64,000 bases of DNA from Sulfurospirillum diekertiae. GTDB taxonomy: Bacteria; Campylobacterota; Campylobacteria; Campylobacterales; Sulfurospirillaceae. The DNA is taken from contig NZ_CP039734.2 in the NCBI RefSeq assembly GCF_011769985.2, positions 2,480,001 to 2,544,000 of the forward strand, in the 5' to 3' direction. The translations under genes were made by a program, and so were the position numbers. The notes below the pieces were generated by a model that saw only the letters and a list, made by a program, of their open reading frames with translations, was not told where the DNA came from and ran no database searches. Shown here one piece after another: positions 1-64,000 of the stretch (positions are counted from its first letter, which is position 1; the number at the start of each line of letters is the position of its first letter).

Positions 1-275
1 ATAACGCCTAAAATCAGCGAATAAAACAAAACATAACGCTTCCTCTTTTGAGGGTTACATGTAAAGGTGTGATGCGTGTAACTTCGCCATGAAAGCCACA
101 AAACAAAGAGCGATAATAAGGAGAGTGGTATGCGAAACGGGGTGAGGACTTCCAAGAAACTTAAAAATCCAAAAGAGATTCCAAAGAGTAAAAACAGCAG
201 TGGTGGCAGACAACACGCCGTTGCGGCAAAGGCTGAGAGCAGTGCTGTTAGTACGCCTAGAATCTCTTTTTTCAT
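1..275 (-). CDS. MerT-like membrane protein (3' end outside window)
   Basis: A reading frame opens with ATG at 275 on the minus strand and runs off the left edge (about 91 residues visible). The start reads MKKEILGVLTALLSAFAATA, followed at once by a Cys-Cys pair and two hydrophobic segments split by a short FLEVLTPFRIP stretch. That is the layout of mercuric transport protein MerT and related small membrane proteins, in which a vicinal Cys pair in the first membrane helix binds the metal. No other mer gene is seen. The start codon lies 3 nt after the stop of the transglutaminase-like gene, so the two are probably co-transcribed. MerT family membership is likely; mercury as substrate is not shown. 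Confidence 0.6.
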   Translation of the reverse strand, partial: MKKEILGVLTALLSAFAATACCLPPLLFLLFGISFGFLSFLEVLTPFRIPLSLLSLFVLWLSWRSYTHHTFTCNPQKRKRYVLFYSLILGV

Positions 276-278
276 CGC

Positions 279-1367
279 TTAGAGTTTTTCTTGAGAAACA
301 AAACTATAACTGAACGCCGCAGGAGCGTAATAGTCTAGCACTTCATCTTCGACTTCGCCGTACGGGTAACCAAACATATTGAGTGGTTTTTGCGCTGGTG
401 TTGGAGAGAGCACGAAATCACGCGCTGTGTTGTAACCCATCCAGTTCATCTCCCAGTTGCCGAAGAAATACTCACGGACTTCTTTCACAAGTGGATCGTT
501 CAGCGTCATTTTCTCTGTCAAGATGACTTTAGCCACATCGGCAGGATCGCATGGAACCCAGCCTGCGCCATCAAGGTAAAACTCAGCTCTACAATGCTCG
601 CCTCCGGTGATTTTTGACAAACCTTTTTCATCACTGCTTCCGCATGCTTTGGAGTAACGCGAACTGCCTAAACGAATACCAAACACTTCACGAGCCGGCA
701 CGCCCACACTTCTCATAAGCGCGACAAAAACAGAGCTGATGTCCGTACATTTTCCACCCATGATGTTATTTTCAATTGCTTTGCCCGCGTCGCCTAAACC
801 ACAACCGACGACGGCATTGTCACGGTACATATTTTCAGTGACCCATGCGTAAATTGCTTTGGCTTTTTCAAGAGGTGTTTTAGACGTAGCGGTAATTTTA
901 AGCGCTAGCTCTTTAACTTTTCCACTGGTGGGGATATGCGCGGTTGGTTTGAGGTAGTGCGCGACATCTTTAGGGTATTTGGTTGAAGCGGTTGCTTTTG
1001 AGAGGTCAGTATTGCGCTCATTCGTCGTAATCGTGTAGGTCACTTCGAGAAGTTTTTCGCCACCATTTTTCCACTCAGCGTAAAGCGTTCGGGCTTTGTA
1101 GCTATTTTTGTCGGTCACATACGCATTGGTTGCGTTAGAACTAAATTTAAAATCGCTCACTTTTTGATAACTTGTTTCTTGAGGGAGAGGAATCCAAAGT
1201 TTCGTCAAACCATTTTTATTTTCGTGTTTGAGGTTGTAACTGTTTGTGACGAAAAAAATACGTGTTTTTGATTTTGGTTCACTGGCTTCCAAAATTGAAA
1301 CCTGAGGTAAAATAACGGAGCTAGCACCAAGTGCAACACACCCTTTCATAAACGTTCTTCTTTGCAT
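279..1367 (-). CDS. Exported transglutaminase-like cysteine protease-fold protein
   Basis: 362 residues. The N-terminus (MQRRTFMKGCVALGASSVIL) carries a twin-arginine-like motif and a hydrophobic stretch, so export through Tat is likely. Residues about 150-290 form a transglutaminase core: Cys207 in GGKCTDISSVF, His258 in GGEHCRAEFY and Asp274 in VPCDPADV are the expected Cys-His-Asp triad. Proteins of this kind act as periplasmic peptidases or transglutaminase-like enzymes; the substrate is unknown. The last 70 residues are Tyr- and Phe-rich without a known domain. It is followed after 3 nt by the MerT-like gene. The start at 1367 is supported by a TTACATGTAA-containing upstream gap and the complete signal sequence. 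Confidence 0.75.
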   Translation of the reverse strand: MQRRTFMKGCVALGASSVILPQVSILEASEPKSKTRIFFVTNSYNLKHENKNGLTKLWIPLPQETSYQKVSDFKFSSNATNAYVTDKNSYKARTLYAEWKNGGEKLLEVTYTITTNERNTDLSKATASTKYPKDVAHYLKPTAHIPTSGKVKELALKITATSKTPLEKAKAIYAWVTENMYRDNAVVGCGLGDAGKAIENNIMGGKCTDISSVFVALMRSVGVPAREVFGIRLGSSRYSKACGSSDEKGLSKITGGEHCRAEFYLDGAGWVPCDPADVAKVILTEKMTLNDPLVKEVREYFFGNWEMNWMGYNTARDFVLSPTPAQKPLNMFGYPYGEVEDEVLDYYAPAAFSYSFVSQEKL

Positions 1368-1376
1368 AGAAAATCC

Positions 1377-1386
1377 TTACATGTAA
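1377..1386. repeat. TTACATGTAA palindrome copy (intergenic)
   Basis: One of 26 exact copies in the window, lying just upstream of the transglutaminase-like gene start. The full position list is in the findings. Confidence 0.8.
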
Positions 1387-1513
1387 AGTGGCACGCGAAG
1401 AGGGGAAAACATAAAAGTAGGTAAAAAGTGCTTATTACGATTATGTTTGTCTAAACCTTAGACGTCGTGCATTGGAGGGATTTTACAGTGGATTAGCTTA
1501 AAAATAAACCTAG

Positions 1514-1544
1514 AAGTTCTGATAGTTTAACACTACCAGAACTT
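1514..1544 (-). terminator. Hairpin terminator after the Lys-rich small gene
   Basis: A 13-bp inverted repeat with one G-T pair (AAGTTCTGATAGT / ACTACCAGAACTT) around a 5-nt loop lies 10 nt past the stop of the small gene at 1554. On the minus strand it is followed by a T-rich run. Confidence 0.6.
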
Positions 1545-1553
1545 GCTTAAGCC

Positions 1554-1769
1554 TTACGCAACTTTAGATGATTTTTTTTTGGTCTTCTTAGAAGCTACGT
1601 GATGTTTAGGGGTGCTTTTTTTAGCAGCTGTTACTTTTTTTGCAGTTTTTGTTTTTACAGTTTTTGTTTTTGTTGGTGCTGCATCTTCTGACGAAAGATA
1701 GCTTTGAGCAAATACTGATGATGATAAAAATGCAACCATAGCCATGACTAGTGTTAAACGTTTCAACAT
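1554..1769 (-). CDS. Small exported lysine/threonine-rich protein
   Basis: 71 residues from ATG at 1769, chosen because GGAGAAAAC stands directly upstream; a longer frame from 1808 has no such site. Residues 1-21 (MLKRLTLVMAMVAFLSSSVFA) are a clear Sec signal peptide with an AFA-type cleavage site. The mature part is only about 50 residues, low in complexity, and made of Lys, Thr, Ser and Ala (repeated KTKT and KKST patches), so it is strongly basic. It may bind nucleic acid, LPS or peptidoglycan in the periplasm, but nothing in the sequence fixes a function. It is a single gene with its own terminator. Confidence 0.6.
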   Translation of the reverse strand: MLKRLTLVMAMVAFLSSSVFAQSYLSSEDAAPTKTKTVKTKTAKKVTAAKKSTPKHHVASKKTKKKSSKVA

Positions 1770-1816
1770 GTTTTCTCCTTTCTTAGAAATAAAAGCGCTA
1801 TTGTACACTGTAAAAT

Positions 1817-2794
1817 CTAAATTTTTTCCAAAATATGAAGATGCTCGTAGTTTAGGCGTTTTTTGAGCCTATTTTGATAGGATTTAAAGCGTTGATGCGG
1901 CACTTTTACGTTATTATATTTTCCATACTTTTTCATCATGGAAGCAATCTCCTCACAAGCGATTAATCCTTCATCATTGTAGCTCAAAAAAATATACGAA
2001 AACTGTGCCTCTTGAATCAATTTTTCTAATGCACGCAACGCCGTTATGGGTTTACAAAAAGATGAACTTTCATAGCTCCTGACACCTGTTTTACCTTTAG
2101 GGTTAAAATGATCATAATGTGCAATCGTATTTAAAATATGATAATTCGCCCCATATTGGCGACGATTATACGGTGGATCAAGGTAGAGAATATCGCCCTT
2201 TAGTTTTGAGATAAGCACATTGGCATCTTCACAAAAAATCTGATGAGGCTTTTGCGTTGGCTGATAATCCAATGGTTCAAACGATAATGAAATTTGGGCT
2301 AAAGGCTTTAAATGCTTTAAAAAAGCGCTGTACACTGAAGCCGTATTTGCAACTTTATCGGCACTGAGCAACAAGGATGCTAACAGAAAAAAGTAGTGTT
2401 TTTCATCTTTTTTATACGCTTCAATCCCTTGGCGCAAGGCATCTATTTTTTTGCCATTTTCATCACTAAAATAGTTTCTACCACTTCCGCTACCGTGACA
2501 ATAATAGTCATAAATTAGCCCCTCTTTAAGAGGTAATTCATTCAGCGATTCCATGATGTTAGAGACATCATCAAGCACGCCTGTTTGCAAAAGTGCCTGA
2601 TTGAGGACATAGCTGTAGTATTCAAGATCGTTGCTCAAAATCGTGCACCCTTTTTGCGCAAATGAGTGCCCAACGATGCCGCTACCCGCAAAAAGATCAC
2701 AAAAGACTGTGGAAGAGAGATCATGCCCCACAAAAGCTTCTATGGTGGCATGAATGAAAGGAAGAAGCTTTGCTTTTGAACCAATATAGTTCAT
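1817..2794 (-). CDS. D12-class adenine-specific DNA methyltransferase
   Basis: 325 residues. The N-terminus MNYIGSKAKLLPFI is the D12-class opening, DLFAGSGIVG (about residues 33-42) is the S-adenosylmethionine-binding motif I, and LYLDPPYNRRQYGANY (about 204-219) is the catalytic DPPY motif. The family transfers a methyl group to N6 of adenine in double-stranded DNA (Dam, DpnM and similar). No restriction enzyme lies next to it, so it may be an orphan methylase with a regulatory or host-marking role. The recognition site cannot be read from sequence. It is divergent from the CheY-like gene across an 86-bp gap. Confidence 0.85.
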   Translation of the reverse strand: MNYIGSKAKLLPFIHATIEAFVGHDLSSTVFCDLFAGSGIVGHSFAQKGCTILSNDLEYYSYVLNQALLQTGVLDDVSNIMESLNELPLKEGLIYDYYCHGSGSGRNYFSDENGKKIDALRQGIEAYKKDEKHYFFLLASLLLSADKVANTASVYSAFLKHLKPLAQISLSFEPLDYQPTQKPHQIFCEDANVLISKLKGDILYLDPPYNRRQYGANYHILNTIAHYDHFNPKGKTGVRSYESSSFCKPITALRALEKLIQEAQFSYIFLSYNDEGLIACEEIASMMKKYGKYNNVKVPHQRFKSYQNRLKKRLNYEHLHILEKI

Positions 2795-2880
2795 CTCTTT
2801 TCCTCAAAATTTTCCATATCATAGCAAAAGTAGAACACTTTTTGCTTAGGTATATATAAGAATTTTTCAAAGGATAAAAC

Positions 2881-3237
2881 ATGCATTTTTTAGTGGTTGA
2901 TGATAGCTCAACAATGCGCAGAATTTTGTGCAACACCTTAGGCAGTATCGGGTACAGTACAACAGAAGCAGAAGACGGACTGGATGCGCTTAAAAAAATC
3001 AAAAATCAAAAATTTGATGCCATCATGACTGACTGGAATATGCCTAAAATGAACGGCTTAGAGCTTGTACGCAACCTTCGAGCCATGGAAGAATATAAAT
3101 ACACTCCCATCATTATGGTCACAACCGAAGGCGGCAAACGTGAAGTGATTACGGCGATCAAAGAAGGTGTCAATAATTATATTGTCAAACCTTTTACGGC
3201 TAATGTTCTTCGTGAAAAGCTGAAAGAGATCGTCTAA
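2881..3237 (+). CDS. CheY-like single-domain response regulator
   Basis: 118 residues, receiver domain only. Acidic pair Asp7-Asp8, phospho-acceptor Asp51 (TDWNMP), Thr81 (MVTTEGG) and Lys103 (IVKPF) are all in place, and the closing segment resembles chemotaxis CheY. In Campylobacterota CheY-type proteins switch flagellar motor direction after phosphorylation by CheA. No cheA is in the window, so the partner is not known. RBS AAAGGA stands about 6 nt upstream of the ATG and a TATATAAG -10-like box a little further up. A strong palindromic terminator follows. Confidence 0.85.
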   Translation: MHFLVVDDSSTMRRILCNTLGSIGYSTTEAEDGLDALKKIKNQKFDAIMTDWNMPKMNGLELVRNLRAMEEYKYTPIIMVTTEGGKREVITAIKEGVNNYIVKPFTANVLREKLKEIV

Positions 3238-3241
3238 AATT

Positions 3242-3275
3242 CTTTCTCTTTTGCTCACGTGAGCAAAAGAGAAAG
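3242..3275. terminator. Perfect 34-bp palindrome, bidirectional terminator
   Basis: A perfect palindrome with 17-nt arms (starting CTTTCTCTTTTGC) lies between the convergent ends of the cheY-like gene (stop 3237) and the allophanate hydrolase operon (stop 3283). A-rich and T-rich edges on both sides suit termination in both directions. Confidence 0.8.
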
Positions 3276-3282
3276 ACCGCTC

Positions 3283-3678
3283 TTAATCTTTACATGTAAG
3301 ATAGTTTCGCCATCCACCATATTGACTGATTTCTTTCGCGCCTTTCAGAGCATCCGCTTCACATAAAAAGCCATACACACTGCTTCCATCTTCTAACACA
3401 ACCGTACCAATGCACAAAGGAGAAGCGATCTGCACCATAAATGCTCCAAAATTTTCCAGTGGCATTTCCCACACTTCCAGCTCTAGCGCGTATGAGCTCG
3501 TGCTGTCTTTGAGCATTCCTGGTCGGGGTGGTACTTTTTGGGGAACATCAAAGAGACGATACCCAGCAAGCGTTTTGCACGTTTTGACAAACACGGCGTC
3601 TAGGCTAAGCAGTTGATGATTGAGTGGCAGACCTTGCATATGTGCGCCACATACGGCAATTTGAATGGTTTTTTTCAT
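3283..3678 (-). CDS. Allophanate hydrolase C-terminal domain protein
   Basis: 131 residues matching the C-terminal domain of AtzF/DUR1-type allophanate hydrolases (features such as AVCGAHMQGLPLN near the start, YRLFDVP, PRPGM, and LEVWEMPLENFGAFM). In the fused enzyme this domain decarboxylates the N-carboxycarbamate made by the amidase domain, so that CO2 and ammonia are released. Here it is a separate gene whose start overlaps the amidase stop by 4 nt (ATGA), so the two halves are surely translated together. It is the last gene of the guanidine operon. A TTACATGTAA copy covers its last codons. Confidence 0.85.
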   Translation of the reverse strand: MKKTIQIAVCGAHMQGLPLNHQLLSLDAVFVKTCKTLAGYRLFDVPQKVPPRPGMLKDSTSSYALELEVWEMPLENFGAFMVQIASPLCIGTVVLEDGSSVYGFLCEADALKGAKEISQYGGWRNYLTCKD

Positions 3679-5003
3679 ATGGACTCCTTCATATAGCGTT
3701 CACCCATCTCCAGTAACGCTTCATCGTTAAAATGATCGGCAAAAATCGTAATGCCAAAAGGCAGATGATTGCTGCGTTCTCCTGCTGGCAAAGCATACGC
3801 CGCAAGATCGAGAAGGTTCATAAAATTGGTGTAATAGCCCAAATTGCTATTGAGCGTTATCGGGTCAGCTTGAATGGCTTCGATGGTATAAATCGTTCCC
3901 GTGGTCGGTGTTACACAAAAGTCCACTTCGGCCAAAATCTTCTCCGCCGCTCTGCGGTAAGCCTTGAGTTGATACTCTGCTTCAAAATACTCACTCGCTT
4001 TTTTTGCCTCACCTTGAGCAATAATGGCACGGGTTACCTCTAAAAAGCTCTTAGGCGATGTGTGAAGCAGTGTTTGAGTCGCAACATAACGTTCGCTTAC
4101 CCAAGGTCCACTGTACAGGAGATTGGCCGCTTCTAAAAATGGGGTAAAGTCAATTTCCTTAGGCACTCCACCTAAGCCAATCAAACGCTCTATACTCTTC
4201 TCAAACAGCACTTTTGCCTCTGTATCGCCAAAAAATTGAAGATCGCTCGCTTTGGGGACACCAAAGGTAAAGTTTAAAGGTATCGCACGCTTTTGGGGCG
4301 GTAACGCTCTAGCATAGACATCTTCTTCATCAAACGACGCCATAATCTCGAAGATCGCAGAAACATCGCTTGCCTCTTTACAAAACAATGAGACACAGTC
4401 CAAACTGCGACACGCGGGTACTACACCGGAGGTACTCACGACCCCTTTGCTGGCTTTAAAACCACAGAGATTATTAAACGCCGCAGGCACTCTGCCCGAA
4501 CCTGCTGTATCGGTTCCTAAAGAAAAAACGACCATATCAAGCGCAACACTCACCGCACTGCCTGAACTAGAACCGCCTGAAATATACGCAGAATCAATGC
4601 TATTTTGACATGCGCCATACGGCGAACGCGTACCCACAAGTCCTGTGGCAAATTGATCCAGATTGGTTTTGCCGATGGGAATCGCGCCCGCTTCAATCAG
4701 TTTTTCGACCACAAAAGCAGATCGCTCTGGCACATAGGTAAAATCAGGACACGCCGCAGTGGTAGGAATGCCCGCTAAGTCAATGTTGTCTTTAATCGCA
4801 AAAGGAACACCGTAAAGCGGTAATGCTTCCATCGAAGCTTGCTCCAGTCTCGTCAAGTAAGGCTCTAACTCCGTATCGCTTAACACATGCAACCAGATAG
4901 GATTGTCTGAAAAGTGTGCGATGCGCTCTTTAATCTGTTGCACCAATTCTCGTGGTGTACACGCATTTTGAGCGTAATTTTGCTTTACATGTAAAAGTGT
5001 CAT
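3675..5003 (-). CDS. atzF: Allophanate hydrolase, amidase domain
   Basis: 442 residues of the amidase-signature family. The Ser-cisSer-Lys triad is visible: Lys71 in AIKDNID, Ser145 in GGSSSGSA and Ser169 in GTDTAGSGR. It hydrolyses allophanate, the product of the carboxylase/deiminase steps encoded upstream, towards ammonia and CO2. The fused family members are about 600 residues; here the amidase part ends where the next gene (C-terminal domain) begins with a 4-nt overlap. At its own 5' end it overlaps the EamA gene by 4 nt. Position as the last enzymatic step matches the operon order. Confidence 0.87.
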   Translation of the reverse strand: MTLLHVKQNYAQNACTPRELVQQIKERIAHFSDNPIWLHVLSDTELEPYLTRLEQASMEALPLYGVPFAIKDNIDLAGIPTTAACPDFTYVPERSAFVVEKLIEAGAIPIGKTNLDQFATGLVGTRSPYGACQNSIDSAYISGGSSSGSAVSVALDMVVFSLGTDTAGSGRVPAAFNNLCGFKASKGVVSTSGVVPACRSLDCVSLFCKEASDVSAIFEIMASFDEEDVYARALPPQKRAIPLNFTFGVPKASDLQFFGDTEAKVLFEKSIERLIGLGGVPKEIDFTPFLEAANLLYSGPWVSERYVATQTLLHTSPKSFLEVTRAIIAQGEAKKASEYFEAEYQLKAYRRAAEKILAEVDFCVTPTTGTIYTIEAIQADPITLNSNLGYYTNFMNLLDLAAYALPAGERSNHLPFGITIFADHFNDEALLEMGERYMKESI

Positions 5004-5881
5004 GCTCTCTCCTTTGTCTCATCTTCTTGGTTTCGCACCGCTTCGATGAGCGCCGCACTGAGGATTAAAAATCCACCGATATATTCTCTCAAATCCATCG
5101 TTTCGCCTGCAATGATAGTTGCCGAAATGGCTGCAGTGATCAGCTCCATAATGATAATAATGGACGAACGCCCCGCTTCCATATGGGTCACGCCCCATTG
5201 TGAACCGATATTGGCAAGCAACAACCAAAGCAGTGCATACAAGCCAAGCGCTCCCCAAGCGTGAATTCCAACATTCATAACAAAAGGTTCCACATGGACT
5301 AAAAGTAAAAGTCCCGCTAACGCAAAACAGCCGTAAAACATGGCTCCGATTTTAGATGCCACGGGAACACTTTGCGCAAAACGAAATAGCAAGTTATTGA
5401 GCGCAAACAACAGTCCTGAAAGAAGCGCCAACGCATCCATCCAAGAAGGCGGTGTCTCTAAGATTTTAAAGCCGCCTAAAATTAAAAATGCCCCTAAAAC
5501 AGCCGCAACAACTCCAAACCAACGCCATCTATCAATACGCTCTTTTAAAAAAAAGTAGCCCCCTAAAACGCCCCATACGGGCAAAAGGTAAAAGAGTACC
5601 ATGACGCGTATGACGTCACCATTGATGAGCGAATAGGTAAACGCAAGGTTTGCCCCTCCGCCAAAGAGCGCGATGAGAAACATCACTTTGCGATGGCTCC
5701 ACCAGACTCTGCGTTGCCTTAAGAGTTGTGGACTCATCACCAAAGCGATGATGCCATACGCTCCTAAACTCAGCGTAATCCCTTGTATGCCCATCGCATT
5801 GATGGCTTTTAAGGGAATCCATGAAAGTCCCCATAAAATGGAAGCTCCGAATAAAACAATGACGGGTAAATAGGCTTTCAT
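5000..5881 (-). CDS. EamA/DMT-family transporter
   Basis: 293 residues with about ten hydrophobic segments and two EamA repeats (roughly 8-138 and 150-282), the drug/metabolite transporter fold. It sits between the carboxylase (5-nt gap) and the allophanate hydrolase (4-nt overlap), so it is part of the guanidine operon. Its substrate cannot be read from sequence. Context suggests movement of guanidine, urea, ammonium or a related compound, perhaps as an outlet when nitrogen is in excess. Confidence 0.8.
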   Translation of the reverse strand: MKAYLPVIVLFGASILWGLSWIPLKAINAMGIQGITLSLGAYGIIALVMSPQLLRQRRVWWSHRKVMFLIALFGGGANLAFTYSLINGDVIRVMVLFYLLPVWGVLGGYFFLKERIDRWRWFGVVAAVLGAFLILGGFKILETPPSWMDALALLSGLLFALNNLLFRFAQSVPVASKIGAMFYGCFALAGLLLLVHVEPFVMNVGIHAWGALGLYALLWLLLANIGSQWGVTHMEAGRSSIIIIMELITAAISATIIAGETMDLREYIGGFLILSAALIEAVRNQEDETKERA

Positions 5882-5886
5882 GATGC

Positions 5887-8800
5887 CTACGCTTTCAAAG
5901 GCTCTAAGATAAAAAGTTGTTTGCCCGCATAAATACTCTCACCCTCTTCGCACAAAATGTCGACAATCACGCCATCTTCTGGCGATTCGATTTCCACTTC
6001 CATCTTCATCGACTCAACGATAGCGAGGCTTTCACCCTCTTTCACCGTGTCGCCTACTTTGGCTAAAATCTTCCATAGATTGCCTTGAATTGGAGATTCA
6101 ACGGCTTCTTTATCGTCATCAATCACCACAGAAGCACTCTCATCATGGTGCTCTTCGTGTGCGCTTTGTGAGGTAAAATTGGCAAGACCTGTGCGCTCCC
6201 ACATGGTGCGTTCTTCTTCAAATGCGTTTTGTTGCGTGGCTTTAAAAGCTTTAATCGTGCTCTCATTTTCTTCTAAAAATGCTTGGTATTTTTTAAGGCT
6301 GAACGTCGTCTCTTCGATGCGCAGTTTGGCTCGTCCTCGTGGGAAATCCTCACGCAAACGCAGTAACTCTTCCGCACTCACTTCGTAAAAACGGATTTGG
6401 TCAAAAAAGCGCAATAACCAAGGTTTGCCTTCTTTAAAATCTTGGGTTTGACGGTGGCGATTCCACATTTGAACCGTGCGCCCTACAAACTGATAACCTC
6501 CTGGCCCTTCCATGCCGTACACACACATATACGCTCCACCAATGCCCACCGCATTTTCAGGTGTCCATGTTCGGGCGGGATTGTATTTAGTCGTGACCAA
6601 GCGGTGCCTTGGATCAAGCGGTGTCGCCACGGGAGCGCCTAGATAGACATCGCCCAAGCCCATAACCAAATAGCTCGCTTCAAACAAAATGCGCTTCACC
6701 TCATCAATGCTCTCTAAACCGTTGATGCGACGGATAAATTCAATATTGCTCGGACACCAAGGTGCATCAGGGCGGACGATTTTCATATACTTATCAATCG
6801 CAATGCATGTTTGTTCATCATCCCATGAAAGCGGTAAATGCACAATGCGCGCAGGCACTTCAATATCTTCAATCGACGGTAAAGAGAGCTCTAAGCGCTG
6901 TACTGTTTGCATCAATACCTCGCGCTCACACAAGCGAGGATTAAAATGAATTTGCAAGGAGCGAATCCCCGGGGTTAATTCAATGACACCCTTAATATTG
7001 GCATCCATAACGGCTTGCATCAACACATGTATGCGAAAACGCAAGCTAATATCGAGTTGCATTTCACCGTATTCAATCAGTAAGTTACTATCTCCTGATT
7101 GGCGAAAGGTTACACTTGGCAGAAGAGCACTGCTCTCATCGTGATACAAAATAGGCGAGCCTATCTCTTTTTCGTGGAGCATTAAGCGTTCATCGTATGT
7201 GGAAAGAGAGGCTATCGCCTCCTCTTGCAAACGAAGCATTTGCATCGCTTCATCATGGCAGATAGGCACAAACGTGATGGTGTCTCCCGCGCGCAACTGT
7301 CCTATCTTCCAAAGCTCTGCACTCACAATCGTCACAGGACAGACAAAACCGCCTAAACTTGGTCCATCAGGCCCTAAAATGACGGGCATATCACCCGTAA
7401 AATCCACTGCACCTATGGCATAGGCGGTATCGTGAATATTAGACGGATGTAACCCCGCTTCTCCCCCATCATTGCGCGCCCATGAAGGTTTAGGACCTAT
7501 GAGTCTCACTCCCGTGCGATTGGAGTTGTAATGCACTTCCCAACGTGCTTCAAAAAAGGATTTGATATCTTCATCCGTAAAAAAATCAGGTGCGCCATGC
7601 GGTCCATACAACACCCCAATGCGCCACTCATTTCCAAACGCTCTATAAGGTGTCATGGCTTCAAAATGGGCATTTTTGGCAACCATTGCATCGACATGCA
7701 AAACGTCTCCTGCAAGCAAAGCTCTTCCCGCATGCCCTCCAAAAAGGCCTAAAGAGAACGTCGAACGACTGCCAAGGTACAAAGGTACATCAATGCCCCC
7801 TCGTACCGCAAGGTAGGTTCGAAAGCCTTTAGTGTGCACTTTTTTCAGTTTTAAAACACTCCCAGCCTTTACATGTAACGCTTGGTTCATCCCCACTTTA
7901 ATGCCATCTAAAAAAGCATCGATCACCGCACCGCACAACGCGATAACACCTTCGTAATTAAACCGAAGCGTAGGCCCTGCAATGGCAATTTCAAATCCAG
8001 CAGCATCTTCACTATTGCCCACAAGGGCATTGGCATAGCGAAAACTGAGATTATCAAATGGACCACTGGGCGGCACGCCAATATCCCAATATCCGATTCT
8101 TCCCGGATAATCTTGTATCGTTGTATGGGTTCCCGGACGCAATACATCAATACTCTGAGGCGCAAAACGAAAGTGATTCAAAAACTTAGTGGTTTGCTTC
8201 CCTGCTTGAAAAACCTCACCTTCGACAATCGCGCCAAGGTAGTCTAAATTGGTTTCAATCCCATCAATGCGCGTCTCTTTAATTGCCTGCGCCATTTTGG
8301 CTAACGCGTTTTCTCGTGTATTTTCTTTCACAATAAGCTTTGCAATCATCGGGTCATAAAACGAAGAGACATTCAAACCCGTTTCAATAAACGTATCGCA
8401 ACGAATATGCGGTGCAAAATGCACGTGGGTGAGCACACCAGAGCTGGGTTGAAAGTTTTTCATTGGATCTTCAGCATACACACGCACTTGGATAGAATGC
8501 CCATGAGGCATGTGCTTATAATCGTACAATTCAGGATTATACCCAGACGCTTGATTCACCATCCACTGCACTAAGTCGATGCCACTGACCTCTTCGGTGA
8601 CACCGTGTTCGACTTGCAAACGGGTATTGACTTCCAAAAAGTAAAACTGCTCACTTTGCGTATCATAGACAAATTCAACCGTACCGGCGGAGAGATACTT
8701 GACCGACTCACACAAAGTACGCGCCGCACTCAAAAGCGCTTCGCGTGTCTTTACATGTAAAAAAGGTGCAGGTGTTTCTTCAATGACTTTTTGATTACGG

Positions 8801-9495
8801 CGTTGTACTGAACAGTCTCTCTCCCCAAGTGTTGCCACATAGCCTTTGCCATCACCAAAGACTTGCACCTCGATATGGCGCGCATGTTCAACGTATTTTT
8901 CTAAGAACATTCCGCCATTGGAGAAATTGTTTTCACTGAGGCGTTTGACCGAAGCATACGCATCGCAAAGGGCTTGTTCGTCATAACACAACTGCATCCC
9001 GATGCCACCACCGCCTGCTGTACTTTTAAGCATTACAGGGTAACCGATACGTTTGGCTTCCACTATTGCTTCATCTAAATCCAAGAGCAGTGAAGAGCCG
9101 GGAAGGAGAGGTACATGATTAGATTCTGCAAGAGCGCGTGCGGTATGCTTGAGCCCAAAAGCTTCCATATGTTCAGCCCGTGGCCCAATAAAGACAATGC
9201 CCTTTTCTTCACACGCTTTGGCAAACGCGGCATTTTCACTTAAAAATCCATACCCTGGATGAATCGCCTCCGTGCCACTTTTACAAACCACATCAAAGAT
9301 TTTTTGGGTGTTCAGGTAACTCTCGCTGGCTAATCCTTCACCGATACAATATGCCTCATCGGCTAAGCTTACATGTAAAGAATCTTCATCGGCTTTGGTG
9401 TACAAGGCAACAGAAGCAATGCCCATCTTTTTGAGTGTGCGTATGACGCGACACGCGATTTCGCCTCGGTTGGCGATCAGTATTTTTGAAAACAT
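5887..9495 (-). CDS. Biotin-dependent guanidine (urea) carboxylase
   Basis: 1202 residues, full length for the urea carboxylase family. Order: biotin carboxylase with ATP-grasp (about 1-450; [23 protein letters not shown]), carboxyltransferase halves of the KipA/AHS2 type (about 470-770; [10 protein letters not shown]) and KipI/AHS1 type (about 800-1020), then a biotinyl domain with ESMKMEVEI (Lys1164 carries biotin). These enzymes carboxylate urea to allophanate or guanidine to carboxyguanidine. The two guanidine riboswitches and the two DUF1989 genes point to guanidine as the real substrate (inference from the Pseudomonas syringae guanidine pathway). RBS AGGATGAGAA precedes the ATG, directly below the guanidine-II element. 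Confidence 0.9.
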
Positions 9496-9516
9496 TTCTC
9501 ATCCTGTATGATGGTT

Positions 9517-9557
9517 TTGGGTCGTCCCAAGTTCATCTCTTTTCTAGGCCGTCCTAG
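9517..9557 (-). promoter_or_regulatory. Guanidine-II (mini-ykkC) riboswitch
   Basis: On the minus strand two short hairpins lie 13 nt apart: CTAGG-ACGG-CCTAG (9557-9544) and TTGGG-ACGA-CCCAA (9530-9517). Twin stems with ACGR tetraloops are the defining feature of the mini-ykkC/guanidine-II class, in which two guanidines are bound by the paired loops. The second hairpin ends 21 nt before the carboxylase start and 9 nt before its AGGA site, which fits control of translation. A CCTAG segment upstream (9574-9579) could compete with the first stem. Confidence 0.8.
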
Positions 9558-9594
9558 CAAAGAAGAAGATACGCTCTTCTAGGCGGTTATGCGA

Positions 9595-10218
9595 TCACTC
9601 TTTATCCCAGACGATCATCTGAATGGGTGTTGGATTAAATCCATTGCACGGATTGTTGAGCTGTGGGCAGTTGGAAACTAGGACTAAGGTATCCATTACC
9701 GCTGTCATTTCGACATAATCGCCCGGTTTGGAGATACCATCGACAATCGCTAAGTGACCGTTTTCTTCCACGGGGACATTCATAAAAAAGTTAATATTAT
9801 TGGTCAGATCACGAGGATTCATCTCCAATTCACCGACTTCAAACAAAAAGTTATCGCGACAACTGTGCATGTACTTTTTATCATGCCCAAAACGTACCGT
9901 ATTGCTCTCGGCACTGCAATGTCCACCAAGGGTATCATGGTTTCCACAGGTATCTGCTACCACTTCCATGAGTACGTTATCATCACTGGAGATCAGTTTC
10001 GTTCCTGTGGTGATAAAGATACTGCCTTGCTCTCGTATCGTATCGGACGCACTGTAACGCTCTTCATGATCATTTGCATTATAAAACAGTGTATCAACCG
10101 CTTGACATCCCTCTAAATCCACAATGCGCAAAGTTTGCCCTTTATAAATGACTTTTGACCATGGAATGCCAGAAGGCACATGTTCGTTGTAAATGGCGGT
10201 TTGAATTTCTCTTTTCAT
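9595..10218 (-). CDS. Carboxyguanidine deiminase-type subunit (DUF1989, UAAP2-like)
   Basis: 207 residues from ATG 10218 (AGGAG 5 nt upstream; a GTG one codon earlier is possible). Family DUF1989, formerly 'urea carboxylase-associated protein 2'. The conserved metal-site-like residues are present: Cys92, His95 and Cys102 in DTCGNHDTLGGHC (numbers counted from the GTG). In the guanidine pathway two such proteins (CgdA/CgdB) form carboxyguanidine deiminase, which turns carboxyguanidine into allophanate and ammonia. It lies 9 nt after its paralogue and 99 nt before the carboxylase. Because it keeps the Cys/His set it is the likelier catalytic subunit. Confidence 0.8.
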   Translation of the reverse strand: MKREIQTAIYNEHVPSGIPWSKVIYKGQTLRIVDLEGCQAVDTLFYNANDHEERYSASDTIREQGSIFITTGTKLISSDDNVLMEVVADTCGNHDTLGGHCSAESNTVRFGHDKKYMHSCRDNFLFEVGELEMNPRDLTNNINFFMNVPVEENGHLAIVDGISKPGDYVEMTAVMDTLVLVSNCPQLNNPCNGFNPTPIQMIVWDKE

Positions 10219-10227
10219 CACATCTCC

Positions 10228-10965
10228 TTACGCAAAATAGCGGGCATTGTTCTCAAAACCACGTTTGGCTTCGGGACTAAAATTCATACAAAAATCATCT
10301 TCACTCAAAGGAGCGCCTTGGTAAATCGTGATTTGCACATCACTGGGGTTATAGACTCCTTTTTCCATCACATGCGGTGTGTTGGAGAGCACTAAAAGCA
10401 CATTCATCTCTGCTCTAAGTTCAATATAACCACATGGCTCTGGGCGCAACGGTGAGAGAGAAAGTTTGCTCCCCTCTTTCACATCGACTTTACGAAACAG
10501 ATTCAGACACGCAACGATGTCTCGTTTTCCCATACCGTATTTTCCAAGTTCTACCAAAAAATTTTCACGATCACTCTTGTAGTAGCGGTTGCGTATATCG
10601 TTAAATGAGCCTTCGCCAAAATTCTCTTTGACAAGGCGTGGATTGCTCATGCCCGCCACTGTATCCATGAGTCCGTTGGTCGTATCTTCGGTAATAGAAA
10701 AGAGAATATGTCCGAGTTCTGAAAACAGAACTTTGCCTTTTCCTAAAAATGCGTTCCATTGAATTTTAACCGTATCGGCAAAGTTATAACGCTCGGCTGT
10801 ATTATCGGCATTGTAAAAAAGAGCACTGACGGCTCCTTTGCCATCTTCCGTACTGATACGTACTTTTTGACCTCGCTTGATGATTTTAGACCATTTTGCA
10901 CCGCCGGGCAATACTTCATCCAGCACAATACACTCTTGCTTAAGATTGAGATGTTTGCTTATCAT
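10228..10965 (-). CDS. Carboxyguanidine deiminase-type subunit (DUF1989, UAAP1-like)
   Basis: 245 residues, DUF1989 family, paralogous to the next gene (shared GAVSALFYNADNTAERYNFADT / AVDTLFYNANDHEERYSASDT block). The region that carries Cys-His-Cys in the partner reads EDTTNGLMDTVAGMSNP here, so the putative metal ligands are missing. This fits a structural or regulatory subunit of a heteromeric carboxyguanidine deiminase. Its start overlaps the ABC ATPase stop by 4 nt. Family is certain; subunit role is inference. Confidence 0.78.
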   Translation of the reverse strand: MISKHLNLKQECIVLDEVLPGGAKWSKIIKRGQKVRISTEDGKGAVSALFYNADNTAERYNFADTVKIQWNAFLGKGKVLFSELGHILFSITEDTTNGLMDTVAGMSNPRLVKENFGEGSFNDIRNRYYKSDRENFLVELGKYGMGKRDIVACLNLFRKVDVKEGSKLSLSPLRPEPCGYIELRAEMNVLLVLSNTPHVMEKGVYNPSDVQITIYQGAPLSEDDFCMNFSPEAKRGFENNARYFA

Positions 10966-11741
10966 AATGCTTCCCTCGTTATCGTTTGATTAATTTTTTT
11001 AAACACAGTTTCCTTCTCCTTTTTATCGTGAAGAGGAATATCATAGGTTATTTTCGCACCAAAGGCATTCGGTGCTTGTGGGTCAAGGCGTACTTTATCG
11101 AACACCAGAAGCCTTGTTCCTAAGTAAAATCCTTCGTGAAGATCATGCGTGACCATCACGACCGTTAAATTATTTTTTTTCCATAAATCCAAAATGAGTG
11201 CGTGCATATCAGCCCTGATACCCGGATCAAGTGCACCAAAGGGCTCATCGAGAAGCAACAGTTTTGGCTTTTTCACCAACGATTGCGCGATGGAGAGACG
11301 CTGCTGCATACCGCCTGAGAGTTGACTTGGATAGTGATGTAACACATCACCTAATCCCACAGCTTCAAGCATCGCTATCGCCTCTTCACGTGCTCTTTTC
11401 TTCGCTTTACCAAAGAGTTTGCCCAAAAGAGGCGAAGCCCCTAGTTCAATGCCGAGCATCACATTTTCCAATACACTCAGATGCGAAAAGAGTGAATAGC
11501 GCTGAAAAACAATACCTCGCTCAGCGCTCGGCTCGGTAGGAAACGGTTTGCCTTCAAATAGAAACAGACCTTTTGTCGGGCTCTCTTCCCCTAAGAGCAT
11601 TTTTAAAAACGTACTCTTGCCACAGCCTGAAGGACCAACCAGCGTACAAAATTCTCCTGCTTCAATATTTAAGGAGAGGTTTTCCAACACAACCGTTTCA
11701 CCATAGCGTTTCCACAGGTTCTTAATGGTGATTAAACTCAT
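10962..11741 (-). CDS. ABC importer ATP-binding protein (nitrate/taurine type)
   Basis: 259 residues. Walker A GPSGCGKST (about 37-45), signature LSGGMQQR and Walker B LLLLDEPFGALD are intact. It is the energising subunit for the permease and binding protein encoded upstream. Overlaps of 4 nt with the permease and with the DUF1989 gene show tight translational coupling. Riboswitch control and neighbours suggest guanidine (or a guanidine-releasing compound) as substrate. Confidence 0.88.
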   Translation of the reverse strand: MSLITIKNLWKRYGETVVLENLSLNIEAGEFCTLVGPSGCGKSTFLKMLLGEESPTKGLFLFEGKPFPTEPSAERGIVFQRYSLFSHLSVLENVMLGIELGASPLLGKLFGKAKKRAREEAIAMLEAVGLGDVLHHYPSQLSGGMQQRLSIAQSLVKKPKLLLLDEPFGALDPGIRADMHALILDLWKKNNLTVVMVTHDLHEGFYLGTRLLVFDKVRLDPQAPNAFGAKITYDIPLHDKKEKETVFKKINQTITREAL

Positions 11742-12556
11742 GCTTTATCCTTATTTTCGTACCATGGGAAAAGTTTACATGTAAACTTTTTGAGTAGAAA
11801 ATCTGCTAAAAAAGCCAACAACGTAATCCAAATAACATAGGGTAAAATCATATCCATTGCCAAATAACGACGCACCAAAAAGATGCGATACCCAAGCCCC
11901 TCCGTTGCAGCAATAGCTTCTGAGGAGATCAAAAATATCCACGCGGTTCCTAAGGTCAAACGCACCGAATCTAAAAGACGCGGAAGCATTTGCGGAAGGA
12001 TGATGCGAATTACAAGCGTCCATGTCGAAGCGCCCAATGTTTGCGCTTTAATCAGCTGCTCTTTGGAAAACTCCTCCACTCGGTGTTGTAAATCACGCAC
12101 AATAAGCGGTGTAACCCCGATAACAATGAGTGCCACTTTTGCCACTTCCCCCATCCCAAATATAATAAAAAGGATAGGCAAAATGGCAATCGGTGGCACC
12201 ATTGAAAAAGCGGCGATAAACGGTGAAAAACCCGCCCTGACCAACGGAATAAGCCCTAGAGGAATGCTAATGATAAGCCCCAAAAGAGCGCTAATTACCA
12301 CGCCAATGCCTAAACGTTTGAGCGAGGAGAGCGTATCATTGATAAAAATAACCTCTCCTGAGCGCTTGCTAGGAGTTAAGGCCGATTTTTCCATCGTGTC
12401 AACCATATGCGAAAAGGAAGGTAAGAGTTTATCATCTTCATTTTCCTGTAGCCTTGCATTCGATGCAAAAACATACATTAACACAATCAGTAAAAAAGGC
12501 ATCAGTCCTAGCACAAGAGCTTTGGAATGGGAAGGCTTTTGGTTAATCAGTCGCAT
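11738..12556 (-). CDS. ABC importer permease (SsuC/NrtB type)
   Basis: 272 residues with about six membrane helices and the EAA-type loop (KAQTLGASTWTLVIRIILPQMLPRLL, about 165-190, shown in part as LGASTWTLV). It belongs to the binding-protein-dependent transport family used for nitrate, sulfonates and similar small solutes. Near residue 260 the palindrome TTACATGTAA is read in frame as F-T-C-K. A 37-nt gap separates it from the binding protein gene. Confidence 0.86.
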   Translation of the reverse strand: MRLINQKPSHSKALVLGLMPFLLIVLMYVFASNARLQENEDDKLLPSFSHMVDTMEKSALTPSKRSGEVIFINDTLSSLKRLGIGVVISALLGLIISIPLGLIPLVRAGFSPFIAAFSMVPPIAILPILFIIFGMGEVAKVALIVIGVTPLIVRDLQHRVEEFSKEQLIKAQTLGASTWTLVIRIILPQMLPRLLDSVRLTLGTAWIFLISSEAIAATEGLGYRIFLVRRYLAMDMILPYVIWITLLAFLADFLLKKFTCKLFPWYENKDKA

Positions 12557-12593
12557 AGTTCATCCTCTTTGATCGAGAGTTTTAACAAAACCC

Positions 12594-13661
12594 TTACAGT
12601 TTACCTTCACTCGCTAATTTCATATATTCATCGCTAAAACGAAGCTTGATATTGCTTGCACTGCCATACGCTTTTCCATTTGGAAATGCCATACCGACAA
12701 ACGTTGCATCTTTAGCGCCATCACCTAAAATGCCATGCTCAAAGGAAAACTCACTTACTTTTTGCATTGTTGCAGGCAGTGCCGCACTGGTTGAAAAGGC
12801 TAAAGCATCTTTCGCATCGTAAAACATTTTGGTGGTTTTAAGTTGGCTGTTAAAACCCACGACATCCGTTCCAGAAGCTTTTGCCATCATGCTAATCGCT
12901 TGTGCATCACCTTTTTTCATTTGTGCCATCACTTCATACCATGCGCCTGTAAGTGCTTTAGCAAGCTTTGGATTATCTTGCATCGTTTTGGTGTTTAACA
13001 CAAGCATATCGATAATTTCGCCAGGGATTTTGCTGGAATCAAAAGCCAAGGTTGCACCTTTCATCGCTTTGATTTCACTGAGTTGTGGATTCCATGTAAC
13101 TAAAGATGTCACATCTTTAGAAGAAAAAGCAGCCACGATATCGGCATCAGAGGTGTTAACCACTTTCACATCTTTTTCGCTCATCCCAACCGATTCAAGT
13201 CCACGTGCTAAAAGATAGTGAGAAACAGAGAGTTCCACTAAATTGACATTTTGACCTTTGATATCGGAGAGTTTTTTCTTATCTTTGAGGATAATACCAT
13301 CGTTTCCATTGGAGAAATCGCCAATGATAACCGCTGTTGAATCCACACCACCCGCTGCTGGGATAGTCAATGCATCCATATTGGTCATCACACAGCCATC
13401 AAATTTGCCTGCGGTATATTGATTGATGGATTCGACATAGTCATTGACTTGTACCATCTTTATCTCAATACCGTATTTTTTAGCCCATTTGTCAATAATG
13501 CCAGATTGCTCAGCATAATCCCAAGGCATCCAGCCAACGTAAATGGTCCAAGCCACTTGAAATTTATCTTTAACTTCTGCTGCAAGAGTAGAAGCACCAA
13601 TGGACATAGCCAGCGTTGCGGCAACTAATAACTTAAGGGTGGGTGAGAAGAAAGAGTTCAT
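12594..13661 (-). CDS. ABC importer periplasmic substrate-binding protein (guanidine locus)
   Basis: 355 residues from ATG 13661, chosen for the AGGAG 7 nt upstream; the frame is open to 13691, but that extension would lie in the riboswitch leader. Residues 1-28 (MNSFFSPTLKLLVAATLAMS...) are a signal peptide ending at a LAAE-like site. The mature protein resembles NMT1/SsuA-type binding proteins (YVGWMPWDYAEQSGIIDKWA). It is the first gene behind the guanidine-I riboswitch, so it should bind guanidine or a close relative. Confidence 0.85.
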   Translation of the reverse strand: MNSFFSPTLKLLVAATLAMSIGASTLAAEVKDKFQVAWTIYVGWMPWDYAEQSGIIDKWAKKYGIEIKMVQVNDYVESINQYTAGKFDGCVMTNMDALTIPAAGGVDSTAVIIGDFSNGNDGIILKDKKKLSDIKGQNVNLVELSVSHYLLARGLESVGMSEKDVKVVNTSDADIVAAFSSKDVTSLVTWNPQLSEIKAMKGATLAFDSSKIPGEIIDMLVLNTKTMQDNPKLAKALTGAWYEVMAQMKKGDAQAISMMAKASGTDVVGFNSQLKTTKMFYDAKDALAFSTSAALPATMQKVSEFSFEHGILGDGAKDATFVGMAFPNGKAYGSASNIKLRFSDEYMKLASEGKL

Positions 13662-13701
13662 AAGAGGCTCCTGAGTAGATAAGATTAACACGCCAAGAGG
13701 T

Positions 13702-13803
13702 TGAGAAACCTCCCGGGCTTTTATCCCTCCGTGAACCTCTACTCAAGAGGTTGATAGCTCTCGGACCAGACACAAATTGCTTTGTCGGAACCCTAGCTAC
13801 CTA
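13702..13803 (-). promoter_or_regulatory. Guanidine-I (ykkC) riboswitch
   Basis: Read on the minus strand, the leader of the ABC operon contains in order the ykkC hallmarks: CTAGGGTTCCGA, then CTGGTCCGAGAG, a hairpin (AACCTCTTGAGTAGAGGTT), then CACGGAGGGATAAAAGCCCGG (written in part). These are the conserved joining segments of guanidine-I aptamers. Downstream, GAGGTT-TCTC-AACCTC can form a stem that shares sequence with the aptamer hairpin arms, a plausible switch. No U-run follows, so control may be at translation rather than by an intrinsic terminator. Confidence 0.92.
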
Positions 13804-13848
13804 TTAGTGTGCGAGGCCTCACAGCCTCATGACATGTTTTCTGAGGTA

Positions 13849-13880
13849 AGTATAACAAACACTCGTATAAAAAAGAAGAG
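13849..13880 (-). promoter_or_regulatory. Promoter of the guanidine operon
   Basis: On the minus strand a TATACT -10 box (13854-13849) stands in TTGTTATACTTACC, with T-rich DNA upstream as usual for Campylobacterota sigma-70 promoters. It lies about 45 nt before the ykkC aptamer and there is no other good box in the gap. Confidence 0.55.
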
Positions 13881-13914
13881 CCTAAATGATTAAAAAATAG
13901 GCAATTAACTGAAT

Positions 13915-15207
13915 TTATTTTACATGTAACGCATTGGGTGAGAAATGAATCGTAAAATGGTTTAGCCCTTCTACATGTAAATAGCTCAAACAGAATCCAT
14001 GCTTTTCAACAATAGCGTTAGCAATGTAAAGCCCCAACCCTAAACCCGTGCTAGACCCCTCAACTGTTCGATTAAACGCGCGTGAAAAATCGAGTCGCTC
14101 GTTCGGTATTTTTTCACCAAAACTACAGATGCTGATACTTTCCAGATCAATATCGACGTCAACGTCTCCGCTTGAGTGTTTGAGTGCATTGTCCAGTATA
14201 TTTTTAATGGCCGTGGCAAAAAGTTCAAAGTCAACGTTGACCAAAGGTGCCATTTCTTGTGGTGCAATGTGAATACGCTTCGTGTCACTCAAAAGGAGTA
14301 AATCCATGGCATGATCAAGGACATCAACCAAACGGTACTCTTGCGTCTCCAAAATCCATTCATCTGAGCTTAGTTTTTCGACTTTGACCATCTCTCCCAA
14401 AAGGGTTTCTAAACGTTCAAAAATACGCTCCATTTGAGATTGTTGTTTGAGATCAAGGATAGAACTTGAAAGAATCTTACCCTTCATAATAGGTGTTTTA
14501 AGCTCATGCAAGATATTGCGTAGAAAAAGGGTACGCGCTTCTTTTAAGAGATGAATTTTTTCCATGGCTAAATTAAATTCTAATGCGATTTCGCCTAATT
14601 CATCTTGACTATCCACTCCAATCGCTTGAAATTTTTTCGTATTGCCAAAGGTACGAATGGCACTTTTCAGATTACTCAGACGCAATACTTTTCGAAGCAC
14701 AATTCCAAAAAAGAGGAGTAAAAGAGCGTTGGTGATACTCCCTAAAATAATCAGCCTGTAAAACGATGTCTCTTCTACATTCTCCAATACTGGAGGCTCT
14801 TCCCTTCTCATCTTCGGTGGTGGTGGCGGTGGAGGAAAAGGAAATGCCCCTTCTCTCATAAACGGTTCATTAGGAGGGGGAGGATGCGGAAGCTTCCTCG
14901 GAACAAGGTAGAGCTTTTTCTCGTATAAAATCATATCGGCAAAAGCGTCTTCTAAGAGCTTTTTACCCTCTTGTAGTAAGATGTTCTTATCGTGATCACT
15001 AATGCGAATACCCAGCTTTGCAAGCGTTGCATTGCGATCAGGCACATTGTCATGCATCATCTTCATCGCGACTAAAAAACGTCGAAAGGTGAAAAACTCT
15101 TGGTCGCTTATTTGGCGTTTATATTCGATGACAAAGGCAATGTTTATGACAACAAAGCTCAGTGCGAAAAAAATAGAGATAAGGGTAACGATCGATATTT
15201 TACGCAT
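13915..15207 (-). CDS. Sensor histidine kinase, ArsS-like
   Basis: 430 residues from ATG 15207, which overlaps the regulator stop by 8 nt. TM1 (about 4-27), a periplasmic loop of about 120 residues with a striking polyproline patch (FPFPPPPPPPKMRREEPP), TM2 (about 148-171), a HAMP-like linker, His234 in NILHELKTPI, and an ATPase domain with GLGLGLYIAN. The layout resembles Campylobacterota ArsS-type kinases (in Helicobacter pylori an acid sensor), but the signal here is unknown. It phosphorylates the OmpR-type regulator encoded just upstream. Confidence 0.85.
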   Translation of the reverse strand: MRKISIVTLISIFFALSFVVINIAFVIEYKRQISDQEFFTFRRFLVAMKMMHDNVPDRNATLAKLGIRISDHDKNILLQEGKKLLEDAFADMILYEKKLYLVPRKLPHPPPPNEPFMREGAFPFPPPPPPPKMRREEPPVLENVEETSFYRLIILGSITNALLLLFFGIVLRKVLRLSNLKSAIRTFGNTKKFQAIGVDSQDELGEIALEFNLAMEKIHLLKEARTLFLRNILHELKTPIMKGKILSSSILDLKQQSQMERIFERLETLLGEMVKVEKLSSDEWILETQEYRLVDVLDHAMDLLLLSDTKRIHIAPQEMAPLVNVDFELFATAIKNILDNALKHSSGDVDVDIDLESISICSFGEKIPNERLDFSRAFNRTVEGSSTGLGLGLYIANAIVEKHGFCLSYLHVEGLNHFTIHFSPNALHVK

Positions 15208-15871
15208 TAACAAATTTATACCCGACACCTCGCACAGAGAGAACATAACGAGGTTTTCGAGGGTCATCCCCTATTTTTTGACGAATTCTACCCATGATGA
15301 CATCGATGCTTTTCAAACTACTTTCATATTTGATCGAACCAATATTAAGTAAAATTTCTTCTCTTGAAATTACAAAACCCTCTTTTTTTAACATATACGC
15401 CACAATGTCATACTCTGCCATGGTAAGTTTTAGCTCATTTTGCCCTCGCTTGATGATGTGCCTCTCTTCATCAAGGCTAAAGGTATGATACGTGGGTTCA
15501 TTAAGCGTTGAGCCTCTTCGCAAAATCGCACGAAGCCTGTAAGCAAGCTCTCTTGGGTCATACGGTTTGGGTAAAAAATCATCCGCTCCACGCTCAAAGC
15601 CCATCACTTTATCACCCATATCGGATCTAGCTGAGGAGATAATAATGGGGAGTGTAGGAATGGCTTCATGGACAATGCGACAAATCTCTAACCCATCAAT
15701 TTGAGGTAAAGAAAGATCAAGGACAAGTGCATCAAAGATATCGTGTTGAAGTGCTGTTAATCCATCTAAAGGGGTAAAGGCGAGGATGGTTTCAATCTCT
15801 TCTTTGAAAAGAGATTCTTGAAGCAGTTGTGCGAGTTCAACATCATCTTCGATCATTAAAATTTTAATCAT
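15200..15871 (-). CDS. OmpR-family response regulator, ArsR(TCS)-like
   Basis: 223 residues: receiver domain with Asp9-Asp10, phospho-acceptor Asp52 (VLDLSLPQIDG) and Lys in LPKPYD, then a winged-helix DNA-binding domain ending GRIRQKIGDDPRKPRYVLSVRGVGYKFV (typical OmpR end, shown in part). Partner of the downstream histidine kinase (8-nt overlap). Target genes are not visible; the EF-hand gene next to it is one candidate. Confidence 0.9.
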   Translation of the reverse strand: MIKILMIEDDVELAQLLQESLFKEEIETILAFTPLDGLTALQHDIFDALVLDLSLPQIDGLEICRIVHEAIPTLPIIISSARSDMGDKVMGFERGADDFLPKPYDPRELAYRLRAILRRGSTLNEPTYHTFSLDEERHIIKRGQNELKLTMAEYDIVAYMLKKEGFVISREEILLNIGSIKYESSLKSIDVIMGRIRQKIGDDPRKPRYVLSVRGVGYKFVNA

Positions 15872-15910
15872 AGTTGATTATAACGAAGATAAAGTAAATG
15901 AAAAGTAACA

Positions 15911-15942
15911 TAAAACCACGCCTTGCTTAGAGCGTGGTTTTA
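15911..15942 (-). terminator. Terminator of the EF-hand gene
   Basis: Perfect inverted repeat TAAAACCACGC / GCGTGGTTTTA around a 10-nt loop, 4 nt after the stop of the EF-hand gene. On the minus strand the stem ends in a T-run, which fits a rho-independent terminator. Confidence 0.8.
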
Positions 15943-15945
15943 AAC

Positions 15946-16893
15946 TTAGGCACTAAAACTAACAGAACTACTTGAAAGAGTATTTTGGGTAGCGTAATTC
16001 GAGATGATTTGCGCTAAAAGTGCTTTCATCAAGGAATTTTCAGTCGTACTCTCATCGGTTGTTACAGAAGCACTGGTTGTTGTACCAATACTTGCCGCTT
16101 TCGTAGAGTCTTGGTATGCCTTCGCTTCAGCAGAAGTCACTTTGCCATCGCCGTTGCTATCAGCCGCATCGAAATTCTGAGCCAATGTATCAAAAAGAGA
16201 AGCAAGGTCACTATCGGTTGATGAAGTATCACTCGCCATAGCGGTAAGTTCATCTTTCGTATAGCCCGTATCTTCTTGTGTAGAAGAGGACGGTGGCGGA
16301 GGAGGTGGGGGCATACTTCCTGACGCTGCAACGTTACTTGCATCGGTTGTTCCACTGGTTGTCGTATCTTGTTGCGTTGATTGCTGATAAGCCATAGCTT
16401 CAGCAGAGGTTACCTTACCATCACCATTGGTATCAGCTGCTGAGAAATTCTCAACCACTGAAGAAAGTAATGAGGCAAGATTGCTGTCTGTAGATGAAAC
16501 TTCACTCGCCATAGCGGTAAGCTCATCTGCCGTATAACCTGTATCTGTTTGCGTAGAAGAAGACGATGACGGAGGAGGTGGGGGCGTACTTCCTGCCGCT
16601 GCTGTAGACTGCTGCGCGGATAGCATAGACGTTAATTCATCTACACTGATCTTGCCGTCTCCATTACTATCAAGTGCTTTAAAAGCGTTATTGACTGTGC
16701 TTTCATCAGCATTTGAAAGTTTTAGAGCAGCACTGCTAAACTCAGTACTGTCCACAGAACCACTCGAATCACTATCCATAGAAGTAAGCAACTCTTCTGC
16801 GAATTTTGACATTAACGAGCTAGTACTGCTGGTACTGCTGCCATACGTCGCGTACGATGACGTTCCGTAAAGAGAATTTGAACTTATAGTCAT
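15946..16893 (-). CDS. EF-hand repeat protein with polyproline linkers
   Basis: 315 residues from ATG 16893 (AGGAGGAG upstream); the open frame to 17001 lacks an RBS. Four calcium-loop motifs: residues 40-51 (DSDSSGSVDSTE), 75-86 (DSNGDGKISVDE), 154-165 (DTNGDGKVTSAE) and 245-256 (DSNGDGKVTSAE). Two near-identical ~70-residue units (about 103-172 and 195-262) each start with a run of prolines and Ser. No signal peptide is seen, so it is cytoplasmic or secreted by a non-Sec route. It probably binds Ca2+. It is a single gene next to a two-component system whose kinase also has a polyproline patch. Confidence 0.75.
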   Translation of the reverse strand: MTISSNSLYGTSSYATYGSSTSSTSSLMSKFAEELLTSMDSDSSGSVDSTEFSSAALKLSNADESTVNNAFKALDSNGDGKISVDELTSMLSAQQSTAAAGSTPPPPPSSSSSTQTDTGYTADELTAMASEVSSTDSNLASLLSSVVENFSAADTNGDGKVTSAEAMAYQQSTQQDTTTSGTTDASNVAASGSMPPPPPPPSSSTQEDTGYTKDELTAMASDTSSTDSDLASLFDTLAQNFDAADSNGDGKVTSAEAKAYQDSTKAASIGTTTSASVTTDESTTENSLMKALLAQIISNYATQNTLSSSSVSFSA

Positions 16894-17101
16894 ATTCTCC
16901 TCCTTTATTTGGCTTGGGGATATCCCAGTAGCAATGCTAACGCTAAAGCAGTAAACAAAGAGTAACATAATGAAAAATCGTAACAATGGGCGAACAATCA
17001 AAAAAGTTGATCTTTTGCTTCAAAAATTTTTAATTTTTAGGAGAGTAGAATGAATATACTTTAGGACAATATTTTATCTTGCCTTCAAGAGGAGTCACAA
17101 C

Positions 17102-18748
17102 ATGCATCTTTTTCTCAAACGCTTCTTCTCTTTCTTGATCGCCTTTATTCCCACGTTTATGTTGGCCGATATCAACGATGAAATCAGTGCTGCACATCTG
17201 CTCATCTACCAAGGCAAATATGCCCAAGCCGAAACAACCTATACGCAACTTATGACGCCGGCATCGGAAGAATTTATTGCCGGAACCGCTTTAGTCGATA
17301 TGCTCCATTTTTATCGAGGAACAGCTCGATTGATCCAACACAAAAATCAATCAGCTCAAGAAGATATCGAAGCAGCTTTGCATCCTCAAAGCAGTATGAT
17401 GTACGATGACACCGGATATATGCTTCGCGCGAGACTCCGCTTGATGCAAGGCGATACCAAAGGTGCTTTCGAGGACTATGATGCCCTTCTTAAAACCACG
17501 CAAAAAGGTATCGCAAACGGTTATCGCTTGTCAATGGCTCTAGCTCAGCGCGGTTGGGCGTATATCCTTTTAGGAGAACAAGAAGCAGCTAAAAAAGATT
17601 TTCTGGCTGCTATTGCAACTGAGACAACTATGATCGGCATGGAGTTAAACTCTCTCCAAAAACCGTTTTGGCAAGCCGTCGTGCAGGAAATCATTCCTCT
17701 TGTCGGTACGCACAATGATGTGTTGATCATCAAAACACTTGACGATATTTTAAAGAAACAACAACTAACAACCTATCCTTTTACGGATGATCGAAGTGTA
17801 CACGACGAAAGAAATTTTTCGAATGTTATTTTGATGTATGAAGTCTACGGTCCTGCTTTTTTACTACGAGAAAAAATACAAAAAGAAAAAGCACAAACAT
17901 ACCAAGCCAACGTCAATACCCTTTTTGCTTCCGCGCAACAATCTCTTTTAAAAGGCGACAAACTCGGTGCATTCAATAGTTTTGTGAATGCTTTCCAACA
18001 TTCAGCGCCAGAAGATCAAACCAGTCGTACAACTGCTGTGCAAGGGATGTCAGGCATTATTCGCTCCGGGTTTACGCCACCCGCACCTACAGAAAGTTCA
18101 CGTAAACTTGCCATTAAAGCACAAGTCGTTGCTCAAGAAAAAGCGTATCAAGAGGCGATCGAACTCTATGCCCAAGCCATCAATGAAACACCTTGGGTTG
18201 CCAATTTTTACTATGATCATGCTTTATTGATAGCCGAGGCGGTGCAAAAAAGCGACGATTATAATGCCGCCATCGCCGAAATGAAACGTTTTATTCTCCT
18301 TTCTACCAATGCTTTGGAAATTCGAGAAGCACAAGATCGAATTTATCAATGGGAAGTCAAACGAGACCGAAGCGCACAAAAACAAAATGCTGCACCGCAA
18401 GGTCCGCATCTCTCATCCAGCGCAACAGGGAGTTCCAGCGATTGTTTTATCGCAACAGCGGCATATGGCTCTTTTCTCGATCCCCATGTCGTCACTTTAA
18501 GACATTTTCGTGACCGCTATCTCCTTACGAATGCACCAGGTCAATGGGTCGTCGAGAATTATTATCACTACTCGCCACCTATTGCCGATAGTATCCGGAA
18601 AAACTCTGCTTTACGATTATTGACACAAATGGTTTTAACGCCCATTGTTTTTTGCATCGAATATCCAATTTTTTTGAGTATTCTTATCAGTAGCTTTGGC
18701 CTTTTGTTTTGGTTTAAAAAGCGCTCTTCTAGGTTCATTATCCGATGA
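17102..18748 (+). CDS. Exported TPR protein with CFI-box C-terminal domain
   Basis: 548 residues. Signal peptide at 1-21 ([15 protein letters not shown]). Residues about 25-170 and 330-400 hold TPR-like helices ([30 protein letters not shown]). From Cys448 the motif [16 protein letters not shown], then [12 protein letters not shown] and YHYSPPIAD, is the CFI-box C-terminal domain, followed by a membrane helix (about 510-537) and a basic tail (FKKRSSRF). The conserved Cys before a helix and basic end looks like a processing or anchoring signal (inference). It heads a three-gene operon with 4-nt overlaps. Confidence 0.75.
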
Positions 18749-19923
18749 AACGCTTTATATTCTGTTTGAGTCTATGGCTTACTTCGCAGACACTTGATGC
18801 GGAAAGCGCTCTACAGCAACTCTACGATGCCGGCGGTTCGCCCCCTGAAGTTCCAATGCCACAGCTGAAAACACAACCGTATAATAGCGGTACTTCTTCG
18901 ACATCCTCGTCATCAACGCCTCGAAGTACGTCGCCAAAACCTTCTCGCGCACCCAGTCCGGCAGCCACCGTCGGAGCTACCGTCTTTGGAGCCCTTTTAG
19001 AGAGCGTCCTTTTTGACACTCCATCCAATGCGCCAGATCCCGAAACGTTACGCCAACAAGAAGAGGAACAACGACAAGCGCAAGAAGCCGCAAAAAAACA
19101 AGAACAAGAGGCGCAAAAACAACATCAAAACCTGATGCACTCTTTCAAAAGTGTTCCCGTTGCAACAACAACCACAGAGACAACCTCACCCTCTTCTGGA
19201 CTTTTGTTTAAATCTGCACAAACCTTGAAAGAGACAAAAATTGACACGAGTTCAAACGAAGCAATGAGAGAATCTGCTTCTAGACCTTTTGACGGAGGCA
19301 CTTCGCATATGGCTTTGCCATTGACATGGAAACCTTATCCACTTGGAAAAACGCCCGTCTCTTTTTCAAAACCAAGTGTATTATGTCAAAACAAAGCCTG
19401 TACATGGCCGAAAGCAACACCTCTTAACACGACGCTTCCCAAAGCAACTGTACGTCACACGCCGATCAATCTTGCTCAAATAGGCGTACCTACGGCACCC
19501 AATCCCAGTACGCTTCTTAAAACCATTTTAGCTTCCAAAGAACAAGATACAACGCAATTTTACGTTATTCTCAATCGCTTAAGTTATTTTGGTAAAGAGA
19601 TCGGTAAAGAACTTTTAACAAGTATCGCCATGAAACTTTTAGAGTCAACACCTGCGGGAGAAAAAATCGCTTTAATGAAAGAGGTACACGATCTAGCGAC
19701 CAACGATATGGAGGATGCTAACAAAGTTGCGTTATGGCTTGGATCAACAAATATTGACCAACCTCCTGAAATTACCTCATTGGCAGATGATGCTAAACCT
19801 TTTTTAATACGCGGCATCAGCACCCAAGAGTCCTTTGAAAAGTTAGGCGAACTGATCAGCGATACCAACGACGTGTTTGACATGTCGGCAAAATTTTCCG
19901 ATATTATTAAGAATATGCCATGA
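18745..19923 (+). CDS. Exported low-complexity protein, unknown
   Basis: 392 residues, not recognised. Signal peptide 1-19 ([19 protein letters not shown]). About 45-80 is Ser/Thr/Pro-rich, about 95-130 is a Gln/Glu/Lys-rich helix (probable coiled coil: [20 protein letters not shown]), and about 255-390 looks folded and helical. A lone Cys pair (LCQNKACTW) may form a disulfide. It overlaps its neighbours by 4 nt on both sides, so it acts with the CFI-box protein and the propeller-like protein, presumably in the envelope. Confidence 0.6.
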
Positions 19924-20687
19924 AATATCTCATCATTTCCCTTCTTTTTTCATTGCTCTCATACGCATCGGAAATCGAATTAGCACCGAAATTAATGTTA
20001 AATAGTATGCCAAAAGCACTAATCGATAAAATTGATTGGTGTCAAAACACCCAACTTCACGTCGATGCGAACGGATTGTGGATTTTGTCGCAAACCAACC
20101 TATTAAGGCTTGATAAACCGGGGAAAGCATTGATGGCGCCATTGCACACCACTTCGTTTAGCCTCGCCAAAAGTGGTCATCCCATCGCTGTCGTCGATGA
20201 TCGATTAGGACTCATTCGCCACGGCATTTTTCTGCCGGGACCAAAACTTCCCGATGCTAACTATGTTCTTGCACAAGGGCAAAATGACACGCTGTATGTG
20301 TATAATCCACAAAAAGTAACTCCCATATATCGTTTTGACGGTCAAATGATTCGTTCGATTGCTCAGCCTAGCCAACCTGTTTTAGCACTGAGTGCTTTAG
20401 GCGACAGTATTGTATTTGCAACCAAAGAGGGAATTTTTACGCTTCAAGAAAATAAGCCGTTAGGCCTTGTGATGCCTTTAGCCGAGTTTGGTCCCATCAC
20501 TTCCCTTGCAGTCAACACCCAAACAGCAGAAATTTTTGTCGGTACGCCCCATGCCGTTTACAGTCTTCAGACGAATGTCATGGTTCCTTTAGTGACCGGA
20601 ATCGGAGGAACGATTGCTTTTTACGACAATCGCTTATGGATCGCCGATGCTTCTTTGCATCAGCTCTATATTTTAACGCCAAAGTAG
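19920..20687 (+). CDS. Exported beta-propeller-like protein, unknown
   Basis: 255 residues with a signal peptide ([18 protein letters not shown]). The rest is a series of short beta repeats (GLWILSQTNLLRLD, DSIVFATKEGIFTL, AEIFVGTPHAVYSL, NRLWIADASLHQLYIL), which suggests a small beta-propeller of the kind found in periplasmic binding or scaffold proteins. No catalytic motif is seen. Last gene of the CFI-box operon; its stop lies 3 nt from the convergent nspC stop. Confidence 0.6.
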   Translation: MKYLIISLLFSLLSYASEIELAPKLMLNSMPKALIDKIDWCQNTQLHVDANGLWILSQTNLLRLDKPGKALMAPLHTTSFSLAKSGHPIAVVDDRLGLIRHGIFLPGPKLPDANYVLAQGQNDTLYVYNPQKVTPIYRFDGQMIRSIAQPSQPVLALSALGDSIVFATKEGIFTLQENKPLGLVMPLAEFGPITSLAVNTQTAEIFVGTPHAVYSLQTNVMVPLVTGIGGTIAFYDNRLWIADASLHQLYILTPK

Positions 20688-20690
20688 ATA

Positions 20691-21836
20691 TTAATTGCGT
20701 CTTTTGTATTCATCATACCCAAACTGGCTCGTCACTTCGTAGCGTCCATCTTTGTGAAGAACGGCTAAATCGGGCAGTTTCACGCCATTAAATGTGGTGT
20801 TTTTAACGATGGTATAGTGGATCATATCTTCAAAAATCAGTTTGTCACCAATTTTGAGTGGTGCATCAAAACTGTAATCGCCCATGATGTCGCCTGCCAA
20901 GCACGTTGGCCCTCCAAGGCGGTACACGTACGGTTTTTCACCCACTTCTCCCGCACCGCGAATCTGTGCGCGATACGGCATTGCTAAGGTGTCAGGCATA
21001 TGCGCTTCGGCGGAAATGTCTAAAATGGCGATGTCCATGCCATTGTGCACGATGTCTAAAACACTCGCTACCAATGGTCCTGTTTGCCACCCCACCGCTT
21101 CACCCGGTTCCAAATACACTTTAATGCCATTATATCGCGCTCTAAAATCGTTAATGATTTTGATAAGTTTTTCCACATCATACCCATCTCGAGTGATGTG
21201 ATGCCCTCCTCCAAAATTGACCCATTTCATGCGAGGAATCAACGCTCCAAAACGCTCCTCAAAGCCTTTTAAAACTTCTTCAAGCGCACTGGCATCTTGC
21301 TCACAAAGGGCGTGAAAATGAAGTCCTTCAATGCCTTCAAGATTGTCATACTGCATGTTCTCTTTCGTAATACCCAAGCGACTGTAAAGCCCACAAGGAT
21401 TGTAAAGATCGACGGGGCTGGAAGAGACTTCAGGGTTAAGACGTAAACCACAACTCGTTTTTCCAAGTGCTTTTGCTTTGTATTTTTCCCATTGATGGAA
21501 CGAATTAAAAATAAGATGGTCACTTAACGCGATCACCTCATCAATATCCTCTTCTTTATACGCGGGCGAATAGGTATGAATTGTACCTTTAAAATACTCT
21601 TTCGCAAATTTAGCTTCGTGAAGTCCACTGCAGGTACAGCCGCTCAAATAGCGATCGACCAAAGGAGCAAGTGCTTTAAATGCAAAGCCTTTAAGAGCGA
21701 GTAAAACGGTAGCACCTGAACGTTTGGCAACCTCTTCTAAAAGAGTCAAGTTTTGTTCTAATAACTGCTCTTCACACACATACACCGGTGTTTTAATCTC
21801 ATGTAAAATAGTTTCGATACGACTTATTTTTAACAT
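20691..21836 (-). CDS. nspC: Carboxynorspermidine/carboxyspermidine decarboxylase
   Basis: 381 residues from ATG 21836; an extension to 21950 would run into the promoter region shared with the chemoreceptor. PLP-binding Lys49 in LLALKGFAF, GGGHHITRDGYDVE (about 215-228), and CLAGDIMGDYSF near the C-terminus mark the NspC branch of alanine-racemase-fold decarboxylases. It removes CO2 from carboxyspermidine (or carboxynorspermidine), the last step of the alternative spermidine route that Campylobacterota use instead of SpeE. The matching dehydrogenase is at 25469-26683. Confidence 0.88.
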   Translation of the reverse strand: MLKISRIETILHEIKTPVYVCEEQLLEQNLTLLEEVAKRSGATVLLALKGFAFKALAPLVDRYLSGCTCSGLHEAKFAKEYFKGTIHTYSPAYKEEDIDEVIALSDHLIFNSFHQWEKYKAKALGKTSCGLRLNPEVSSSPVDLYNPCGLYSRLGITKENMQYDNLEGIEGLHFHALCEQDASALEEVLKGFEERFGALIPRMKWVNFGGGHHITRDGYDVEKLIKIINDFRARYNGIKVYLEPGEAVGWQTGPLVASVLDIVHNGMDIAILDISAEAHMPDTLAMPYRAQIRGAGEVGEKPYVYRLGGPTCLAGDIMGDYSFDAPLKIGDKLIFEDMIHYTIVKNTTFNGVKLPDLAVLHKDGRYEVTSQFGYDEYKRRN

Positions 21837-21963
21837 ACTTTTCTCGAAATTACACATGAAATGTAACATTTTTTGCCTTAATGGAAAAAAACACCTATAA
21901 ATATCATCATTTTGTATCATAATGCCGATAGTATAATAGTGATATTCCACTCAAGGATAAGAT

Positions 21964-24093
21964 ATGTATCATCTAAGCATTAAAATAAAAGCGCTCTTGT
22001 TATTTACACTAACGATTTTTTTTGTTGCTGGGACTTCTTTGCTCGTTATGGCCTATAAATCGAATGAACTTAGAAAAGCACAAACAAAAGATACCGAAGA
22101 GCTTATTTTAGATCTCAGCAAAAATGAGCTGAAAGCGTATACGCGTATGGCAGAAAATGCCATTAGCACCTTTTACGAAGCCTCTTCTTCTGAAGCAAAC
22201 ATCGCGCAAAATATTACATCAGACGCTATGAGTTTGAAAAAGACACTGGATGATGTTTACCAAAACAATAAAGATAAACTCTCCAGTAACGAGCTTAGAA
22301 CCATGCTTTTAAGCCTCATCAATGGGTATCGTTATAACAACGATATTGGCTACTTTTATGCCTACACAACGGAGGGTATCAATGTAGTCCATCCCATTAA
22401 CAGAGCGCTTGTCGGCAAAAATCTTATGGATATGAAAGATAAAGAAGGAAACTTTGTCATTAAAGACCTTATCAAAGCTGCCAAAGAGGGAACAGGAGTC
22501 ACGCGTTTTATTTGGCCTCATCCTGTCACCAAAGTCGATGAGCCAAAGCTTTCTTACAACTTTTACTATGAACCGCTTGATTTGGTGATTGGTACAGGCG
22601 ATTATGCGTCAAGTATTAAGGAGCGCTACCAAAATGAAGCCATTAAAGTTTTAGAAAAACTCCGTTATGCAGACGATGGTTATTTTTATGCCATCAAAAA
22701 AACAGATAAAGGGTATGCCTATGCCTTTCATGCAACAAATCCTTCACAAAAGAACAAAGAGTTTAAACTCGGCATCAAAGATTCCCACGGCAATATGTAC
22801 CGTGATGAAATCGTTCAAAATGTAGCCAAAAATATGGAAGAAGGTACCTTTGTACCGTACTATTTTGAACATCCAACAACCAAAAAAGATGCTCCTAAAA
22901 TCGCCTATGCTAAGTATTTTAAAGCGTGGGATTGGATCATAGTTTCAGGTTTATACACGGACTCCATTGAAGCATACACGGCAACACAAGATAAAAAGGT
23001 CAACTCCAATATCAATGCTATGCTGATTGGGACGATTGTATCGGGAGCTATTGTGGCACTTTTGACCATTTTTGCCATTTATTTTCTTATTACGGGACTT
23101 ATCGCAACACCTCTGCTCAATCTTAAAGCAACCGCCCACAACCTTGCAGAAGGGGATGGTGATCTTACCAAACAATTAGCAATCATACACAACGATGAGA
23201 TTGGTGGTGCATCCAAAGAGATTAATAATTTTATTGAAAAAGTGCGTGCAACCATTGCGCTTGCCAAAGATACCAGTAGCGAAAATGCTTCCATTGCACA
23301 TGAGCTCTCTGTCACAACCTTACAAGTCGGTAAACGTGTCGAGGACTCAACCACTATCATTAACCAAACAACTCAAATGTCCACTATCATCAAAAAAGAG
23401 ATCAGTGTGTCAGTGGAAGAAGCAAAAGCCTCTAAAGAAGAGGTCATCAAAGCGAACCAAGAACTAAAAACGGCTCGCGGGTTTGTCCAACAGTTAGGGG
23501 AGCGTGTTCAAAACAGTGCCCACACGGAAATGGAACTTGCACAGAAAATCCAACAGCTTAGCAGTGATGCCGATCAAGTCAAAAATGTTCTGACGGTTAT
23601 TAGCGATATTGCCGATCAAACCAACCTTCTTGCACTCAATGCTGCCATTGAAGCGGCACGCGCGGGGGAACACGGAAGGGGATTTGCGGTTGTTGCCGAT
23701 GAAGTGCGCACATTAGCAGAACGTACCCAAAAAAGTTTAGTGGAGATCAATGCTACCATTAACGTCATCGTACAAGCGATTATGGACAGCAGTGAGCAGA
23801 TGAATCATAATTCTAAAGAGGTACAAGAACTCGCTGTGATTGCGGAAGATGTGGGTAAAAAAATCAACATAACCGTTGATATGATGAATATTGCGACTAA
23901 TTTGAACGATAAAACCGTCACCGATTATATTAAAACAGGGGCAAAAATAGAAGAGATTGTCTCCAAAATTGAAGAGATCAATGCACTCTCCACGCAAAAT
24001 ACCAGAAGTGTGGAGGAGATAGCAGGTGCAAGTGAGCATCTCAACTCATTGACTGAAAAACTCAACGCAATTCTCAATAAATTTAGAACCTGA
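21964..24093 (+). CDS. Methyl-accepting chemotaxis protein with two Cache_2 modules
   Basis: 709 residues. TM1 at about 9-28; the periplasmic part holds two similar Cache modules (about 100-215 with [20 protein letters not shown], and 225-340 with [22 protein letters not shown]); TM2 about 352-376, HAMP to about 430, and a signalling domain whose tip reads [19 protein letters not shown]. Receptors of this class sense small organic acids or similar ligands and drive CheA. The ligand is unknown. It is divergent from nspC and has a terminator that contains its stop codon. Confidence 0.88.
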
Positions 24094-24120
24094 TAAGAGG
24101 TCTCTTTTGAGACTTCTTAT
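24093..24120. terminator. Shared terminator overlapping two stop codons
   Basis: Inverted repeat ATAAGAGGTCTC / GAGACTTCTTAT (one G-T pair) around TTTT. The chemoreceptor TGA ends at its left edge and the TAA of the convergent SDR gene (24119-24117) lies inside the right arm, so one 28-bp element ends both genes. Confidence 0.75.
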
Positions 24121-24950
24121 TCCCCCGCTTTTCTGGCGATCGAATCCATAATACATGTCGGTAAAATGCGTTTTAAGACGGTAAAAAGTTTGGTAGGAAA
24201 TGTAACGGGGTAGCGAAATTTTGGTTTTGCAGACTCCATCGCTTCAACCAAGACTTTTAAAACTGCCACAGCTCCTAAAGTAAAAGCGCTGTCACCACTT
24301 TTTTGAAGGCGCTCAAGTGTTTTTTCATAAATTGCTTTGTGAGCAGAACGCTCTTGGTCAATGTTGGCAAGAAACTTCGCCAGCGCATTTTTACGAAAAT
24401 GGCTACGAATCGGACCTGGCTCAATCAAAACAACGTCAACGCCACTGCCATGAAGTTCCAGTCGTAACGTATCGGCTAAGCCTTCAATCGCAAATTTTGA
24501 AGCGTTGTATGCTCCTCGGTAACTCATCGCCACAAACCCTAAAATGGAGCTGTTGAAAATAATCCGTCCATGCCCTTGTTTTCGCATATAAGGAAGTACT
24601 AAATTGGTCAGTTCAACGCTTCCAAAGACATTGGTTTCAAACTGTTCTCGTAATACATCTCGTTTGAGGTCTTCCACGGCTCCTGGTTGTCCAAAAGAGG
24701 CATTATTAAAGAGCACATCAATGCGCCCATCAGTTTGCGAGAGCATCCACGCAAGCGCTACATGTAAACTACCAGAATCGCAAAGATCGAGTTTACAAGC
24801 ATTCAAACCTTCCGCTTGCAAACGCTTCACATCTTCATCTTTTCGACACGTGGCAAAAACATTATAACCTTGCTTTTGCAATCCATGTGCGCAGGTGTAG
24901 CCAATGCCCGAAGAACAGCCCGTTATCAGGATAGATCGTGCTTTTTTCAT
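24117..24950 (-). CDS. Short-chain dehydrogenase/reductase
   Basis: 277 residues, classical SDR. Cofactor motif TGCSSGIG (10-17), NNAS (about 82-85) and catalytic Ser134/135, Tyr148 and Lys152 (YNASK) are present. C-terminal part resembles SDRs acting on retinol/steroid-like or lipid substrates, but the substrate is unknown. A TACATGTA core lies in frame (SLHVAL, about 61-66). Its start overlaps the DsrE-like gene stop by 4 nt. Confidence 0.82.
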   Translation of the reverse strand: MKKARSILITGCSSGIGYTCAHGLQKQGYNVFATCRKDEDVKRLQAEGLNACKLDLCDSGSLHVALAWMLSQTDGRIDVLFNNASFGQPGAVEDLKRDVLREQFETNVFGSVELTNLVLPYMRKQGHGRIIFNSSILGFVAMSYRGAYNASKFAIEGLADTLRLELHGSGVDVVLIEPGPIRSHFRKNALAKFLANIDQERSAHKAIYEKTLERLQKSGDSAFTLGAVAVLKVLVEAMESAKPKFRYPVTFPTKLFTVLKRILPTCIMDSIARKAGE

Positions 24951-25285
24951 ACGCTGAGAATGGTTTCACCAGAGTTGATCCACGCACTCAAAAGTTCGCC
25001 CGTGTAATAAACATCAATGCCACAGGTTTGCAAAGGAGTCGTAATGTCCATCGTGTCGGCACATTTCAGACATGCGATCATTTTGACACCATCTTTGATC
25101 ATCGCTTCCACTTTGGCTCGCACCTCAGCATCTTCGGCAATCAAACGTTGCGAAGCGCCCCAGACGAGCACTTCAACTTCGTCCATCCAGCCTTTTAAAA
25201 GTGCATTGTGCGCATAAAGGCAAACCATATGCAAGGCGGTTTCTTTGTTATCTGTGGTCCATAAGATTTTTGCTTTTTTTGACAT
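24947..25285 (-). CDS. DsrE-family small protein
   Basis: 112 residues from ATG 25285 (AAGG 6 nt upstream; an ATG two codons earlier at 25291 is also possible). DsrE/DsrF-like fold: KILWTTDNKETALHMVCLYAHNAL, VLVWGASQRLIA, and CLKCAD (about 72-77) with two Cys where sulfur-relay members have theirs. May handle sulfur or be a peroxiredoxin-like factor; no Dsr or Tus genes are adjacent. Co-translated with the SDR. Confidence 0.72.
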   Translation of the reverse strand: MSKKAKILWTTDNKETALHMVCLYAHNALLKGWMDEVEVLVWGASQRLIAEDAEVRAKVEAMIKDGVKMIACLKCADTMDITTPLQTCGIDVYYTGELLSAWINSGETILSV

Positions 25286-25294
25286 AATCATCCT

Positions 25295-25340
25295 TTACAT
25301 GTAAAGTTGTCAAAGAGGAGGCTCAAAACTTTACATGTAA
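25295..25340. repeat. Two TTACATGTAA palindromes 36 bp apart
   Basis: Copies at 25295-25304 and 25331-25340, both in the form CTTTACATGTAAAG. The second is the centre of a longer inverted repeat (CTCAAA ... TTTGAG) and may fold as a terminator for genes on either side. Confidence 0.75.
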
Positions 25341-25370
25341 AGCTTTGAGCAAGAGACATTATATTTTTAT

Positions 25371-25411
25371 AACGCTTTTTAGGCAAAGCCTAAAAAAGCT
25401 ACGCTAGCCGC
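25371..25411. repeat. Intergenic hairpin repeat, copy 1
   Basis: Starts ACGCTTTTTAGGCAAAGCC and ends AAAGCTACGCTA. The arms GCTTTTTAGGC / GCCTAAAAAGC pair around AAA. A diverged copy lies on the other side of the next gene at 26777-26811. Confidence 0.55.
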
Positions 25412-25444
25412 TGTGGCACTAAAGCTTGCCTTTACAAGGCAGAG

Positions 25445-25468
25445 GTTTCTTGCAATTATGCAAGAAAC
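25445..25468 (-). terminator. Terminator after the carboxyspermidine dehydrogenase gene
   Basis: GTTTCTTGCA / TGCAAGAAAC around ATTA, immediately after the stop codon. No strong T-run follows on the minus strand, so efficiency is uncertain. Confidence 0.6.
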
Positions 25469-26683
25469 TTACTTAACTTCGAACGTTTCCTCAGGTTTCA
25501 TTTCGATGATTTTCCAAGGAAGCCCTTGAGTGTTCAGTTCATCCATAAAGGGTTTTGCGTCGAATTGTTCCATATTGAAAACACCTTTGCCACTCCATTT
25601 TCCTTCCAACATCATCTTTGCCCCGATCATCGCTGGCACACCTGTGGTGTAACTGACCGCTTGAGCACCTGTTTCGCGGTAACATTCTTGATGGTCACAC
25701 ACATTGTAAATGTACACTTTGCGTTTTTGACCATCTTTAAATCCTTCAAAGACACAACCGATGTTCGTAAAGCCAACGGTTCTAGGTCCCAAACTTGCAG
25801 GATCGGGAAGCAGTGCTTTTAAGAGTTGGATTGGCACGATTTTCACACCATCGACCTCAACTTCATCAATGCGAAGCATGCCCACGTTTTCCAAGCATTT
25901 CATATGGGTGAGGTAGCTTTGACCAAACGTCATAAAGAAACGAATACGTTTTAGCCCTTTGATGTTTTGAACGAGGGATTCTAACTCTTCATGGTAAAGC
26001 AAATAACTGTCTTTTGGTCCAACTTCTGGGTAATCCCACACCATCTTCACAGAAACAGGCTCAGTCTCGATCCACTTACCCTCTTCCCAATAACGTCCTT
26101 TGGAGCTGACTTCTCTAAGGTTGATCTCGGGGTTAAAGTTCGTTGCAAACGCATACCCATGATCGCCCGCGTTACAATCTAAAATATCGATAGAGTTGAT
26201 CTCATCAAAGAGATATTGCTGTGCGTAAGCGCAGTAAACATTGGTGACACCTGGGTCAAAACCACTGCCCAAAAGCGCCATAATACCCGCATCTTTAAAC
26301 GCTTTATCTCTTGCCCATTGCTCTTTGTACTCAAATTTTGCAAGGTCTGGATGCTCATAGTTTGCGGTATCGAGGTAAGGTACTTTGGTTTTAATGCACG
26401 CATCCATGATCGTCAAATCTTGATACGGAAGAGCAATGTTCATCACTAAAGCGGGTTTTACTTTTTCGATTAACGCGACCAACGCAGAGACATCATCCGC
26501 GTCGATCGCAGCCGTCTCGATGTTTACATGTAAAGACTCTTTGATCTCATTGGCGATTTGATCGCACTTTGATTTCGTACGACTTGCCAAGACAATGTGT
26601 GAAAATACCGCACTGTTCATCGCACATTTTTTGGTGACCACACGGCTCACTCCACCCGCACCAATAATTAATACTGTTGCCAT
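25469..26683 (-). CDS. Carboxynorspermidine/carboxyspermidine dehydrogenase (saccharopine dehydrogenase family)
   Basis: 404 residues from ATG 26683 (AAAGGATAGAA upstream; an ATG at 26704 has no RBS). N-terminal Rossmann motif VLIIGAGGVSRVV (4-16), NIALPYQDL and DTANYE typical of saccharopine-dehydrogenase-like enzymes. In this clade the enzyme condenses aspartate semialdehyde with putrescine or diaminopropane and reduces the product to carboxyspermidine or carboxynorspermidine. It works one step before NspC (20691-21836), although four unrelated genes lie between. A TTACATGTAA copy is in frame (ESLHVN). Confidence 0.85.
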   Translation of the reverse strand: MATVLIIGAGGVSRVVTKKCAMNSAVFSHIVLASRTKSKCDQIANEIKESLHVNIETAAIDADDVSALVALIEKVKPALVMNIALPYQDLTIMDACIKTKVPYLDTANYEHPDLAKFEYKEQWARDKAFKDAGIMALLGSGFDPGVTNVYCAYAQQYLFDEINSIDILDCNAGDHGYAFATNFNPEINLREVSSKGRYWEEGKWIETEPVSVKMVWDYPEVGPKDSYLLYHEELESLVQNIKGLKRIRFFMTFGQSYLTHMKCLENVGMLRIDEVEVDGVKIVPIQLLKALLPDPASLGPRTVGFTNIGCVFEGFKDGQKRKVYIYNVCDHQECYRETGAQAVSYTTGVPAMIGAKMMLEGKWSGKGVFNMEQFDAKPFMDELNTQGLPWKIIEMKPEETFEVK

Positions 26684-26776
26684 TTCTATCCTTTGAGGTT
26701 TCATTATGAGGCTTCTTTAATAAGCGCTATGAACCATAGCCATTATCAAAAAAGCCTAGTCTACTTATTTTTCAAT

Positions 26777-26811
26777 ACGCTTTTAAAGCAAAGCTCCAAA
26801 AGCTACGCTAA
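26777..26811. repeat. Intergenic hairpin repeat, copy 2
   Basis: ACGCTTTTAAAGCAAAGC followed by CCAAAAGCTACGCTAACGCT. Same order and spacing as the copy at 25371-25411: hairpin with an apical GCAAAGC, then GCTACGCTA. The pair flanks the carboxyspermidine dehydrogenase gene. Confidence 0.5.
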
Positions 26812-26881
26812 CGCTAAGTTCACGTAGACACTGAGCCCACGCACTTTCGTGCTTTTCTTTTACAAACAAATGTTGTAAAAG

Positions 26882-26901
26882 TGTAATCAGTTTTGATTAC
26901 A
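26882..26901 (-). terminator. Terminator of rdgB
   Basis: TGTAATCA / TGATTACA around AAAC on the minus strand, followed by CTTTT, 3 nt after the rdgB stop. Confidence 0.7.
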
Positions 26902-26904
26902 TTT

Positions 26905-27507
26905 TTATTTCAAGCTTTTCAGTACGATGTACGCGAGCTCCAACGCACGTGCTCGGTGCGAAAAGGCTTTTTTCACGCTCTCATCCAACTCTCCCAAAGT
27001 TTGTTTGTATCCGCAGGGGATAAACATCGGATCATACCCAAAACCGTTGTTTCCACGCGCATCAGCAATCGCTTCGCCGTGCATCCAACCGTGAACGCAA
27101 AATTCACCTTTGGCGCAAACAAGCGCAATCGCTGCCGTGTAAAACGCGGGTGTTTTCTCGATACCATTTTCTTTTAGGGTCGCAATCAATTTGGCAAGAT
27201 TCTCTTTAGCATTGGCATTGATCCCAGCATATCGCGCACTGTAAATCCCAGGAATACCTCCCAGTGCGGGCACGCTAATGCCGCTATCATCGCTTAAAAC
27301 GATGTCGTTTTTACTCTCCAGTTTTTCATACACGGCGCGTGCTTTAATGAGGGCATTTTCTTTAAAGGTTGAGCCCGTTTCCTCAATCTCAAAAGGAGCC
27401 ATAATGTCGCTGTACGCGACTACTTCGTAATCGCTGATCCACGATTGAAACTCTTTGACTTTACCCTGATTGGACGTGGCTAAAATAATTCTCAAATGCT
27501 GCTCCAC
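26905..27507 (-). CDS. rdgB: XTP/dITP pyrophosphatase (RdgB/HAM1)
   Basis: 200 residues. SNQGKVKEF (about 12-20), LSDDSGISVPALGGIPGIYSARYAG (about 69-93, shown for family recognition in part) and FGYDPMFIP, then SHRARAL at the end are the HAM1 family signatures. It hydrolyses non-canonical purine triphosphates (ITP, XTP and deoxy forms) to monophosphates, cleaning the nucleotide pool. Lies upstream of its terminator and 37 nt from the mltA stop on the same strand. Confidence 0.92.
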   Translation of the reverse strand: MEQHLRIILATSNQGKVKEFQSWISDYEVVAYSDIMAPFEIEETGSTFKENALIKARAVYEKLESKNDIVLSDDSGISVPALGGIPGIYSARYAGINANAKENLAKLIATLKENGIEKTPAFYTAAIALVCAKGEFCVHGWMHGEAIADARGNNGFGYDPMFIPCGYKQTLGELDESVKKAFSHRARALELAYIVLKSLK

Positions 27508-27543
27508 AAAACGAAATAAGGTTTTATTCTACCTATTTTTTGT

Positions 27544-28614
27544 TTAAAACTTCGGTTGCATGATCCACACTTCCAGTGGAGCTTTCAGCTCGCCTGCTAT
27601 CCATTGTGCCCTCTCGCCATAACCCATAAACATATCCGCACGATTTGGTCCTTTAATGGCGCCTCCCGTGTCTTGGGCAAAGACAAATTTATCGACTTTG
27701 TAGTTGGGGGATTCACTCTTGAGCGCTAAAAGAGAGCCTAGAGGAATGTAACTGCGATCTACCGCAACGGAGCGTTCAGGCGTTAAAACCAAGCCTAAAC
27801 TTCCCGTAGCACGTTGTTCCATTTTGCGAAAGAAAACATAACTTGGGTTGGTATTGAGCAGTGCGTCAATTTGGCTAGGATGCGCCACAAGCCACGCTTT
27901 GATGCTCTGCAAAGAGATATCTTCCAGATTGGTAAAAATACCCCGATTGAACATCTCTCGACCGAGTGATTTGTACGGATGCCCATTTGAATCAGCATAG
28001 CCTATAAAGACAACTTTACCATCTTCAAATTCAACCCTGCCAGAACCTTGCACTTCCATAAAGAAAAGATCGATTTTATCGTCCACATAACAGAGTACTT
28101 CGGCGTTAATTTTATGCTTTTCGATCTCTGCACGGGTATAGTACGGAAGCATTTTGCCTTTCACGGAGCGTCCACGCATTTTTTTGTCGCGTTCTCCCAC
28201 AATGGCAACCAAATCTTTGGGCTTGGCATACACAGGGTATTTAAACCGTGCGCTTTTTTTCAAACTGCCATGCAATAAAGGCTCATAATACCCTGTCAGC
28301 ATTGAACGTTGCTCATTGGGCTGAATCTTTTTGAGCTCAAAAGAGTTTTGAAAAAATGCTCTGGCGTCTTTTACATGTAAAGATTGTTCACAGACATTGG
28401 GATACGCTTTTTTGCTCAGTGGCGCGGCGCAATTTTGGCGGAAAAGCGAAAGAAGTTCATCAAAATTCTCATGCTCCGCAAGCGCGTTAAAGCGTTCATT
28501 TTGGGCTTTCAAAGAGGAGACAAAGGCTTCATCTTGAGGCGTAGGAGCAGATTTTGGAGCACAACCGCTCAACACAAACAGTAGACAGATCAAAAGGGGG
28601 AGACTATATCGCAT
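27544..28614 (-). CDS. mltA: Membrane-bound lytic murein transglycosylase A
   Basis: 356 residues from ATG 28614 (a GTG one codon before is possible). Lipoprotein signal with lipobox LSGC (Cys18). MLTGYYEPLL (about 107-116), FMEVQGSGRV, IGYADSNGHPYKSLG, and near the end FAQDTGGAIKGPNRADMFMGYGE (3D domain with catalytic Asp) match MltA. It cleaves the glycan strands of peptidoglycan to 1,6-anhydro ends from the outer membrane. A TATAAT -10 box (28729-28724) is present on the minus strand. Confidence 0.9.
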   Translation of the reverse strand: MRYSLPLLICLLFVLSGCAPKSAPTPQDEAFVSSLKAQNERFNALAEHENFDELLSLFRQNCAAPLSKKAYPNVCEQSLHVKDARAFFQNSFELKKIQPNEQRSMLTGYYEPLLHGSLKKSARFKYPVYAKPKDLVAIVGERDKKMRGRSVKGKMLPYYTRAEIEKHKINAEVLCYVDDKIDLFFMEVQGSGRVEFEDGKVVFIGYADSNGHPYKSLGREMFNRGIFTNLEDISLQSIKAWLVAHPSQIDALLNTNPSYVFFRKMEQRATGSLGLVLTPERSVAVDRSYIPLGSLLALKSESPNYKVDKFVFAQDTGGAIKGPNRADMFMGYGERAQWIAGELKAPLEVWIMQPKF

Positions 28615-28835
28615 CACAATCCATTACAAGAGCTACCCTTAAAGGTATCTCATCATTTTTTTAACTTGTTGAGCTTGACAAAAGCCATTTTGGGAGTATC
28701 AAACGCAATAAATGTATCGAAAAATTATAACATAAAACAACCTTGCTCTAAATTCACCCAAAATTATCTATAGAATTTTCAAAGTTTAACAAGGGTAAAA
28801 TTGTCTTTAATTAATCTTGAGGAATTTTTGCACCC

Positions 28836-30152
28836 ATGTTTAAAACTATTTTCCCCCTTAGCCTTATCATTTCACTCCGTTTCTTAGGTCTCTTCATCGT
28901 CCTACCCGTTCTCTCCGTTTACGCACTTCACTTGGAGGGCTCCAACGAATTTTTAGTGGGCATTACCATTGGTGGGTATGCACTCACACAGATGTTTTTG
29001 CAAATTCCTTTTGGGATTTTATCCGATAAAATTGGACGTAAAATCACTATTTTTGTGGGGCTCATTGTTTTTCTAATTGGCTCACTTGTGTGTGCGTATA
29101 GTACCACCATCTACGGACTGATGATCGGACGCTTTTTGCAAGGAGCGGCGGCGATTGGTGCTGTTGGAACGGCGATGATCAGTGACATGGTCAAAGAAGA
29201 AGTGCGCGGACACGCTATGGCGATTATGGGAGGCTGTATCGCGGCAAGCTTTGCGATTTCCATGATGTTAGGTTCTGTCATTGGTGGTTATTATGGGGTC
29301 GATAAACTCTTCTTTATTACCGCCGCCCTTTCCGTTTTTGCGATGATCGTACTCTACACCAAAGTGCCTAACCCACCCAAGATCATTCACAACTACGGTG
29401 CCGATGAGACGCAACTGAGACATATTCTCAAAGATAAAGACCTCATGAAGATGAACATCACCAACATGCTTCAAAAGGGAATGATGACGCTTGCATTTAT
29501 GGTCATTCCTATCATCATGGTACAACAATTTGACTTTGCTAAAAAAGAGCTTTGGATGGTTTATCTGCCTGCGATGCTCTGTGGTGTGCTTGCGATGGGA
29601 CCTTCTGCCATTTTGGGAGAAAAAAAACATAAAGCCAAAGAGATGCTGATGATTGGTGTAGCACTTTTTGCGATCAGCTACGTCATGATGGGCTACGCGC
29701 ACAAAGCTCCATGGTTTATCGTGGGTGTAGTTATTTTCTTCATCGGCTTTAATATGCACGAACCGCTCATGCAATCCATGGCAAGCAAATACGCTAAAGT
29801 CCATCAAAAAGGTGCAGCCCTTGGCGTGTTTAACACCTTTGGTTACGGTGGAACGTTTGTAGGTGGTGTGTTTGGTGGTTATTTCCTACAACATTTTGGC
29901 ATTATGGAGATTGCGTGGGTGATCTTTATCATCTGTATTCTTTGGCTCTTTTTGATCGCCAGTCTTAAAAACCCAAGCCACAACAAAAACATTTATTTAC
30001 CTTATGGCGAATTTGATATTTCACGTGTGGAGCACCTCAAAGGACTTAAAGGCGTTGTGGAGTGGTATCGCAACGAGAGTGAGCACATCTTGGTCGTCAA
30101 ATACGATGCTAACCTCACCGACAAAGAGACGATTTTAGCGGTCATTTCCTAA
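28836..30152 (+). CDS. MFS transporter, YajR-like with C-terminal YAM-type domain
   Basis: 438 residues, twelve hydrophobic segments, with MFS signature GILSDKIGRK (loop 2-3, about 61-70) and FNMHEPLMQS in the second half. After the last helix the tail (about 385-438; FDISRVEHLKGLKGVVEWYRNESEHILVV) resembles the ferredoxin-like YAM domain of Escherichia coli YajR. Probably a proton-driven efflux pump for an unknown solute. The next gene starts 3 nt after its stop. Confidence 0.82.
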   Translation: MFKTIFPLSLIISLRFLGLFIVLPVLSVYALHLEGSNEFLVGITIGGYALTQMFLQIPFGILSDKIGRKITIFVGLIVFLIGSLVCAYSTTIYGLMIGRFLQGAAAIGAVGTAMISDMVKEEVRGHAMAIMGGCIAASFAISMMLGSVIGGYYGVDKLFFITAALSVFAMIVLYTKVPNPPKIIHNYGADETQLRHILKDKDLMKMNITNMLQKGMMTLAFMVIPIIMVQQFDFAKKELWMVYLPAMLCGVLAMGPSAILGEKKHKAKEMLMIGVALFAISYVMMGYAHKAPWFIVGVVIFFIGFNMHEPLMQSMASKYAKVHQKGAALGVFNTFGYGGTFVGGVFGGYFLQHFGIMEIAWVIFIICILWLFLIASLKNPSHNKNIYLPYGEFDISRVEHLKGLKGVVEWYRNESEHILVVKYDANLTDKETILAVIS

Positions 30153-30155
30153 TCA

Positions 30156-30578
30156 GTGAGTTATCTCTCTCTTTTTTTAACAAGTTTCGCCTCTGCCACG
30201 TTACTACCTGGTGGAAGCGAAGCGCTTTTTCTCTATCTTCTTAGCCTTCATCTAAACCCTTTTTTACTGCTTCTCATCGCAACACTGGGCAATACACTGG
30301 GCGCATTTGTTAACTATCTGCTTGGAAAATACGCTACAGACTTCGCCCTTCGCAAAAACTATATGAGCGAAAAACACCTCCAAAAAGCCTCCACTCTTTT
30401 TGAAAAATACGGCGCTTGGAGTTTGCTTTTTTCATGGCTTCCCATCATTGGCGATCCACTTACGTTTGTTGCAGGTGTCGTACGTTATGAGTGGTGGAAG
30501 TTTATTATCATCGTTGGCTTTGCCAAATTGGCACGGTATATTTTTGTTTATCTTGGATTTTTGGCGGTAACACAATGA
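30156..30578 (+). CDS. YqaA/DedA-type small membrane protein
   Basis: 140 residues from GTG 30156. Membrane segments with the family features LLPGGSEALF near the N-terminus, LGNTLGAFVNYLLGK and LFSWLPIIGDPLTFVAGV, as in YqaA and the SNARE-associated (VTT) superfamily. Related proteins move or flip lipids; the role here is unknown. Coupled to the MFS gene upstream and overlapping the Rof-like gene by 4 nt. Confidence 0.78.
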   Translation: MSYLSLFLTSFASATLLPGGSEALFLYLLSLHLNPFLLLLIATLGNTLGAFVNYLLGKYATDFALRKNYMSEKHLQKASTLFEKYGAWSLLFSWLPIIGDPLTFVAGVVRYEWWKFIIIVGFAKLARYIFVYLGFLAVTQ

Positions 30579-30841
30579 ACGCACCCATCTCCTGCGAATT
30601 TTATGACCAACTTATGGTCGCCATAGAACGTAAAATTCCCTCCACCATTGTCTATCTGGAAAACGAGCAAAGCACCACACTTAAAGGGGTAGTCACAGAA
30701 TTAATGATGATTGAGTATGAAGAGTTTTTGATGTTAAAAGGTGGAAAAAAGATCAATCTTCAAACAATTTTTTCGTTTAATGGCAAAAGGCATAAAGAGG
30801 TTTCGTTTTTACATGTAAAGGGAGATAATTTCACAGAATAA
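30575..30841 (+). CDS. Rof (YaeO)-like Rho-binding protein, candidate
   Basis: 88 residues from ATG 30575, which overlaps the previous stop (ATGA). The pattern ISCEFYDQLMVAIERKI, then LENEQSTTLKGVVTEL, then EFLMLKGGKKINLQTIFSF follows E. coli Rof (INCDDYDNLELA..., L..GEKLQAKASDL, EYL ... LRLDKITSF). Rof binds and inhibits transcription terminator Rho. The match is by pattern recall, not alignment. The end contains a TTACATGTAA copy read as LHVK. Confidence 0.5.
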   Translation: MNAPISCEFYDQLMVAIERKIPSTIVYLENEQSTTLKGVVTELMMIEYEEFLMLKGGKKINLQTIFSFNGKRHKEVSFLHVKGDNFTE

Positions 30842-30885
30842 TGCCCTATTCGTCAATAATTTACGAATCGTTAACAGAACAGACT

Positions 30886-30891
30886 TATAAT
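30886..30891 (+). promoter_or_regulatory. -10 box TATAAT for the exported protein gene
   Basis: TATAAT in ACTTATAATAG, 43 nt before the likely start of the next gene. No clear -35 box, as is common in Campylobacterota. Confidence 0.5.
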
Positions 30892-30933
30892 AGATCAAGA
30901 TAATTTTAAAATATGAATTTTGGAGCTTCAACA

Positions 30934-31377
30934 ATGTTGTACCCTACTAAATCAAAACTAAACAGCCTTTGCATCAGCAAAAGTTTTATGATCACGCTAG
31001 GCATATTTTCCCTAATCACTCCATCACTTTTTGGAGCAGGTTATATCTTACCAAGTGGCACAGTTGTATATGACAACACAGCAGACCAAACCATGTACAG
31101 AGTCGAAAGAGTTTCACCTATGCCCCCTTCTTCGCACGTTATCGTAGAAGGATCTCCTATGCAGACTACAACGGTTATGGTTGAAGATAGAGTCGTGACC
31201 TATGATCGACCTGTTATTATTAGAGAACGAATCATTGACAGAGGTCCTGTTTATGATGTTGTCGATGCGGCAGGTACTGTCCTCTTTTACGGGCTATTAT
31301 ATGATGCCTTAGGACATGGCTTTTACCATTACGGACCTCATCGACATTATGACCGTTTCGATCACTACAGAAGATAA
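30934..31377 (+). CDS. Small exported protein, unknown
   Basis: 147 residues from ATG 30934 (TTGGAG 8 nt upstream; an ATG at 30913 has no RBS). A hydrophobic stretch (SFMITLGIFSLITPSLFGAG) is a signal or anchor. The mature part has short beta-rich segments (SGTVVYDNTADQTMYRVERV; TTTVMVEDRVVTYDRPVIIRERI) and ends in a His/Tyr-rich tail (HGFYHYGPHRHYDRFDHYRR), which could bind metal. I do not recognise the family. Confidence 0.6.
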   Translation: MLYPTKSKLNSLCISKSFMITLGIFSLITPSLFGAGYILPSGTVVYDNTADQTMYRVERVSPMPPSSHVIVEGSPMQTTTVMVEDRVVTYDRPVIIRERIIDRGPVYDVVDAAGTVLFYGLLYDALGHGFYHYGPHRHYDRFDHYRR

Positions 31378-31444
31378 GTCGACTCAAAAGAGCTAAACGT
31401 TTAACTGACATCCTTTTCTTTACATGTAAAAATTTTGCCTTCCA

Positions 31445-31475
31445 AGATTGCGCTTATTTTGAAAAAGCGCAATCT
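31445..31475 (+). terminator. Hairpin terminator after the small exported gene
   Basis: AGATTGCGCTT / AAGCGCAATCT, an 11-bp perfect stem, 67 nt past the stop. A TTACATGTAA copy at 31420 lies between stop and hairpin. The rest of the gap to 31684 is AT-rich leader for the SLC13 gene, with a TATAAG-like box near 31627, and holds no frame I can support. Confidence 0.65.
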
Positions 31476-31684
31476 CAAAGTTATTTAGCTCCACTCTTTT
31501 TCCTCCTAGAAAAACTGGTCATTTCACACCAAACCTCTGAAAATATAACTTTTTTTTATTCCTCAAATTTAAGGATTCTTATCTTATTCTACTTCAAGAA
31601 TCAAATTTAATATTTTTAATCTTTACTATAAGTAATTTTTCTATTTCTCTCATCTGACATCTAAAGTGTATACCAGGAGGTTAT

Positions 31685-33112
31685 ATGTTTAATACGAAGA
31701 AGATGATTTTTATTGTTTTGGCGTTAGTCGCTATGCTCTCCATGATTTATCTCACACCAGAAATGCCGGGACTCAATTTTAAAGGAAAAGTAGCGCTGGG
31801 TGTTGGCATCTTTGCTATCATCGTCTGGATTACACAAGCCCTTGATGACGCACAGAGCGGTTTCTTAATCATTGCTTTTTTAGTTTTGTTTGGTGCAGGA
31901 AAAATTGGAGAAGCATTGATCGGTTACTCTTCTACGGGCGTTTGGATTGTCGTTTTGGGTATGATTATGGCAGCGTGTATGGGCGATACGGGACTTTCTA
32001 AAAGACTCGCTCTCATTATCGTGAGCAAAATCGGAAAATCTGCCATTAATTTGTATTGGGCGATCTCACTTGTGACGCTGATTATGACCTTTTTTATTCC
32101 TTCTCTTGCAGCAAAAACTCTTTTGGTTTTGCCGATTATCACCTCGATGGGTTTGGCATTTGGTGCCGAAAAAGGGCAAAGTACCCTCGTAAAAGGGTTA
32201 ATTTATATTGTCACTATTGCGGGAACGATGTACTGTATGGGCATTATGACCTCTCATGCCGCCAATCCTATCTCCGTCAGTCTTATCAAAAATGCAACAG
32301 GCGTTGACGTCAGCTGGATGGAGTGGTTTAAAATCGGTATGCCGCCCGCTTTACTCATGGGTTTAATTGCAACCTATATCATCATTAAGATGTTTCCACC
32401 TGATATTGAAGACATATCTGCTGGTCGCGATGTGATGAATCAACAATTAAACGAGATGGGAAAAATGAGTCCAAAAGAGATTTATGCTTTTGTCATTTTC
32501 ATCGCAACACTTCTTCTGTGGGCGACCGATAAACTGCACGGTCTCAATGCAACCCTTGTTGCTATGCTTGCCGTTGCCGCAATGATCGCTCCCGTTCCTA
32601 CACAAGTCATGACATGGAAAGAGGCTGAAAAGAAAGTGCCTTGGAATGTTTTTATCGTGTATGGCGCTGGTTTGTCCATGGGTTCCCTGCTCGTTAAAAC
32701 GGGAGCTGCCGCATGGCTTGCCAGCACGTTTTTTCATCCGTTACTTAGTCTTGATGTCAAACTTCAAGTCGTCATTTTCATCTGGCTGATGCTGGCACTT
32801 CAAGTCTTGTTCACAGGGGCAGGTCCTAAAACAACAGCATTGACACCCGTTGTCATCGCTCATGCCATCGCCGTTGCAGCGCTTCCTGCCAATGCGGGCA
32901 TGCAAGTCACCGCATTTGTTCTCTTGGTTGCCATGAATATGCTCCACCAATACCTACTCCCCGTCTCCAATCTCCCGAACATCATCGGTCTGGCAACGGA
33001 AGAGATCACCTCAAGTGAATTAATCAAAGTGGGTGCGATCATGAGCCTCTTTGGTGCGGTTTTTTGTACGATTATGGTTTACACGTATTGGAGTTGGATA
33101 GGGCTATTTTGA
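31685..33112 (+). CDS. SLC13/DASS-family anion transporter
   Basis: 475 residues, about eleven to twelve hydrophobic segments. Family features: SNLPNIIGLATEEI near the C-terminus and LVLPIITSMG with SHAANPISVSL in the middle, which correspond to the two substrate-site regions of divalent anion:sodium symporters. Likely substrates are dicarboxylates, citrate or sulfate-like anions. RBS AGGAGG stands 5 nt before the ATG. A single gene followed by two hairpins. Confidence 0.82.
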   Translation: MFNTKKMIFIVLALVAMLSMIYLTPEMPGLNFKGKVALGVGIFAIIVWITQALDDAQSGFLIIAFLVLFGAGKIGEALIGYSSTGVWIVVLGMIMAACMGDTGLSKRLALIIVSKIGKSAINLYWAISLVTLIMTFFIPSLAAKTLLVLPIITSMGLAFGAEKGQSTLVKGLIYIVTIAGTMYCMGIMTSHAANPISVSLIKNATGVDVSWMEWFKIGMPPALLMGLIATYIIIKMFPPDIEDISAGRDVMNQQLNEMGKMSPKEIYAFVIFIATLLLWATDKLHGLNATLVAMLAVAAMIAPVPTQVMTWKEAEKKVPWNVFIVYGAGLSMGSLLVKTGAAAWLASTFFHPLLSLDVKLQVVIFIWLMLALQVLFTGAGPKTTALTPVVIAHAIAVAALPANAGMQVTAFVLLVAMNMLHQYLLPVSNLPNIIGLATEEITSSELIKVGAIMSLFGAVFCTIMVYTYWSWIGLF

Positions 33113-33132
33113 TACGATTAGCTTAAAATTGG

Positions 33133-33165
33133 GTGTTCCATTAAAGCCCCTATTTAATGGAACAC
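33133..33165 (+). terminator. Terminator after the SLC13 gene
   Basis: GTGTTCCATTAAA / TTTAATGGAACAC, 13-bp perfect stem with a 7-nt loop, 21 nt past the stop. Confidence 0.75.
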
Positions 33166-33192
33166 TATAAAGAAATGAAAAAAGTAGATAAA

Positions 33193-33223
33193 AAACGTTA
33201 AGAAGCTTGCATTCTTAACGTTT
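33193..33223. terminator. Second hairpin with TTACATGTAA at its edge
   Basis: AAACGTTAAGAA / TTCTTAACGTTT, 12-bp perfect stem and 7-nt loop. The right arm runs into a TTACATGTAA copy (33222-33231). It lies between the SLC13 gene and the convergent binding-protein gene. Confidence 0.65.
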
Positions 33224-33339
33224 ACATGTAAAAATTTTGAAGGTCATTATTTTTAATTCCAAAACTAACCTACCATTGAATTTTAAGCTCAATAGGCGTT
33301 TGATAAAGGATGCAGTCATCAATCGTCTCAATATCTACT

Positions 33340-34374
33340 TTATTTTTGCGGAGGAATCCCTTTGATAATCATTTTTGCCTCTTCTTTACTTAACGGATAG
33401 TCAAAAAAGCGTGTGTAAAAAGCAATGGTTTCTTGTTCGATGTCAAACTCTTTAAATTTTTCAGGATAAAAAATCTGTGCTGCCCATTGCACTTGTAAAA
33501 TGGCTTCGGCACTGTATCTGTCCCAGAAAAACATCCCTTTTGGGTTGATGTAGACGCGTTTGGATAAGGTTGCGGAAGTATTTTTAAACATCGGATTATT
33601 GAGAAAATCACTCGCTTGAACCTCACTAGAGGTGGAACCAATGATGACAATATCGGGATTCCATGCAATGATTTGTTCGGCTGAGACGGTTTTACTGGGG
33701 CCTTGAAGTGCACTAGCGACGTTAATGCCTCCCGCTAGTCGTATCCAAGAGTCCATCATGGAACCTGCACCATCCACCACAAACGAGGTGCTAATATTGC
33801 TCAGATGCAACACTTTGGGTCTTTGCTGAGCGGGGACATCTTTGAGCCTCTCATCAATCTTCTGCGTGACTTGATCTAAATAGAGCGCATACTGTTCCGC
33901 TTTCGCGAATGCGGCTTTGCCCAAAATTTTGCCTGTCAGTAAAACGCACTCTCGTAAGGAAGGAAAATCTACAAGCGAAAGTTCGATAATAGGCACGCCT
34001 AAATTTCGAAATACCCCAATATTTTTATTGCCTACAAAGGTGAAAACAACGTCAGGTTTGGCTTTTAACAACTCTTCTATGGAGCTCATCGCAACGGTAT
34101 TATTACTAAAAACAACGGCCGCTTGGCGCATGTGTGGGTTGATCTTATAGAGCCACGGACACATCTGCTCTGTCACAATGGTTGCTACAATTTTATCGCC
34201 AGCTCCGAGCATCGTCACAATCGCATTATGCGCAGGCCATGCATCGGCGATGCGTCCAATGGAATCGGGAATATTCGTATGCGTCGTGTTGGCGTTATCG
34301 GTAAATGTTTGTTCTGCAAGAAGAGATGTACAGCTTAACGCGAAAATCATCAGTAGATAAATAAAGTATTTCAT
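33340..34374 (-). CDS. ABC-type iron/cobalamin-like periplasmic binding protein
   Basis: 344 residues from ATG 34374 (GGAG 8 nt upstream). Signal peptide MKYFIYLLMIFALSCTSLLA. PeriBP_2 fold features: DSIGRIADAWPAHNAIVTMLGAGDKIVAT near the start, ELLKAKPDVVFTFVG (about 85-99) and IIAWNPDIVIIGST (about 230-243). This class binds iron-siderophore, haem, cobalamin or other metal complexes. No permease or ATPase lies next to it, so it is an orphan. Downstream, on the same strand, about 30 codons ending IELKIQW-stop at 33269 are open without a start. Confidence 0.8.
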   Translation of the reverse strand: MKYFIYLLMIFALSCTSLLAEQTFTDNANTTHTNIPDSIGRIADAWPAHNAIVTMLGAGDKIVATIVTEQMCPWLYKINPHMRQAAVVFSNNTVAMSSIEELLKAKPDVVFTFVGNKNIGVFRNLGVPIIELSLVDFPSLRECVLLTGKILGKAAFAKAEQYALYLDQVTQKIDERLKDVPAQQRPKVLHLSNISTSFVVDGAGSMMDSWIRLAGGINVASALQGPSKTVSAEQIIAWNPDIVIIGSTSSEVQASDFLNNPMFKNTSATLSKRVYINPKGMFFWDRYSAEAILQVQWAAQIFYPEKFKEFDIEQETIAFYTRFFDYPLSKEEAKMIIKGIPPQK

Positions 34375-34418
34375 AAGGTATCTCCAAATCAAGAGGCTTT
34401 ACATGTAAAGATTTTAGC

Positions 34419-34625
34419 TTAAAATTCATTGCCCTCTACACGGTTAATACGAACATCCACAGACTCATCATTTTTGGATGCAATGTAAATTTCGATGGGA
34501 CGACAGCAGACGTAACAGTCTTCAATATAACTCTCGCCCGTTTCACTACTTGGCTCAATAAAAATGGAAAAACTTTCCCAGCAGTAAGGGCAGGTGATAG
34601 TTTTGTCAAAGAGGGTGTTATTCAT
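34419..34625 (-). CDS. CPXCG-motif cysteine-rich small protein
   Basis: 68 residues with two Cys pairs, TCPYCWESF (11-19) and DCYVCCRPI (about 36-44), the layout of the CPXCG family. The four cysteines probably bind zinc. Function of the family is unknown. It stands alone, with TTACATGTAA copies on both sides (34399 and 34669). Confidence 0.78.
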   Translation of the reverse strand: MNNTLFDKTITCPYCWESFSIFIEPSSETGESYIEDCYVCCRPIEIYIASKNDESVDVRINRVEGNEF

Positions 34626-34658
34626 AAAAACCTTTCAGAACACAGCGGTCATAATTCA

Positions 34659-34688
34659 ATTTCTATCTTTACATGTAAAGATAGAAAT
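34659..34688. repeat. 30-bp perfect palindrome centred on TTACATGTAA
   Basis: ATTTCTATCTTTACA and its exact complement. It lies between the end of moeA (minus strand) and the start of the CPXCG gene. It can fold into a 13-bp hairpin and probably ends moeA transcription; it is the longest dyad built around the dispersed decamer in this window. Confidence 0.75.
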
Positions 34689-34714
34689 GAGGTTTTTTGG
34701 GTATTGCCAAACTC

Positions 34715-35929
34715 TTACAAGTCTAGCAATACAATATCAACCATCTCGCCTTTTTCAATTTTTTGGACATCTTTTTCAACGCGTAAAAGAACGGGATTTT
34801 CTAAGAGGTTATTGAGGATGGCACTACTGCCCTCTTTTTTGCCCTCTAAATCAACAACAAGCTGACCCTCAATAAATCGAAGATTGCACGCGGTAAATTC
34901 CACAAATTTGGAGCGTTTTTTATAGAGCTCGCCCATGTAAGCTTTAATCGTTGGCAAGGCAAACGTTTGTGCGCGCATTTTACGAAGCAATGGAGCGATG
35001 AATAAAAAGGTACAGACCGAAGCACTGTACGGAAAGCCTGGGAGTGCGTAGATATATTTGTGACCTGTTTTAACAACACGTATATGGCGCCCCGGTTTCA
35101 TGTACGAACCATCGATGATATTTTCGATTTTCATATCGGTGAGAATGCTCTGTAAAAAGTCAAAATCTCCGACACTTCCGCCACCTGTGGTGATCACGAT
35201 GTCACTCCACATGAGCGCTTGTCTGAGTTGTTGCTCGATCACATCTCGATCATCTCGGATAAGTTTAAAACGCATACACTCACAGCCGAGTTGGCGCAAA
35301 ATCGCTTCAACCGTAACGTGGTTGGAACTGCGAATTTGAGCACTTGAGACTTTTGGCTCACCGAAGTCCAAGATTTCATTGCCCGTGGAGAGAATGGCGA
35401 TACGAGGTTTCATAAAGACTTCAACCTGCACCATACCCACTTCTGCCATCACACCAATTTCCGCAAAACCGATCTTCGTGCCTTTTTTGATGAGCACTTC
35501 ACCCGCTTTATAGTTCTCTCCCACAGGACGAACTGCAAAGCCTTTGGAGACGGCGGAGGTAATGTGAATCTTGCCTTCTTTGACCTCAACATTTTCAATG
35601 GGAATCAGCGTATCGCTACCTTCGCTCATCAAGGTGCCCGTAAAAGTTTTAACACATTCACCTTTGTTCACGACACCGTGCGTCTCAGTCCCAGCTGGGA
35701 TAAAATCGCTAATGATCAACGAACCTAGTTGCTGATCAACAAAGCGAATGGCGTAGCCATCCATCGAAGAAGTTGCATGCGTTGGATTGTTTTCAGGAGC
35801 TACAATATCAACGGCAAGAAAACGACCCAACGCGTCACCAATAAAAATATTTTCAATGCCAATTTCGGTTTTTACAGAGTTTTCAAGCGCCTTCAGCGTC
35901 TCATCAAAAGGAGGAAATGTATGGCTCAT
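34715..35929 (-). CDS. moeA: Molybdopterin molybdenumtransferase
   Basis: 404 residues. Features: ATSSMDGYAIR (about 51-61), IAILSTGNEI (about 182-191), TTGGGSVGDFDFL (about 245-257) and ALPGFPYSASV (about 295-305). MoeA inserts molybdate into adenylated molybdopterin to give the molybdenum cofactor. It overlaps moaE by 4 nt and forms an operon moaD-moaE-moeA, which fits the use of many Mo/W enzymes in this group of bacteria. Confidence 0.92.
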   Translation of the reverse strand: MSHTFPPFDETLKALENSVKTEIGIENIFIGDALGRFLAVDIVAPENNPTHATSSMDGYAIRFVDQQLGSLIISDFIPAGTETHGVVNKGECVKTFTGTLMSEGSDTLIPIENVEVKEGKIHITSAVSKGFAVRPVGENYKAGEVLIKKGTKIGFAEIGVMAEVGMVQVEVFMKPRIAILSTGNEILDFGEPKVSSAQIRSSNHVTVEAILRQLGCECMRFKLIRDDRDVIEQQLRQALMWSDIVITTGGGSVGDFDFLQSILTDMKIENIIDGSYMKPGRHIRVVKTGHKYIYALPGFPYSASVCTFLFIAPLLRKMRAQTFALPTIKAYMGELYKKRSKFVEFTACNLRFIEGQLVVDLEGKKEGSSAILNNLLENPVLLRVEKDVQKIEKGEMVDIVLLDL

Positions 35930-36372
35930 GCGTCCGCCTTTAATAGACCTGATCCACTCAAAATGTGAGATCGCTCTTTGGCATACACACGTTTTCCGTC
36001 CACCAAATCATACTTCCAAATGGGAGCGTTGGCTTTAAAATCTTCGACAAAATCATTAATCATTTTGAGGGCTACCTTTCGTTTGGGAGAAACAACAGCG
36101 GCAATATAACTTGAAGTATGGTTAGGTACATCACCACGGGAATGTGCCATAAGAAGATACGCATTTTGCGCTTTGGCTTTTTCTTGCCACGCGTTAAACC
36201 AGTTATTTAAAATAGGCTCGTAAATATCAAAACTAAGCCCTTCAATGCCATCTTCATCTCTGACAATTCCCACAAAAGGAATGAACGCACCATAGTTTTT
36301 ATCGCTAATTTTGGCGTACCAATCTGCCAAAATCGTGTTTACATGTAAAGATCCATTGTGAAGTTCTACCAT
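35926..36372 (-). CDS. moaE: Molybdopterin synthase catalytic subunit
   Basis: 148 residues. GAFIPFVGIVRDEDGIEGLSFDIYEP (about 33-58, in part), LMAHSRGDVP and SPKRKVAL..., then IWKYDLVDGKRVYA are MoaE features. With MoaD it converts cyclic pyranopterin monophosphate to molybdopterin. TTACATGTAA is read in frame near the start (GSLHVNTIL). Lies 3 nt after moaD. Confidence 0.9.
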   Translation of the reverse strand: MVELHNGSLHVNTILADWYAKISDKNYGAFIPFVGIVRDEDGIEGLSFDIYEPILNNWFNAWQEKAKAQNAYLLMAHSRGDVPNHTSSYIAAVVSPKRKVALKMINDFVEDFKANAPIWKYDLVDGKRVYAKERSHILSGSGLLKADA

Positions 36373-36375
36373 AGA

Positions 36376-36597
36376 TCAACCTCCACAAACAGGAGGGAGA
36401 AGTGAGATTTTATCGTTTTTGGAAAGGGGAATATTGAGGTCGCAAACAAGGGTGTCATTGACAGCGACGGCGCAGATAGCAAGCCAATCTTGAAGTTCTT
36501 TGTCTTCTTTAAAAAAGGTTTTGAGTTCACTAAGATTTGAGATATCCACCTCAATACTGGGGCGACCAAGGGGTCCTAAAAATTCGACTTTTGCCAC
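36376..36597 (-). CDS. moaD: Molybdopterin synthase sulfur carrier subunit
   Basis: 73 residues, ubiquitin-like, ending in Gly-Gly (LLPPVCGG), the residue pair that is thiocarboxylated and gives sulfur to molybdopterin. VEFLGPLGRPSIEVD start and AVAVNDTLV are typical. First gene of moaD-moaE-moeA. Confidence 0.88.
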   Translation of the reverse strand: MAKVEFLGPLGRPSIEVDISNLSELKTFFKEDKELQDWLAICAVAVNDTLVCDLNIPLSKNDKISLLPPVCGG

Positions 36598-36630
36598 ATC
36601 TTTTCCTTATTACATGTAAGAAATTTCGAA

Positions 36631-36665
36631 AGATTAGGAGGGGAGGAAAAACTCCTCCCAATCTT
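36631..36665 (-). terminator. Terminator of nifSU
   Basis: Imperfect GC-rich inverted repeat (AGATTAGGAGGGGAGG against CTCCTCCCAATCT) with an AAAAA loop, starting directly after the nifU stop codon. The RNA would pair through G-U steps. Confidence 0.6.
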
Positions 36666-37655
36666 TTAGATAGGTAATATTCGTATATTTTTACTTAATT
36701 TCTCTTGTAGGACAGCTTCAATCGCAAAAAGCGTGCCTGTAGAGCTACTTGCACAGCCGCTGCAAGCGCCAAGGTATCGGATATACACATCACTCACGCC
36801 ACCATCACCCTCTTTAATGTCGAGGATTTCAAGGTTACCGCCATCCATAACCAGCATTGGACGAATGTTTTCATCAATGATTGATTCAATCGCTTGGAAT
36901 TTTTTAACGATGGTCAGATCATCAAAGTCAACGGTATTGCTACCTTCGATTTTGGAGTTAGAGATAGCTAACAAATGGTCATGTTCCATTTCCGCTCTGG
37001 TATCTCTTAAAATGTCAACCAAGTAATGTTCTCTTGCCTCATGCCCACCTGGTTTGATACACGATTTACAAAACGCACCTGCTTTGGTGTAGTTGGTAAT
37101 CTCTTCAACCGTTTTAAGGTCATTAATTTTAATTACTTCTTTAATCGTTCCAAGGCTGACACGTGCACATTCACACACAATGATGTCATCTTCAAAGGAA
37201 GCCGCATCAACGCCTTTATACGAAGCTGCTGCTGCTTTAATAACGTCGTATGCCATAACCGAACAGTGCATTTTTTGAGGTGGAACTGCAGGAACATCAG
37301 GGGTATCGCGCATTGCATGTTCAACATCAATATTGGTAATTTTAACCGCTTCAGAAACCGTTTTACCGATACAGAGTTCTGCCATAGTGTCAGAACTTGC
37401 GATCGCTGTACCACAACCAAAACTTTTAAATTTTGCTGCCTTGATGATTTCGGTTGCTTCATCAACGATCCAGTAAAGTCTTACGGCATCGCCACAACTC
37501 TCTGCACCAAAATCAGCAATGATGAGCTTGCCACCCATATTTTTTGCATCTTCTTCGGTCAACTCACCCATATTTTGTGGATGGTTCATCAAATCTTGTA
37601 CTTTTTGGCTGTATTCCTCCCAGATGGAGCCGCCAATCAAACTATTTTTTGCCAT
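36666..37655 (-). CDS. nifU: NifU-type Fe-S cluster assembly scaffold
   Basis: 329 residues from ATG 37655; a longer frame to 37736 runs into nifS and is not used. Three modules: IscU-like domain with GDAVRLYW, KSFGCGTAIASSD and PQKMHCSVM (Cys about 50, 80 and 123 region), a [2Fe-2S] BFD-like centre (VCECARVS ... FCKSCIKPGG), and an Nfu domain with CSGCASS. This is full-length NifU as used for general Fe-S assembly in Campylobacterota. It works with the cysteine desulfurase encoded 25 nt upstream. Confidence 0.93.
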   Translation of the reverse strand: MAKNSLIGGSIWEEYSQKVQDLMNHPQNMGELTEEDAKNMGGKLIIADFGAESCGDAVRLYWIVDEATEIIKAAKFKSFGCGTAIASSDTMAELCIGKTVSEAVKITNIDVEHAMRDTPDVPAVPPQKMHCSVMAYDVIKAAAASYKGVDAASFEDDIIVCECARVSLGTIKEVIKINDLKTVEEITNYTKAGAFCKSCIKPGGHEAREHYLVDILRDTRAEMEHDHLLAISNSKIEGSNTVDFDDLTIVKKFQAIESIIDENIRPMLVMDGGNLEILDIKEGDGGVSDVYIRYLGACSGCASSSTGTLFAIEAVLQEKLSKNIRILPI

Positions 37656-37680
37656 TTTTTTATCCTCTATCGTTATTGAA

Positions 37681-38889
<1,209 letters not shown>

Positions 38890-38894
38890 CTATA

Positions 38895-38913
38895 TAGGAT
38901 AAAGTTTATCCTA
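38895..38913 (-). promoter_or_regulatory. Candidate operator upstream of nifS
   Basis: Perfect dyad TAGGATAAA-g-TTTATCCTA with a TATATAG -10-like box next to it on the minus strand, 24 nt before the nifS start. The site is where an Rrf2-type or Fe-responsive repressor could act; the regulator is not known. Confidence 0.5.
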
Positions 38914-38963
38914 ATTAATTTTTGAATACTATTACTTTCTATATTAAAAAATACTAAAGAAAT

Positions 38964-40268
38964 TTAGGCAATGATCTGTTTTAACTCAGCAACCGTTGCT
39001 TCAAACTCAAAAACCTCTTCTGGAGCTTGTTGCAAAAAGCCATTCATTTTCTCTTTTTTATTAATTGCCATATCTAACTCTTTATCGTTCCCTTTTTCGT
39101 ATGCACCGATGCGAATGAGAACTTCGTTCTCTTTTAAAATGGAATTGAGCCGTTTAAAACGCATTGCTGCTTTTTTATGCTCGCCATCAATGACATCACC
39201 CATAACCCTTGATGCACTGTTTTGAATGCTAATCGGCGGGTAGATACCATAATCTGTCAATTCGCGACTGAGCACAATATGCCCATCCAAAATACTTCTG
39301 GATTGATCCGCAATCGGATCACTGAGGTCATCACCCTCAACCAATACGGTAAAGAACGCTGTAATCGAACCTTTCCCCTCTTCTTTTCCCGCTCGCTCCA
39401 TGAGTTGCGGCAAAAGTGCCAAAACAGATGGTGGATAGCCTTTAGACGTTGGAGGTTCGCCTAAAGCAAGACCAATTTCACGCTGTGCCATCGCAAACCG
39501 TGTCACAGAATCCATCATAAACAAAACATCTCTGCCTTGATTTTTGAAATACTCGGCAATGCTCATCGCACTAAACGCACCGTATTTTCGCATCAAAGGA
39601 GAATCATCACTGGTGGCAACAACGATTACGGTATTTTCAAGATTGCCCCCCAAGTTTTTTTCAATAAACTCAGGAACCTCACGTCCACGTTCCCCTATGA
39701 GTGCCACCACTTTAATTGAGGCTTCCGCACCACGAACGATCATACCCATGAGTGTGGACTTACCCACACCACTTCCTGCAAAAATACCCATTTTCTGACC
39801 CTTGCCACACGTCAAAAGACCATCAATGGTTTTCACCCCCACACGAAACGGCTCATTAATTAACCCTCTTTTCATAGGATCCAATGGAGCTTTCATAATA
39901 GGTGCCATAGACTTTGCACCTATTGTTCCTTTGCCATCTTTTGGGCGAATAAAAGGGTCAACCACGCGTCCAAGCAACTCTTCTCCTACGGGGATCATCA
40001 TGCCTTGCTCGCTAATAAACACTTTATCGCCTGTTTTAAACCCTTCAATAAAACCAAAAGGTGAGATAAAAAAGGAGTTTCGATCGACTTCAGTGACCAT
40101 TCCAAGCTCACTTTTTTTACCATCTAAGGAGGCAATTTTAACAATGTCACCAATACTCGGTCTAAGTCCACACGCCTCAATGGTCGTGGAGCTAATTTTG
40201 GTGATCGTGCCAAACATGGGAGAGAGGCTTTTGCCGTGAAGTTTTTCTTTAAGGCGAGCTAATGGCAT
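38964..40268 (-). CDS. fliI: Flagellar export ATPase FliI
   Basis: 434 residues. Walker A GIFAGSGVGKSTLMG (about 161-175), IALIGERGREVPEF, DSVTRFAMAQREIGLALGEPP (about 253-273, in part) match the type III secretion/flagellar ATPase family, related to F1-beta. It powers export of flagellar axial proteins. Its ATG shares a base with the folE stop (TAATG). Confidence 0.93.
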   Translation of the reverse strand: MPLARLKEKLHGKSLSPMFGTITKISSTTIEACGLRPSIGDIVKIASLDGKKSELGMVTEVDRNSFFISPFGFIEGFKTGDKVFISEQGMMIPVGEELLGRVVDPFIRPKDGKGTIGAKSMAPIMKAPLDPMKRGLINEPFRVGVKTIDGLLTCGKGQKMGIFAGSGVGKSTLMGMIVRGAEASIKVVALIGERGREVPEFIEKNLGGNLENTVIVVATSDDSPLMRKYGAFSAMSIAEYFKNQGRDVLFMMDSVTRFAMAQREIGLALGEPPTSKGYPPSVLALLPQLMERAGKEEGKGSITAFFTVLVEGDDLSDPIADQSRSILDGHIVLSRELTDYGIYPPISIQNSASRVMGDVIDGEHKKAAMRFKRLNSILKENEVLIRIGAYEKGNDKELDMAINKKEKMNGFLQQAPEEVFEFEATVAELKQIIA

Positions 40269-40843
40269 TAGTAACGATTAGCCTGTGGTGCGTTGATAAT
40301 ATCAAAAAACTCTTTTCTCGTGTCTGCTTTAAGAAAGAGTCCACGAAGTGCGGAGGTTGTAGTGTTGGAGTGTGTTTTTTCAACGCCTCGCATCTCCATA
40401 CACATATGGCGCGCTTGAATAACGACACCTACCCCTTTGGGAGCAATCACATCATCGATCGCTTTAGCAATTTGTTCGGTCAGTTGTTCTTGAATTTGAA
40501 GACGGCGTGCAAAAATATCCACCATACGAGGAATTTTAGAAAGTCCAACAACTTTTCCATCGGGAATGTAGGCAACATGAGCTCGTCCAATAATCGGTAA
40601 AAGGTGATGTTCACACATCGAATAAAACTCTATATCTTTAATCAATACCATTTGATTATTGTCGCTCTTAAAAAGTGCTTCGCCGAGAACTTCATTTGGG
40701 CTTTGGGCATAGCCTTGCGTCATATATTCATACGCTTTAAACACACGCTCTGGTGTTTTTAAAAGCCCTTCGCGATGGGTATTTTCCCCAATAATTTCAA
40801 GCATCGTTTTGACGGCTTGTTCAAACTCTTCTCTTCGTTGCAT
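40268..40843 (-). CDS. folE: GTP cyclohydrolase I
   Basis: 191 residues. Zinc-site and active-site features: [20 protein letters not shown] (about 72-91) and [18 protein letters not shown] (about 137-154). It makes dihydroneopterin triphosphate from GTP for folate (and possibly queuosine) synthesis. Divergent from tig. The folE/fliI and tig/clpP/def arrangement matches Campylobacter jejuni. Confidence 0.93.
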
Positions 40844-40971
40844 TTTGATTCACTTCTGTTAAAATTAAGACGAGATATTTTATCTCCATTTTGCTTTTTA
40901 ATGGATAAAAAGCGACTTAAAAGCAAATTTTTGCTATATTTGAGCAAAATTTTATATCGAAAAGGGATTTT

Positions 40972-42270
40972 ATGCAAATTAAAGTTAACCGTACAAATAG
41001 TGCTAATGCTGCAGTTGAGGCAACCATTTCACCCGCGCTATTACAAAAAAAAGAAGAAAAGATGATTGCATCTGCGGCTTCAAATATGAAAGTTGATGGT
41101 TTTAGAAAAGGAAAAGTTCCTGCACATATCGTTAAAGCACGCTACGGCAAACAACTCAAAGAAGATGCACAAACAGAAGCACTGAGAGAGCTTTTCACTA
41201 AAGCATTGACTGAGCTTGACATCAAAGCTGACCTTGTCGTTGGCGAGCCAAGTTTCTCAAAATTTGAAGAGAAAGATGGCGGGCTAGAGCTTGTTATGAA
41301 ACTTTCATTTAAACCAACGATTGTTGTTGAAGGATACAAAGAGTGTGTGCCTGAGTACAAAACTCCAAAAGTAACCAAAAAAGAGATTAGTGAGCGATTG
41401 GATAAAACATTAGCTCTTGTTGCAGAGCTTAAAACGGTCGAAGAAAAACGTGCTGTTAAATCAGGTGATTTTGTTGTGATTGATTTTGAAGGCTTTATCG
41501 ATGGCGTCGCATTTGAAGGTGGCAAAGCAGAAGGATATACACTTGAAATTGGAAGTGGTTCATTTATCCCTGGTTTTGAAGATGGCATTATCGGACTCAA
41601 AGTCAGCAGTAAAAGCAAAGATATCGAAGTAACATTCCCAGAAACATATGGCAATAAAGACCTTGCAGGAAAACCAACGGTATTTAAAGTCACCGTTAAA
41701 GAGATTAAAGTTAAAGATATTCCGGAAACTCCAAATGAAGAGATGATCAAAAAATTGCTTCCAGGTGTTGAAAATCCAACACTTGAAACACTAGAAGGTC
41801 AAATCGAAGATGAAATCCGCAATGAGAAATTAGCAAAACTTTTCAATGAAGATGTTAAACCTAAGTTTGTTGAAAATGTTTTAGAGAAAATCACATTCGA
41901 CCTTCCTGAGAATATTGTTGATCAAGAGATTGACCTACAAATGAGAAGCGTTTTTAGTAAACTCAGTGAAGATGAAATTAAAGAATATTCTACTAACCCA
42001 GAAAAAATTAAAGAAAAAAGAGAAGAGTTTAGAGCAGAGTCAGAAAAAAGTGTTAAACTCACTTTCATTGTTGATGAGTTAGCAAAGCAAGAAAGTATCA
42101 ATGTGAGTGATCAAGAAGTGCTTCAAATGATCTACTTTGAAGCAATGCAACAAGGTGCAAATCCAAAAGAATACTTAGAATATTATGAGAAACAAGGTGT
42201 TCTTCCAGCGATTAAAATGTCTATTATTGAAGAGAGACTCTTCACAAAGCTTTTTACAAAAGGTAAATAA
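40972..42270 (+). CDS. tig: Trigger factor
   Basis: 432 residues. Ribosome-binding N-domain ([20 protein letters not shown], about 43-62), FKBP-type PPIase domain (about 150-235; [29 protein letters not shown]), and a helical C-domain. It folds nascent chains at the ribosome exit. A TATATT -10 box and AAAGGGA RBS lie upstream. The clpP ATG overlaps the stop by 1 nt (TAATG). Confidence 0.93.
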
Positions 42271-42860
42271 TGAGCTACTATGTTCCTGTCGTTATAGAAA
42301 AAACGGGTCGCGGTGAGAGAAGTTACGATATTTACTCTCGCCTTTTAAAAGATCGTATTATTATGCTCAGCGGTGAGATCAATGATGTTGTTGCTTCTTC
42401 AATCGTAGCTCAACTTTTGTTCCTTGAAGCAGAAGACCCTGAAAAAGATATCTATCTTTATATCAACTCCCCAGGTGGCGTTATTACGAGCGGTTTTAGC
42501 ATCTATGACACGATGAATTATGTCAGACCAGACATTAGCACGATTTGTATTGGTCAAGCAGCATCCATGGGAGCGTTTTTACTCAGTTCTGGAGCTAAAG
42601 GTAAGCGTTATGCGCTTCCTAATGCACGTATTATGATTCACCAACCACTGGGGGGTGCTCAAGGGCAGGCAACAGATATTGAAATTCAGGCTAAAGAGAT
42701 TTTAAGAATGAAACAAGTCTTGAATGAAATTTTGGCAAAAAACTGTTCACAAAAACTCCCTAAAATCATTAAAGATACAGAGAGAGACTTTTTCATGAGC
42801 GCTGGTGAGTCATGTGAATACGGTTTGATTGATAAAGTATTGGATAAAAGTTTTAAATAA
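42270..42860 (+). CDS. clpP: ATP-dependent Clp protease proteolytic subunit
   Basis: 196 residues. Catalytic Ser99 (GQAASMGAF) and His124 (IMIHQPLGG); the N-terminus [24 protein letters not shown] is typical. It forms the tetradecameric peptidase used with ClpX or ClpA. Directly follows tig. Confidence 0.95.
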
Positions 42861-42880
42861 CCTATCAAAGAAGGCAAGCA

Positions 42881-43972
42881 ATGGTTCGTTTTAATAAAGA
42901 AAAAGGGAAAACAGGGGTTTATAGTATCGATGCGAAAGATGATGTCGTCGAACCATCCCCACCTCCATCACCTCTCAAAGAGCCTATTGTAACGCAAGCT
43001 TCCAATGTTGAGCTTGAAAAATTTGCCGCGTTAGTTTTAAAGGTGTTGGGAGATGAAAGTATCCCTCCAACACCTACTAATTTTCAGATCTATTTCGACA
43101 AGCTTTTAGAAAGTAAACCTGCGGCCTTTAAGAAACGTATTAATGACTTTTTGGAATTAGAAAGTACCAATAATGATGAAAATCATGCACGCATTGAACG
43201 AGAAGTCAAAGAGGGATTTTCGCAAATTAAGAACATTATGCAAGTCGTCTCAACTGTCTATCGAAACCTTAACGTTATGCAAGAGATCATTAAGAAAAGA
43301 GCTTCACAGCTGGAGTCCAATGCTAATCCGCTTTCCATTCAAAATATCATCTCTTCGTTGAGTGAAGACCTTAATAAAATGTTTGGTTTAACCACCAAAC
43401 AAATTGATCTTTTAAAAGATTATTATCAAAAAACAACAACTATTTTGCAAGAAGTTGATAACCAATCTATTTTTGACGTGAAGTATGGCGTTTATAATAG
43501 ACGCTATCTTCTAAAAACACTTCAAGATGAAATTAAGTTGATTAAAAATTATGCCCATTCGAGTTCTTTAGTGCTTGCGCGTGTTAAAGAGAGCTCATTG
43601 GAAAAAGTCATTAACAAAAAAGATAAAGATACTGTTGTACGCAATATCGCAAAGTTACTGCTCAAAACATCTCGAAGAAGTGATATTGTTGCTCATTTTG
43701 GCGATGGAATTTTTGCAATGATCTTAAAACATACAGACATTATTGGTGCTAAAAAAGCATGCGATCGTATCAGTGAGTTGGTGTATCAAACTAGCTTTTT
43801 TGTAGGGACAGGAGAGGTAGAGACCGATATTGAACTCTCCATTGTTGCGCTCGACACAGATCATAATGCCGAAGAATTTATTGCTGCAACCCTTGAAGAG
43901 TTACCACATACAGGAAAAAGGCTCGTCCCTTATATTGTGTGTGTGCCATCTATTCCAAGCGAGGAACAATGA
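42881..43972 (+). CDS. Degenerate GGDEF-domain protein
   Basis: 363 residues. Residues about 40-190 are helical with no known motif. Residues about 195-350 have the diguanylate cyclase fold: FDVKYGVYNRRYLLKTLQDE, then HFGDGIFAMIL where the active-site loop GG(D/E)EF is expected. FGDGI lacks the metal-binding acidic residue arrangement, so enzyme activity is doubtful; it may bind c-di-GMP or GTP or act by protein contact. It is between clpP and def, overlapping def by 4 nt. Confidence 0.75.
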   Translation: MVRFNKEKGKTGVYSIDAKDDVVEPSPPPSPLKEPIVTQASNVELEKFAALVLKVLGDESIPPTPTNFQIYFDKLLESKPAAFKKRINDFLELESTNNDENHARIEREVKEGFSQIKNIMQVVSTVYRNLNVMQEIIKKRASQLESNANPLSIQNIISSLSEDLNKMFGLTTKQIDLLKDYYQKTTTILQEVDNQSIFDVKYGVYNRRYLLKTLQDEIKLIKNYAHSSSLVLARVKESSLEKVINKKDKDTVVRNIAKLLLKTSRRSDIVAHFGDGIFAMILKHTDIIGAKKACDRISELVYQTSFFVGTGEVETDIELSIVALDTDHNAEEFIAATLEELPHTGKRLVPYIVCVPSIPSEEQ

Positions 43973-44484
43973 TTTTAGATGTATTAGTTTATCCCAATAA
44001 GCTTTTACGAGAGTCTTCAAAAGACGTCGTACACTTTGATGCACAACTCCATACGCTTTTAGATGACATGTATGACACGATGGTCATTAAAGAAGGTATT
44101 GGACTTGCTGCTATTCAAGTCGCTGTACCACTGAACGTATTGGTGATTAATCTTGTTGATGAAGAAGGTGTGCAAAAAAGAGAAAATCTCTATGAAATTA
44201 TCAACCCTGTCATCCTTGAAAAAGATGGTAGTACGATTTACCAAGAAGGTTGTTTGAGTGTGCCTGGTTACTACGATGAAATTGAACGTGCGGAGCATAT
44301 CAAAATAGCCTATTATGATCGCAATGGTACTAGGTGCGAAGCAGAATTTACAGATCTTATGGCTATTGCTGTTCAGCATGAGATGGATCACCTCAAAGGT
44401 CGCCTTTTTATCGAAAAGCTCTCTTACTTAAAACGTAAAAAATTTGACAAAGAGTGGAAAAAAAAGCAAAAAGCAGGTAAATAA
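43969..44484 (+). CDS. def: Peptide deformylase
   Basis: 171 residues from ATG 43969 (GAGGAACA upstream; overlaps the GGDEF gene stop). Motifs GIGLAAIQV (43-51), EGCLSVPG (Cys95) and QHEMDHLKG (His137, Glu138, His141) form the metal site. It removes the formyl group from new proteins. The ComM-type gene starts 2 nt after its stop. Confidence 0.94.
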   Translation: MILDVLVYPNKLLRESSKDVVHFDAQLHTLLDDMYDTMVIKEGIGLAAIQVAVPLNVLVINLVDEEGVQKRENLYEIINPVILEKDGSTIYQEGCLSVPGYYDEIERAEHIKIAYYDRNGTRCEAEFTDLMAIAVQHEMDHLKGRLFIEKLSYLKRKKFDKEWKKKQKAGK

Positions 44485-44486
44485 CA

Positions 44487-46022
44487 GTGGAAGAAGCAGT
44501 TGCTCTATCCAAAGTTAAACATGCAAAATGTGCAACATTATACGGCAATAAAGCCCATGAAGTCGATGTAGAATCAACTTTGGTGCGGGCACTTCCTGGA
44601 TTTAATATTGTTGGACTTACCGATATTTCTATCCAAGAGTCACGTGAACGCATCAAATCAGCTCTTGCAAGCATCGATTTTCAATTTCCTGCTCAAAAGA
44701 TTACCATTAATCTCTCACCATCCGATCTTAAAAAAGAGGGAAGCCATTTTGATTTGGTAACGGCTCTGCTGATTGCCATTCAAAAAGAACGCTTTACATG
44801 TAAAGATTTTTTCATCTTTGGCGAGCTAGGGCTTGATGGTAAAATCAAAAAAACTAACTCCATATTCCCTATTATTCTCTCCTTGGCGGCGCATACACCC
44901 GATCTTCGAGTTCTCGTTCCTAGTGAGCTATTGCGCAAAGTGCAACAAATTCCCAATATTGAGGCTTTTGGGGTTGAAACACTGAAAGAAGCACTACTTT
45001 TTTTTAAAGAAAAACGCTTTGAAACAGAAGCGCCAATGCCCCACCAAAGTTTTTGTGAAAATCACTTAGACATTGATACCAAACGCTATTTTTACGCTAC
45101 ACAGTTTCCCCTTGATTTTAGCGACGTCTTAGGTCAACACCGCGCCAAACGTGCGATGGTAATCGCTGCTGCTGGCATGCACAACCTTTTGATGGAAGGA
45201 AGCCCAGGGTGTGGCAAAAGTATGAGCATCAAACGCCTTCGCTATATTTTGCCTCCTCAAAGCATTGAAGAAATTTTGGAATCAAACGCCTATCAATCAC
45301 TCCAAGAAGAGGATGTTGAACTCAGCCCTCTGCGCCCTTTTAGAGCGCCTCACCACACCTCTTCACGCCCATCTATCTTTGGCGGAGGTAGTTCTCAAAG
45401 CCGTGCAGGTGAAATTGCCCTCGCTCACAATGGCGTCTTATTTTTTGACGAGTTTCCCAACTTTTCCAAGACCGTTTTAGAAAGCCTGAGAGAACCTTTA
45501 GAAGATCATCGAGTCCTCATCTCACGGGTTAATACCAAAGTGAGTTACGCAACCAAATTTCTCTTTGCTGCTGCTCAAAATCCTTGCCCATGTGGGAATC
45601 TTTTCAGCCAAACGCATGAGTGCCGTTGCTCTGAAATCGAGATCAGTCGCTATAAAAACCGTATTTCTGAGCCCATAATGGATCGCATTGATCTTTATAT
45701 TCAGATGAGCGAAGAGAGTTCAAAAGAGCAAGGTCTTAGTTCGCACGAGATGTTTAATCAGGTCTTACAAGCCTTTGTCATGCAAAAAAAACGTGGACAA
45801 AATGAGCTTAATGGTAAATTGGATGAGTCCAATACCATGCGTTTTTGTACCCTCGAAGCCAAAGCCAGTGAGAGTTTAGAGATGGCGCAAAATCGCTTGG
45901 GGCTGAGTCAGAGAAGCATTCACAAAGTGCTTCGCATTGCGCGCTCCATCGCCGATTTGGCGCAGAGTGAGTTGATCTTGCAAGAGCATCTTTTAGAAGC
46001 TCTGAGCTTCCGTAAGCGTTAG
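44487..46022 (+). CDS. comM: YifB/ComM-type Mg-chelatase-like ATPase
   Basis: 511 residues from GTG 44487. N-terminal Lon-like ChlI domain (ALPGFNIVGLTDISIQESRERI), Walker A GSPGCGKSMS (about 233-242), Walker B FFDEFPNF, and a C-terminal zinc-like patch (NPCPCGN ... HECRC). ComM is a hexameric helicase that extends branch migration during natural transformation. TTACATGTAA is in frame (ERFTCKDFF). Confidence 0.87.
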   Translation: MEEAVALSKVKHAKCATLYGNKAHEVDVESTLVRALPGFNIVGLTDISIQESRERIKSALASIDFQFPAQKITINLSPSDLKKEGSHFDLVTALLIAIQKERFTCKDFFIFGELGLDGKIKKTNSIFPIILSLAAHTPDLRVLVPSELLRKVQQIPNIEAFGVETLKEALLFFKEKRFETEAPMPHQSFCENHLDIDTKRYFYATQFPLDFSDVLGQHRAKRAMVIAAAGMHNLLMEGSPGCGKSMSIKRLRYILPPQSIEEILESNAYQSLQEEDVELSPLRPFRAPHHTSSRPSIFGGGSSQSRAGEIALAHNGVLFFDEFPNFSKTVLESLREPLEDHRVLISRVNTKVSYATKFLFAAAQNPCPCGNLFSQTHECRCSEIEISRYKNRISEPIMDRIDLYIQMSEESSKEQGLSSHEMFNQVLQAFVMQKKRGQNELNGKLDESNTMRFCTLEAKASESLEMAQNRLGLSQRSIHKVLRIARSIADLAQSELILQEHLLEALSFRKR

Positions 46023-46031
46023 GAGAAACCG

Positions 46032-47429
46032 ATGCAGTACGTCTATGAAGAGACCGCTAGTCTAGATGAGCGTTGTTACACAACCTTTGGTTTAACCCCT
46101 GAAATTTTAATGGAGCATGCAGGATCTGCGCTCGCTCGCGCTGTGAAAAAAAAGCTTACATGTAAAAAAAGTGCACTCTTTATCTGCGGCATGGGAAATA
46201 ACGGAGCCGATGGCATTGTCGCCGCACGTTTGCTTCATGGTGCGTACAATATCAGTATTTATCTCCCCTTTGAACTCAAATCTGCCCTTGCCAAACGCCA
46301 ACTTGAACGCGCTAAAAAAGTGGGCGTTGTTATTGTAGACGAACTCATAAATGCCGACATTTACGTCGATGCACTCTTCGGCGCAGGACTCAATCGTCCT
46401 TTGGATACGTTTACATGTAAACTGCTTGAAACGCTCAATACGCGAAAAGGCTACAAGATTGCCTGCGATATTCCCAGCGGTATTTTGAGTAATTTAACAC
46501 TTAGTTCTGTGATCTTTCAAGCCAATGAAACCATCACAATGGGTGCCTTGAAACTAGGGCTTTTAAACGATAATGTTAAAGATGCCGTAGGCGATATCAA
46601 AGTCGCCAAGCTTGGTGTTTCCCGCAGTCAATATGAAACGCTAAGTCCTCTCTTTCTGCTTCGTAAAAGCGATCTTAAACTGCCGATTCGTGTCAAAAAA
46701 AATGCCAATAAAGGCACCTTTGGACATGCTGCGATTGTGCAAGGTTCTAAAGAGGGAGCGGCACGACTTGCAGGCATGGGAGCATTTCATTTTGGTGCTG
46801 GACTGGTAACGCTCATAGGTGAAAAACCTAAGAAATTGCCTCTTTATCTGATGAACAGTGAAACACTGCCCAAAAATGCCAATGTGATCGTTGCCGGCAT
46901 GGGGCTTGAGATGCCTTTTGATGAAATAGCACTTAAAACACTTTTGCTCTCCAATGATTTACCGCTGGTTATCGATGCCTCATTGTCGCATCATCCACTG
47001 ATCGTGGAGATTATTGCCTCCCAAAAGCCCGTCGTCTTGACACCGCATCCTAAAGAGTTTAGCGCGATTTTAGAGCTTACATGTAAAGAGCACATCAGCG
47101 TTGAAATGATCCAAGCTAACCGCTTTGAGCATGCCAAACGCTTCAGCCTTGCTTTTCCTCACGTCGTTCTTGTCCTCAAAGGTGCTAACACCATCATCGC
47201 GCACAATGGCGAGCTTTTCATCAACACTTATGGCACACAAGCGTTAGCCAAAGGTGGAAGTGGTGATGTTATGTCTGGCATGATAGGTGCTCTCATCGCA
47301 CAAGGCTATTCGCCTAAAGATGCGGCTATTAACGGCTCACTCGCGCATGCCCTCGTCTCCAGAGCGTTTACATGTAATAATTTTGCACTCACGCCCGTAG
47401 ATATTTGTAAAGGTCTTAAATGGTTATAA
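46032..47429 (+). CDS. nnrD: Bifunctional NAD(P)H-hydrate epimerase/dehydratase
   Basis: 465 residues. N-terminal YjeF_N epimerase (about 1-210; GMGNNGADGIVAARLL, DALFGAGLNRPL) and C-terminal ADP-dependent dehydratase (about 220-465; TPHPKEFSAIL, LALAKGGSGDVMSG type, here ALAKGGSGDVMSGMIGAL). It repairs hydrated NADH/NADPH. Four TTACATGTAA copies lie inside this gene, all read as (F/L)-T-C-(K/N), the highest density in the window. Confidence 0.9.
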   Translation: MQYVYEETASLDERCYTTFGLTPEILMEHAGSALARAVKKKLTCKKSALFICGMGNNGADGIVAARLLHGAYNISIYLPFELKSALAKRQLERAKKVGVVIVDELINADIYVDALFGAGLNRPLDTFTCKLLETLNTRKGYKIACDIPSGILSNLTLSSVIFQANETITMGALKLGLLNDNVKDAVGDIKVAKLGVSRSQYETLSPLFLLRKSDLKLPIRVKKNANKGTFGHAAIVQGSKEGAARLAGMGAFHFGAGLVTLIGEKPKKLPLYLMNSETLPKNANVIVAGMGLEMPFDEIALKTLLLSNDLPLVIDASLSHHPLIVEIIASQKPVVLTPHPKEFSAILELTCKEHISVEMIQANRFEHAKRFSLAFPHVVLVLKGANTIIAHNGELFINTYGTQALAKGGSGDVMSGMIGALIAQGYSPKDAAINGSLAHALVSRAFTCNNFALTPVDICKGLKWL

Positions 47430-47992
47430 AGAAAATTGCTATTTTATTTAGTGGAGAAGGGAGTAATTTGGAAAAATTACTTGCCTCACTTCACAACCAA
47501 GTTTTTGAACACTGTAAAATTGAAGTGGCTACCACCATTTGTAACCGCCCTAACGCCGCAGGAATTGAAAAATCGCGTGCCTATGGTATAGAACCTCTCA
47601 TCCTCGATCATACCCGCTATGAGAGCCGTGAGGCCTTTGATGAAGCCCTGGTAAAAGCTATCCACAAAAGCGGTGCTGAACTAACCGTACTAGCAGGTTT
47701 CATGCGTTTTCTCACTCCGTATTTTACAGCACATGTTAAAGCGATCAATTTACATCCCTCACTCCTTCCCCTTTTTAAGGGAGGCAATGCTATAAAAGAG
47801 AGCTTTGATTCACCCATGAAGGTCGCTGGCATCAGCGTTCACTACGTCAGCGAAGAACTTGATGGCGGTGAGATCATCGCACAACGCTGTTTTGAGAAAG
47901 TTGAAGGTATGAATTTGGAAGCATTCGAAGCCAAAATCCACGCTTTAGAACACGATCTTCTTCCCGAAACCGTGAAAAAATTACTCAATTAG
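47420..47992 (+). CDS. purN: Phosphoribosylglycinamide formyltransferase
   Basis: 190 residues. LFSGEGSNLEKLL (about 9-21), catalytic Asn-His-Asp: ICNRPNAAG..., NLHPSLLPLF (about 111-120) and VSEELDGGEII (about 139-149). Third step of purine synthesis. Starts inside the last codons of the Nnr gene (10-nt overlap). Confidence 0.92.
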   Translation: MVIKKIAILFSGEGSNLEKLLASLHNQVFEHCKIEVATTICNRPNAAGIEKSRAYGIEPLILDHTRYESREAFDEALVKAIHKSGAELTVLAGFMRFLTPYFTAHVKAINLHPSLLPLFKGGNAIKESFDSPMKVAGISVHYVSEELDGGEIIAQRCFEKVEGMNLEAFEAKIHALEHDLLPETVKKLLN

Positions 47993-48001
47993 GAACTAAA
48001 A

Positions 48002-48793
48002 ATGAATGATATCCTCAAAGTAGGCAATATTGAATTTGCAAGCCGTTTGATCGTCGGAAGCGGTAAATACCCTGACTTTCAAACGACGAAAGATGCAACG
48101 CTCGCGAGTGGCTCAAAACTCATCACCGTGGCGGTACGTCGTGTCAACATCACCAATCCAAACGAAGAAAATCTCATGGATTACTTCAAAGGCACGGATA
48201 TTAAGCTACTTCCAAACTCTGCTGGATGTACCACCGCCGAAGATGCTATCACGCTTTTTCGTATGGTTCGAGAAGCGACAGGACTTGATCTTATCAAACT
48301 CGAAGTCATCGGCGATACGGCCAAAACACTCTATCCAGATGTGATGGAAACCCTTAAAGCCTGCGAAGTCCTCGCCAAAGATGGCTTTACCATCATGACG
48401 TACACTAACGATGATCCGATCATGGCAAAACGACTCGAAAATGCGGGAAGTGCTGCTGTCATGCCTTTGGCGTCACCTATTGGCAGTGGTCTTGGTATCC
48501 AAAACCGCTACAATGTTCTTTTCATCAAAGAAGCGGTTAAAATCCCCGTGATTGTTGATGCAGGCATTGGCTGTGCGAGTGACGCAGCCATTGCAATGGA
48601 AATAGGAGCCGATGGCGTACTGACCAATACCGCCATTGCACAAGCTAAAAACCCTATTTTAATGGCGGAAGCCATGAAACACGCCGTACTTGCGGGACGT
48701 GCTAGCTTCCTTGCTGGACGCATTGCCAAGAAGCCTTTTGCAACCGCTAGCTCACCGACGGAGGGACTGATCGAGTTTTCCAACAAAGCCTAA
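48002..48793 (+). CDS. thiG: Thiazole synthase
   Basis: 263 residues. [13 protein letters not shown] at the N-terminus, catalytic Lys in LIKLEVIGD (about 95-103), [12 protein letters not shown] and [25 protein letters not shown] (in part). ThiG builds the thiazole phosphate of thiamine from deoxyxylulose phosphate, dehydroglycine and ThiS sulfur. Last protein gene before the tRNA cluster. Confidence 0.94.
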
Positions 48794-48803
48794 AAACTTT
48801 TCC

Positions 48804-48832
48804 TTGACAAAAGGCTGGATTTTGGCTAGAAT
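48804..48832 (+). promoter_or_regulatory. Promoter of the tRNA cluster
   Basis: TTGACA (48804-48809), 17-bp spacer, TAGAAT (48827-48832), 37 nt before tRNA-Pro. It is the most canonical sigma-70 promoter in the window. Confidence 0.75.
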
Positions 48833-48869
48833 TTCAGCCTTAAAAAGACCAATAGGTTTTTTTAAATGT

Positions 48870-48947
48870 CGGGGCGTAGCGCAGTCTGGTCAGCGCACCT
48901 GGTTTGGGACCAGGGGGTCGAAGGTTCGAATCCTTTCGCCCCGACCA
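48870..48947 (+). tRNA. tRNA-Pro (TGG)
   Basis: Acceptor CGGGGCG / CGCCCCG, anticodon loop TTTGGGA (TGG), T-arm GGTTCGAATCC, encoded ACCA end. First gene of the cluster. Confidence 0.95.
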
Positions 48948-48972
48948 CTTATTTCTCAGAATTAAATTAGAT

Positions 48973-49050
48973 GGTGAGTGTAGCTCAGTCGGTTAGAGCA
49001 TCAGGTTGTGGTTCTGAGGGTCGTGGGTTCGATCCCCATCACTCACCCCA
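48973..49050 (+). tRNA. tRNA-His (GTG)
   Basis: Acceptor GTGAGTG / CACTCAC with the extra 5' G opposite C73, typical for tRNA-His. Anticodon GTG in TTGTGGT; CCA is encoded. Confidence 0.95.
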
Positions 49051-49073
49051 TTGTTTTGTGTGGCGCGGTTTAT

Positions 49074-49150
49074 GCGCTCGTAGCTCAATTGGATAGAGCA
49101 ACGGACTTCGGATCCGTAGGTTGTAGGTTCGACTCCTTTCGAGCGCACCA
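49074..49150 (+). tRNA. tRNA-Arg (TCG)
   Basis: Acceptor GCGCTCG / CGAGCGC, anticodon loop CTTCGGA (TCG), T-arm GGTTCGACTCC, CCA encoded. Confidence 0.94.
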
Positions 49151-49166
49151 CCTAAACCGAGAAGAT

Positions 49167-49243
<77 letters not shown>

Positions 49244-49254
49244 CCCTTTTAAGA

Positions 49255-49270
49255 CGAAGCTTTTGCTTCG
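49255..49270 (+). terminator. Small hairpin between tRNA-Arg and tRNA-Leu
   Basis: CGAAGC-TTTT-GCTTCG followed by CAAAATTT. May be a weak terminator or a processing signal. Confidence 0.35.
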
Positions 49271-49291
49271 CAAAATTTATTACTGTTGTGT

Positions 49292-49376
49292 GCGGATATG
49301 GTGAAATTGGTAGACACGCCAGACTTAGGATCTGGTGCCGAGAGGCATGGGAGTTCGAGTCTCTTTATCCGCACCA
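49292..49376 (+). tRNA. tRNA-Leu (TAG)
   Basis: Acceptor GCGGATA / TATCCGC, anticodon loop CTTAGGA (TAG), long variable arm (TGCCGAGAGGCA), CCA encoded. The integrase gene ends 4 nt downstream, so its 3' end is the likely attachment site of the island. Confidence 0.95.
49351..49376. other. Probable attL: 3' end of tRNA-Leu
   Basis: Islands with tyrosine integrases usually recombine in the T-arm and acceptor part of a tRNA gene and rebuild it. Here the intact 3' end directly borders the integrase gene. I saw no second copy of the GTTCGAGTCTC...CCGCACCA block further right, so attR must lie outside the window. Confidence 0.5.
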
Positions 49377-49379
49377 CTA

Positions 49380-50411
49380 CTACAACGTTTTAACCACTTT
49401 GGTGTCTTTTTTAGTGCCTAAAACCGAAAAATCCCTTGGAATTATATCAATCTCAGACTTGATAAACTTAGCATACTTTGTAAAAAGCATTTGCACTGAG
49501 TTATGCCCTAAAATCTTGGCAATCTGTGTTGTTTTAAATAAACCACTGTCCAACGCATTTATAGCAAATGTATGCCTTGCTTGATATAAAATCCTATGAG
49601 ACATTTCGCATTTCTTTAATAAGGCATGCCAACGTTTTTGCAAGTTTGCAGGATCATTTAACCCAACAAATACCCTACTTTTAAGCCCTGTTTCTAGTTG
49701 TTGAGCATATAAATATGAGCGTAAATCATCAAATATTGGGATATCCCTAATATTGTCTGTTTTTGTACTGCTCACCTCACCTTGTGCTAGAGTCTTAGAC
49801 ACTTTAATAAAGCAATCATCTATATCTTTCCACTCTAATGCTATCGCCTCACCTATTCTCATGCCAGTCATAAAAAGTACCGCAAGTAAATTTTTAAACC
49901 ATCCTGTTGCATTATTTATCAACAACTCAACCTCTTCACTATTAAAAGGTTGTGGCTCAAACTTGTTTAGTTTAGGTGGCTTGATGTGCTCAAAAGGATT
50001 TTTGTCTATCGCCTCATCATACAATGCTTCATCGAATATCTGCCTAAAGACTGTGGCATTTAATCGTAAGCTTTTAGGGCTCAATGATTTACTCATCCAC
50101 TCTTTAAGTTCGGATACTTTGAAACTATTAATCTCTCGATCCCCGAATTGCTGAATGTGATTTTCAAATATGCTAGCATATCGACGAATAGAACTACCTT
50201 TGAGATCTTTTTGCCTCATCATCAGTTCATAGTAATATGATACTGTCTTCTTAGGAGTAAAATCATTTTCCTCAAGCTTTGGAATTAGATCTCGCTCAAC
50301 TCGCTTTCTGTTTTCTCGTGTGTCTGAAAGTTTTGTGGACTTTCGCACCCTCTGCCCATTTTGATATAAACTCACCCAAATCACGTTGTTCTTCACATAA
50401 ATACTTGCCAT
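49380..50411 (-). CDS. Tyrosine recombinase (island integrase)
   Basis: 343 residues. N-terminal arm-binding region (IYVKNNVIWVSLYQNGQRV), SAM-like core-binding domain (about 55-145), catalytic domain with Arg185 (TGMRIGEA), Arg279 (YQARHTFA), His303 (LGHNS) and nucleophile Tyr313 (FTKYAKF). The usual first His of the HxxR motif is Tyr276. It reads towards tRNA-Leu and its 5' end overlaps the excisionase-like gene by 116 nt. Confidence 0.9.
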   Translation of the reverse strand: MASIYVKNNVIWVSLYQNGQRVRKSTKLSDTRENRKRVERDLIPKLEENDFTPKKTVSYYYELMMRQKDLKGSSIRRYASIFENHIQQFGDREINSFKVSELKEWMSKSLSPKSLRLNATVFRQIFDEALYDEAIDKNPFEHIKPPKLNKFEPQPFNSEEVELLINNATGWFKNLLAVLFMTGMRIGEAIALEWKDIDDCFIKVSKTLAQGEVSSTKTDNIRDIPIFDDLRSYLYAQQLETGLKSRVFVGLNDPANLQKRWHALLKKCEMSHRILYQARHTFAINALDSGLFKTTQIAKILGHNSVQMLFTKYAKFIKSEIDIIPRDFSVLGTKKDTKVVKTL

Positions 50412-50568
50412 TTCGCTCCCTTATATAGCGATAAATAGCATCTTCATCGTAGATCATTTTACGTTCTGAATACTTAAAATAATGTTCACCTATTTTAAAG
50501 ACACCTTTTAACCGCTCTCTTTTTAAATCTATCCCTAGTTGAGCAGATAGTAATTTTTCAGAAATCAT
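50296..50568 (-). CDS. Excisionase-like/HTH small protein, candidate
   Basis: 90 residues. MISEKLLSAQLGIDLKRERL looks like a helix-turn-helix start, and KIGEHYFKYSERKMIYDEDAIYRYIRERNG like the wing and linker of MerR/excisionase-type proteins. The C-terminal third overlaps the integrase start in another frame. Position next to an integrase supports an Xis-like role. It overlaps the next gene by 4 nt. Confidence 0.5.
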   Translation of the reverse strand: MISEKLLSAQLGIDLKRERLKGVFKIGEHYFKYSERKMIYDEDAIYRYIRERNGKYLCEEQRDLGEFISKWAEGAKVHKTFRHTRKQKAS

Positions 50569-51329
50569 TTTGCATTCTCGATGATTTGTTCAGCCGTCAT
50601 ATCTGTCTCAAAGTAGTTGTCAAAGACTACATGATAAATATTTACATCTTTTTTAGAATAATTGATAACGCGATAACCAGTGATACGTTTTGTTCGTAAA
50701 ATTTCAAAAATATCAGCATTAGGTATGGTAGATTTTGGTAAGAACTCCATTAGTGGCTTCTTATGTTTTTCTAGCCATTTTTGAAAATTATTCCACGTTG
50801 CTATATCTTTGGTACGTAGTTGTTTTTTGATTTTTGCTCGATAAAAAACTGGACTTGTTTTTGCAAGCGCAGACATCGCATCTAAAAAAAGACGCTCATC
50901 TTCACTCTCATCATCTTGAGCATAACTTTGTGTATCTTGTGATGTAGAACCTCTTAGCTTACGCATATACGAACGCATTTTTGCTTGCTGTTTGGCTAGT
51001 GCCGCTTCAAGTCGTTCACGCAATACTTTTGCTTTTTTAAGGGCAGTATTTAAGTCAAATAAATCTCGAAGGACAATCGTGATAAAACGAAGCGCTTTAC
51101 GATAATCCCATCCCCACATTCGTGCCCATGCAGATACAGTTTGTGAGTTGGCACGCAATTCGCCCATACGTACCTTTTTAAAGAAAAAGCCAAGGTCATG
51201 AAGTGCAGCAACGTACGAAACGATACCTTTATTGAGCTTATCGCCATTGTGATATCGACGGTCTTTTTCAACCGCCCATGAAAGTAATTCAGTACCAAAG
51301 GGGATGAAAGATATATTTTCCTTGCTCAT
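50565..51329 (-). CDS. Island protein of unknown function
   Basis: 254 residues from ATG 51329 (GGAG 6 nt upstream; a frame to 51401 runs through the operator region). I do not recognise it. N-terminal half is alpha-helical (SWAVEKDRRYHNGDK, VSAWARMWGWDYRKALRFI), which could be a winged-helix, phage replication-type region; then a basic coiled coil (KKAKVLRERLEAALAKQQ, about 120-150) with a Ser/Gln/Asp-rich linker. Co-transcribed with the excisionase-like gene and divergent from the repressor gene, the position where phages keep early regulatory or replication genes. Confidence 0.5.
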   Translation of the reverse strand: MSKENISFIPFGTELLSWAVEKDRRYHNGDKLNKGIVSYVAALHDLGFFFKKVRMGELRANSQTVSAWARMWGWDYRKALRFITIVLRDLFDLNTALKKAKVLRERLEAALAKQQAKMRSYMRKLRGSTSQDTQSYAQDDESEDERLFLDAMSALAKTSPVFYRAKIKKQLRTKDIATWNNFQKWLEKHKKPLMEFLPKSTIPNADIFEILRTKRITGYRVINYSKKDVNIYHVVFDNYFETDMTAEQIIENAK

Positions 51330-51349
51330 ACCATGCTCCATATTAATCA

Positions 51350-51440
51350 TATATTGAAATATAAAACAATAAATGTTATAATAAATAAATTTATATATCA
51401 TTTGTTATATTTTATAACGTTTGTTATTTGTTGTCAAGGA
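51350..51440. promoter_or_regulatory. Divergent promoter/operator region of the repressor
   Basis: Very AT-rich intergenic DNA with repeated half-sites TTTGTTAT / ATAACAAA-like (CATTTGTTATATTTTATAACGTTTG, in part, and again TTTGTTATTTGTTG) between the repressor and the divergent early gene. This is the layout of a phage-type lysogeny switch. Confidence 0.5.
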
Positions 51441-51446
51441 GAGTTC

Positions 51447-52160
51447 ATGAAAAAATTTGATTTTCCTGAAAAAATTTTAGAAATTAGAAAGCAATCTGGT
51501 TTGAAACAATCAGACTTCGCTGAAAAATTAGGTGTATCTCAGGTTGCTATATCAAATTATGAAAAAGGTAGCCGATCAGCAGATGTAAATTTTGTATATA
51601 GATTAATCAGTGAATTTCATATTAATCCACAATGGTTTTTTTATGATATGGGAATGCCTATTGAAAAAATTTCCTTTGACAATAGCTTGTATACTGCCTA
51701 TCTTTACGCAGCAGAAACAGCAAAAAAAAATGAGAAAATCGATGAATTAATTCTAATGCTCACCTCTTTTTCAGAAAATCAAAATGCATTGCATCTTGTA
51801 CTTCCAAAAATAAAAAGTATCAAGGGTCAAGGTGTATTTTCCATTGCTGTGGAATCTTGGTGTGGGAAAGGTGAGAGAATGGATATTATACTGATAAAAT
51901 TTTTACGATTTTTAGAGCCAATCAACCTATCATGCGCAAAAGATAATGCAAAAATCTATTTTATTCAAAAACTCAAAGAATTTGAATTTTCAATGTTTGC
52001 TATTTCAGAAAAAGACAAAAGTAATCTTGTAGAATGGGTCTCTAAAGAACTGAATGACTTAGATTGCTACATTTTACTTCTCAATATTCCAGAGATAATT
52101 GAGGAACTTAAAAAGGATATTAATGTATTTAATAAATTTAGGCTACTGTTTGAAAAATAA
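51447..52160 (+). CDS. XRE-family phage-type repressor
   Basis: 237 residues from ATG 51447 (AAGGAGAG upstream). N-terminal HTH_XRE: IRKQSGLKQSDFAEKLGVSQVAISNYEKGSR (about 11-41, in part), then DVNFVYRLISEFHINPQWFFYDMG. The rest (about 80-237) is helical and has no S24 peptidase Ser/Lys dyad, so it is not a LexA-like self-cleaving repressor. It probably controls the divergent genes. Confidence 0.8.
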   Translation: MKKFDFPEKILEIRKQSGLKQSDFAEKLGVSQVAISNYEKGSRSADVNFVYRLISEFHINPQWFFYDMGMPIEKISFDNSLYTAYLYAAETAKKNEKIDELILMLTSFSENQNALHLVLPKIKSIKGQGVFSIAVESWCGKGERMDIILIKFLRFLEPINLSCAKDNAKIYFIQKLKEFEFSMFAISEKDKSNLVEWVSKELNDLDCYILLLNIPEIIEELKKDINVFNKFRLLFEK

Positions 52161-52201
52161 TTAACGCAAGTTCTTATAAAATAAATACTTTTGAGAACTT
52201 G

Positions 52202-52528
52202 CTACTCATAAGATATCAATTGTTTCTCTTTCATCCATTCAATAGCTCTTTCCCACTTTTCTATTTCAATAGTCTTTTTTCTATCATGCCAATTATTTCT
52301 AGCTTCATTTATTAAGATTTGGCTTGAAATTTTTTGTTGCATAGATTTTAAATCTTTATACACACTATAAAGAGTAGCAACTATTTCTGCTTGAAGCGTT
52401 GTCATCGGTTTCATAAGAGAAAACATTTTCTCGATATTTTCAAACTTAAGGTATCTGTTCAAATATTTTTTATACTCATCACTTTTTTCCAAAGGTGAAT
52501 AAATATACCGTCCCTTATCACCATCCAT
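52202..52528 (-). pseudogene. C-terminal part of HsdS-fused Panacea-like domain, cut off by a frameshift
   Basis: 108 residues in the frame next to the hsdS end. Joined at the A8 run (T8 on the plus strand, 52528-52535) it continues the Panacea/DUF4065-like domain of the upstream gene: ...LKRNKWFKCEKK then MDGDKGRYIYSPLEKSDEYKKYL (in part). One extra A would restore a single frame. As it stands a small separate product starting at ATG 52528 is also possible but without a good RBS. Confidence 0.6.
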
Positions 52529-54105
52529 TTTTTTTCACACTTAAACCATTTGTTTCTTTTGAGTTGAAGATCAACAGATCTCAAAAGTTTTGGATCGTAT
52601 GGCCCCATAGCATGTCGTTTATAATGTGAGTCAAAGTCTAAATTATTTGCAACTTCACACATAAAAAGCATTTTTTGCAGTTTCACATGACCGAAATATT
52701 TGTCTTCAAGACTATTATCTACAATGTACGCTGCTAAAACACTTCTTTGAAAAGCTTTCGAAGCTTTTGGCTGATTGTTTGGAATATCTAGAGCTGAAAA
52801 CACTTCTTTAAGTACGCTTTGCATTAGTTTTTTTGTTTCTACTTTGCTATTTTGTACTTTAAATTCCAGTGCATTGCATACAGTCATAAGTTTTTCTACT
52901 TTTTCAACTATACGTTGTTGTTCTTCTAGTGGAGGAAGTGGAATAGCTGTAGATTTTACTTTTTGGAGATTTAAGTTAGGCTGAGCTCCTCCTGCTGCTA
53001 ACTCTCTTATTTCCAAATAATATTTCTGAAAAAATAGTTTCAAATATTGTTTCAAATATTTTTCAAATCCATATATTACAATGGCTGCACAAGCTTGATT
53101 AATCGTTGCATCTATGGCCAACTCACTTATTTGTCCTCTAGTCTTTCCTTGTCCATACATTGCTAAAATTAATGTTTCTTTGGGATAAATTTTGCAATTT
53201 GTTTCTAACAATGCTTTTTCTGTTATGAATATTTCTGCTTGACTTATTATGGAATTTCCAGTTAATGAACTTGTAACCCAAGGTATAGTGCCATTTTTAT
53301 AATAGTTAACTTGAGATTTTAAAGGTGTTGCGCCAGTTCCAACATCAGCAAGTTCATTTAATCTACACCAAATCCAGCCATCTGGAAGTTCATAAGGTAT
53401 TTCATCTTCACTGATTGGTGGTAAAGGTTTTTTTGTTTTTGTTTTTCCTTCTTTTATGAGCTTCTCTTTTTCAGCTTTTATCTTATCAAGTAAAACTTTA
53501 GTACTTTCATCATTTCGATTTTGTGGGACTAGCTTACCTCTTACGGCACTGCTGAGTATTGAGCTTCTAAGTTTGCTTATAAGCTCTGATTGTGTTTGGA
53601 GTTCTTCTAAAGTTTGAGAATGTTTTTCTTGAAGCTTTTTAAAGTGTTTTATAAAGCTGTTTTGTTCTTCTATTGGTGGCAAAGTAATTTTTTGATTTAA
53701 AAACTTTTTTTCATCAAGGTATTGTCTATTTGTAGAGCCTGAACTTGAATTTTTACAGAGTTCATCAAAAAATGGCAACGATGTCATGATATAAAAAAGT
53801 TCTATATTTAATTCTTCTTCATTAACTTCGTAAGTCCAAAAATTACCCGTTATTATAGCTCCATCAACTTCATCTAGAACTATCCCAAAAGCACCATTTC
53901 TAGCATCAATTTTTGAAAGTAAAAACTGCCCTTTCTTTATAAAGAATTGTTTTTTTGTTCCAATATCTTTACCATGTTGAGAATCTCTTAAAAAAACACC
54001 TTGATGTTTTGTTTTAATTGTAACTCGTTTATAAAGGACATCATCTTCAAGTTCTATAGGTTCTTTTATCCTTGTAAGAACATCTTTGACTTGAAGCTTA
54101 CGCAT
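52459..54105 (-). CDS. hsdS: Type I restriction-modification specificity subunit HsdS, with extra C-terminal domain
   Basis: 548 residues. Two target-recognition domains with conserved ends (ITLPPIEEQNSFIKHF at about 147-162; IPLPPLEEQQRIVEKVEKL at about 395-413) and central coiled-coil dimer arms. From about 440 an added domain starts (VLAAYIVDNSLEDKYFGHVKLQKMLFMCEVAN, in part), which resembles the Panacea (DUF4065, SocA-like) fold known from toxin-antitoxin proteins, and is broken by a frameshift at an A8 run. The start overlaps the hsdM end by 8 nt. No hsdR is visible. Confidence 0.8.
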   Translation of the reverse strand: MRKLQVKDVLTRIKEPIELEDDVLYKRVTIKTKHQGVFLRDSQHGKDIGTKKQFFIKKGQFLLSKIDARNGAFGIVLDEVDGAIITGNFWTYEVNEEELNIELFYIMTSLPFFDELCKNSSSGSTNRQYLDEKKFLNQKITLPPIEEQNSFIKHFKKLQEKHSQTLEELQTQSELISKLRSSILSSAVRGKLVPQNRNDESTKVLLDKIKAEKEKLIKEGKTKTKKPLPPISEDEIPYELPDGWIWCRLNELADVGTGATPLKSQVNYYKNGTIPWVTSSLTGNSIISQAEIFITEKALLETNCKIYPKETLILAMYGQGKTRGQISELAIDATINQACAAIVIYGFEKYLKQYLKLFFQKYYLEIRELAAGGAQPNLNLQKVKSTAIPLPPLEEQQRIVEKVEKLMTVCNALEFKVQNSKVETKKLMQSVLKEVFSALDIPNNQPKASKAFQRSVLAAYIVDNSLEDKYFGHVKLQKMLFMCEVANNLDFDSHYKRHAMGPYDPKLLRSVDLQLKRNKWFKCEKKWMVIRDGIFIHLWKKVMSIKNI

Positions 54106-54719
54106 TCGCCAAACCTCTTATCTCTTCAAGTAGCTCTACACTCTTACTCATCGAAGCTTCAATCTTACTTATGATTTCACTTGTTGTAAGCTCTTCTTCT
54201 ATTTCACTTTTATGAGGATTTTTTACATCAAGATTAAAATTATTTGCTTTGATAGTGTCTATATCCACTTTGTAAGCTTGTTCATTTTCAACCCTCTCAG
54301 TCCACCAGCTTTGCAGTTCATCAAAATCTTGTAATTTTACTGGCTTTGTTTTGGTGTATTTTTTATACCCTTGTGGAAGTGGTTGTTCGTAGTACCATAT
54401 CTCTTTTGTAGGTTCACCTTTCGTAAAGAAAAGCAGATTTGTGTTTATATCAGTATATGGAGCAAATATGCCGTTTGGTAGCCGTACTATGGTGTGTAAA
54501 TTACACTCTTCAAGAAGCTTTTCTTTTATTCTAGCCGTTACGCCATCACCAAAAAGTGTGCCATCAGGTAGTACTATCCCCGCTCTTCCTCTTGGTTTTA
54601 GCATTTGTATAAACAGCAGTAAAAACAGATCCGCCGTTTCTCTTGTACGAAATGTTGCTGGGAAGTTATTTTCTATGCCTGTCTCTTCTGTTCCTCCAAA
54701 AGTGTCAAACGAACTGCTA
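54098..54719 (-). pseudogene. HsdM C-terminal fragment, cut by IS21-family element
   Basis: About 200 codons of a type I N6-adenine methyltransferase. Clear text: GGTEETGIENNFPATF, RTRETADLFLLLFIQMLK, GRAGIVLPDGTLFGDGV, HTIVRLPNGIFAPYTDINTNLLFF, ENEQAYKVDIDTIKANNFNLD (each in part). The frame is open up to the IS end, where the SAM-binding and NPPF part should be but is missing. The fragment begins in the IS terminal sequence, so the methylase is dead unless another copy exists. Confidence 0.75.
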
Positions 54720-54827
54720 AACTGGTCAGTAGAAAATGTAATTTGAGAGTTGCATTTTGATTTAAAACCTTAAAGAACCAAGTTAAATTGGTTAAACTCC
54801 ATTTTCAATTTTTTGGAAAGGAGTTGA

Positions 54828-55938
54828 ATGTTAAAAAAAGGTGAAATTAAAATGATAAAGAAGTTTTTAGCTGAAGGGTTTAGTAAAAGTGCCATTGCTA
54901 GAAAGTTAGGTATTTCAAGAGAAACTGTAAGGCGCTATGCCAATCTTCCAGATGATTATATTCCCCATATCAATAGACCTCCTGTGATTAACAGTGTTGA
55001 TCCTTATTTGCCACATATCGCCAAGATGTTAGAGACGGCAGAGCAGCAGAAAAGTGAAATACCCTTAACCGTCATTTATGAAGAGATTAAGAAGCTTGGA
55101 TATGATGGAAGTCTAAGGTGGCTTCAACAAGTCATACTAAGATATGAGCTTAGAGCTCGAGCCAAATTAGATGAGCCTATTATACGCTTTGAAACCAAAC
55201 CCCCAGCAGATGCAAGTTGACTGGGTAGAGTTTCCCAAGGATAATTTATCCGCCTTTGTAGCGACGATGGGTTACTCTAGAGCATCTTATGTGGAATACG
55301 TTAATAATGAGAAGATTGAGACCTTGATAGGGTGCCATATGAACGCTTTTGCCTACTTTGGTGGTGTTCCAAAAGAGTGTTTATATGACAATATGAAAAC
55401 TGTCATATTGTCACGAAATGACTATGGTAAAGGTGATCATAGATTCAATCCCTTGTTTGCTGACTTTGCCAAACACTGTGGATTTAGTATCAAAGTATGC
55501 AAACCCTATCGCGCTAAAACCAAAGGAAAAGTTGAGAGATTTAACCATTATCTGCGGTATAACTTTCATAATGGATTACGAGTGAGACTCTCTATGAAAC
55601 ATTACACATTAACGCTTGATAATGCAAATGCGGAAGTTCTAAAATGGTTGGACAATACCGCCAATAAACGCATCCACCAAACGACATTACAGATGCCATT
55701 TGAGTTGTTAGCACAGGAGCAGTTACAGCTACTTCCTGTGCCTAAAGCCTATCAAGGAATCCACCCTAAAGCTTTGATTGAAAGTGTAGCTAAAAAATAT
55801 TCCCCAATCAATTCTCACAAAGACTTGGAAAAATTATATATCCCCAATAGAGACATTCAATGTTACGATGAGTTTATACCCATGGTTGCAAACATCATCC
55901 TTCCTGTTGGATTTTATGGTGGTGCATTATGGAGTTAG
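54828..55938 (+). pseudogene. istA: istA transposase, split by a frameshift
   Basis: The first part (54828-55220) has the N-terminal HTH (FSKSAIARKLGISRETVRRY). The DDE core is in the next frame (QVDWVEFPKDN, LYDNMKTVIL, YRAKTKGKVERFN). The two meet near 55197-55206 in ACCAAACCCCCAGCAG: five Cs where four would give the expected ETKPQQMQVDW. IS21 elements are not known to need frameshifting here, so this copy is probably inactive. Confidence 0.75.
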
Positions 55939-56747
55939 ATACCTCTATCGATGAGTTATGTAAAGAACTCAAGCTCTCTATCATAGGCGAAAAATATCAT
56001 GATATTGCCAGTATGGCAGCTAAAGAGAATTGGCAATATACACAGTTCTTGGAGGAGGTATTACGAGTGGAAGTAGATAATAGACTAGGAAGGTCTAAAA
56101 ATATGTTGACCAAACTCGCAGGATTCCCAGTTATTAAGACATTAGAGCAGTTTGATTACACTTTCTCCGTTGGCGTGAACCGTAAACAGATTGAAGAACT
56201 CTCAAGCCTAATATTTGTTAAAAAGTATGAGAACATCATCCTCTTAGGTGAAAGTGGTGTGGGTAAAACACATCTTGCTATTGCGCTAGCACTCAAAGCG
56301 GTGCAACATCGCTATAAAGTAAGATTTACCACCATAAGTGAGCTTTTAAGTAATGCAAATAGAGCCAAAAAAGAGAAAAAATATGATAGCTTCTTGAAAT
56401 CTATCGCCTCTCCATCGGTACTTGTCATTGATGAGATTGGATATTTCAATATGAGCAAAGAAGAAGCCAATCACTTTTTTCAAATTATTTCTAAACGCTA
56501 TGAAAAAAGCTCTACCATTTTTACTTCAAATCTTGTATTTAGTAAATGGGTTCAAGTCTTTGCAGGAGATAAAATCGTTACAACCGCTATATTAGATCGA
56601 GTGTTACATCACTCACATATCATCAATATTCAAGGAGATAGCTACCGACTTAAAGAGAAGAAACAAACAGGAGTTTTACACTCAGAAATCTATAAGTTTG
56701 AAGCTAAATCTTCAAACATAGAAGGTCAAAATCAAGAGGTGGTTTAA
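55929..56747 (+). CDS. istB: IstB-type ATP-binding transposition helper
   Basis: 272 residues. Walker A GESGVGKTHLAIALAL (about 107-122), Walker B LVIDEIGYF, sensor TSNLVFSKW. IstB is the AAA+ partner of IstA, controlling target choice and strand transfer. It starts inside the end of istA (10-nt overlap). Intact in sequence. Confidence 0.87.
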   Translation: MELDTSIDELCKELKLSIIGEKYHDIASMAAKENWQYTQFLEEVLRVEVDNRLGRSKNMLTKLAGFPVIKTLEQFDYTFSVGVNRKQIEELSSLIFVKKYENIILLGESGVGKTHLAIALALKAVQHRYKVRFTTISELLSNANRAKKEKKYDSFLKSIASPSVLVIDEIGYFNMSKEEANHFFQIISKRYEKSSTIFTSNLVFSKWVQVFAGDKIVTTAILDRVLHHSHIINIQGDSYRLKEKKQTGVLHSEIYKFEAKSSNIEGQNQEVV

Positions 56748-57103
56748 GTTTCAATTCGCAACTTTTTTACACTATAAACTGACCAGTTCTGCGCTTCGCT
56801 TGACATTAGGATATGAATATTGACTTTCTTGGAAATAAGTTGATTCACAATAGTGACTACATTCACCACGCTTCGTCCGATACGGCTTAATTCTGAGACG
56901 ATCAAATGATCATGGGGTTGAAGGGTTATTAAAAGCTCATCGATCTTTCGATCTTCTTCACTCTTTTTGCTGCTGATTTTAACTTCCACAAACGAAACTT
57001 TTCCTAAACCCTTTTGATTTACATAGGAAAGAATAGCATGGTGTTGATTTTGGAAGTCTTGATTGTTGGTACTAACACGAATATACCCTATCGTTTGAGC
57101 CAT
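56744..57103 (-). pseudogene. Serine recombinase (resolvase/invertase) N-terminal fragment
   Basis: 119 codons. Catalytic domain with nucleophile Ser11 (GYIRVST), LIVSELSRIGRSVVNVVTIVNQL (about 77-100, in part). After about residue 105 (SSEAQ) the frame runs into the IS21 end and stops, so the DNA-binding part is lost. The intact gene would have been a resolvase or invertase of about 180-200 residues. Confidence 0.75.
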
Positions 57104-57284
57104 TTTTCAACCTTTTACCTCTTTTTATAATTATACTAAAAAATATCTTAAATATTTACTTTTTATATATACTATTTAACGTAAATATATAGACTAAATA
57201 AATGAATAATATATAGTAAAAATTTTAAGTATTGAGTAAATGATTATAGGTGTAAAATATTTTATTTGTTAAAGAATTTTATTT

Positions 57285-57497
57285 TTGGGAATAAAATGCC
57301 TATATTATATATAGTTACGTAGGGATGTTTTACTATTTGGGAATAAAATGCACATATCCTCTAAAGAGGTAGCATCTAAAATCATTTTTGGGAATAAAAC
57401 CCCTATATTATGAACGACAGTGAATAGTGCTGTATAAAGGCTTCAAAATCCTCTCTGAAAAAATTAACTGCAATGCTTGAAATCTTCTATGAATATT
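57285..57497 (+). repeat. Nested repeat array, module 1 (word GGGAATAAAA)
   Basis: 213 bp. Word GGGAATAAAA occurs at 57287 (box a, followed by a TATATATAG run), 57339 (box b, followed by the dyad CCTCTAAAGAGGTA) and 57390 (box c, followed by ATGAACGACAGTGAATAG). A conserved tail ends CTTCTATGAATATT. The stretch 57104-57284 to its left is AT-rich without a gene. Confidence 0.8.
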
Positions 57498-57731
57498 TTG
57501 TTACAAAAATGGCATATATATAGTCTGTTACGATAAAAAAGTTTTGTTACGAAAATAGCCTATACCTCTTATAGAGGTAGAAAAAATAATCTGCAAAATT
57601 CTATTTTTTGTTACAAAAATAGCTTATATATGAACGATAGTGAATAGTGATGTACGGAGGCTTCTCTTTTTATGTCAAAAATAACCTTTAAAAACTAACC
57701 ACAATGCTACTTAAAATCTTCTATCTATATT
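57498..57731 (+). repeat. Nested repeat array, module 2 (word GTTACAAAAA)
   Basis: 234 bp, same order as module 1. Word GTTACAAAAA or GTTACGAAAA at 57500 (box a), 57546 (box b, then TACCTCTTATAGAGGTA) and 57610 (box c, then ATGAACGATAGTGAATAG), plus a weaker GTTACGATAAAA near 57527. Tail ends CTTCTATCTATATT. Confidence 0.8.
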
Positions 57732-57889
57732 TTGTTTCCAAAAGGTTATATATATTACTCTGTTTCCATATAAAATAAAATGTTTCCAAAAGGGCATATA
57801 CCTCTAAAGAGGTGTATAAAAATTGTCAAAAATTCTTTTTTTCTGTTTCCAAAAGGGCATATATATGAACGATAGTGAATAGTGATGTA
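57732..57889 (+). repeat. Nested repeat array, module 3 (word GTTTCCAAAA)
   Basis: Same order: word at 57734 (box a), 57782 (box b, then TACCTCTAAAGAGGTG), 57845 (box c, then ATGAACGATAGTGAATAGTG), plus GTTTCCATA near 57761. It lacks the tail and is followed by a small hairpin (CCAAA-TAC-TTTGG, 57890-57902). 57903-58019 holds no further copy and no gene; it has an inverted repeat TCAAAAGAAG / CTTCTTTTGA (57975-58018). Confidence 0.8.
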
Positions 57890-58019
57890 CCAAATACTTT
57901 GGAGTGATAACAAAGGTACAAACTAAAGATGGCTAGCAAATCGTTAAAATATTTTTATTTTAGGAGGAATTTTTTCAAAAGAAGCTTTAGAAGAGATTTA
58001 CCATACTTCTTCTTTTGAG

Positions 58020-58154
58020 TTATTTCGTAGTGTGTTGATTGCCTTTATAATATGGACTATATTTGGAATAGCCAGACTCATAACGAAGCTTGGCAATCGC
58101 TAGAGCAGCTACAATGAAAGATAATGTGCCAAATATGATATTAAACCATGTCAT
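58020..58154 (-). CDS. Small single-span membrane protein
   Basis: 44 residues from ATG 58154 with AAGGAT about 5 nt upstream. Residues 3-21 (WFNIIFGTLSFIVAALAIA) form one membrane helix, followed by a Tyr- and Lys-rich tail (KLRYESGYSKYSPYYKGN). Unknown. It is the only gene in about 1.1 kb between the recombinase fragment and the lipoprotein and lies beside the repeat array. Confidence 0.55.
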   Translation of the reverse strand: MTWFNIIFGTLSFIVAALAIAKLRYESGYSKYSPYYKGNQHTTK

Positions 58155-58232
58155 CGTTAATCCTTCCATGTTTTTATTTTATGCTTTAGAAATTATAGAA
58201 CAAATTGTTCTAAATCACCAAAGAGAAATGTC

Positions 58233-59168
58233 TTATTCCCCTTTTTTATATTCTAGTTGTCTATCGGTATGAATCAATGTAAAGCTCTGTGCTGGGTTAG
58301 CACTGTTTTTACATGTAAAGGTCTCTTGATTCATAAAAACATTGATCGTTGTTAGATTCATAGTCTCTAAACGCATAAACAGATATTCATCCATCGTAAT
58401 AGGTTTAAATTGTGTTAAGGCATTCGAAACAAAGAGTTCACCGCCATGATAGGTGCAATACTTGTGAGCTCCAGTAATACGTTCATATTTCCAAGGAAAA
58501 ACAGAGCTATTTTTCTCCAAGTCGAGTAAATCCTCGAACGAAGCATACTTCGTTGAAATTTGAGCGTATTTTGAGCCTTTTAGCCATGTTTTTAAGCCAA
58601 GGCTTTGCGCTTTATCGTGTTGAATCAGATAAAAGCGTGAATAGGTCTCTTTTAGATCTCGTTTATTGCCAAGAATAGCACGTTGTTGTAACTCAACGTT
58701 ATCTTTCATGGAAACGATGGAAAAACCATCATTGGGTGAGAGGCATTGGTAAAATCCTTCGTATTTTCCTAATCCTTGTTCTCGTATAGCGCTTTTATAA
58801 CTCACATAATCAAGACTGAGCAGGGTTGGACGTGCATTTAAAGCTTGAATTGCTTTATCACCATAAACACTTTTTCCTTTGATGCTTTCACAATAGCCTT
58901 TAGCATCATCAAGGACTTCCATGATGTCACGAGCATCTGCCACATTCATTGCTTCATCGTAGGTTCGATACTCAATAATTGATTGATGCTCTCTTTCGGC
59001 AATCACATTGTAGTTTATTGTCTCACCACCTCGTTTGAGGGCAATGTATTCTTTTAAAGAAGTTGCTTGCTGCAAAGAGGAAGGATTAGGTTGTGAGGGT
59101 GTTGTGGCACAACCAGAAAGGAAAACTACCGTCATGATGCTTGATAAAAGAATATGTGTTCGTTTCAT
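58233..59168 (-). CDS. Lipoprotein, unknown family
   Basis: 311 residues from ATG 59168, which overlaps the upstream stop (TAATG). Signal with lipobox LSGC (Cys20), then a Thr/Pro/Ser linker. The mature part has several Cys (KGYCESIKGK, YQCLSPN, YCTYHGG, FTCKNSA), likely disulfides, and no known domain. It carries the only TTACATGTAA of the island. Last gene of a three-gene operon. Confidence 0.65.
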   Translation of the reverse strand: MKRTHILLSSIMTVVFLSGCATTPSQPNPSSLQQATSLKEYIALKRGGETINYNVIAEREHQSIIEYRTYDEAMNVADARDIMEVLDDAKGYCESIKGKSVYGDKAIQALNARPTLLSLDYVSYKSAIREQGLGKYEGFYQCLSPNDGFSIVSMKDNVELQQRAILGNKRDLKETYSRFYLIQHDKAQSLGLKTWLKGSKYAQISTKYASFEDLLDLEKNSSVFPWKYERITGAHKYCTYHGGELFVSNALTQFKPITMDEYLFMRLETMNLTTINVFMNQETFTCKNSANPAQSFTLIHTDRQLEYKKGE

Positions 59169-59479
59169 TACCACTGCCTTATACCGGTATCGTGCTCAAA
59201 AAAGACTTTATCAAGGTATTTACACGTATTAAATTCTGACTTTTTAGGAGTGCTTTTATACTCTGCTGTATGAAAGAAGCATCCAACAAGAAGCAATAAT
59301 GAAAAAAACTTTGCAGCATCACATGTCAATGTAGCTTTCATGGTAATAACGGCTATTGCATAATCACGAAAGATCCAATAGAGTATGAAAAATCCAAACA
59401 AAACTAAACCACCAAAGAAAGCCCCAACAATGATTTTAGACAAGACCATAATGAGGTAATCACGAATCATGGAAAGCAT
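59168..59479 (-). CDS. Small membrane protein, unknown
   Basis: 103 residues with two hydrophobic segments (about 10-36 IMVLSKIIVGAFFGGLVLFGFFILYW in part, and 57-69 FFSLLLLVGCFFH) and a polar C-terminus. Not recognised. Between the exported 84-residue protein (12-nt gap) and the lipoprotein (overlap). Confidence 0.6.
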   Translation of the reverse strand: MLSMIRDYLIMVLSKIIVGAFFGGLVLFGFFILYWIFRDYAIAVITMKATLTCDAAKFFSLLLLVGCFFHTAEYKSTPKKSEFNTCKYLDKVFFEHDTGIRQW

Positions 59480-59491
59480 CTTTATTCTCCT

Positions 59492-59746
59492 TTACAGATT
59501 TTTGTTTTTTTCAAACACAAGGTACACATTATTATTCTGGGTATAGGAGTTTATCAATCGCCATCCATCCCCGTAAAGCTCTTGTGTGGTTGATGATTTT
59601 TTAAAATCACCCGAACAGGTCATTGGACTATCTGCAAATGCACCTATCTGTCTTGCCTCAAAACGACAGGTTGTGACTGATTTTTGCCCTTCGCTTGCAA
59701 AGAGACAACCAACGACCATAATCAACGCTAAAAGAACCTTTTTCAT
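59492..59746 (-). CDS. Small exported protein, unknown
   Basis: 84 residues. Signal peptide MKKVLLALIMVVGCLFASEG. Mature part about 66 residues with two Cys (TTCRFEAR, MTCSGDF) that may pair, and a beta-rich end (GWRLINSYTQNNNVYLVFEK). First gene of the lipoprotein operon. Divergent from the XRE gene, with the palindromic operator between. Confidence 0.62.
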   Translation of the reverse strand: MKKVLLALIMVVGCLFASEGQKSVTTCRFEARQIGAFADSPMTCSGDFKKSSTTQELYGDGWRLINSYTQNNNVYLVFEKNKNL

Positions 59747-59799
59747 CGATGTTCCTTATGACTAATTTATGGATAAAGGATACCGTAAAAGAGCTTATT

Positions 59800-59865
59800 A
59801 AACACTTATAAGTGTTTGTTGTAAATCCCGTTAATCACTACTATTTCATCAACTTATAGGTGTTT
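59800..59865. promoter_or_regulatory. Palindromic operator pair upstream of the XRE gene
   Basis: Perfect 18-bp palindrome AAACACTTATAAGTGTTT (59800-59817) and a degenerate copy CAACTTATAGGTGTTT (59850-59865). Placement between divergent genes fits autoregulation by the XRE protein and control of the lipoprotein operon. Confidence 0.6.
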
Positions 59866-59882
59866 ATTAAAGGTAATGTATT

Positions 59883-60122
59883 GTGGAAAAAATGATTGAG
59901 CGTTTTATGGATCAAATTGTTGAAAATGTGAAAGCTGAAAGAACTAAAAGAGGTATCAGCCAATTAGTATTAGCACAAATCCTTGGTCATAAATCACCCA
60001 ATTATGTAGCTAAAATAGAAACACGTAAGCATGATGTCAGTTATAACCTTGAACACCTTTATAAAATTGCTTCTGAATTTGGTTTGGAAGTGATAGATTT
60101 AATCCCTCAGATAAAAAAATGA
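59883..60122 (+). CDS. XRE-family regulator
   Basis: 79 residues from GTG 59883 (ATG three codons later is possible). One HTH_XRE domain: VKAERTKRGISQLVLAQILGHKSPNYVAKIE (about 18-48, in part), then LEHLYKIASEFGLEVIDLIP. Small repressor or antitoxin-like factor. Downstream 60123-60345 has no gene; a single sequence near 60277 (GGCTCCAAAAAG with a TATATATATAG run) looks like one box of the repeat array. Confidence 0.75.
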   Translation: MEKMIERFMDQIVENVKAERTKRGISQLVLAQILGHKSPNYVAKIETRKHDVSYNLEHLYKIASEFGLEVIDLIPQIKK

Positions 60123-60345
60123 TGCAGTAACCCTATAGTAAATAGAGCCAAAAGTCCTCTTGTAGTGATAAGTCAATATCTCTATATATAATCTTAAAAA
60201 TAATCAAAAAATGTTACTCTTTGGAACTCTACGTAATAAATTTATCCAAAAATAGCTCAAAGTGTAAATTTCTCTGGCTCCAAAAAGAAATATATATATA
60301 GGGATTCTTTTTTATCAAAAATCTACTTTGCTCAAAAGGTCATTA

Positions 60346-60754
60346 ATGACACTTACCATTCACAAAGGGACAAATGAAATAGGTGGAAGTTGTATAGAGC
60401 TTTCAACTCAAAGCACTACTATTTTATTCGATTATGGTACACCACTTAATTTAGAATCAACAAAACTTGATTTTAAAAATAAGAAGATTGATGCCATTGT
60501 TATTTCTCATCCACATCAAGATCATTTTGGTGAAATTACAATGGTTGAAACCTACTATTCCTATTTACTGTGGGAAGCTTTCAAAAGAGCTTATGAACGC
60601 AACAAAGCTTTTTACAGGACAAGGACTGCTTGCAAATAAATTTCATCATTTTGAAGCGTGGAAATCCTTTCAAATTGGAGATATAACCATTACTCCCTAT
60701 TTGGTTGATCCTAGTGCGGCTCTTGAATATTTTACATATTATATAAAATCATAG
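60346..60754 (+). pseudogene. Metallo-beta-lactamase-fold hydrolase, broken
   Basis: Starts MTLTIHKGTNEIGGSCIE, with ILFDYGTPL and the metal motif HPHQDHFG, as in RNase J-like/MBL-fold enzymes. Near 60540-60560 the frame changes: the continuation PTIPIYCGKLSKELMNATKLFTG is one frame off, and the coding text then ends early at about residue 136. So it has a frameshift and lacks the C-terminal half; surely inactive. Confidence 0.75.
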
Positions 60755-60996
60755 AAAAGTTCATTTTTGTCGATAAAAATTTGAAAATTATCAGGCATAT
60801 GCAAAAAATAATAAATTATACTACTTCTTTCATTCCTGTTAAATGCGAACATATTGTGGTAGGCATAATGGATTACGCAAAGTTGCAATGAATAAAGTGC
60901 AATATCAATTGTTGATGATTGCTAACTCTTGTAGTTTTATGTATAATACTTCTGATAATATTTATATTATAATAATTTGCAATTGAAAGATATACT

Positions 60997-62454
60997 TTGG
61001 AAAAAAGTTTTGTAACACCAAATGCTATATTATCTATAAAAATAAGAATTCTTATTTATCTCATATCACTATCTCCACTGTTTTTTTTTCAAAACTATTT
61101 TATTAATGTTTGCCCTTTGTTAGATAATCTCCCAAGAGAAGAACTTTTATTAAATTTATTTATACTTTTTTGTATCCATATTGTTATACGCAAATTTTTG
61201 TATAGCTATTTTAAAAAACCATTTGGATCATTAACACTTCCCAGACATATGTACTATTTATCTATTATTTCATGGGTTGTAGTAGGGATAACTGCTTTTT
61301 TCTTTCATCAATTTAAGTATCCAGATTTTCCATGGATCAGTCATGCTAAATTATTAAGTGGTTATTGGATTTTAGGGGCTGGCGTTTTGGCTCAGTTAGA
61401 ATATTCTATTTTTGAAAAAACATATAAAACAATTGCTACGGATGCTCATTACTATGTATTTAATGAAAAAATTTCATACCGAGTTATCGAGAGTTTTTTC
61501 ATCTTAACGATTGCTCCAGCATTGACATTATTGCTAGTATTAACACGTTATCAGGGAGAAAATACTTCAAGTGAACATATGATACAAGAGCTTACTTATC
61601 TAATAGCCCTTTTTGTCTCCGTTGCTCTGGTGTGCGCTAAAATTTTTGGTGATATGCTTAAAAAAGATACTCATACTATTTTACAATCAATTCAAAAAAT
61701 TCAAAAAGGCACATACATTGTAGATATTGAGGTTCATAGAGCAGATGAATTAGGTGAAATTTCCTCAGCCATCCAAGCAATGGGAGCCGAAATAGACCAA
61801 GGCATTGGGAAGGTCAATACTTTAAATAAAGAAATTGTTACTACACAAAAAGAAATTGTCTATACTATGGGTGAAATTGCCGAAACACGTAGTAAAGAAA
61901 CCGGCAATCATGTTAAGCGAGTTGCATTATATAGTAAACTCTTAGCCTTATTTTATGGACTTAGTGAAGAAGAAGCTGAATTACTCAAACTGGCAAGTCC
62001 TATGCATGATATTGGGAAAATAGCTATCCCCGATCATATTCTAAATAAACCAGGAAAACATACCAGTGACGAGTTCAAAGTAATGCAAACTCACGCACAA
62101 ATTGGTTATGAAATCCTAAAAAACTCAAATAGACCTATTTTAAAAACAGCAGCTATTGTGGCAGCACAGCATCATGAAAAATGGAATGGGAGTGGATACC
62201 CAAATGGTTTAAGCGGTGATAATATTCATATTTACGGAAGAATTACTGCTGTTGCAGATGTCTTTGATGCACTAGGAAGTGATAGAATTTATAAACAAGC
62301 ATGGGGTGATGAAAGCATATTTGCCCTATTAAAAGAAGAAAGCGGTAAGCATTTTGACCCAAAGCTAATAGAGATCTTTTTTAACCATTTAAATGAATTT
62401 CTATCTATTAGAAATTCCTTAAAAGATTGTATGAATCATCACAATTCCATATAA
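60997..62454 (+). CDS. HD-GYP cyclic-di-GMP phosphodiesterase, membrane-bound
   Basis: 485 residues from TTG 60997 (no better start nearby). Five to six membrane helices (about 12-35, 50-65, 85-105, 118-135, 165-182, 198-215), HAMP-like linker (about 218-272), then an HD-GYP domain: His305, HD pair His337-Asp338, Lys341 (MHDIGK), His366, HHExxxGSGYP at 392-402, Asp421 (ADVFDAL). All metal and GYP residues are present, so hydrolysis of c-di-GMP is likely. N-terminal sensing part is of unknown type. The gap 60755-60996 holds its AT-rich leader and nothing else visible. Confidence 0.85.
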   Translation: MEKSFVTPNAILSIKIRILIYLISLSPLFFFQNYFINVCPLLDNLPREELLLNLFILFCIHIVIRKFLYSYFKKPFGSLTLPRHMYYLSIISWVVVGITAFFFHQFKYPDFPWISHAKLLSGYWILGAGVLAQLEYSIFEKTYKTIATDAHYYVFNEKISYRVIESFFILTIAPALTLLLVLTRYQGENTSSEHMIQELTYLIALFVSVALVCAKIFGDMLKKDTHTILQSIQKIQKGTYIVDIEVHRADELGEISSAIQAMGAEIDQGIGKVNTLNKEIVTTQKEIVYTMGEIAETRSKETGNHVKRVALYSKLLALFYGLSEEEAELLKLASPMHDIGKIAIPDHILNKPGKHTSDEFKVMQTHAQIGYEILKNSNRPILKTAAIVAAQHHEKWNGSGYPNGLSGDNIHIYGRITAVADVFDALGSDRIYKQAWGDESIFALLKEESGKHFDPKLIEIFFNHLNEFLSIRNSLKDCMNHHNSI

Positions 62455-62509
62455 AAAGGCTTTATCCTATGATGTTTTTCAAAAAATATAAGGTACCACA
62501 GGTGTATCA

Positions 62510-63466
62510 ATGAATATTTTTAAATTTTTGTTATGTTTATGCCTGTGCACCTCAATATCATTTGGTTCAATCTTTAATTTTTCAAAAGACAGCCAATATG
62601 TTACGTTGAAAGAATTAAAAAAAAATGGTCCATCAGCTATAGAAATTTATGTGTCGCTACTCAAGCTTGAGATTATGAGAGCCGCACAAAAAAAGCATAA
62701 AAAAGAAACATTTGCATTAGCTTTAAAATTAAATCATGAAATAAAACAAGTACTAGAGGAAGAATTAACACCTAATATCACTCAAGAAACATTAGATCAA
62801 CTCAAAAATGAATGGAAAATTTCTGCTTCCAAAGACCAGAAATTGTTGGCAAAGACATTGTTTCGATCTAACAATGCTAGCTTGTTTCATGCTCCTAAGA
62901 ATAAAAAAGATATTTTTTGGATAGCGGATTATATGAAATTTCCAATTTATGATATCGCACGGAGTTCTCAATTTTCAGCAGAAACCAAGCAAAAACAATT
63001 CATGTCTAGTCCGGTTCTAAGTTATAATAATATACTGCAAGATCGTAAGGAGCAGACAGAAAACGCTCTTTTAGCTAAATATAACACCAATTTTACAACA
63101 TTAAGCCAAATTGCGACTGTAATGTACAATAGAAATTCTTTTATGGATGAATTTTTTGTAATGTATTTATCATTTTTATATACGGTGGTTAATCAATTCC
63201 CCATTTTTTTATCTATTATCATAATATTATGGTTAACCCCATTGGTAAATAAATTAAATGGATCAGGTGATACAACAGTGGCGATAAAGTTCAATAGATT
63301 TATCATAAATATGTTATTCGCAATACTCGGACTAATTGTGATAATTTTTTCTTTGATGGCTTTAGGCGATATTTATGAGAGTTCTTGTCACTATATTTGT
63401 AGGAATTATCTTAGCCCCATTACTATTATTTTCTTTTTTATTTGGATTAAGTTTTTCAACAGATAG
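62510..63466 (+). CDS. Exported/membrane protein, unknown
   Basis: 318 residues, not recognised. Signal peptide 1-19 (MNIFKFLLCLCLCTSISFG), a helical, Lys-rich periplasmic region (about 25-215), then membrane segments (about 219-245, 263-288, 305-316). Codon use is very AT-rich. The last 92 nt overlap the start of the next gene in another frame, so either the genes overlap or the true end is shifted by an indel. Confidence 0.55.
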   Translation: MNIFKFLLCLCLCTSISFGSIFNFSKDSQYVTLKELKKNGPSAIEIYVSLLKLEIMRAAQKKHKKETFALALKLNHEIKQVLEEELTPNITQETLDQLKNEWKISASKDQKLLAKTLFRSNNASLFHAPKNKKDIFWIADYMKFPIYDIARSSQFSAETKQKQFMSSPVLSYNNILQDRKEQTENALLAKYNTNFTTLSQIATVMYNRNSFMDEFFVMYLSFLYTVVNQFPIFLSIIIILWLTPLVNKLNGSGDTTVAIKFNRFIINMLFAILGLIVIIFSLMALGDIYESSCHYICRNYLSPITIIFFFIWIKFFNR

Positions 63467-63782
63467 TTTTATCTTTTTTGAAGATTCTTCTATTGGCGTT
63501 ATTATCACAGAAATAATTCGATATAAATTAATTGAAATGGGACTTGATATTGAGCTAAATCATGAGCTTTTGTGGTTTTGTATTAAGCTTTTCGTGCTTC
63601 TTGTAACATCTAATAAAATATACTTTGCAATTTCGATGATTGCTAATTATTTTAGTGGAATAAGAAGATATAAACATTTTTTTGCTACAGGTGGGGTCTT
63701 TTCACTCTTTATTATTATGTATATATCTGATTCCAAACATCTCGTTGCGTTATTTGAAATCTGTAAAAGGTATTTTGTATGA
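63375..63782 (+). CDS. Membrane protein, unknown
   Basis: 135 residues with three hydrophobic segments (1-27, 65-80, 105-122). Not recognised. AGGCGA stands 5 nt before the ATG. It overlaps the previous gene by 92 nt and the next by 4 nt (ATGA). Confidence 0.5.
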   Translation: MRVLVTIFVGIILAPLLLFSFLFGLSFSTDSFIFFEDSSIGVIITEIIRYKLIEMGLDIELNHELLWFCIKLFVLLVTSNKIYFAISMIANYFSGIRRYKHFFATGGVFSLFIIMYISDSKHLVALFEICKRYFV

Positions 63783-63919
63783 GTCTCATTTTTCTCTATT
63801 TAGGTGTAGTATTTTATATTTTTATATTTGATGTCGAAATTGAATACCTCTTTTTTGTATACATATTTGACAGCCTTGGTTATTTCTCCTTTAAAAAATA
63901 TCAAAGTGAGCAATTTTAA
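63779..63919 (+). CDS. Short membrane protein, unknown
   Basis: 46 residues from ATG 63779, coupled to the previous stop (ATGA). MSLIFLYLGVVFYIFIFDVE forms one membrane helix; the rest is aromatic-rich (FFVYIFDSLGYFSFKKYQ). It overlaps the partial gene that starts at 63831 in another frame, so only one of the two may be real, or a frameshift joins them. Confidence 0.4.
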   Translation: MSLIFLYLGVVFYIFIFDVEIEYLFFVYIFDSLGYFSFKKYQSEQF

Positions 63920-64000
63920 CTTCAAAGAGATAGAAAGTCATTTTCTACACATTTTGCTATTCAGTGCACTTTTTTTATTTTTATATGGATTTCAAATGTT
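63831..64000 (+). CDS. Partial membrane gene at the right edge
   Basis: About 56 codons open to the window end from ATG 63831: starts MSKLNTSFLYTYLTALVISP, then KNIKVSNFNFKEIESHF and a hydrophobic stretch (ILLFSALFLFLYGF). No good RBS. Could be fused by a frameshift to the short frame at 63779. Confidence 0.4.
   Translation, partial: MSKLNTSFLYTYLTALVISPLKNIKVSNFNFKEIESHFLHILLFSALFLFLYGFQM

Follow-up and report, generated by a model that had tools for sequence, protein, structure and literature searches.

The window analysed here is a stretch of 64,000 nucleotides from Sulfurospirillum diekertiae. Its positions 17102-20687 carry three genes on the + strand, with consecutive pairs overlapping by 4 nt, at 18745-18748 for genes 1 and 2 and at 19920-19923 for genes 2 and 3. 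A tightly coupled operon had been proposed at this place; the two overlaps are indeed present, and the gene order is kept in three of the three genomes carrying the set. The features are listed below.

17102..18748, + strand: gene 1, TPR protein of 548 aa (ORF list, NCBIfam, Pfam, hydropathy and predicted fold), made of a signal-like N-terminus, helical repeats, the CFI-box (448-516), a hydrophobic helix (~511-540) and a basic tail
18443..18649, + strand: CFI_box_CTERM domain (NF041770) of gene 1, starting at Cys448 (profile match, alignment and model)
18632..18745, + strand: end of gene 1 (residues 511-548), formed by its hydrophobic helix and basic tail, with weak conservation (dN/dS 0.405)
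18745..19923, + strand: gene 2, Ser/Thr/Pro-rich protein of 392 aa with a signal-like N-terminus, without known family
19920..20687, + strand: gene 3, predicted beta-propeller of 255 aa with a signal-like N-terminus, without known sequence family
16977..20690, strand not assigned: variable slot, defined by flank homology to relatives

Probable exported products of the three genes

Hydrophobic N-termini were seen in all three products by eye and by hydropathy, the weakest being that of gene 2 (peak of 1.13 over 15 residues). Judged from these sequences, the products of genes 1, 2 and 3 are probably exported.

Gene 1 had been described as a TPR protein with a C-terminal CFI domain at Cys448, a membrane helix and a basic tail, and all these features were confirmed. 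Residues 448-516 match the NCBIfam model CFI_box_CTERM (NF041770) over its full length (model positions 1-69 of 69; E 6.2e-31, 106 bits for a curated cut-off of 40 bits), Cys448 being the first residue of the match. This model covers the domain only, whereas gene 1 joins it to TPRs and a hydrophobic helix, and other carriers join it to cold-shock, Mrr, CAP, RTX, GYF or reprolysin domains. The domain sits C-terminally, with 101 residues from Cys448 to the C-terminus (72-109 among the 37 proteins examined). The hydrophobic segment starts near residue 511, 63 positions after Cys448, and the tail is basic, with a net charge of +4 over residues 538-547. The TPR matches are weak: Pfam TPR_2 reaches 30.0 bits over the whole protein (cut-off 27), with no single repeat passing alone. 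A TPR-like stretch also matches phrog_7590 of PHROGs (function unknown; residues 331-424, E 3.3e-7).

The predicted model of gene 1 combines a TPR-like helical repeat, the CFI helices and a long hydrophobic helix, at moderate confidence (mean pLDDT 74.1, pTM 0.51); residues 451-520 are modelled as helices with a block pLDDT of 88-95. Most of the proteins that Foldseek returned for this model are named as TPR or other helical-repeat proteins, and their TM-scores are low. The first PDB hit, 8gl8_I from a type IX secretion complex, was discarded as a relative, its TM-score of 0.26 not being meaningful. The viral structure library gave no match at E 0.001, and sequence searches of solved structures gave nothing significant with gene 1 (best E 0.1) or with the CFI profile (best E 1.6).

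Ser, Thr, Leu, Ala and Pro are abundant in gene 2, and the residues at about 100-130 are E/Q/K-rich; the low-complexity character attributed to the protein is apparent in this composition. A Cys pair (214, 219) is conserved in all three copies. No match was found in Pfam or NCBIfam at E 0.1, and the best hit of its profile among the sequences of solved structures (E 0.81) is not significant.

The propeller-like nature suggested for gene 3 is borne out by structure prediction, which gives a beta-propeller fold; the five models, built from three sequences, range in mean pLDDT from 78.6 down to 58.3. Comparison by VIA, where rows within Z 1 of each other count as tied, retrieved designed Pizza6 propellers (Z 20.1), the PknD extracellular domain as the best natural protein (Z 19.8, 2.9 A over 220 residues) and the Campylobacter jejuni Cj1041c structure (Z 18.3). 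The PknD domain is also the top Foldseek row. From such best matches, the propeller is inferred to be six-bladed. Gene 3 would thus share its predicted fold with NHL-type six-bladed propellers such as PknD and Cj1041c, but identity to these two is 14-16% and a common fold shows no function. Pfam has no match to gene 3 at E 0.1, the best NCBIfam score of 12.1 bits lies far below cut-off, and the profile search of solved-structure sequences is not significant (best E 0.26).

Distribution of the set and the slot shared with kdp

The same three-gene order was sought elsewhere, as the original prediction had suggested, and was found in another genome of the genus (G009; protein identities of 89, 92 and 88% to window genes 1, 2 and 3) and in a Sulfurimonas MAG (L015; 63, 54 and 57%), where the adjoining genes differ from those of the window. 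The latter locus belongs to genome G379, as judged by matching contig coordinates. Both copies show matching 4-nt overlaps if genes 2 and 3 start where they align with those of the window; in the mechanical ORF lists, gene 2 begins upstream of the aligned start in both. That the order recurs in G009 and in the MAG, with protein identities of 54-92%, is more than chance on this sequence comparison.

The set is rare. Gene 3 was found at E 0.001 in three of 397 phylum genomes, the window genome included, and gene 2 in four; this sample was drawn from a larger group, and absence in it is no proof of absence elsewhere. The fourth gene 2 match, in G100, looks spurious (E 9.5e-4 over 38 residues). 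Each of the two genes is present in 2 of 100 relatives, gene 3 in one of 228 Sulfurimonas-like family genomes (G379 itself), and the TPR part of gene 1 in two of the 44 genomes of the window's family (E 1e-10). A global genome scan with two short peptide patterns, taken from two similar sequences, gave one locus, which again does not prove absence elsewhere. Since genes 2 and 3 coincide nearly completely in their occurrence, the three genes seem, from these sequence searches, to be gained or lost together.

Purifying selection acts on all three genes, with dN/dS values between window and G009 of 0.077, 0.078 and 0.100 for genes 1, 2 and 3. The operon is real and conserved, as well as rare, strain-variable and accessory, in a set known from three genomes, two of them of one genus; its role probably lies in the envelope.

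The strain variability is best seen in G100, a genome of the same species without the operon. Homology between window and G100 ends at 16976 and resumes at 20691, and the G100 slot holds KdpA (744 bits, cut-off 388), KdpB (1011, cut-off 528) and KdpC (203, cut-off 178), followed by a KdpD-like kinase (617 bits, below the cut-off of 1123) and by a 227-aa ORF where G015 and G013 have a response regulator, which is KdpE-like but below cut-off. The G015 slot has the kdp genes as in G100, with that regulator. In five of eight neighbouring loci (G100, G015, G013, G020 and G012), kdp lies between the EF-hand gene and nspC; in G013, G020 and G012, three more genes follow towards nspC. Of the other loci, G019 has kdp near nspC and no EF-hand gene seen in the stretch, G008 has other genes adjoining nspC and no kdp in the part listed, and G011 has about 81 bp in the slot. 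The kdp names come from family searches for G100 (A, B, C and D), for G020 and G012 (KdpA) and for G015 and G013 (regulator); elsewhere they rest on ORFs of similar size with similar beginnings. The KdpD-like gene of G020 is seen as two overlapping ORFs of 478 and 402 aa (L048:4370-6981, - strand), in place of the single one of about 897 aa present in relatives.

When six genomes were searched for KdpB, full matches were found in G100 and G015 and no match of this grade in the window genome, G009, G011 and G379, where the best are 27-31% identical, a level to be expected of other P-type ATPases. This agrees with a published comparison, in which ACSDCE and ACSTCE are stated to be the only ones of the organohalide-respiring strains compared to lack the potassium-transporting ATPase (PMC8865925). 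A gene-level account of this published gap can be offered: in the window genome, which is probably ACSDCE, the operon occupies the slot that holds kdp in G100.

Synonymous divergence between window and G009 is 0.56-0.80 for the operon and 1.0-2.6 for six other neighbouring genes (misframed nspC rows were left out of this and of the dN/dS comparison). These lower values hint at transfer of the operon cassette after the two lineages split, a reading weakened by the EF-hand gene, whose synonymous divergence is 0.58. This EF-hand protein (15946-17001, - strand) contains repeated blocks of low complexity and is listed among the ORFs with a TTG start; its gene adjoins an ArsS-type histidine kinase and response regulator, and DNA homologous to it lies at the slot in G009 and in six of the eight neighbouring loci. 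Further upstream, 3283-13691 (- strand) encodes urea carboxylase (1202 aa), two urea-amidolyase-associated proteins and an ABC transporter with a urea-type substrate-binding protein, together with an allophanate hydrolase divided between two overlapping ORFs (442 and 131 aa), which match consecutive parts of a single model.

A mobile element or phage origin of the operon was rejected. No similar DNA was found among plasmids, no plasmid match was obtained with the gene 2 and gene 3 proteins, and neither for the TPR part of gene 1 nor for gene 3 was a relative found in viral contigs, as searched with exact short patterns that distant relatives can escape. The short stretches at the two ends of the operon share no exact repeat of at least 9 bases, and in GC and GC3 the operon departs by less than one standard deviation from 31 other genes of the window. 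Exchange by recombination between flanking genes would be the simpler reading. A defence system was likewise set aside, the sole PADLOC match at E 0.1 being a weak TPR hit of 11.1 bits.

A candidate periplasmic complex and its alternatives

With moderate confidence, we read the locus as an accessory envelope operon behaving as a single cassette, which would encode a membrane-anchored TPR scaffold and two exported partners forming a periplasmic complex; the folds are predicted ones, and we infer the complex, the export and the topology. Gene 1 would be exported and then anchored in the inner membrane through its C-terminal helix, presenting its TPR superhelix in the periplasm, and the CFI-box may sit as a folded collar of helices between TPR arm and membrane. 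Gene 2 is pictured as an extended exported protein and gene 3 as a soluble propeller, both of which would probably dock on the TPR scaffold to give the periplasmic complex. The cassette itself may be exchanged with kdp between strains by recombination. An operon of this kind gives the CFI-box a compact genetic setting, with one scaffold and two partners, in which its role can be tested.

The three genes could also be co-transcribed while working independently, gene 3 as a ligand-sensing propeller, gene 1 as a structural TPR protein and gene 2 as a surface or periplasmic filler. This appears rather unlikely: the PknD extracellular domain, first in Foldseek and the best natural protein by VIA Z for gene 3, belongs to a fold that serves many functions and would suit such a role, but the joint presence of the genes in three genomes, with their order kept, speaks against independence.

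Another candidate function is that of a helper for outer-membrane assembly or secretion. The BamD/BamB and Tol-type envelope sets combine TPR, propeller and coiled-coil proteins, and the likeness of the operon to them lies in this same mix of fold types. Gene 1 even gives a BamD match (TIGR03302), but its 19.9 bits are well under the cut-off of 81.4. The operon moreover differs from these sets in showing no family-level match, gene 3 matching no family above cut-off, and in its anchoring, gene 1 looking helix-anchored and not like a lipoprotein. We regard this helper role as improbable, and return to the scaffold with two exported partners as the favoured reading.

The CFI-box and the sorting-signal question

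The profile search found the CFI-box in 11 of 397 phylum genomes (2 of 14 control genomes matched, below cut-off) and in one protein of the window genome (E 0.001). Three of the 11 have it in the TPR-CFI operon and four in frames of 1385-1558 aa that on inspection resemble PKD-type repeat proteins. One cold-shock-like protein (L066, by inspection) and one reprolysin-like protein (L067, by Pfam) were also seen, and the remaining two are short frames at L065 and L068; these last, two of six new CFI loci, were left out of the protein counts, no motif having been found there. Plasmid records contain 20 CFI-box matches and phage records one, and 20 loci were found in viral contigs with a pattern fixing the first residues of the domain. 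Five of 42 CFI-box proteins were domain duplicates, leaving 37 distinct proteins.

Among these 37, a hydrophobic helix follows the domain in nine, starting 55-72 positions after the Cys, and is absent in 28 at a hydropathy cut-off of 1.8, to which two of the 28 come close (1.78 and 1.68). Of ten CFI-box proteins searched against Pfam, six carry cold-shock, Mrr endonuclease (with WYL), RTX, CAP, GYF or reprolysin domains, two gave weak matches alone and two gave none. From their domains and the absence of hydrophobic segments, several of these proteins look cytosolic. In an alignment of 18 rows, ten positions are invariant, the Cys included; it is also invariant in a 25-row alignment, whose viral rows were selected by a pattern demanding it. 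The CFI-box thus looks like a folded module common to cytosolic-type and exported proteins, their location being deduced from domains and hydropathy.

This occurrence in both types of proteins argues against the sorting signal that the original prediction had seen in the Cys, helix and basic end of gene 1. Such a signal would resemble MYXO-CTERM: Cys448 would be modified, the helix removed and the TPR protein displayed at the surface, genes 2 and 3 providing processing or display parts. The resemblance to the MYXO-CTERM / myxosortase sorting tag (PMC11980579) comprises the invariant Cys, a later membrane helix, which follows the CFI domain in 9 of 37 proteins, and the basic tail that ends the window copy of gene 1. 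In MYXO-CTERM, however, the helix comes after a short signature motif, and dozens of substrates per genome are typical (PMC11980579), whereas the helix of gene 1 lies 63 positions beyond a Cys that opens a predicted helical domain of about 70 residues, and the genome has a single CFI-box protein. The same domain ends cold-shock or Mrr-endonuclease proteins without such a helix, and the three operon proteins gave no match to a protease or transpeptidase family (NCBIfam and Pfam, E up to 0.1). Furthermore, between window and G009 the helix and tail of gene 1 drift (dN/dS 0.405 over 38 codons), unlike the CFI part (0.058 over 63 codons). On the Cys-helix distance, the cytosolic-type CFI-box proteins, the copy number and the helix drift, sorting is very unlikely.

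It would be equally far-fetched, at present, to see in the operon an undescribed accessory envelope machine that compensates in strains without Kdp, and in the CFI-box a helical module for docking near the membrane, of general use, whose invariant Cys would serve alike in periplasmic TPR proteins, cold-shock proteins and cytosolic nucleases. No described function for the CFI-box was found in the literature searched, which covers few subscription papers.

Variable neighbours of CFI-box proteins in relatives had been put forward as evidence against the proposal. They do vary for CFI-box proteins generally, but the TPR-CFI subfamily keeps its order in three of three genomes. Neighbours were inspected at 12 of the 21 plasmid and phage loci and mostly differ; three small CFI-box genes adjoin nuclease genes or lie one gene from them. 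On a Haliscomenobacter plasmid (L056:1007-2722), the CFI-box gene shares one base with a downstream gene annotated as septum formation initiator, which is followed by an Hsp70 gene, and a WD40 repeat gene lies upstream of the CFI-box gene. The small plasmid CFI-box proteins, of 136-141 aa, come from three genera (L054:2309-2728, L060:2318-2728 and L062:1812-2237). The genes of the first two adjoin PD-(D/E)XK or Dna2/Cas4-type nuclease genes and that of the third is one gene away; these proteins possibly form a nuclease-associated subfamily.
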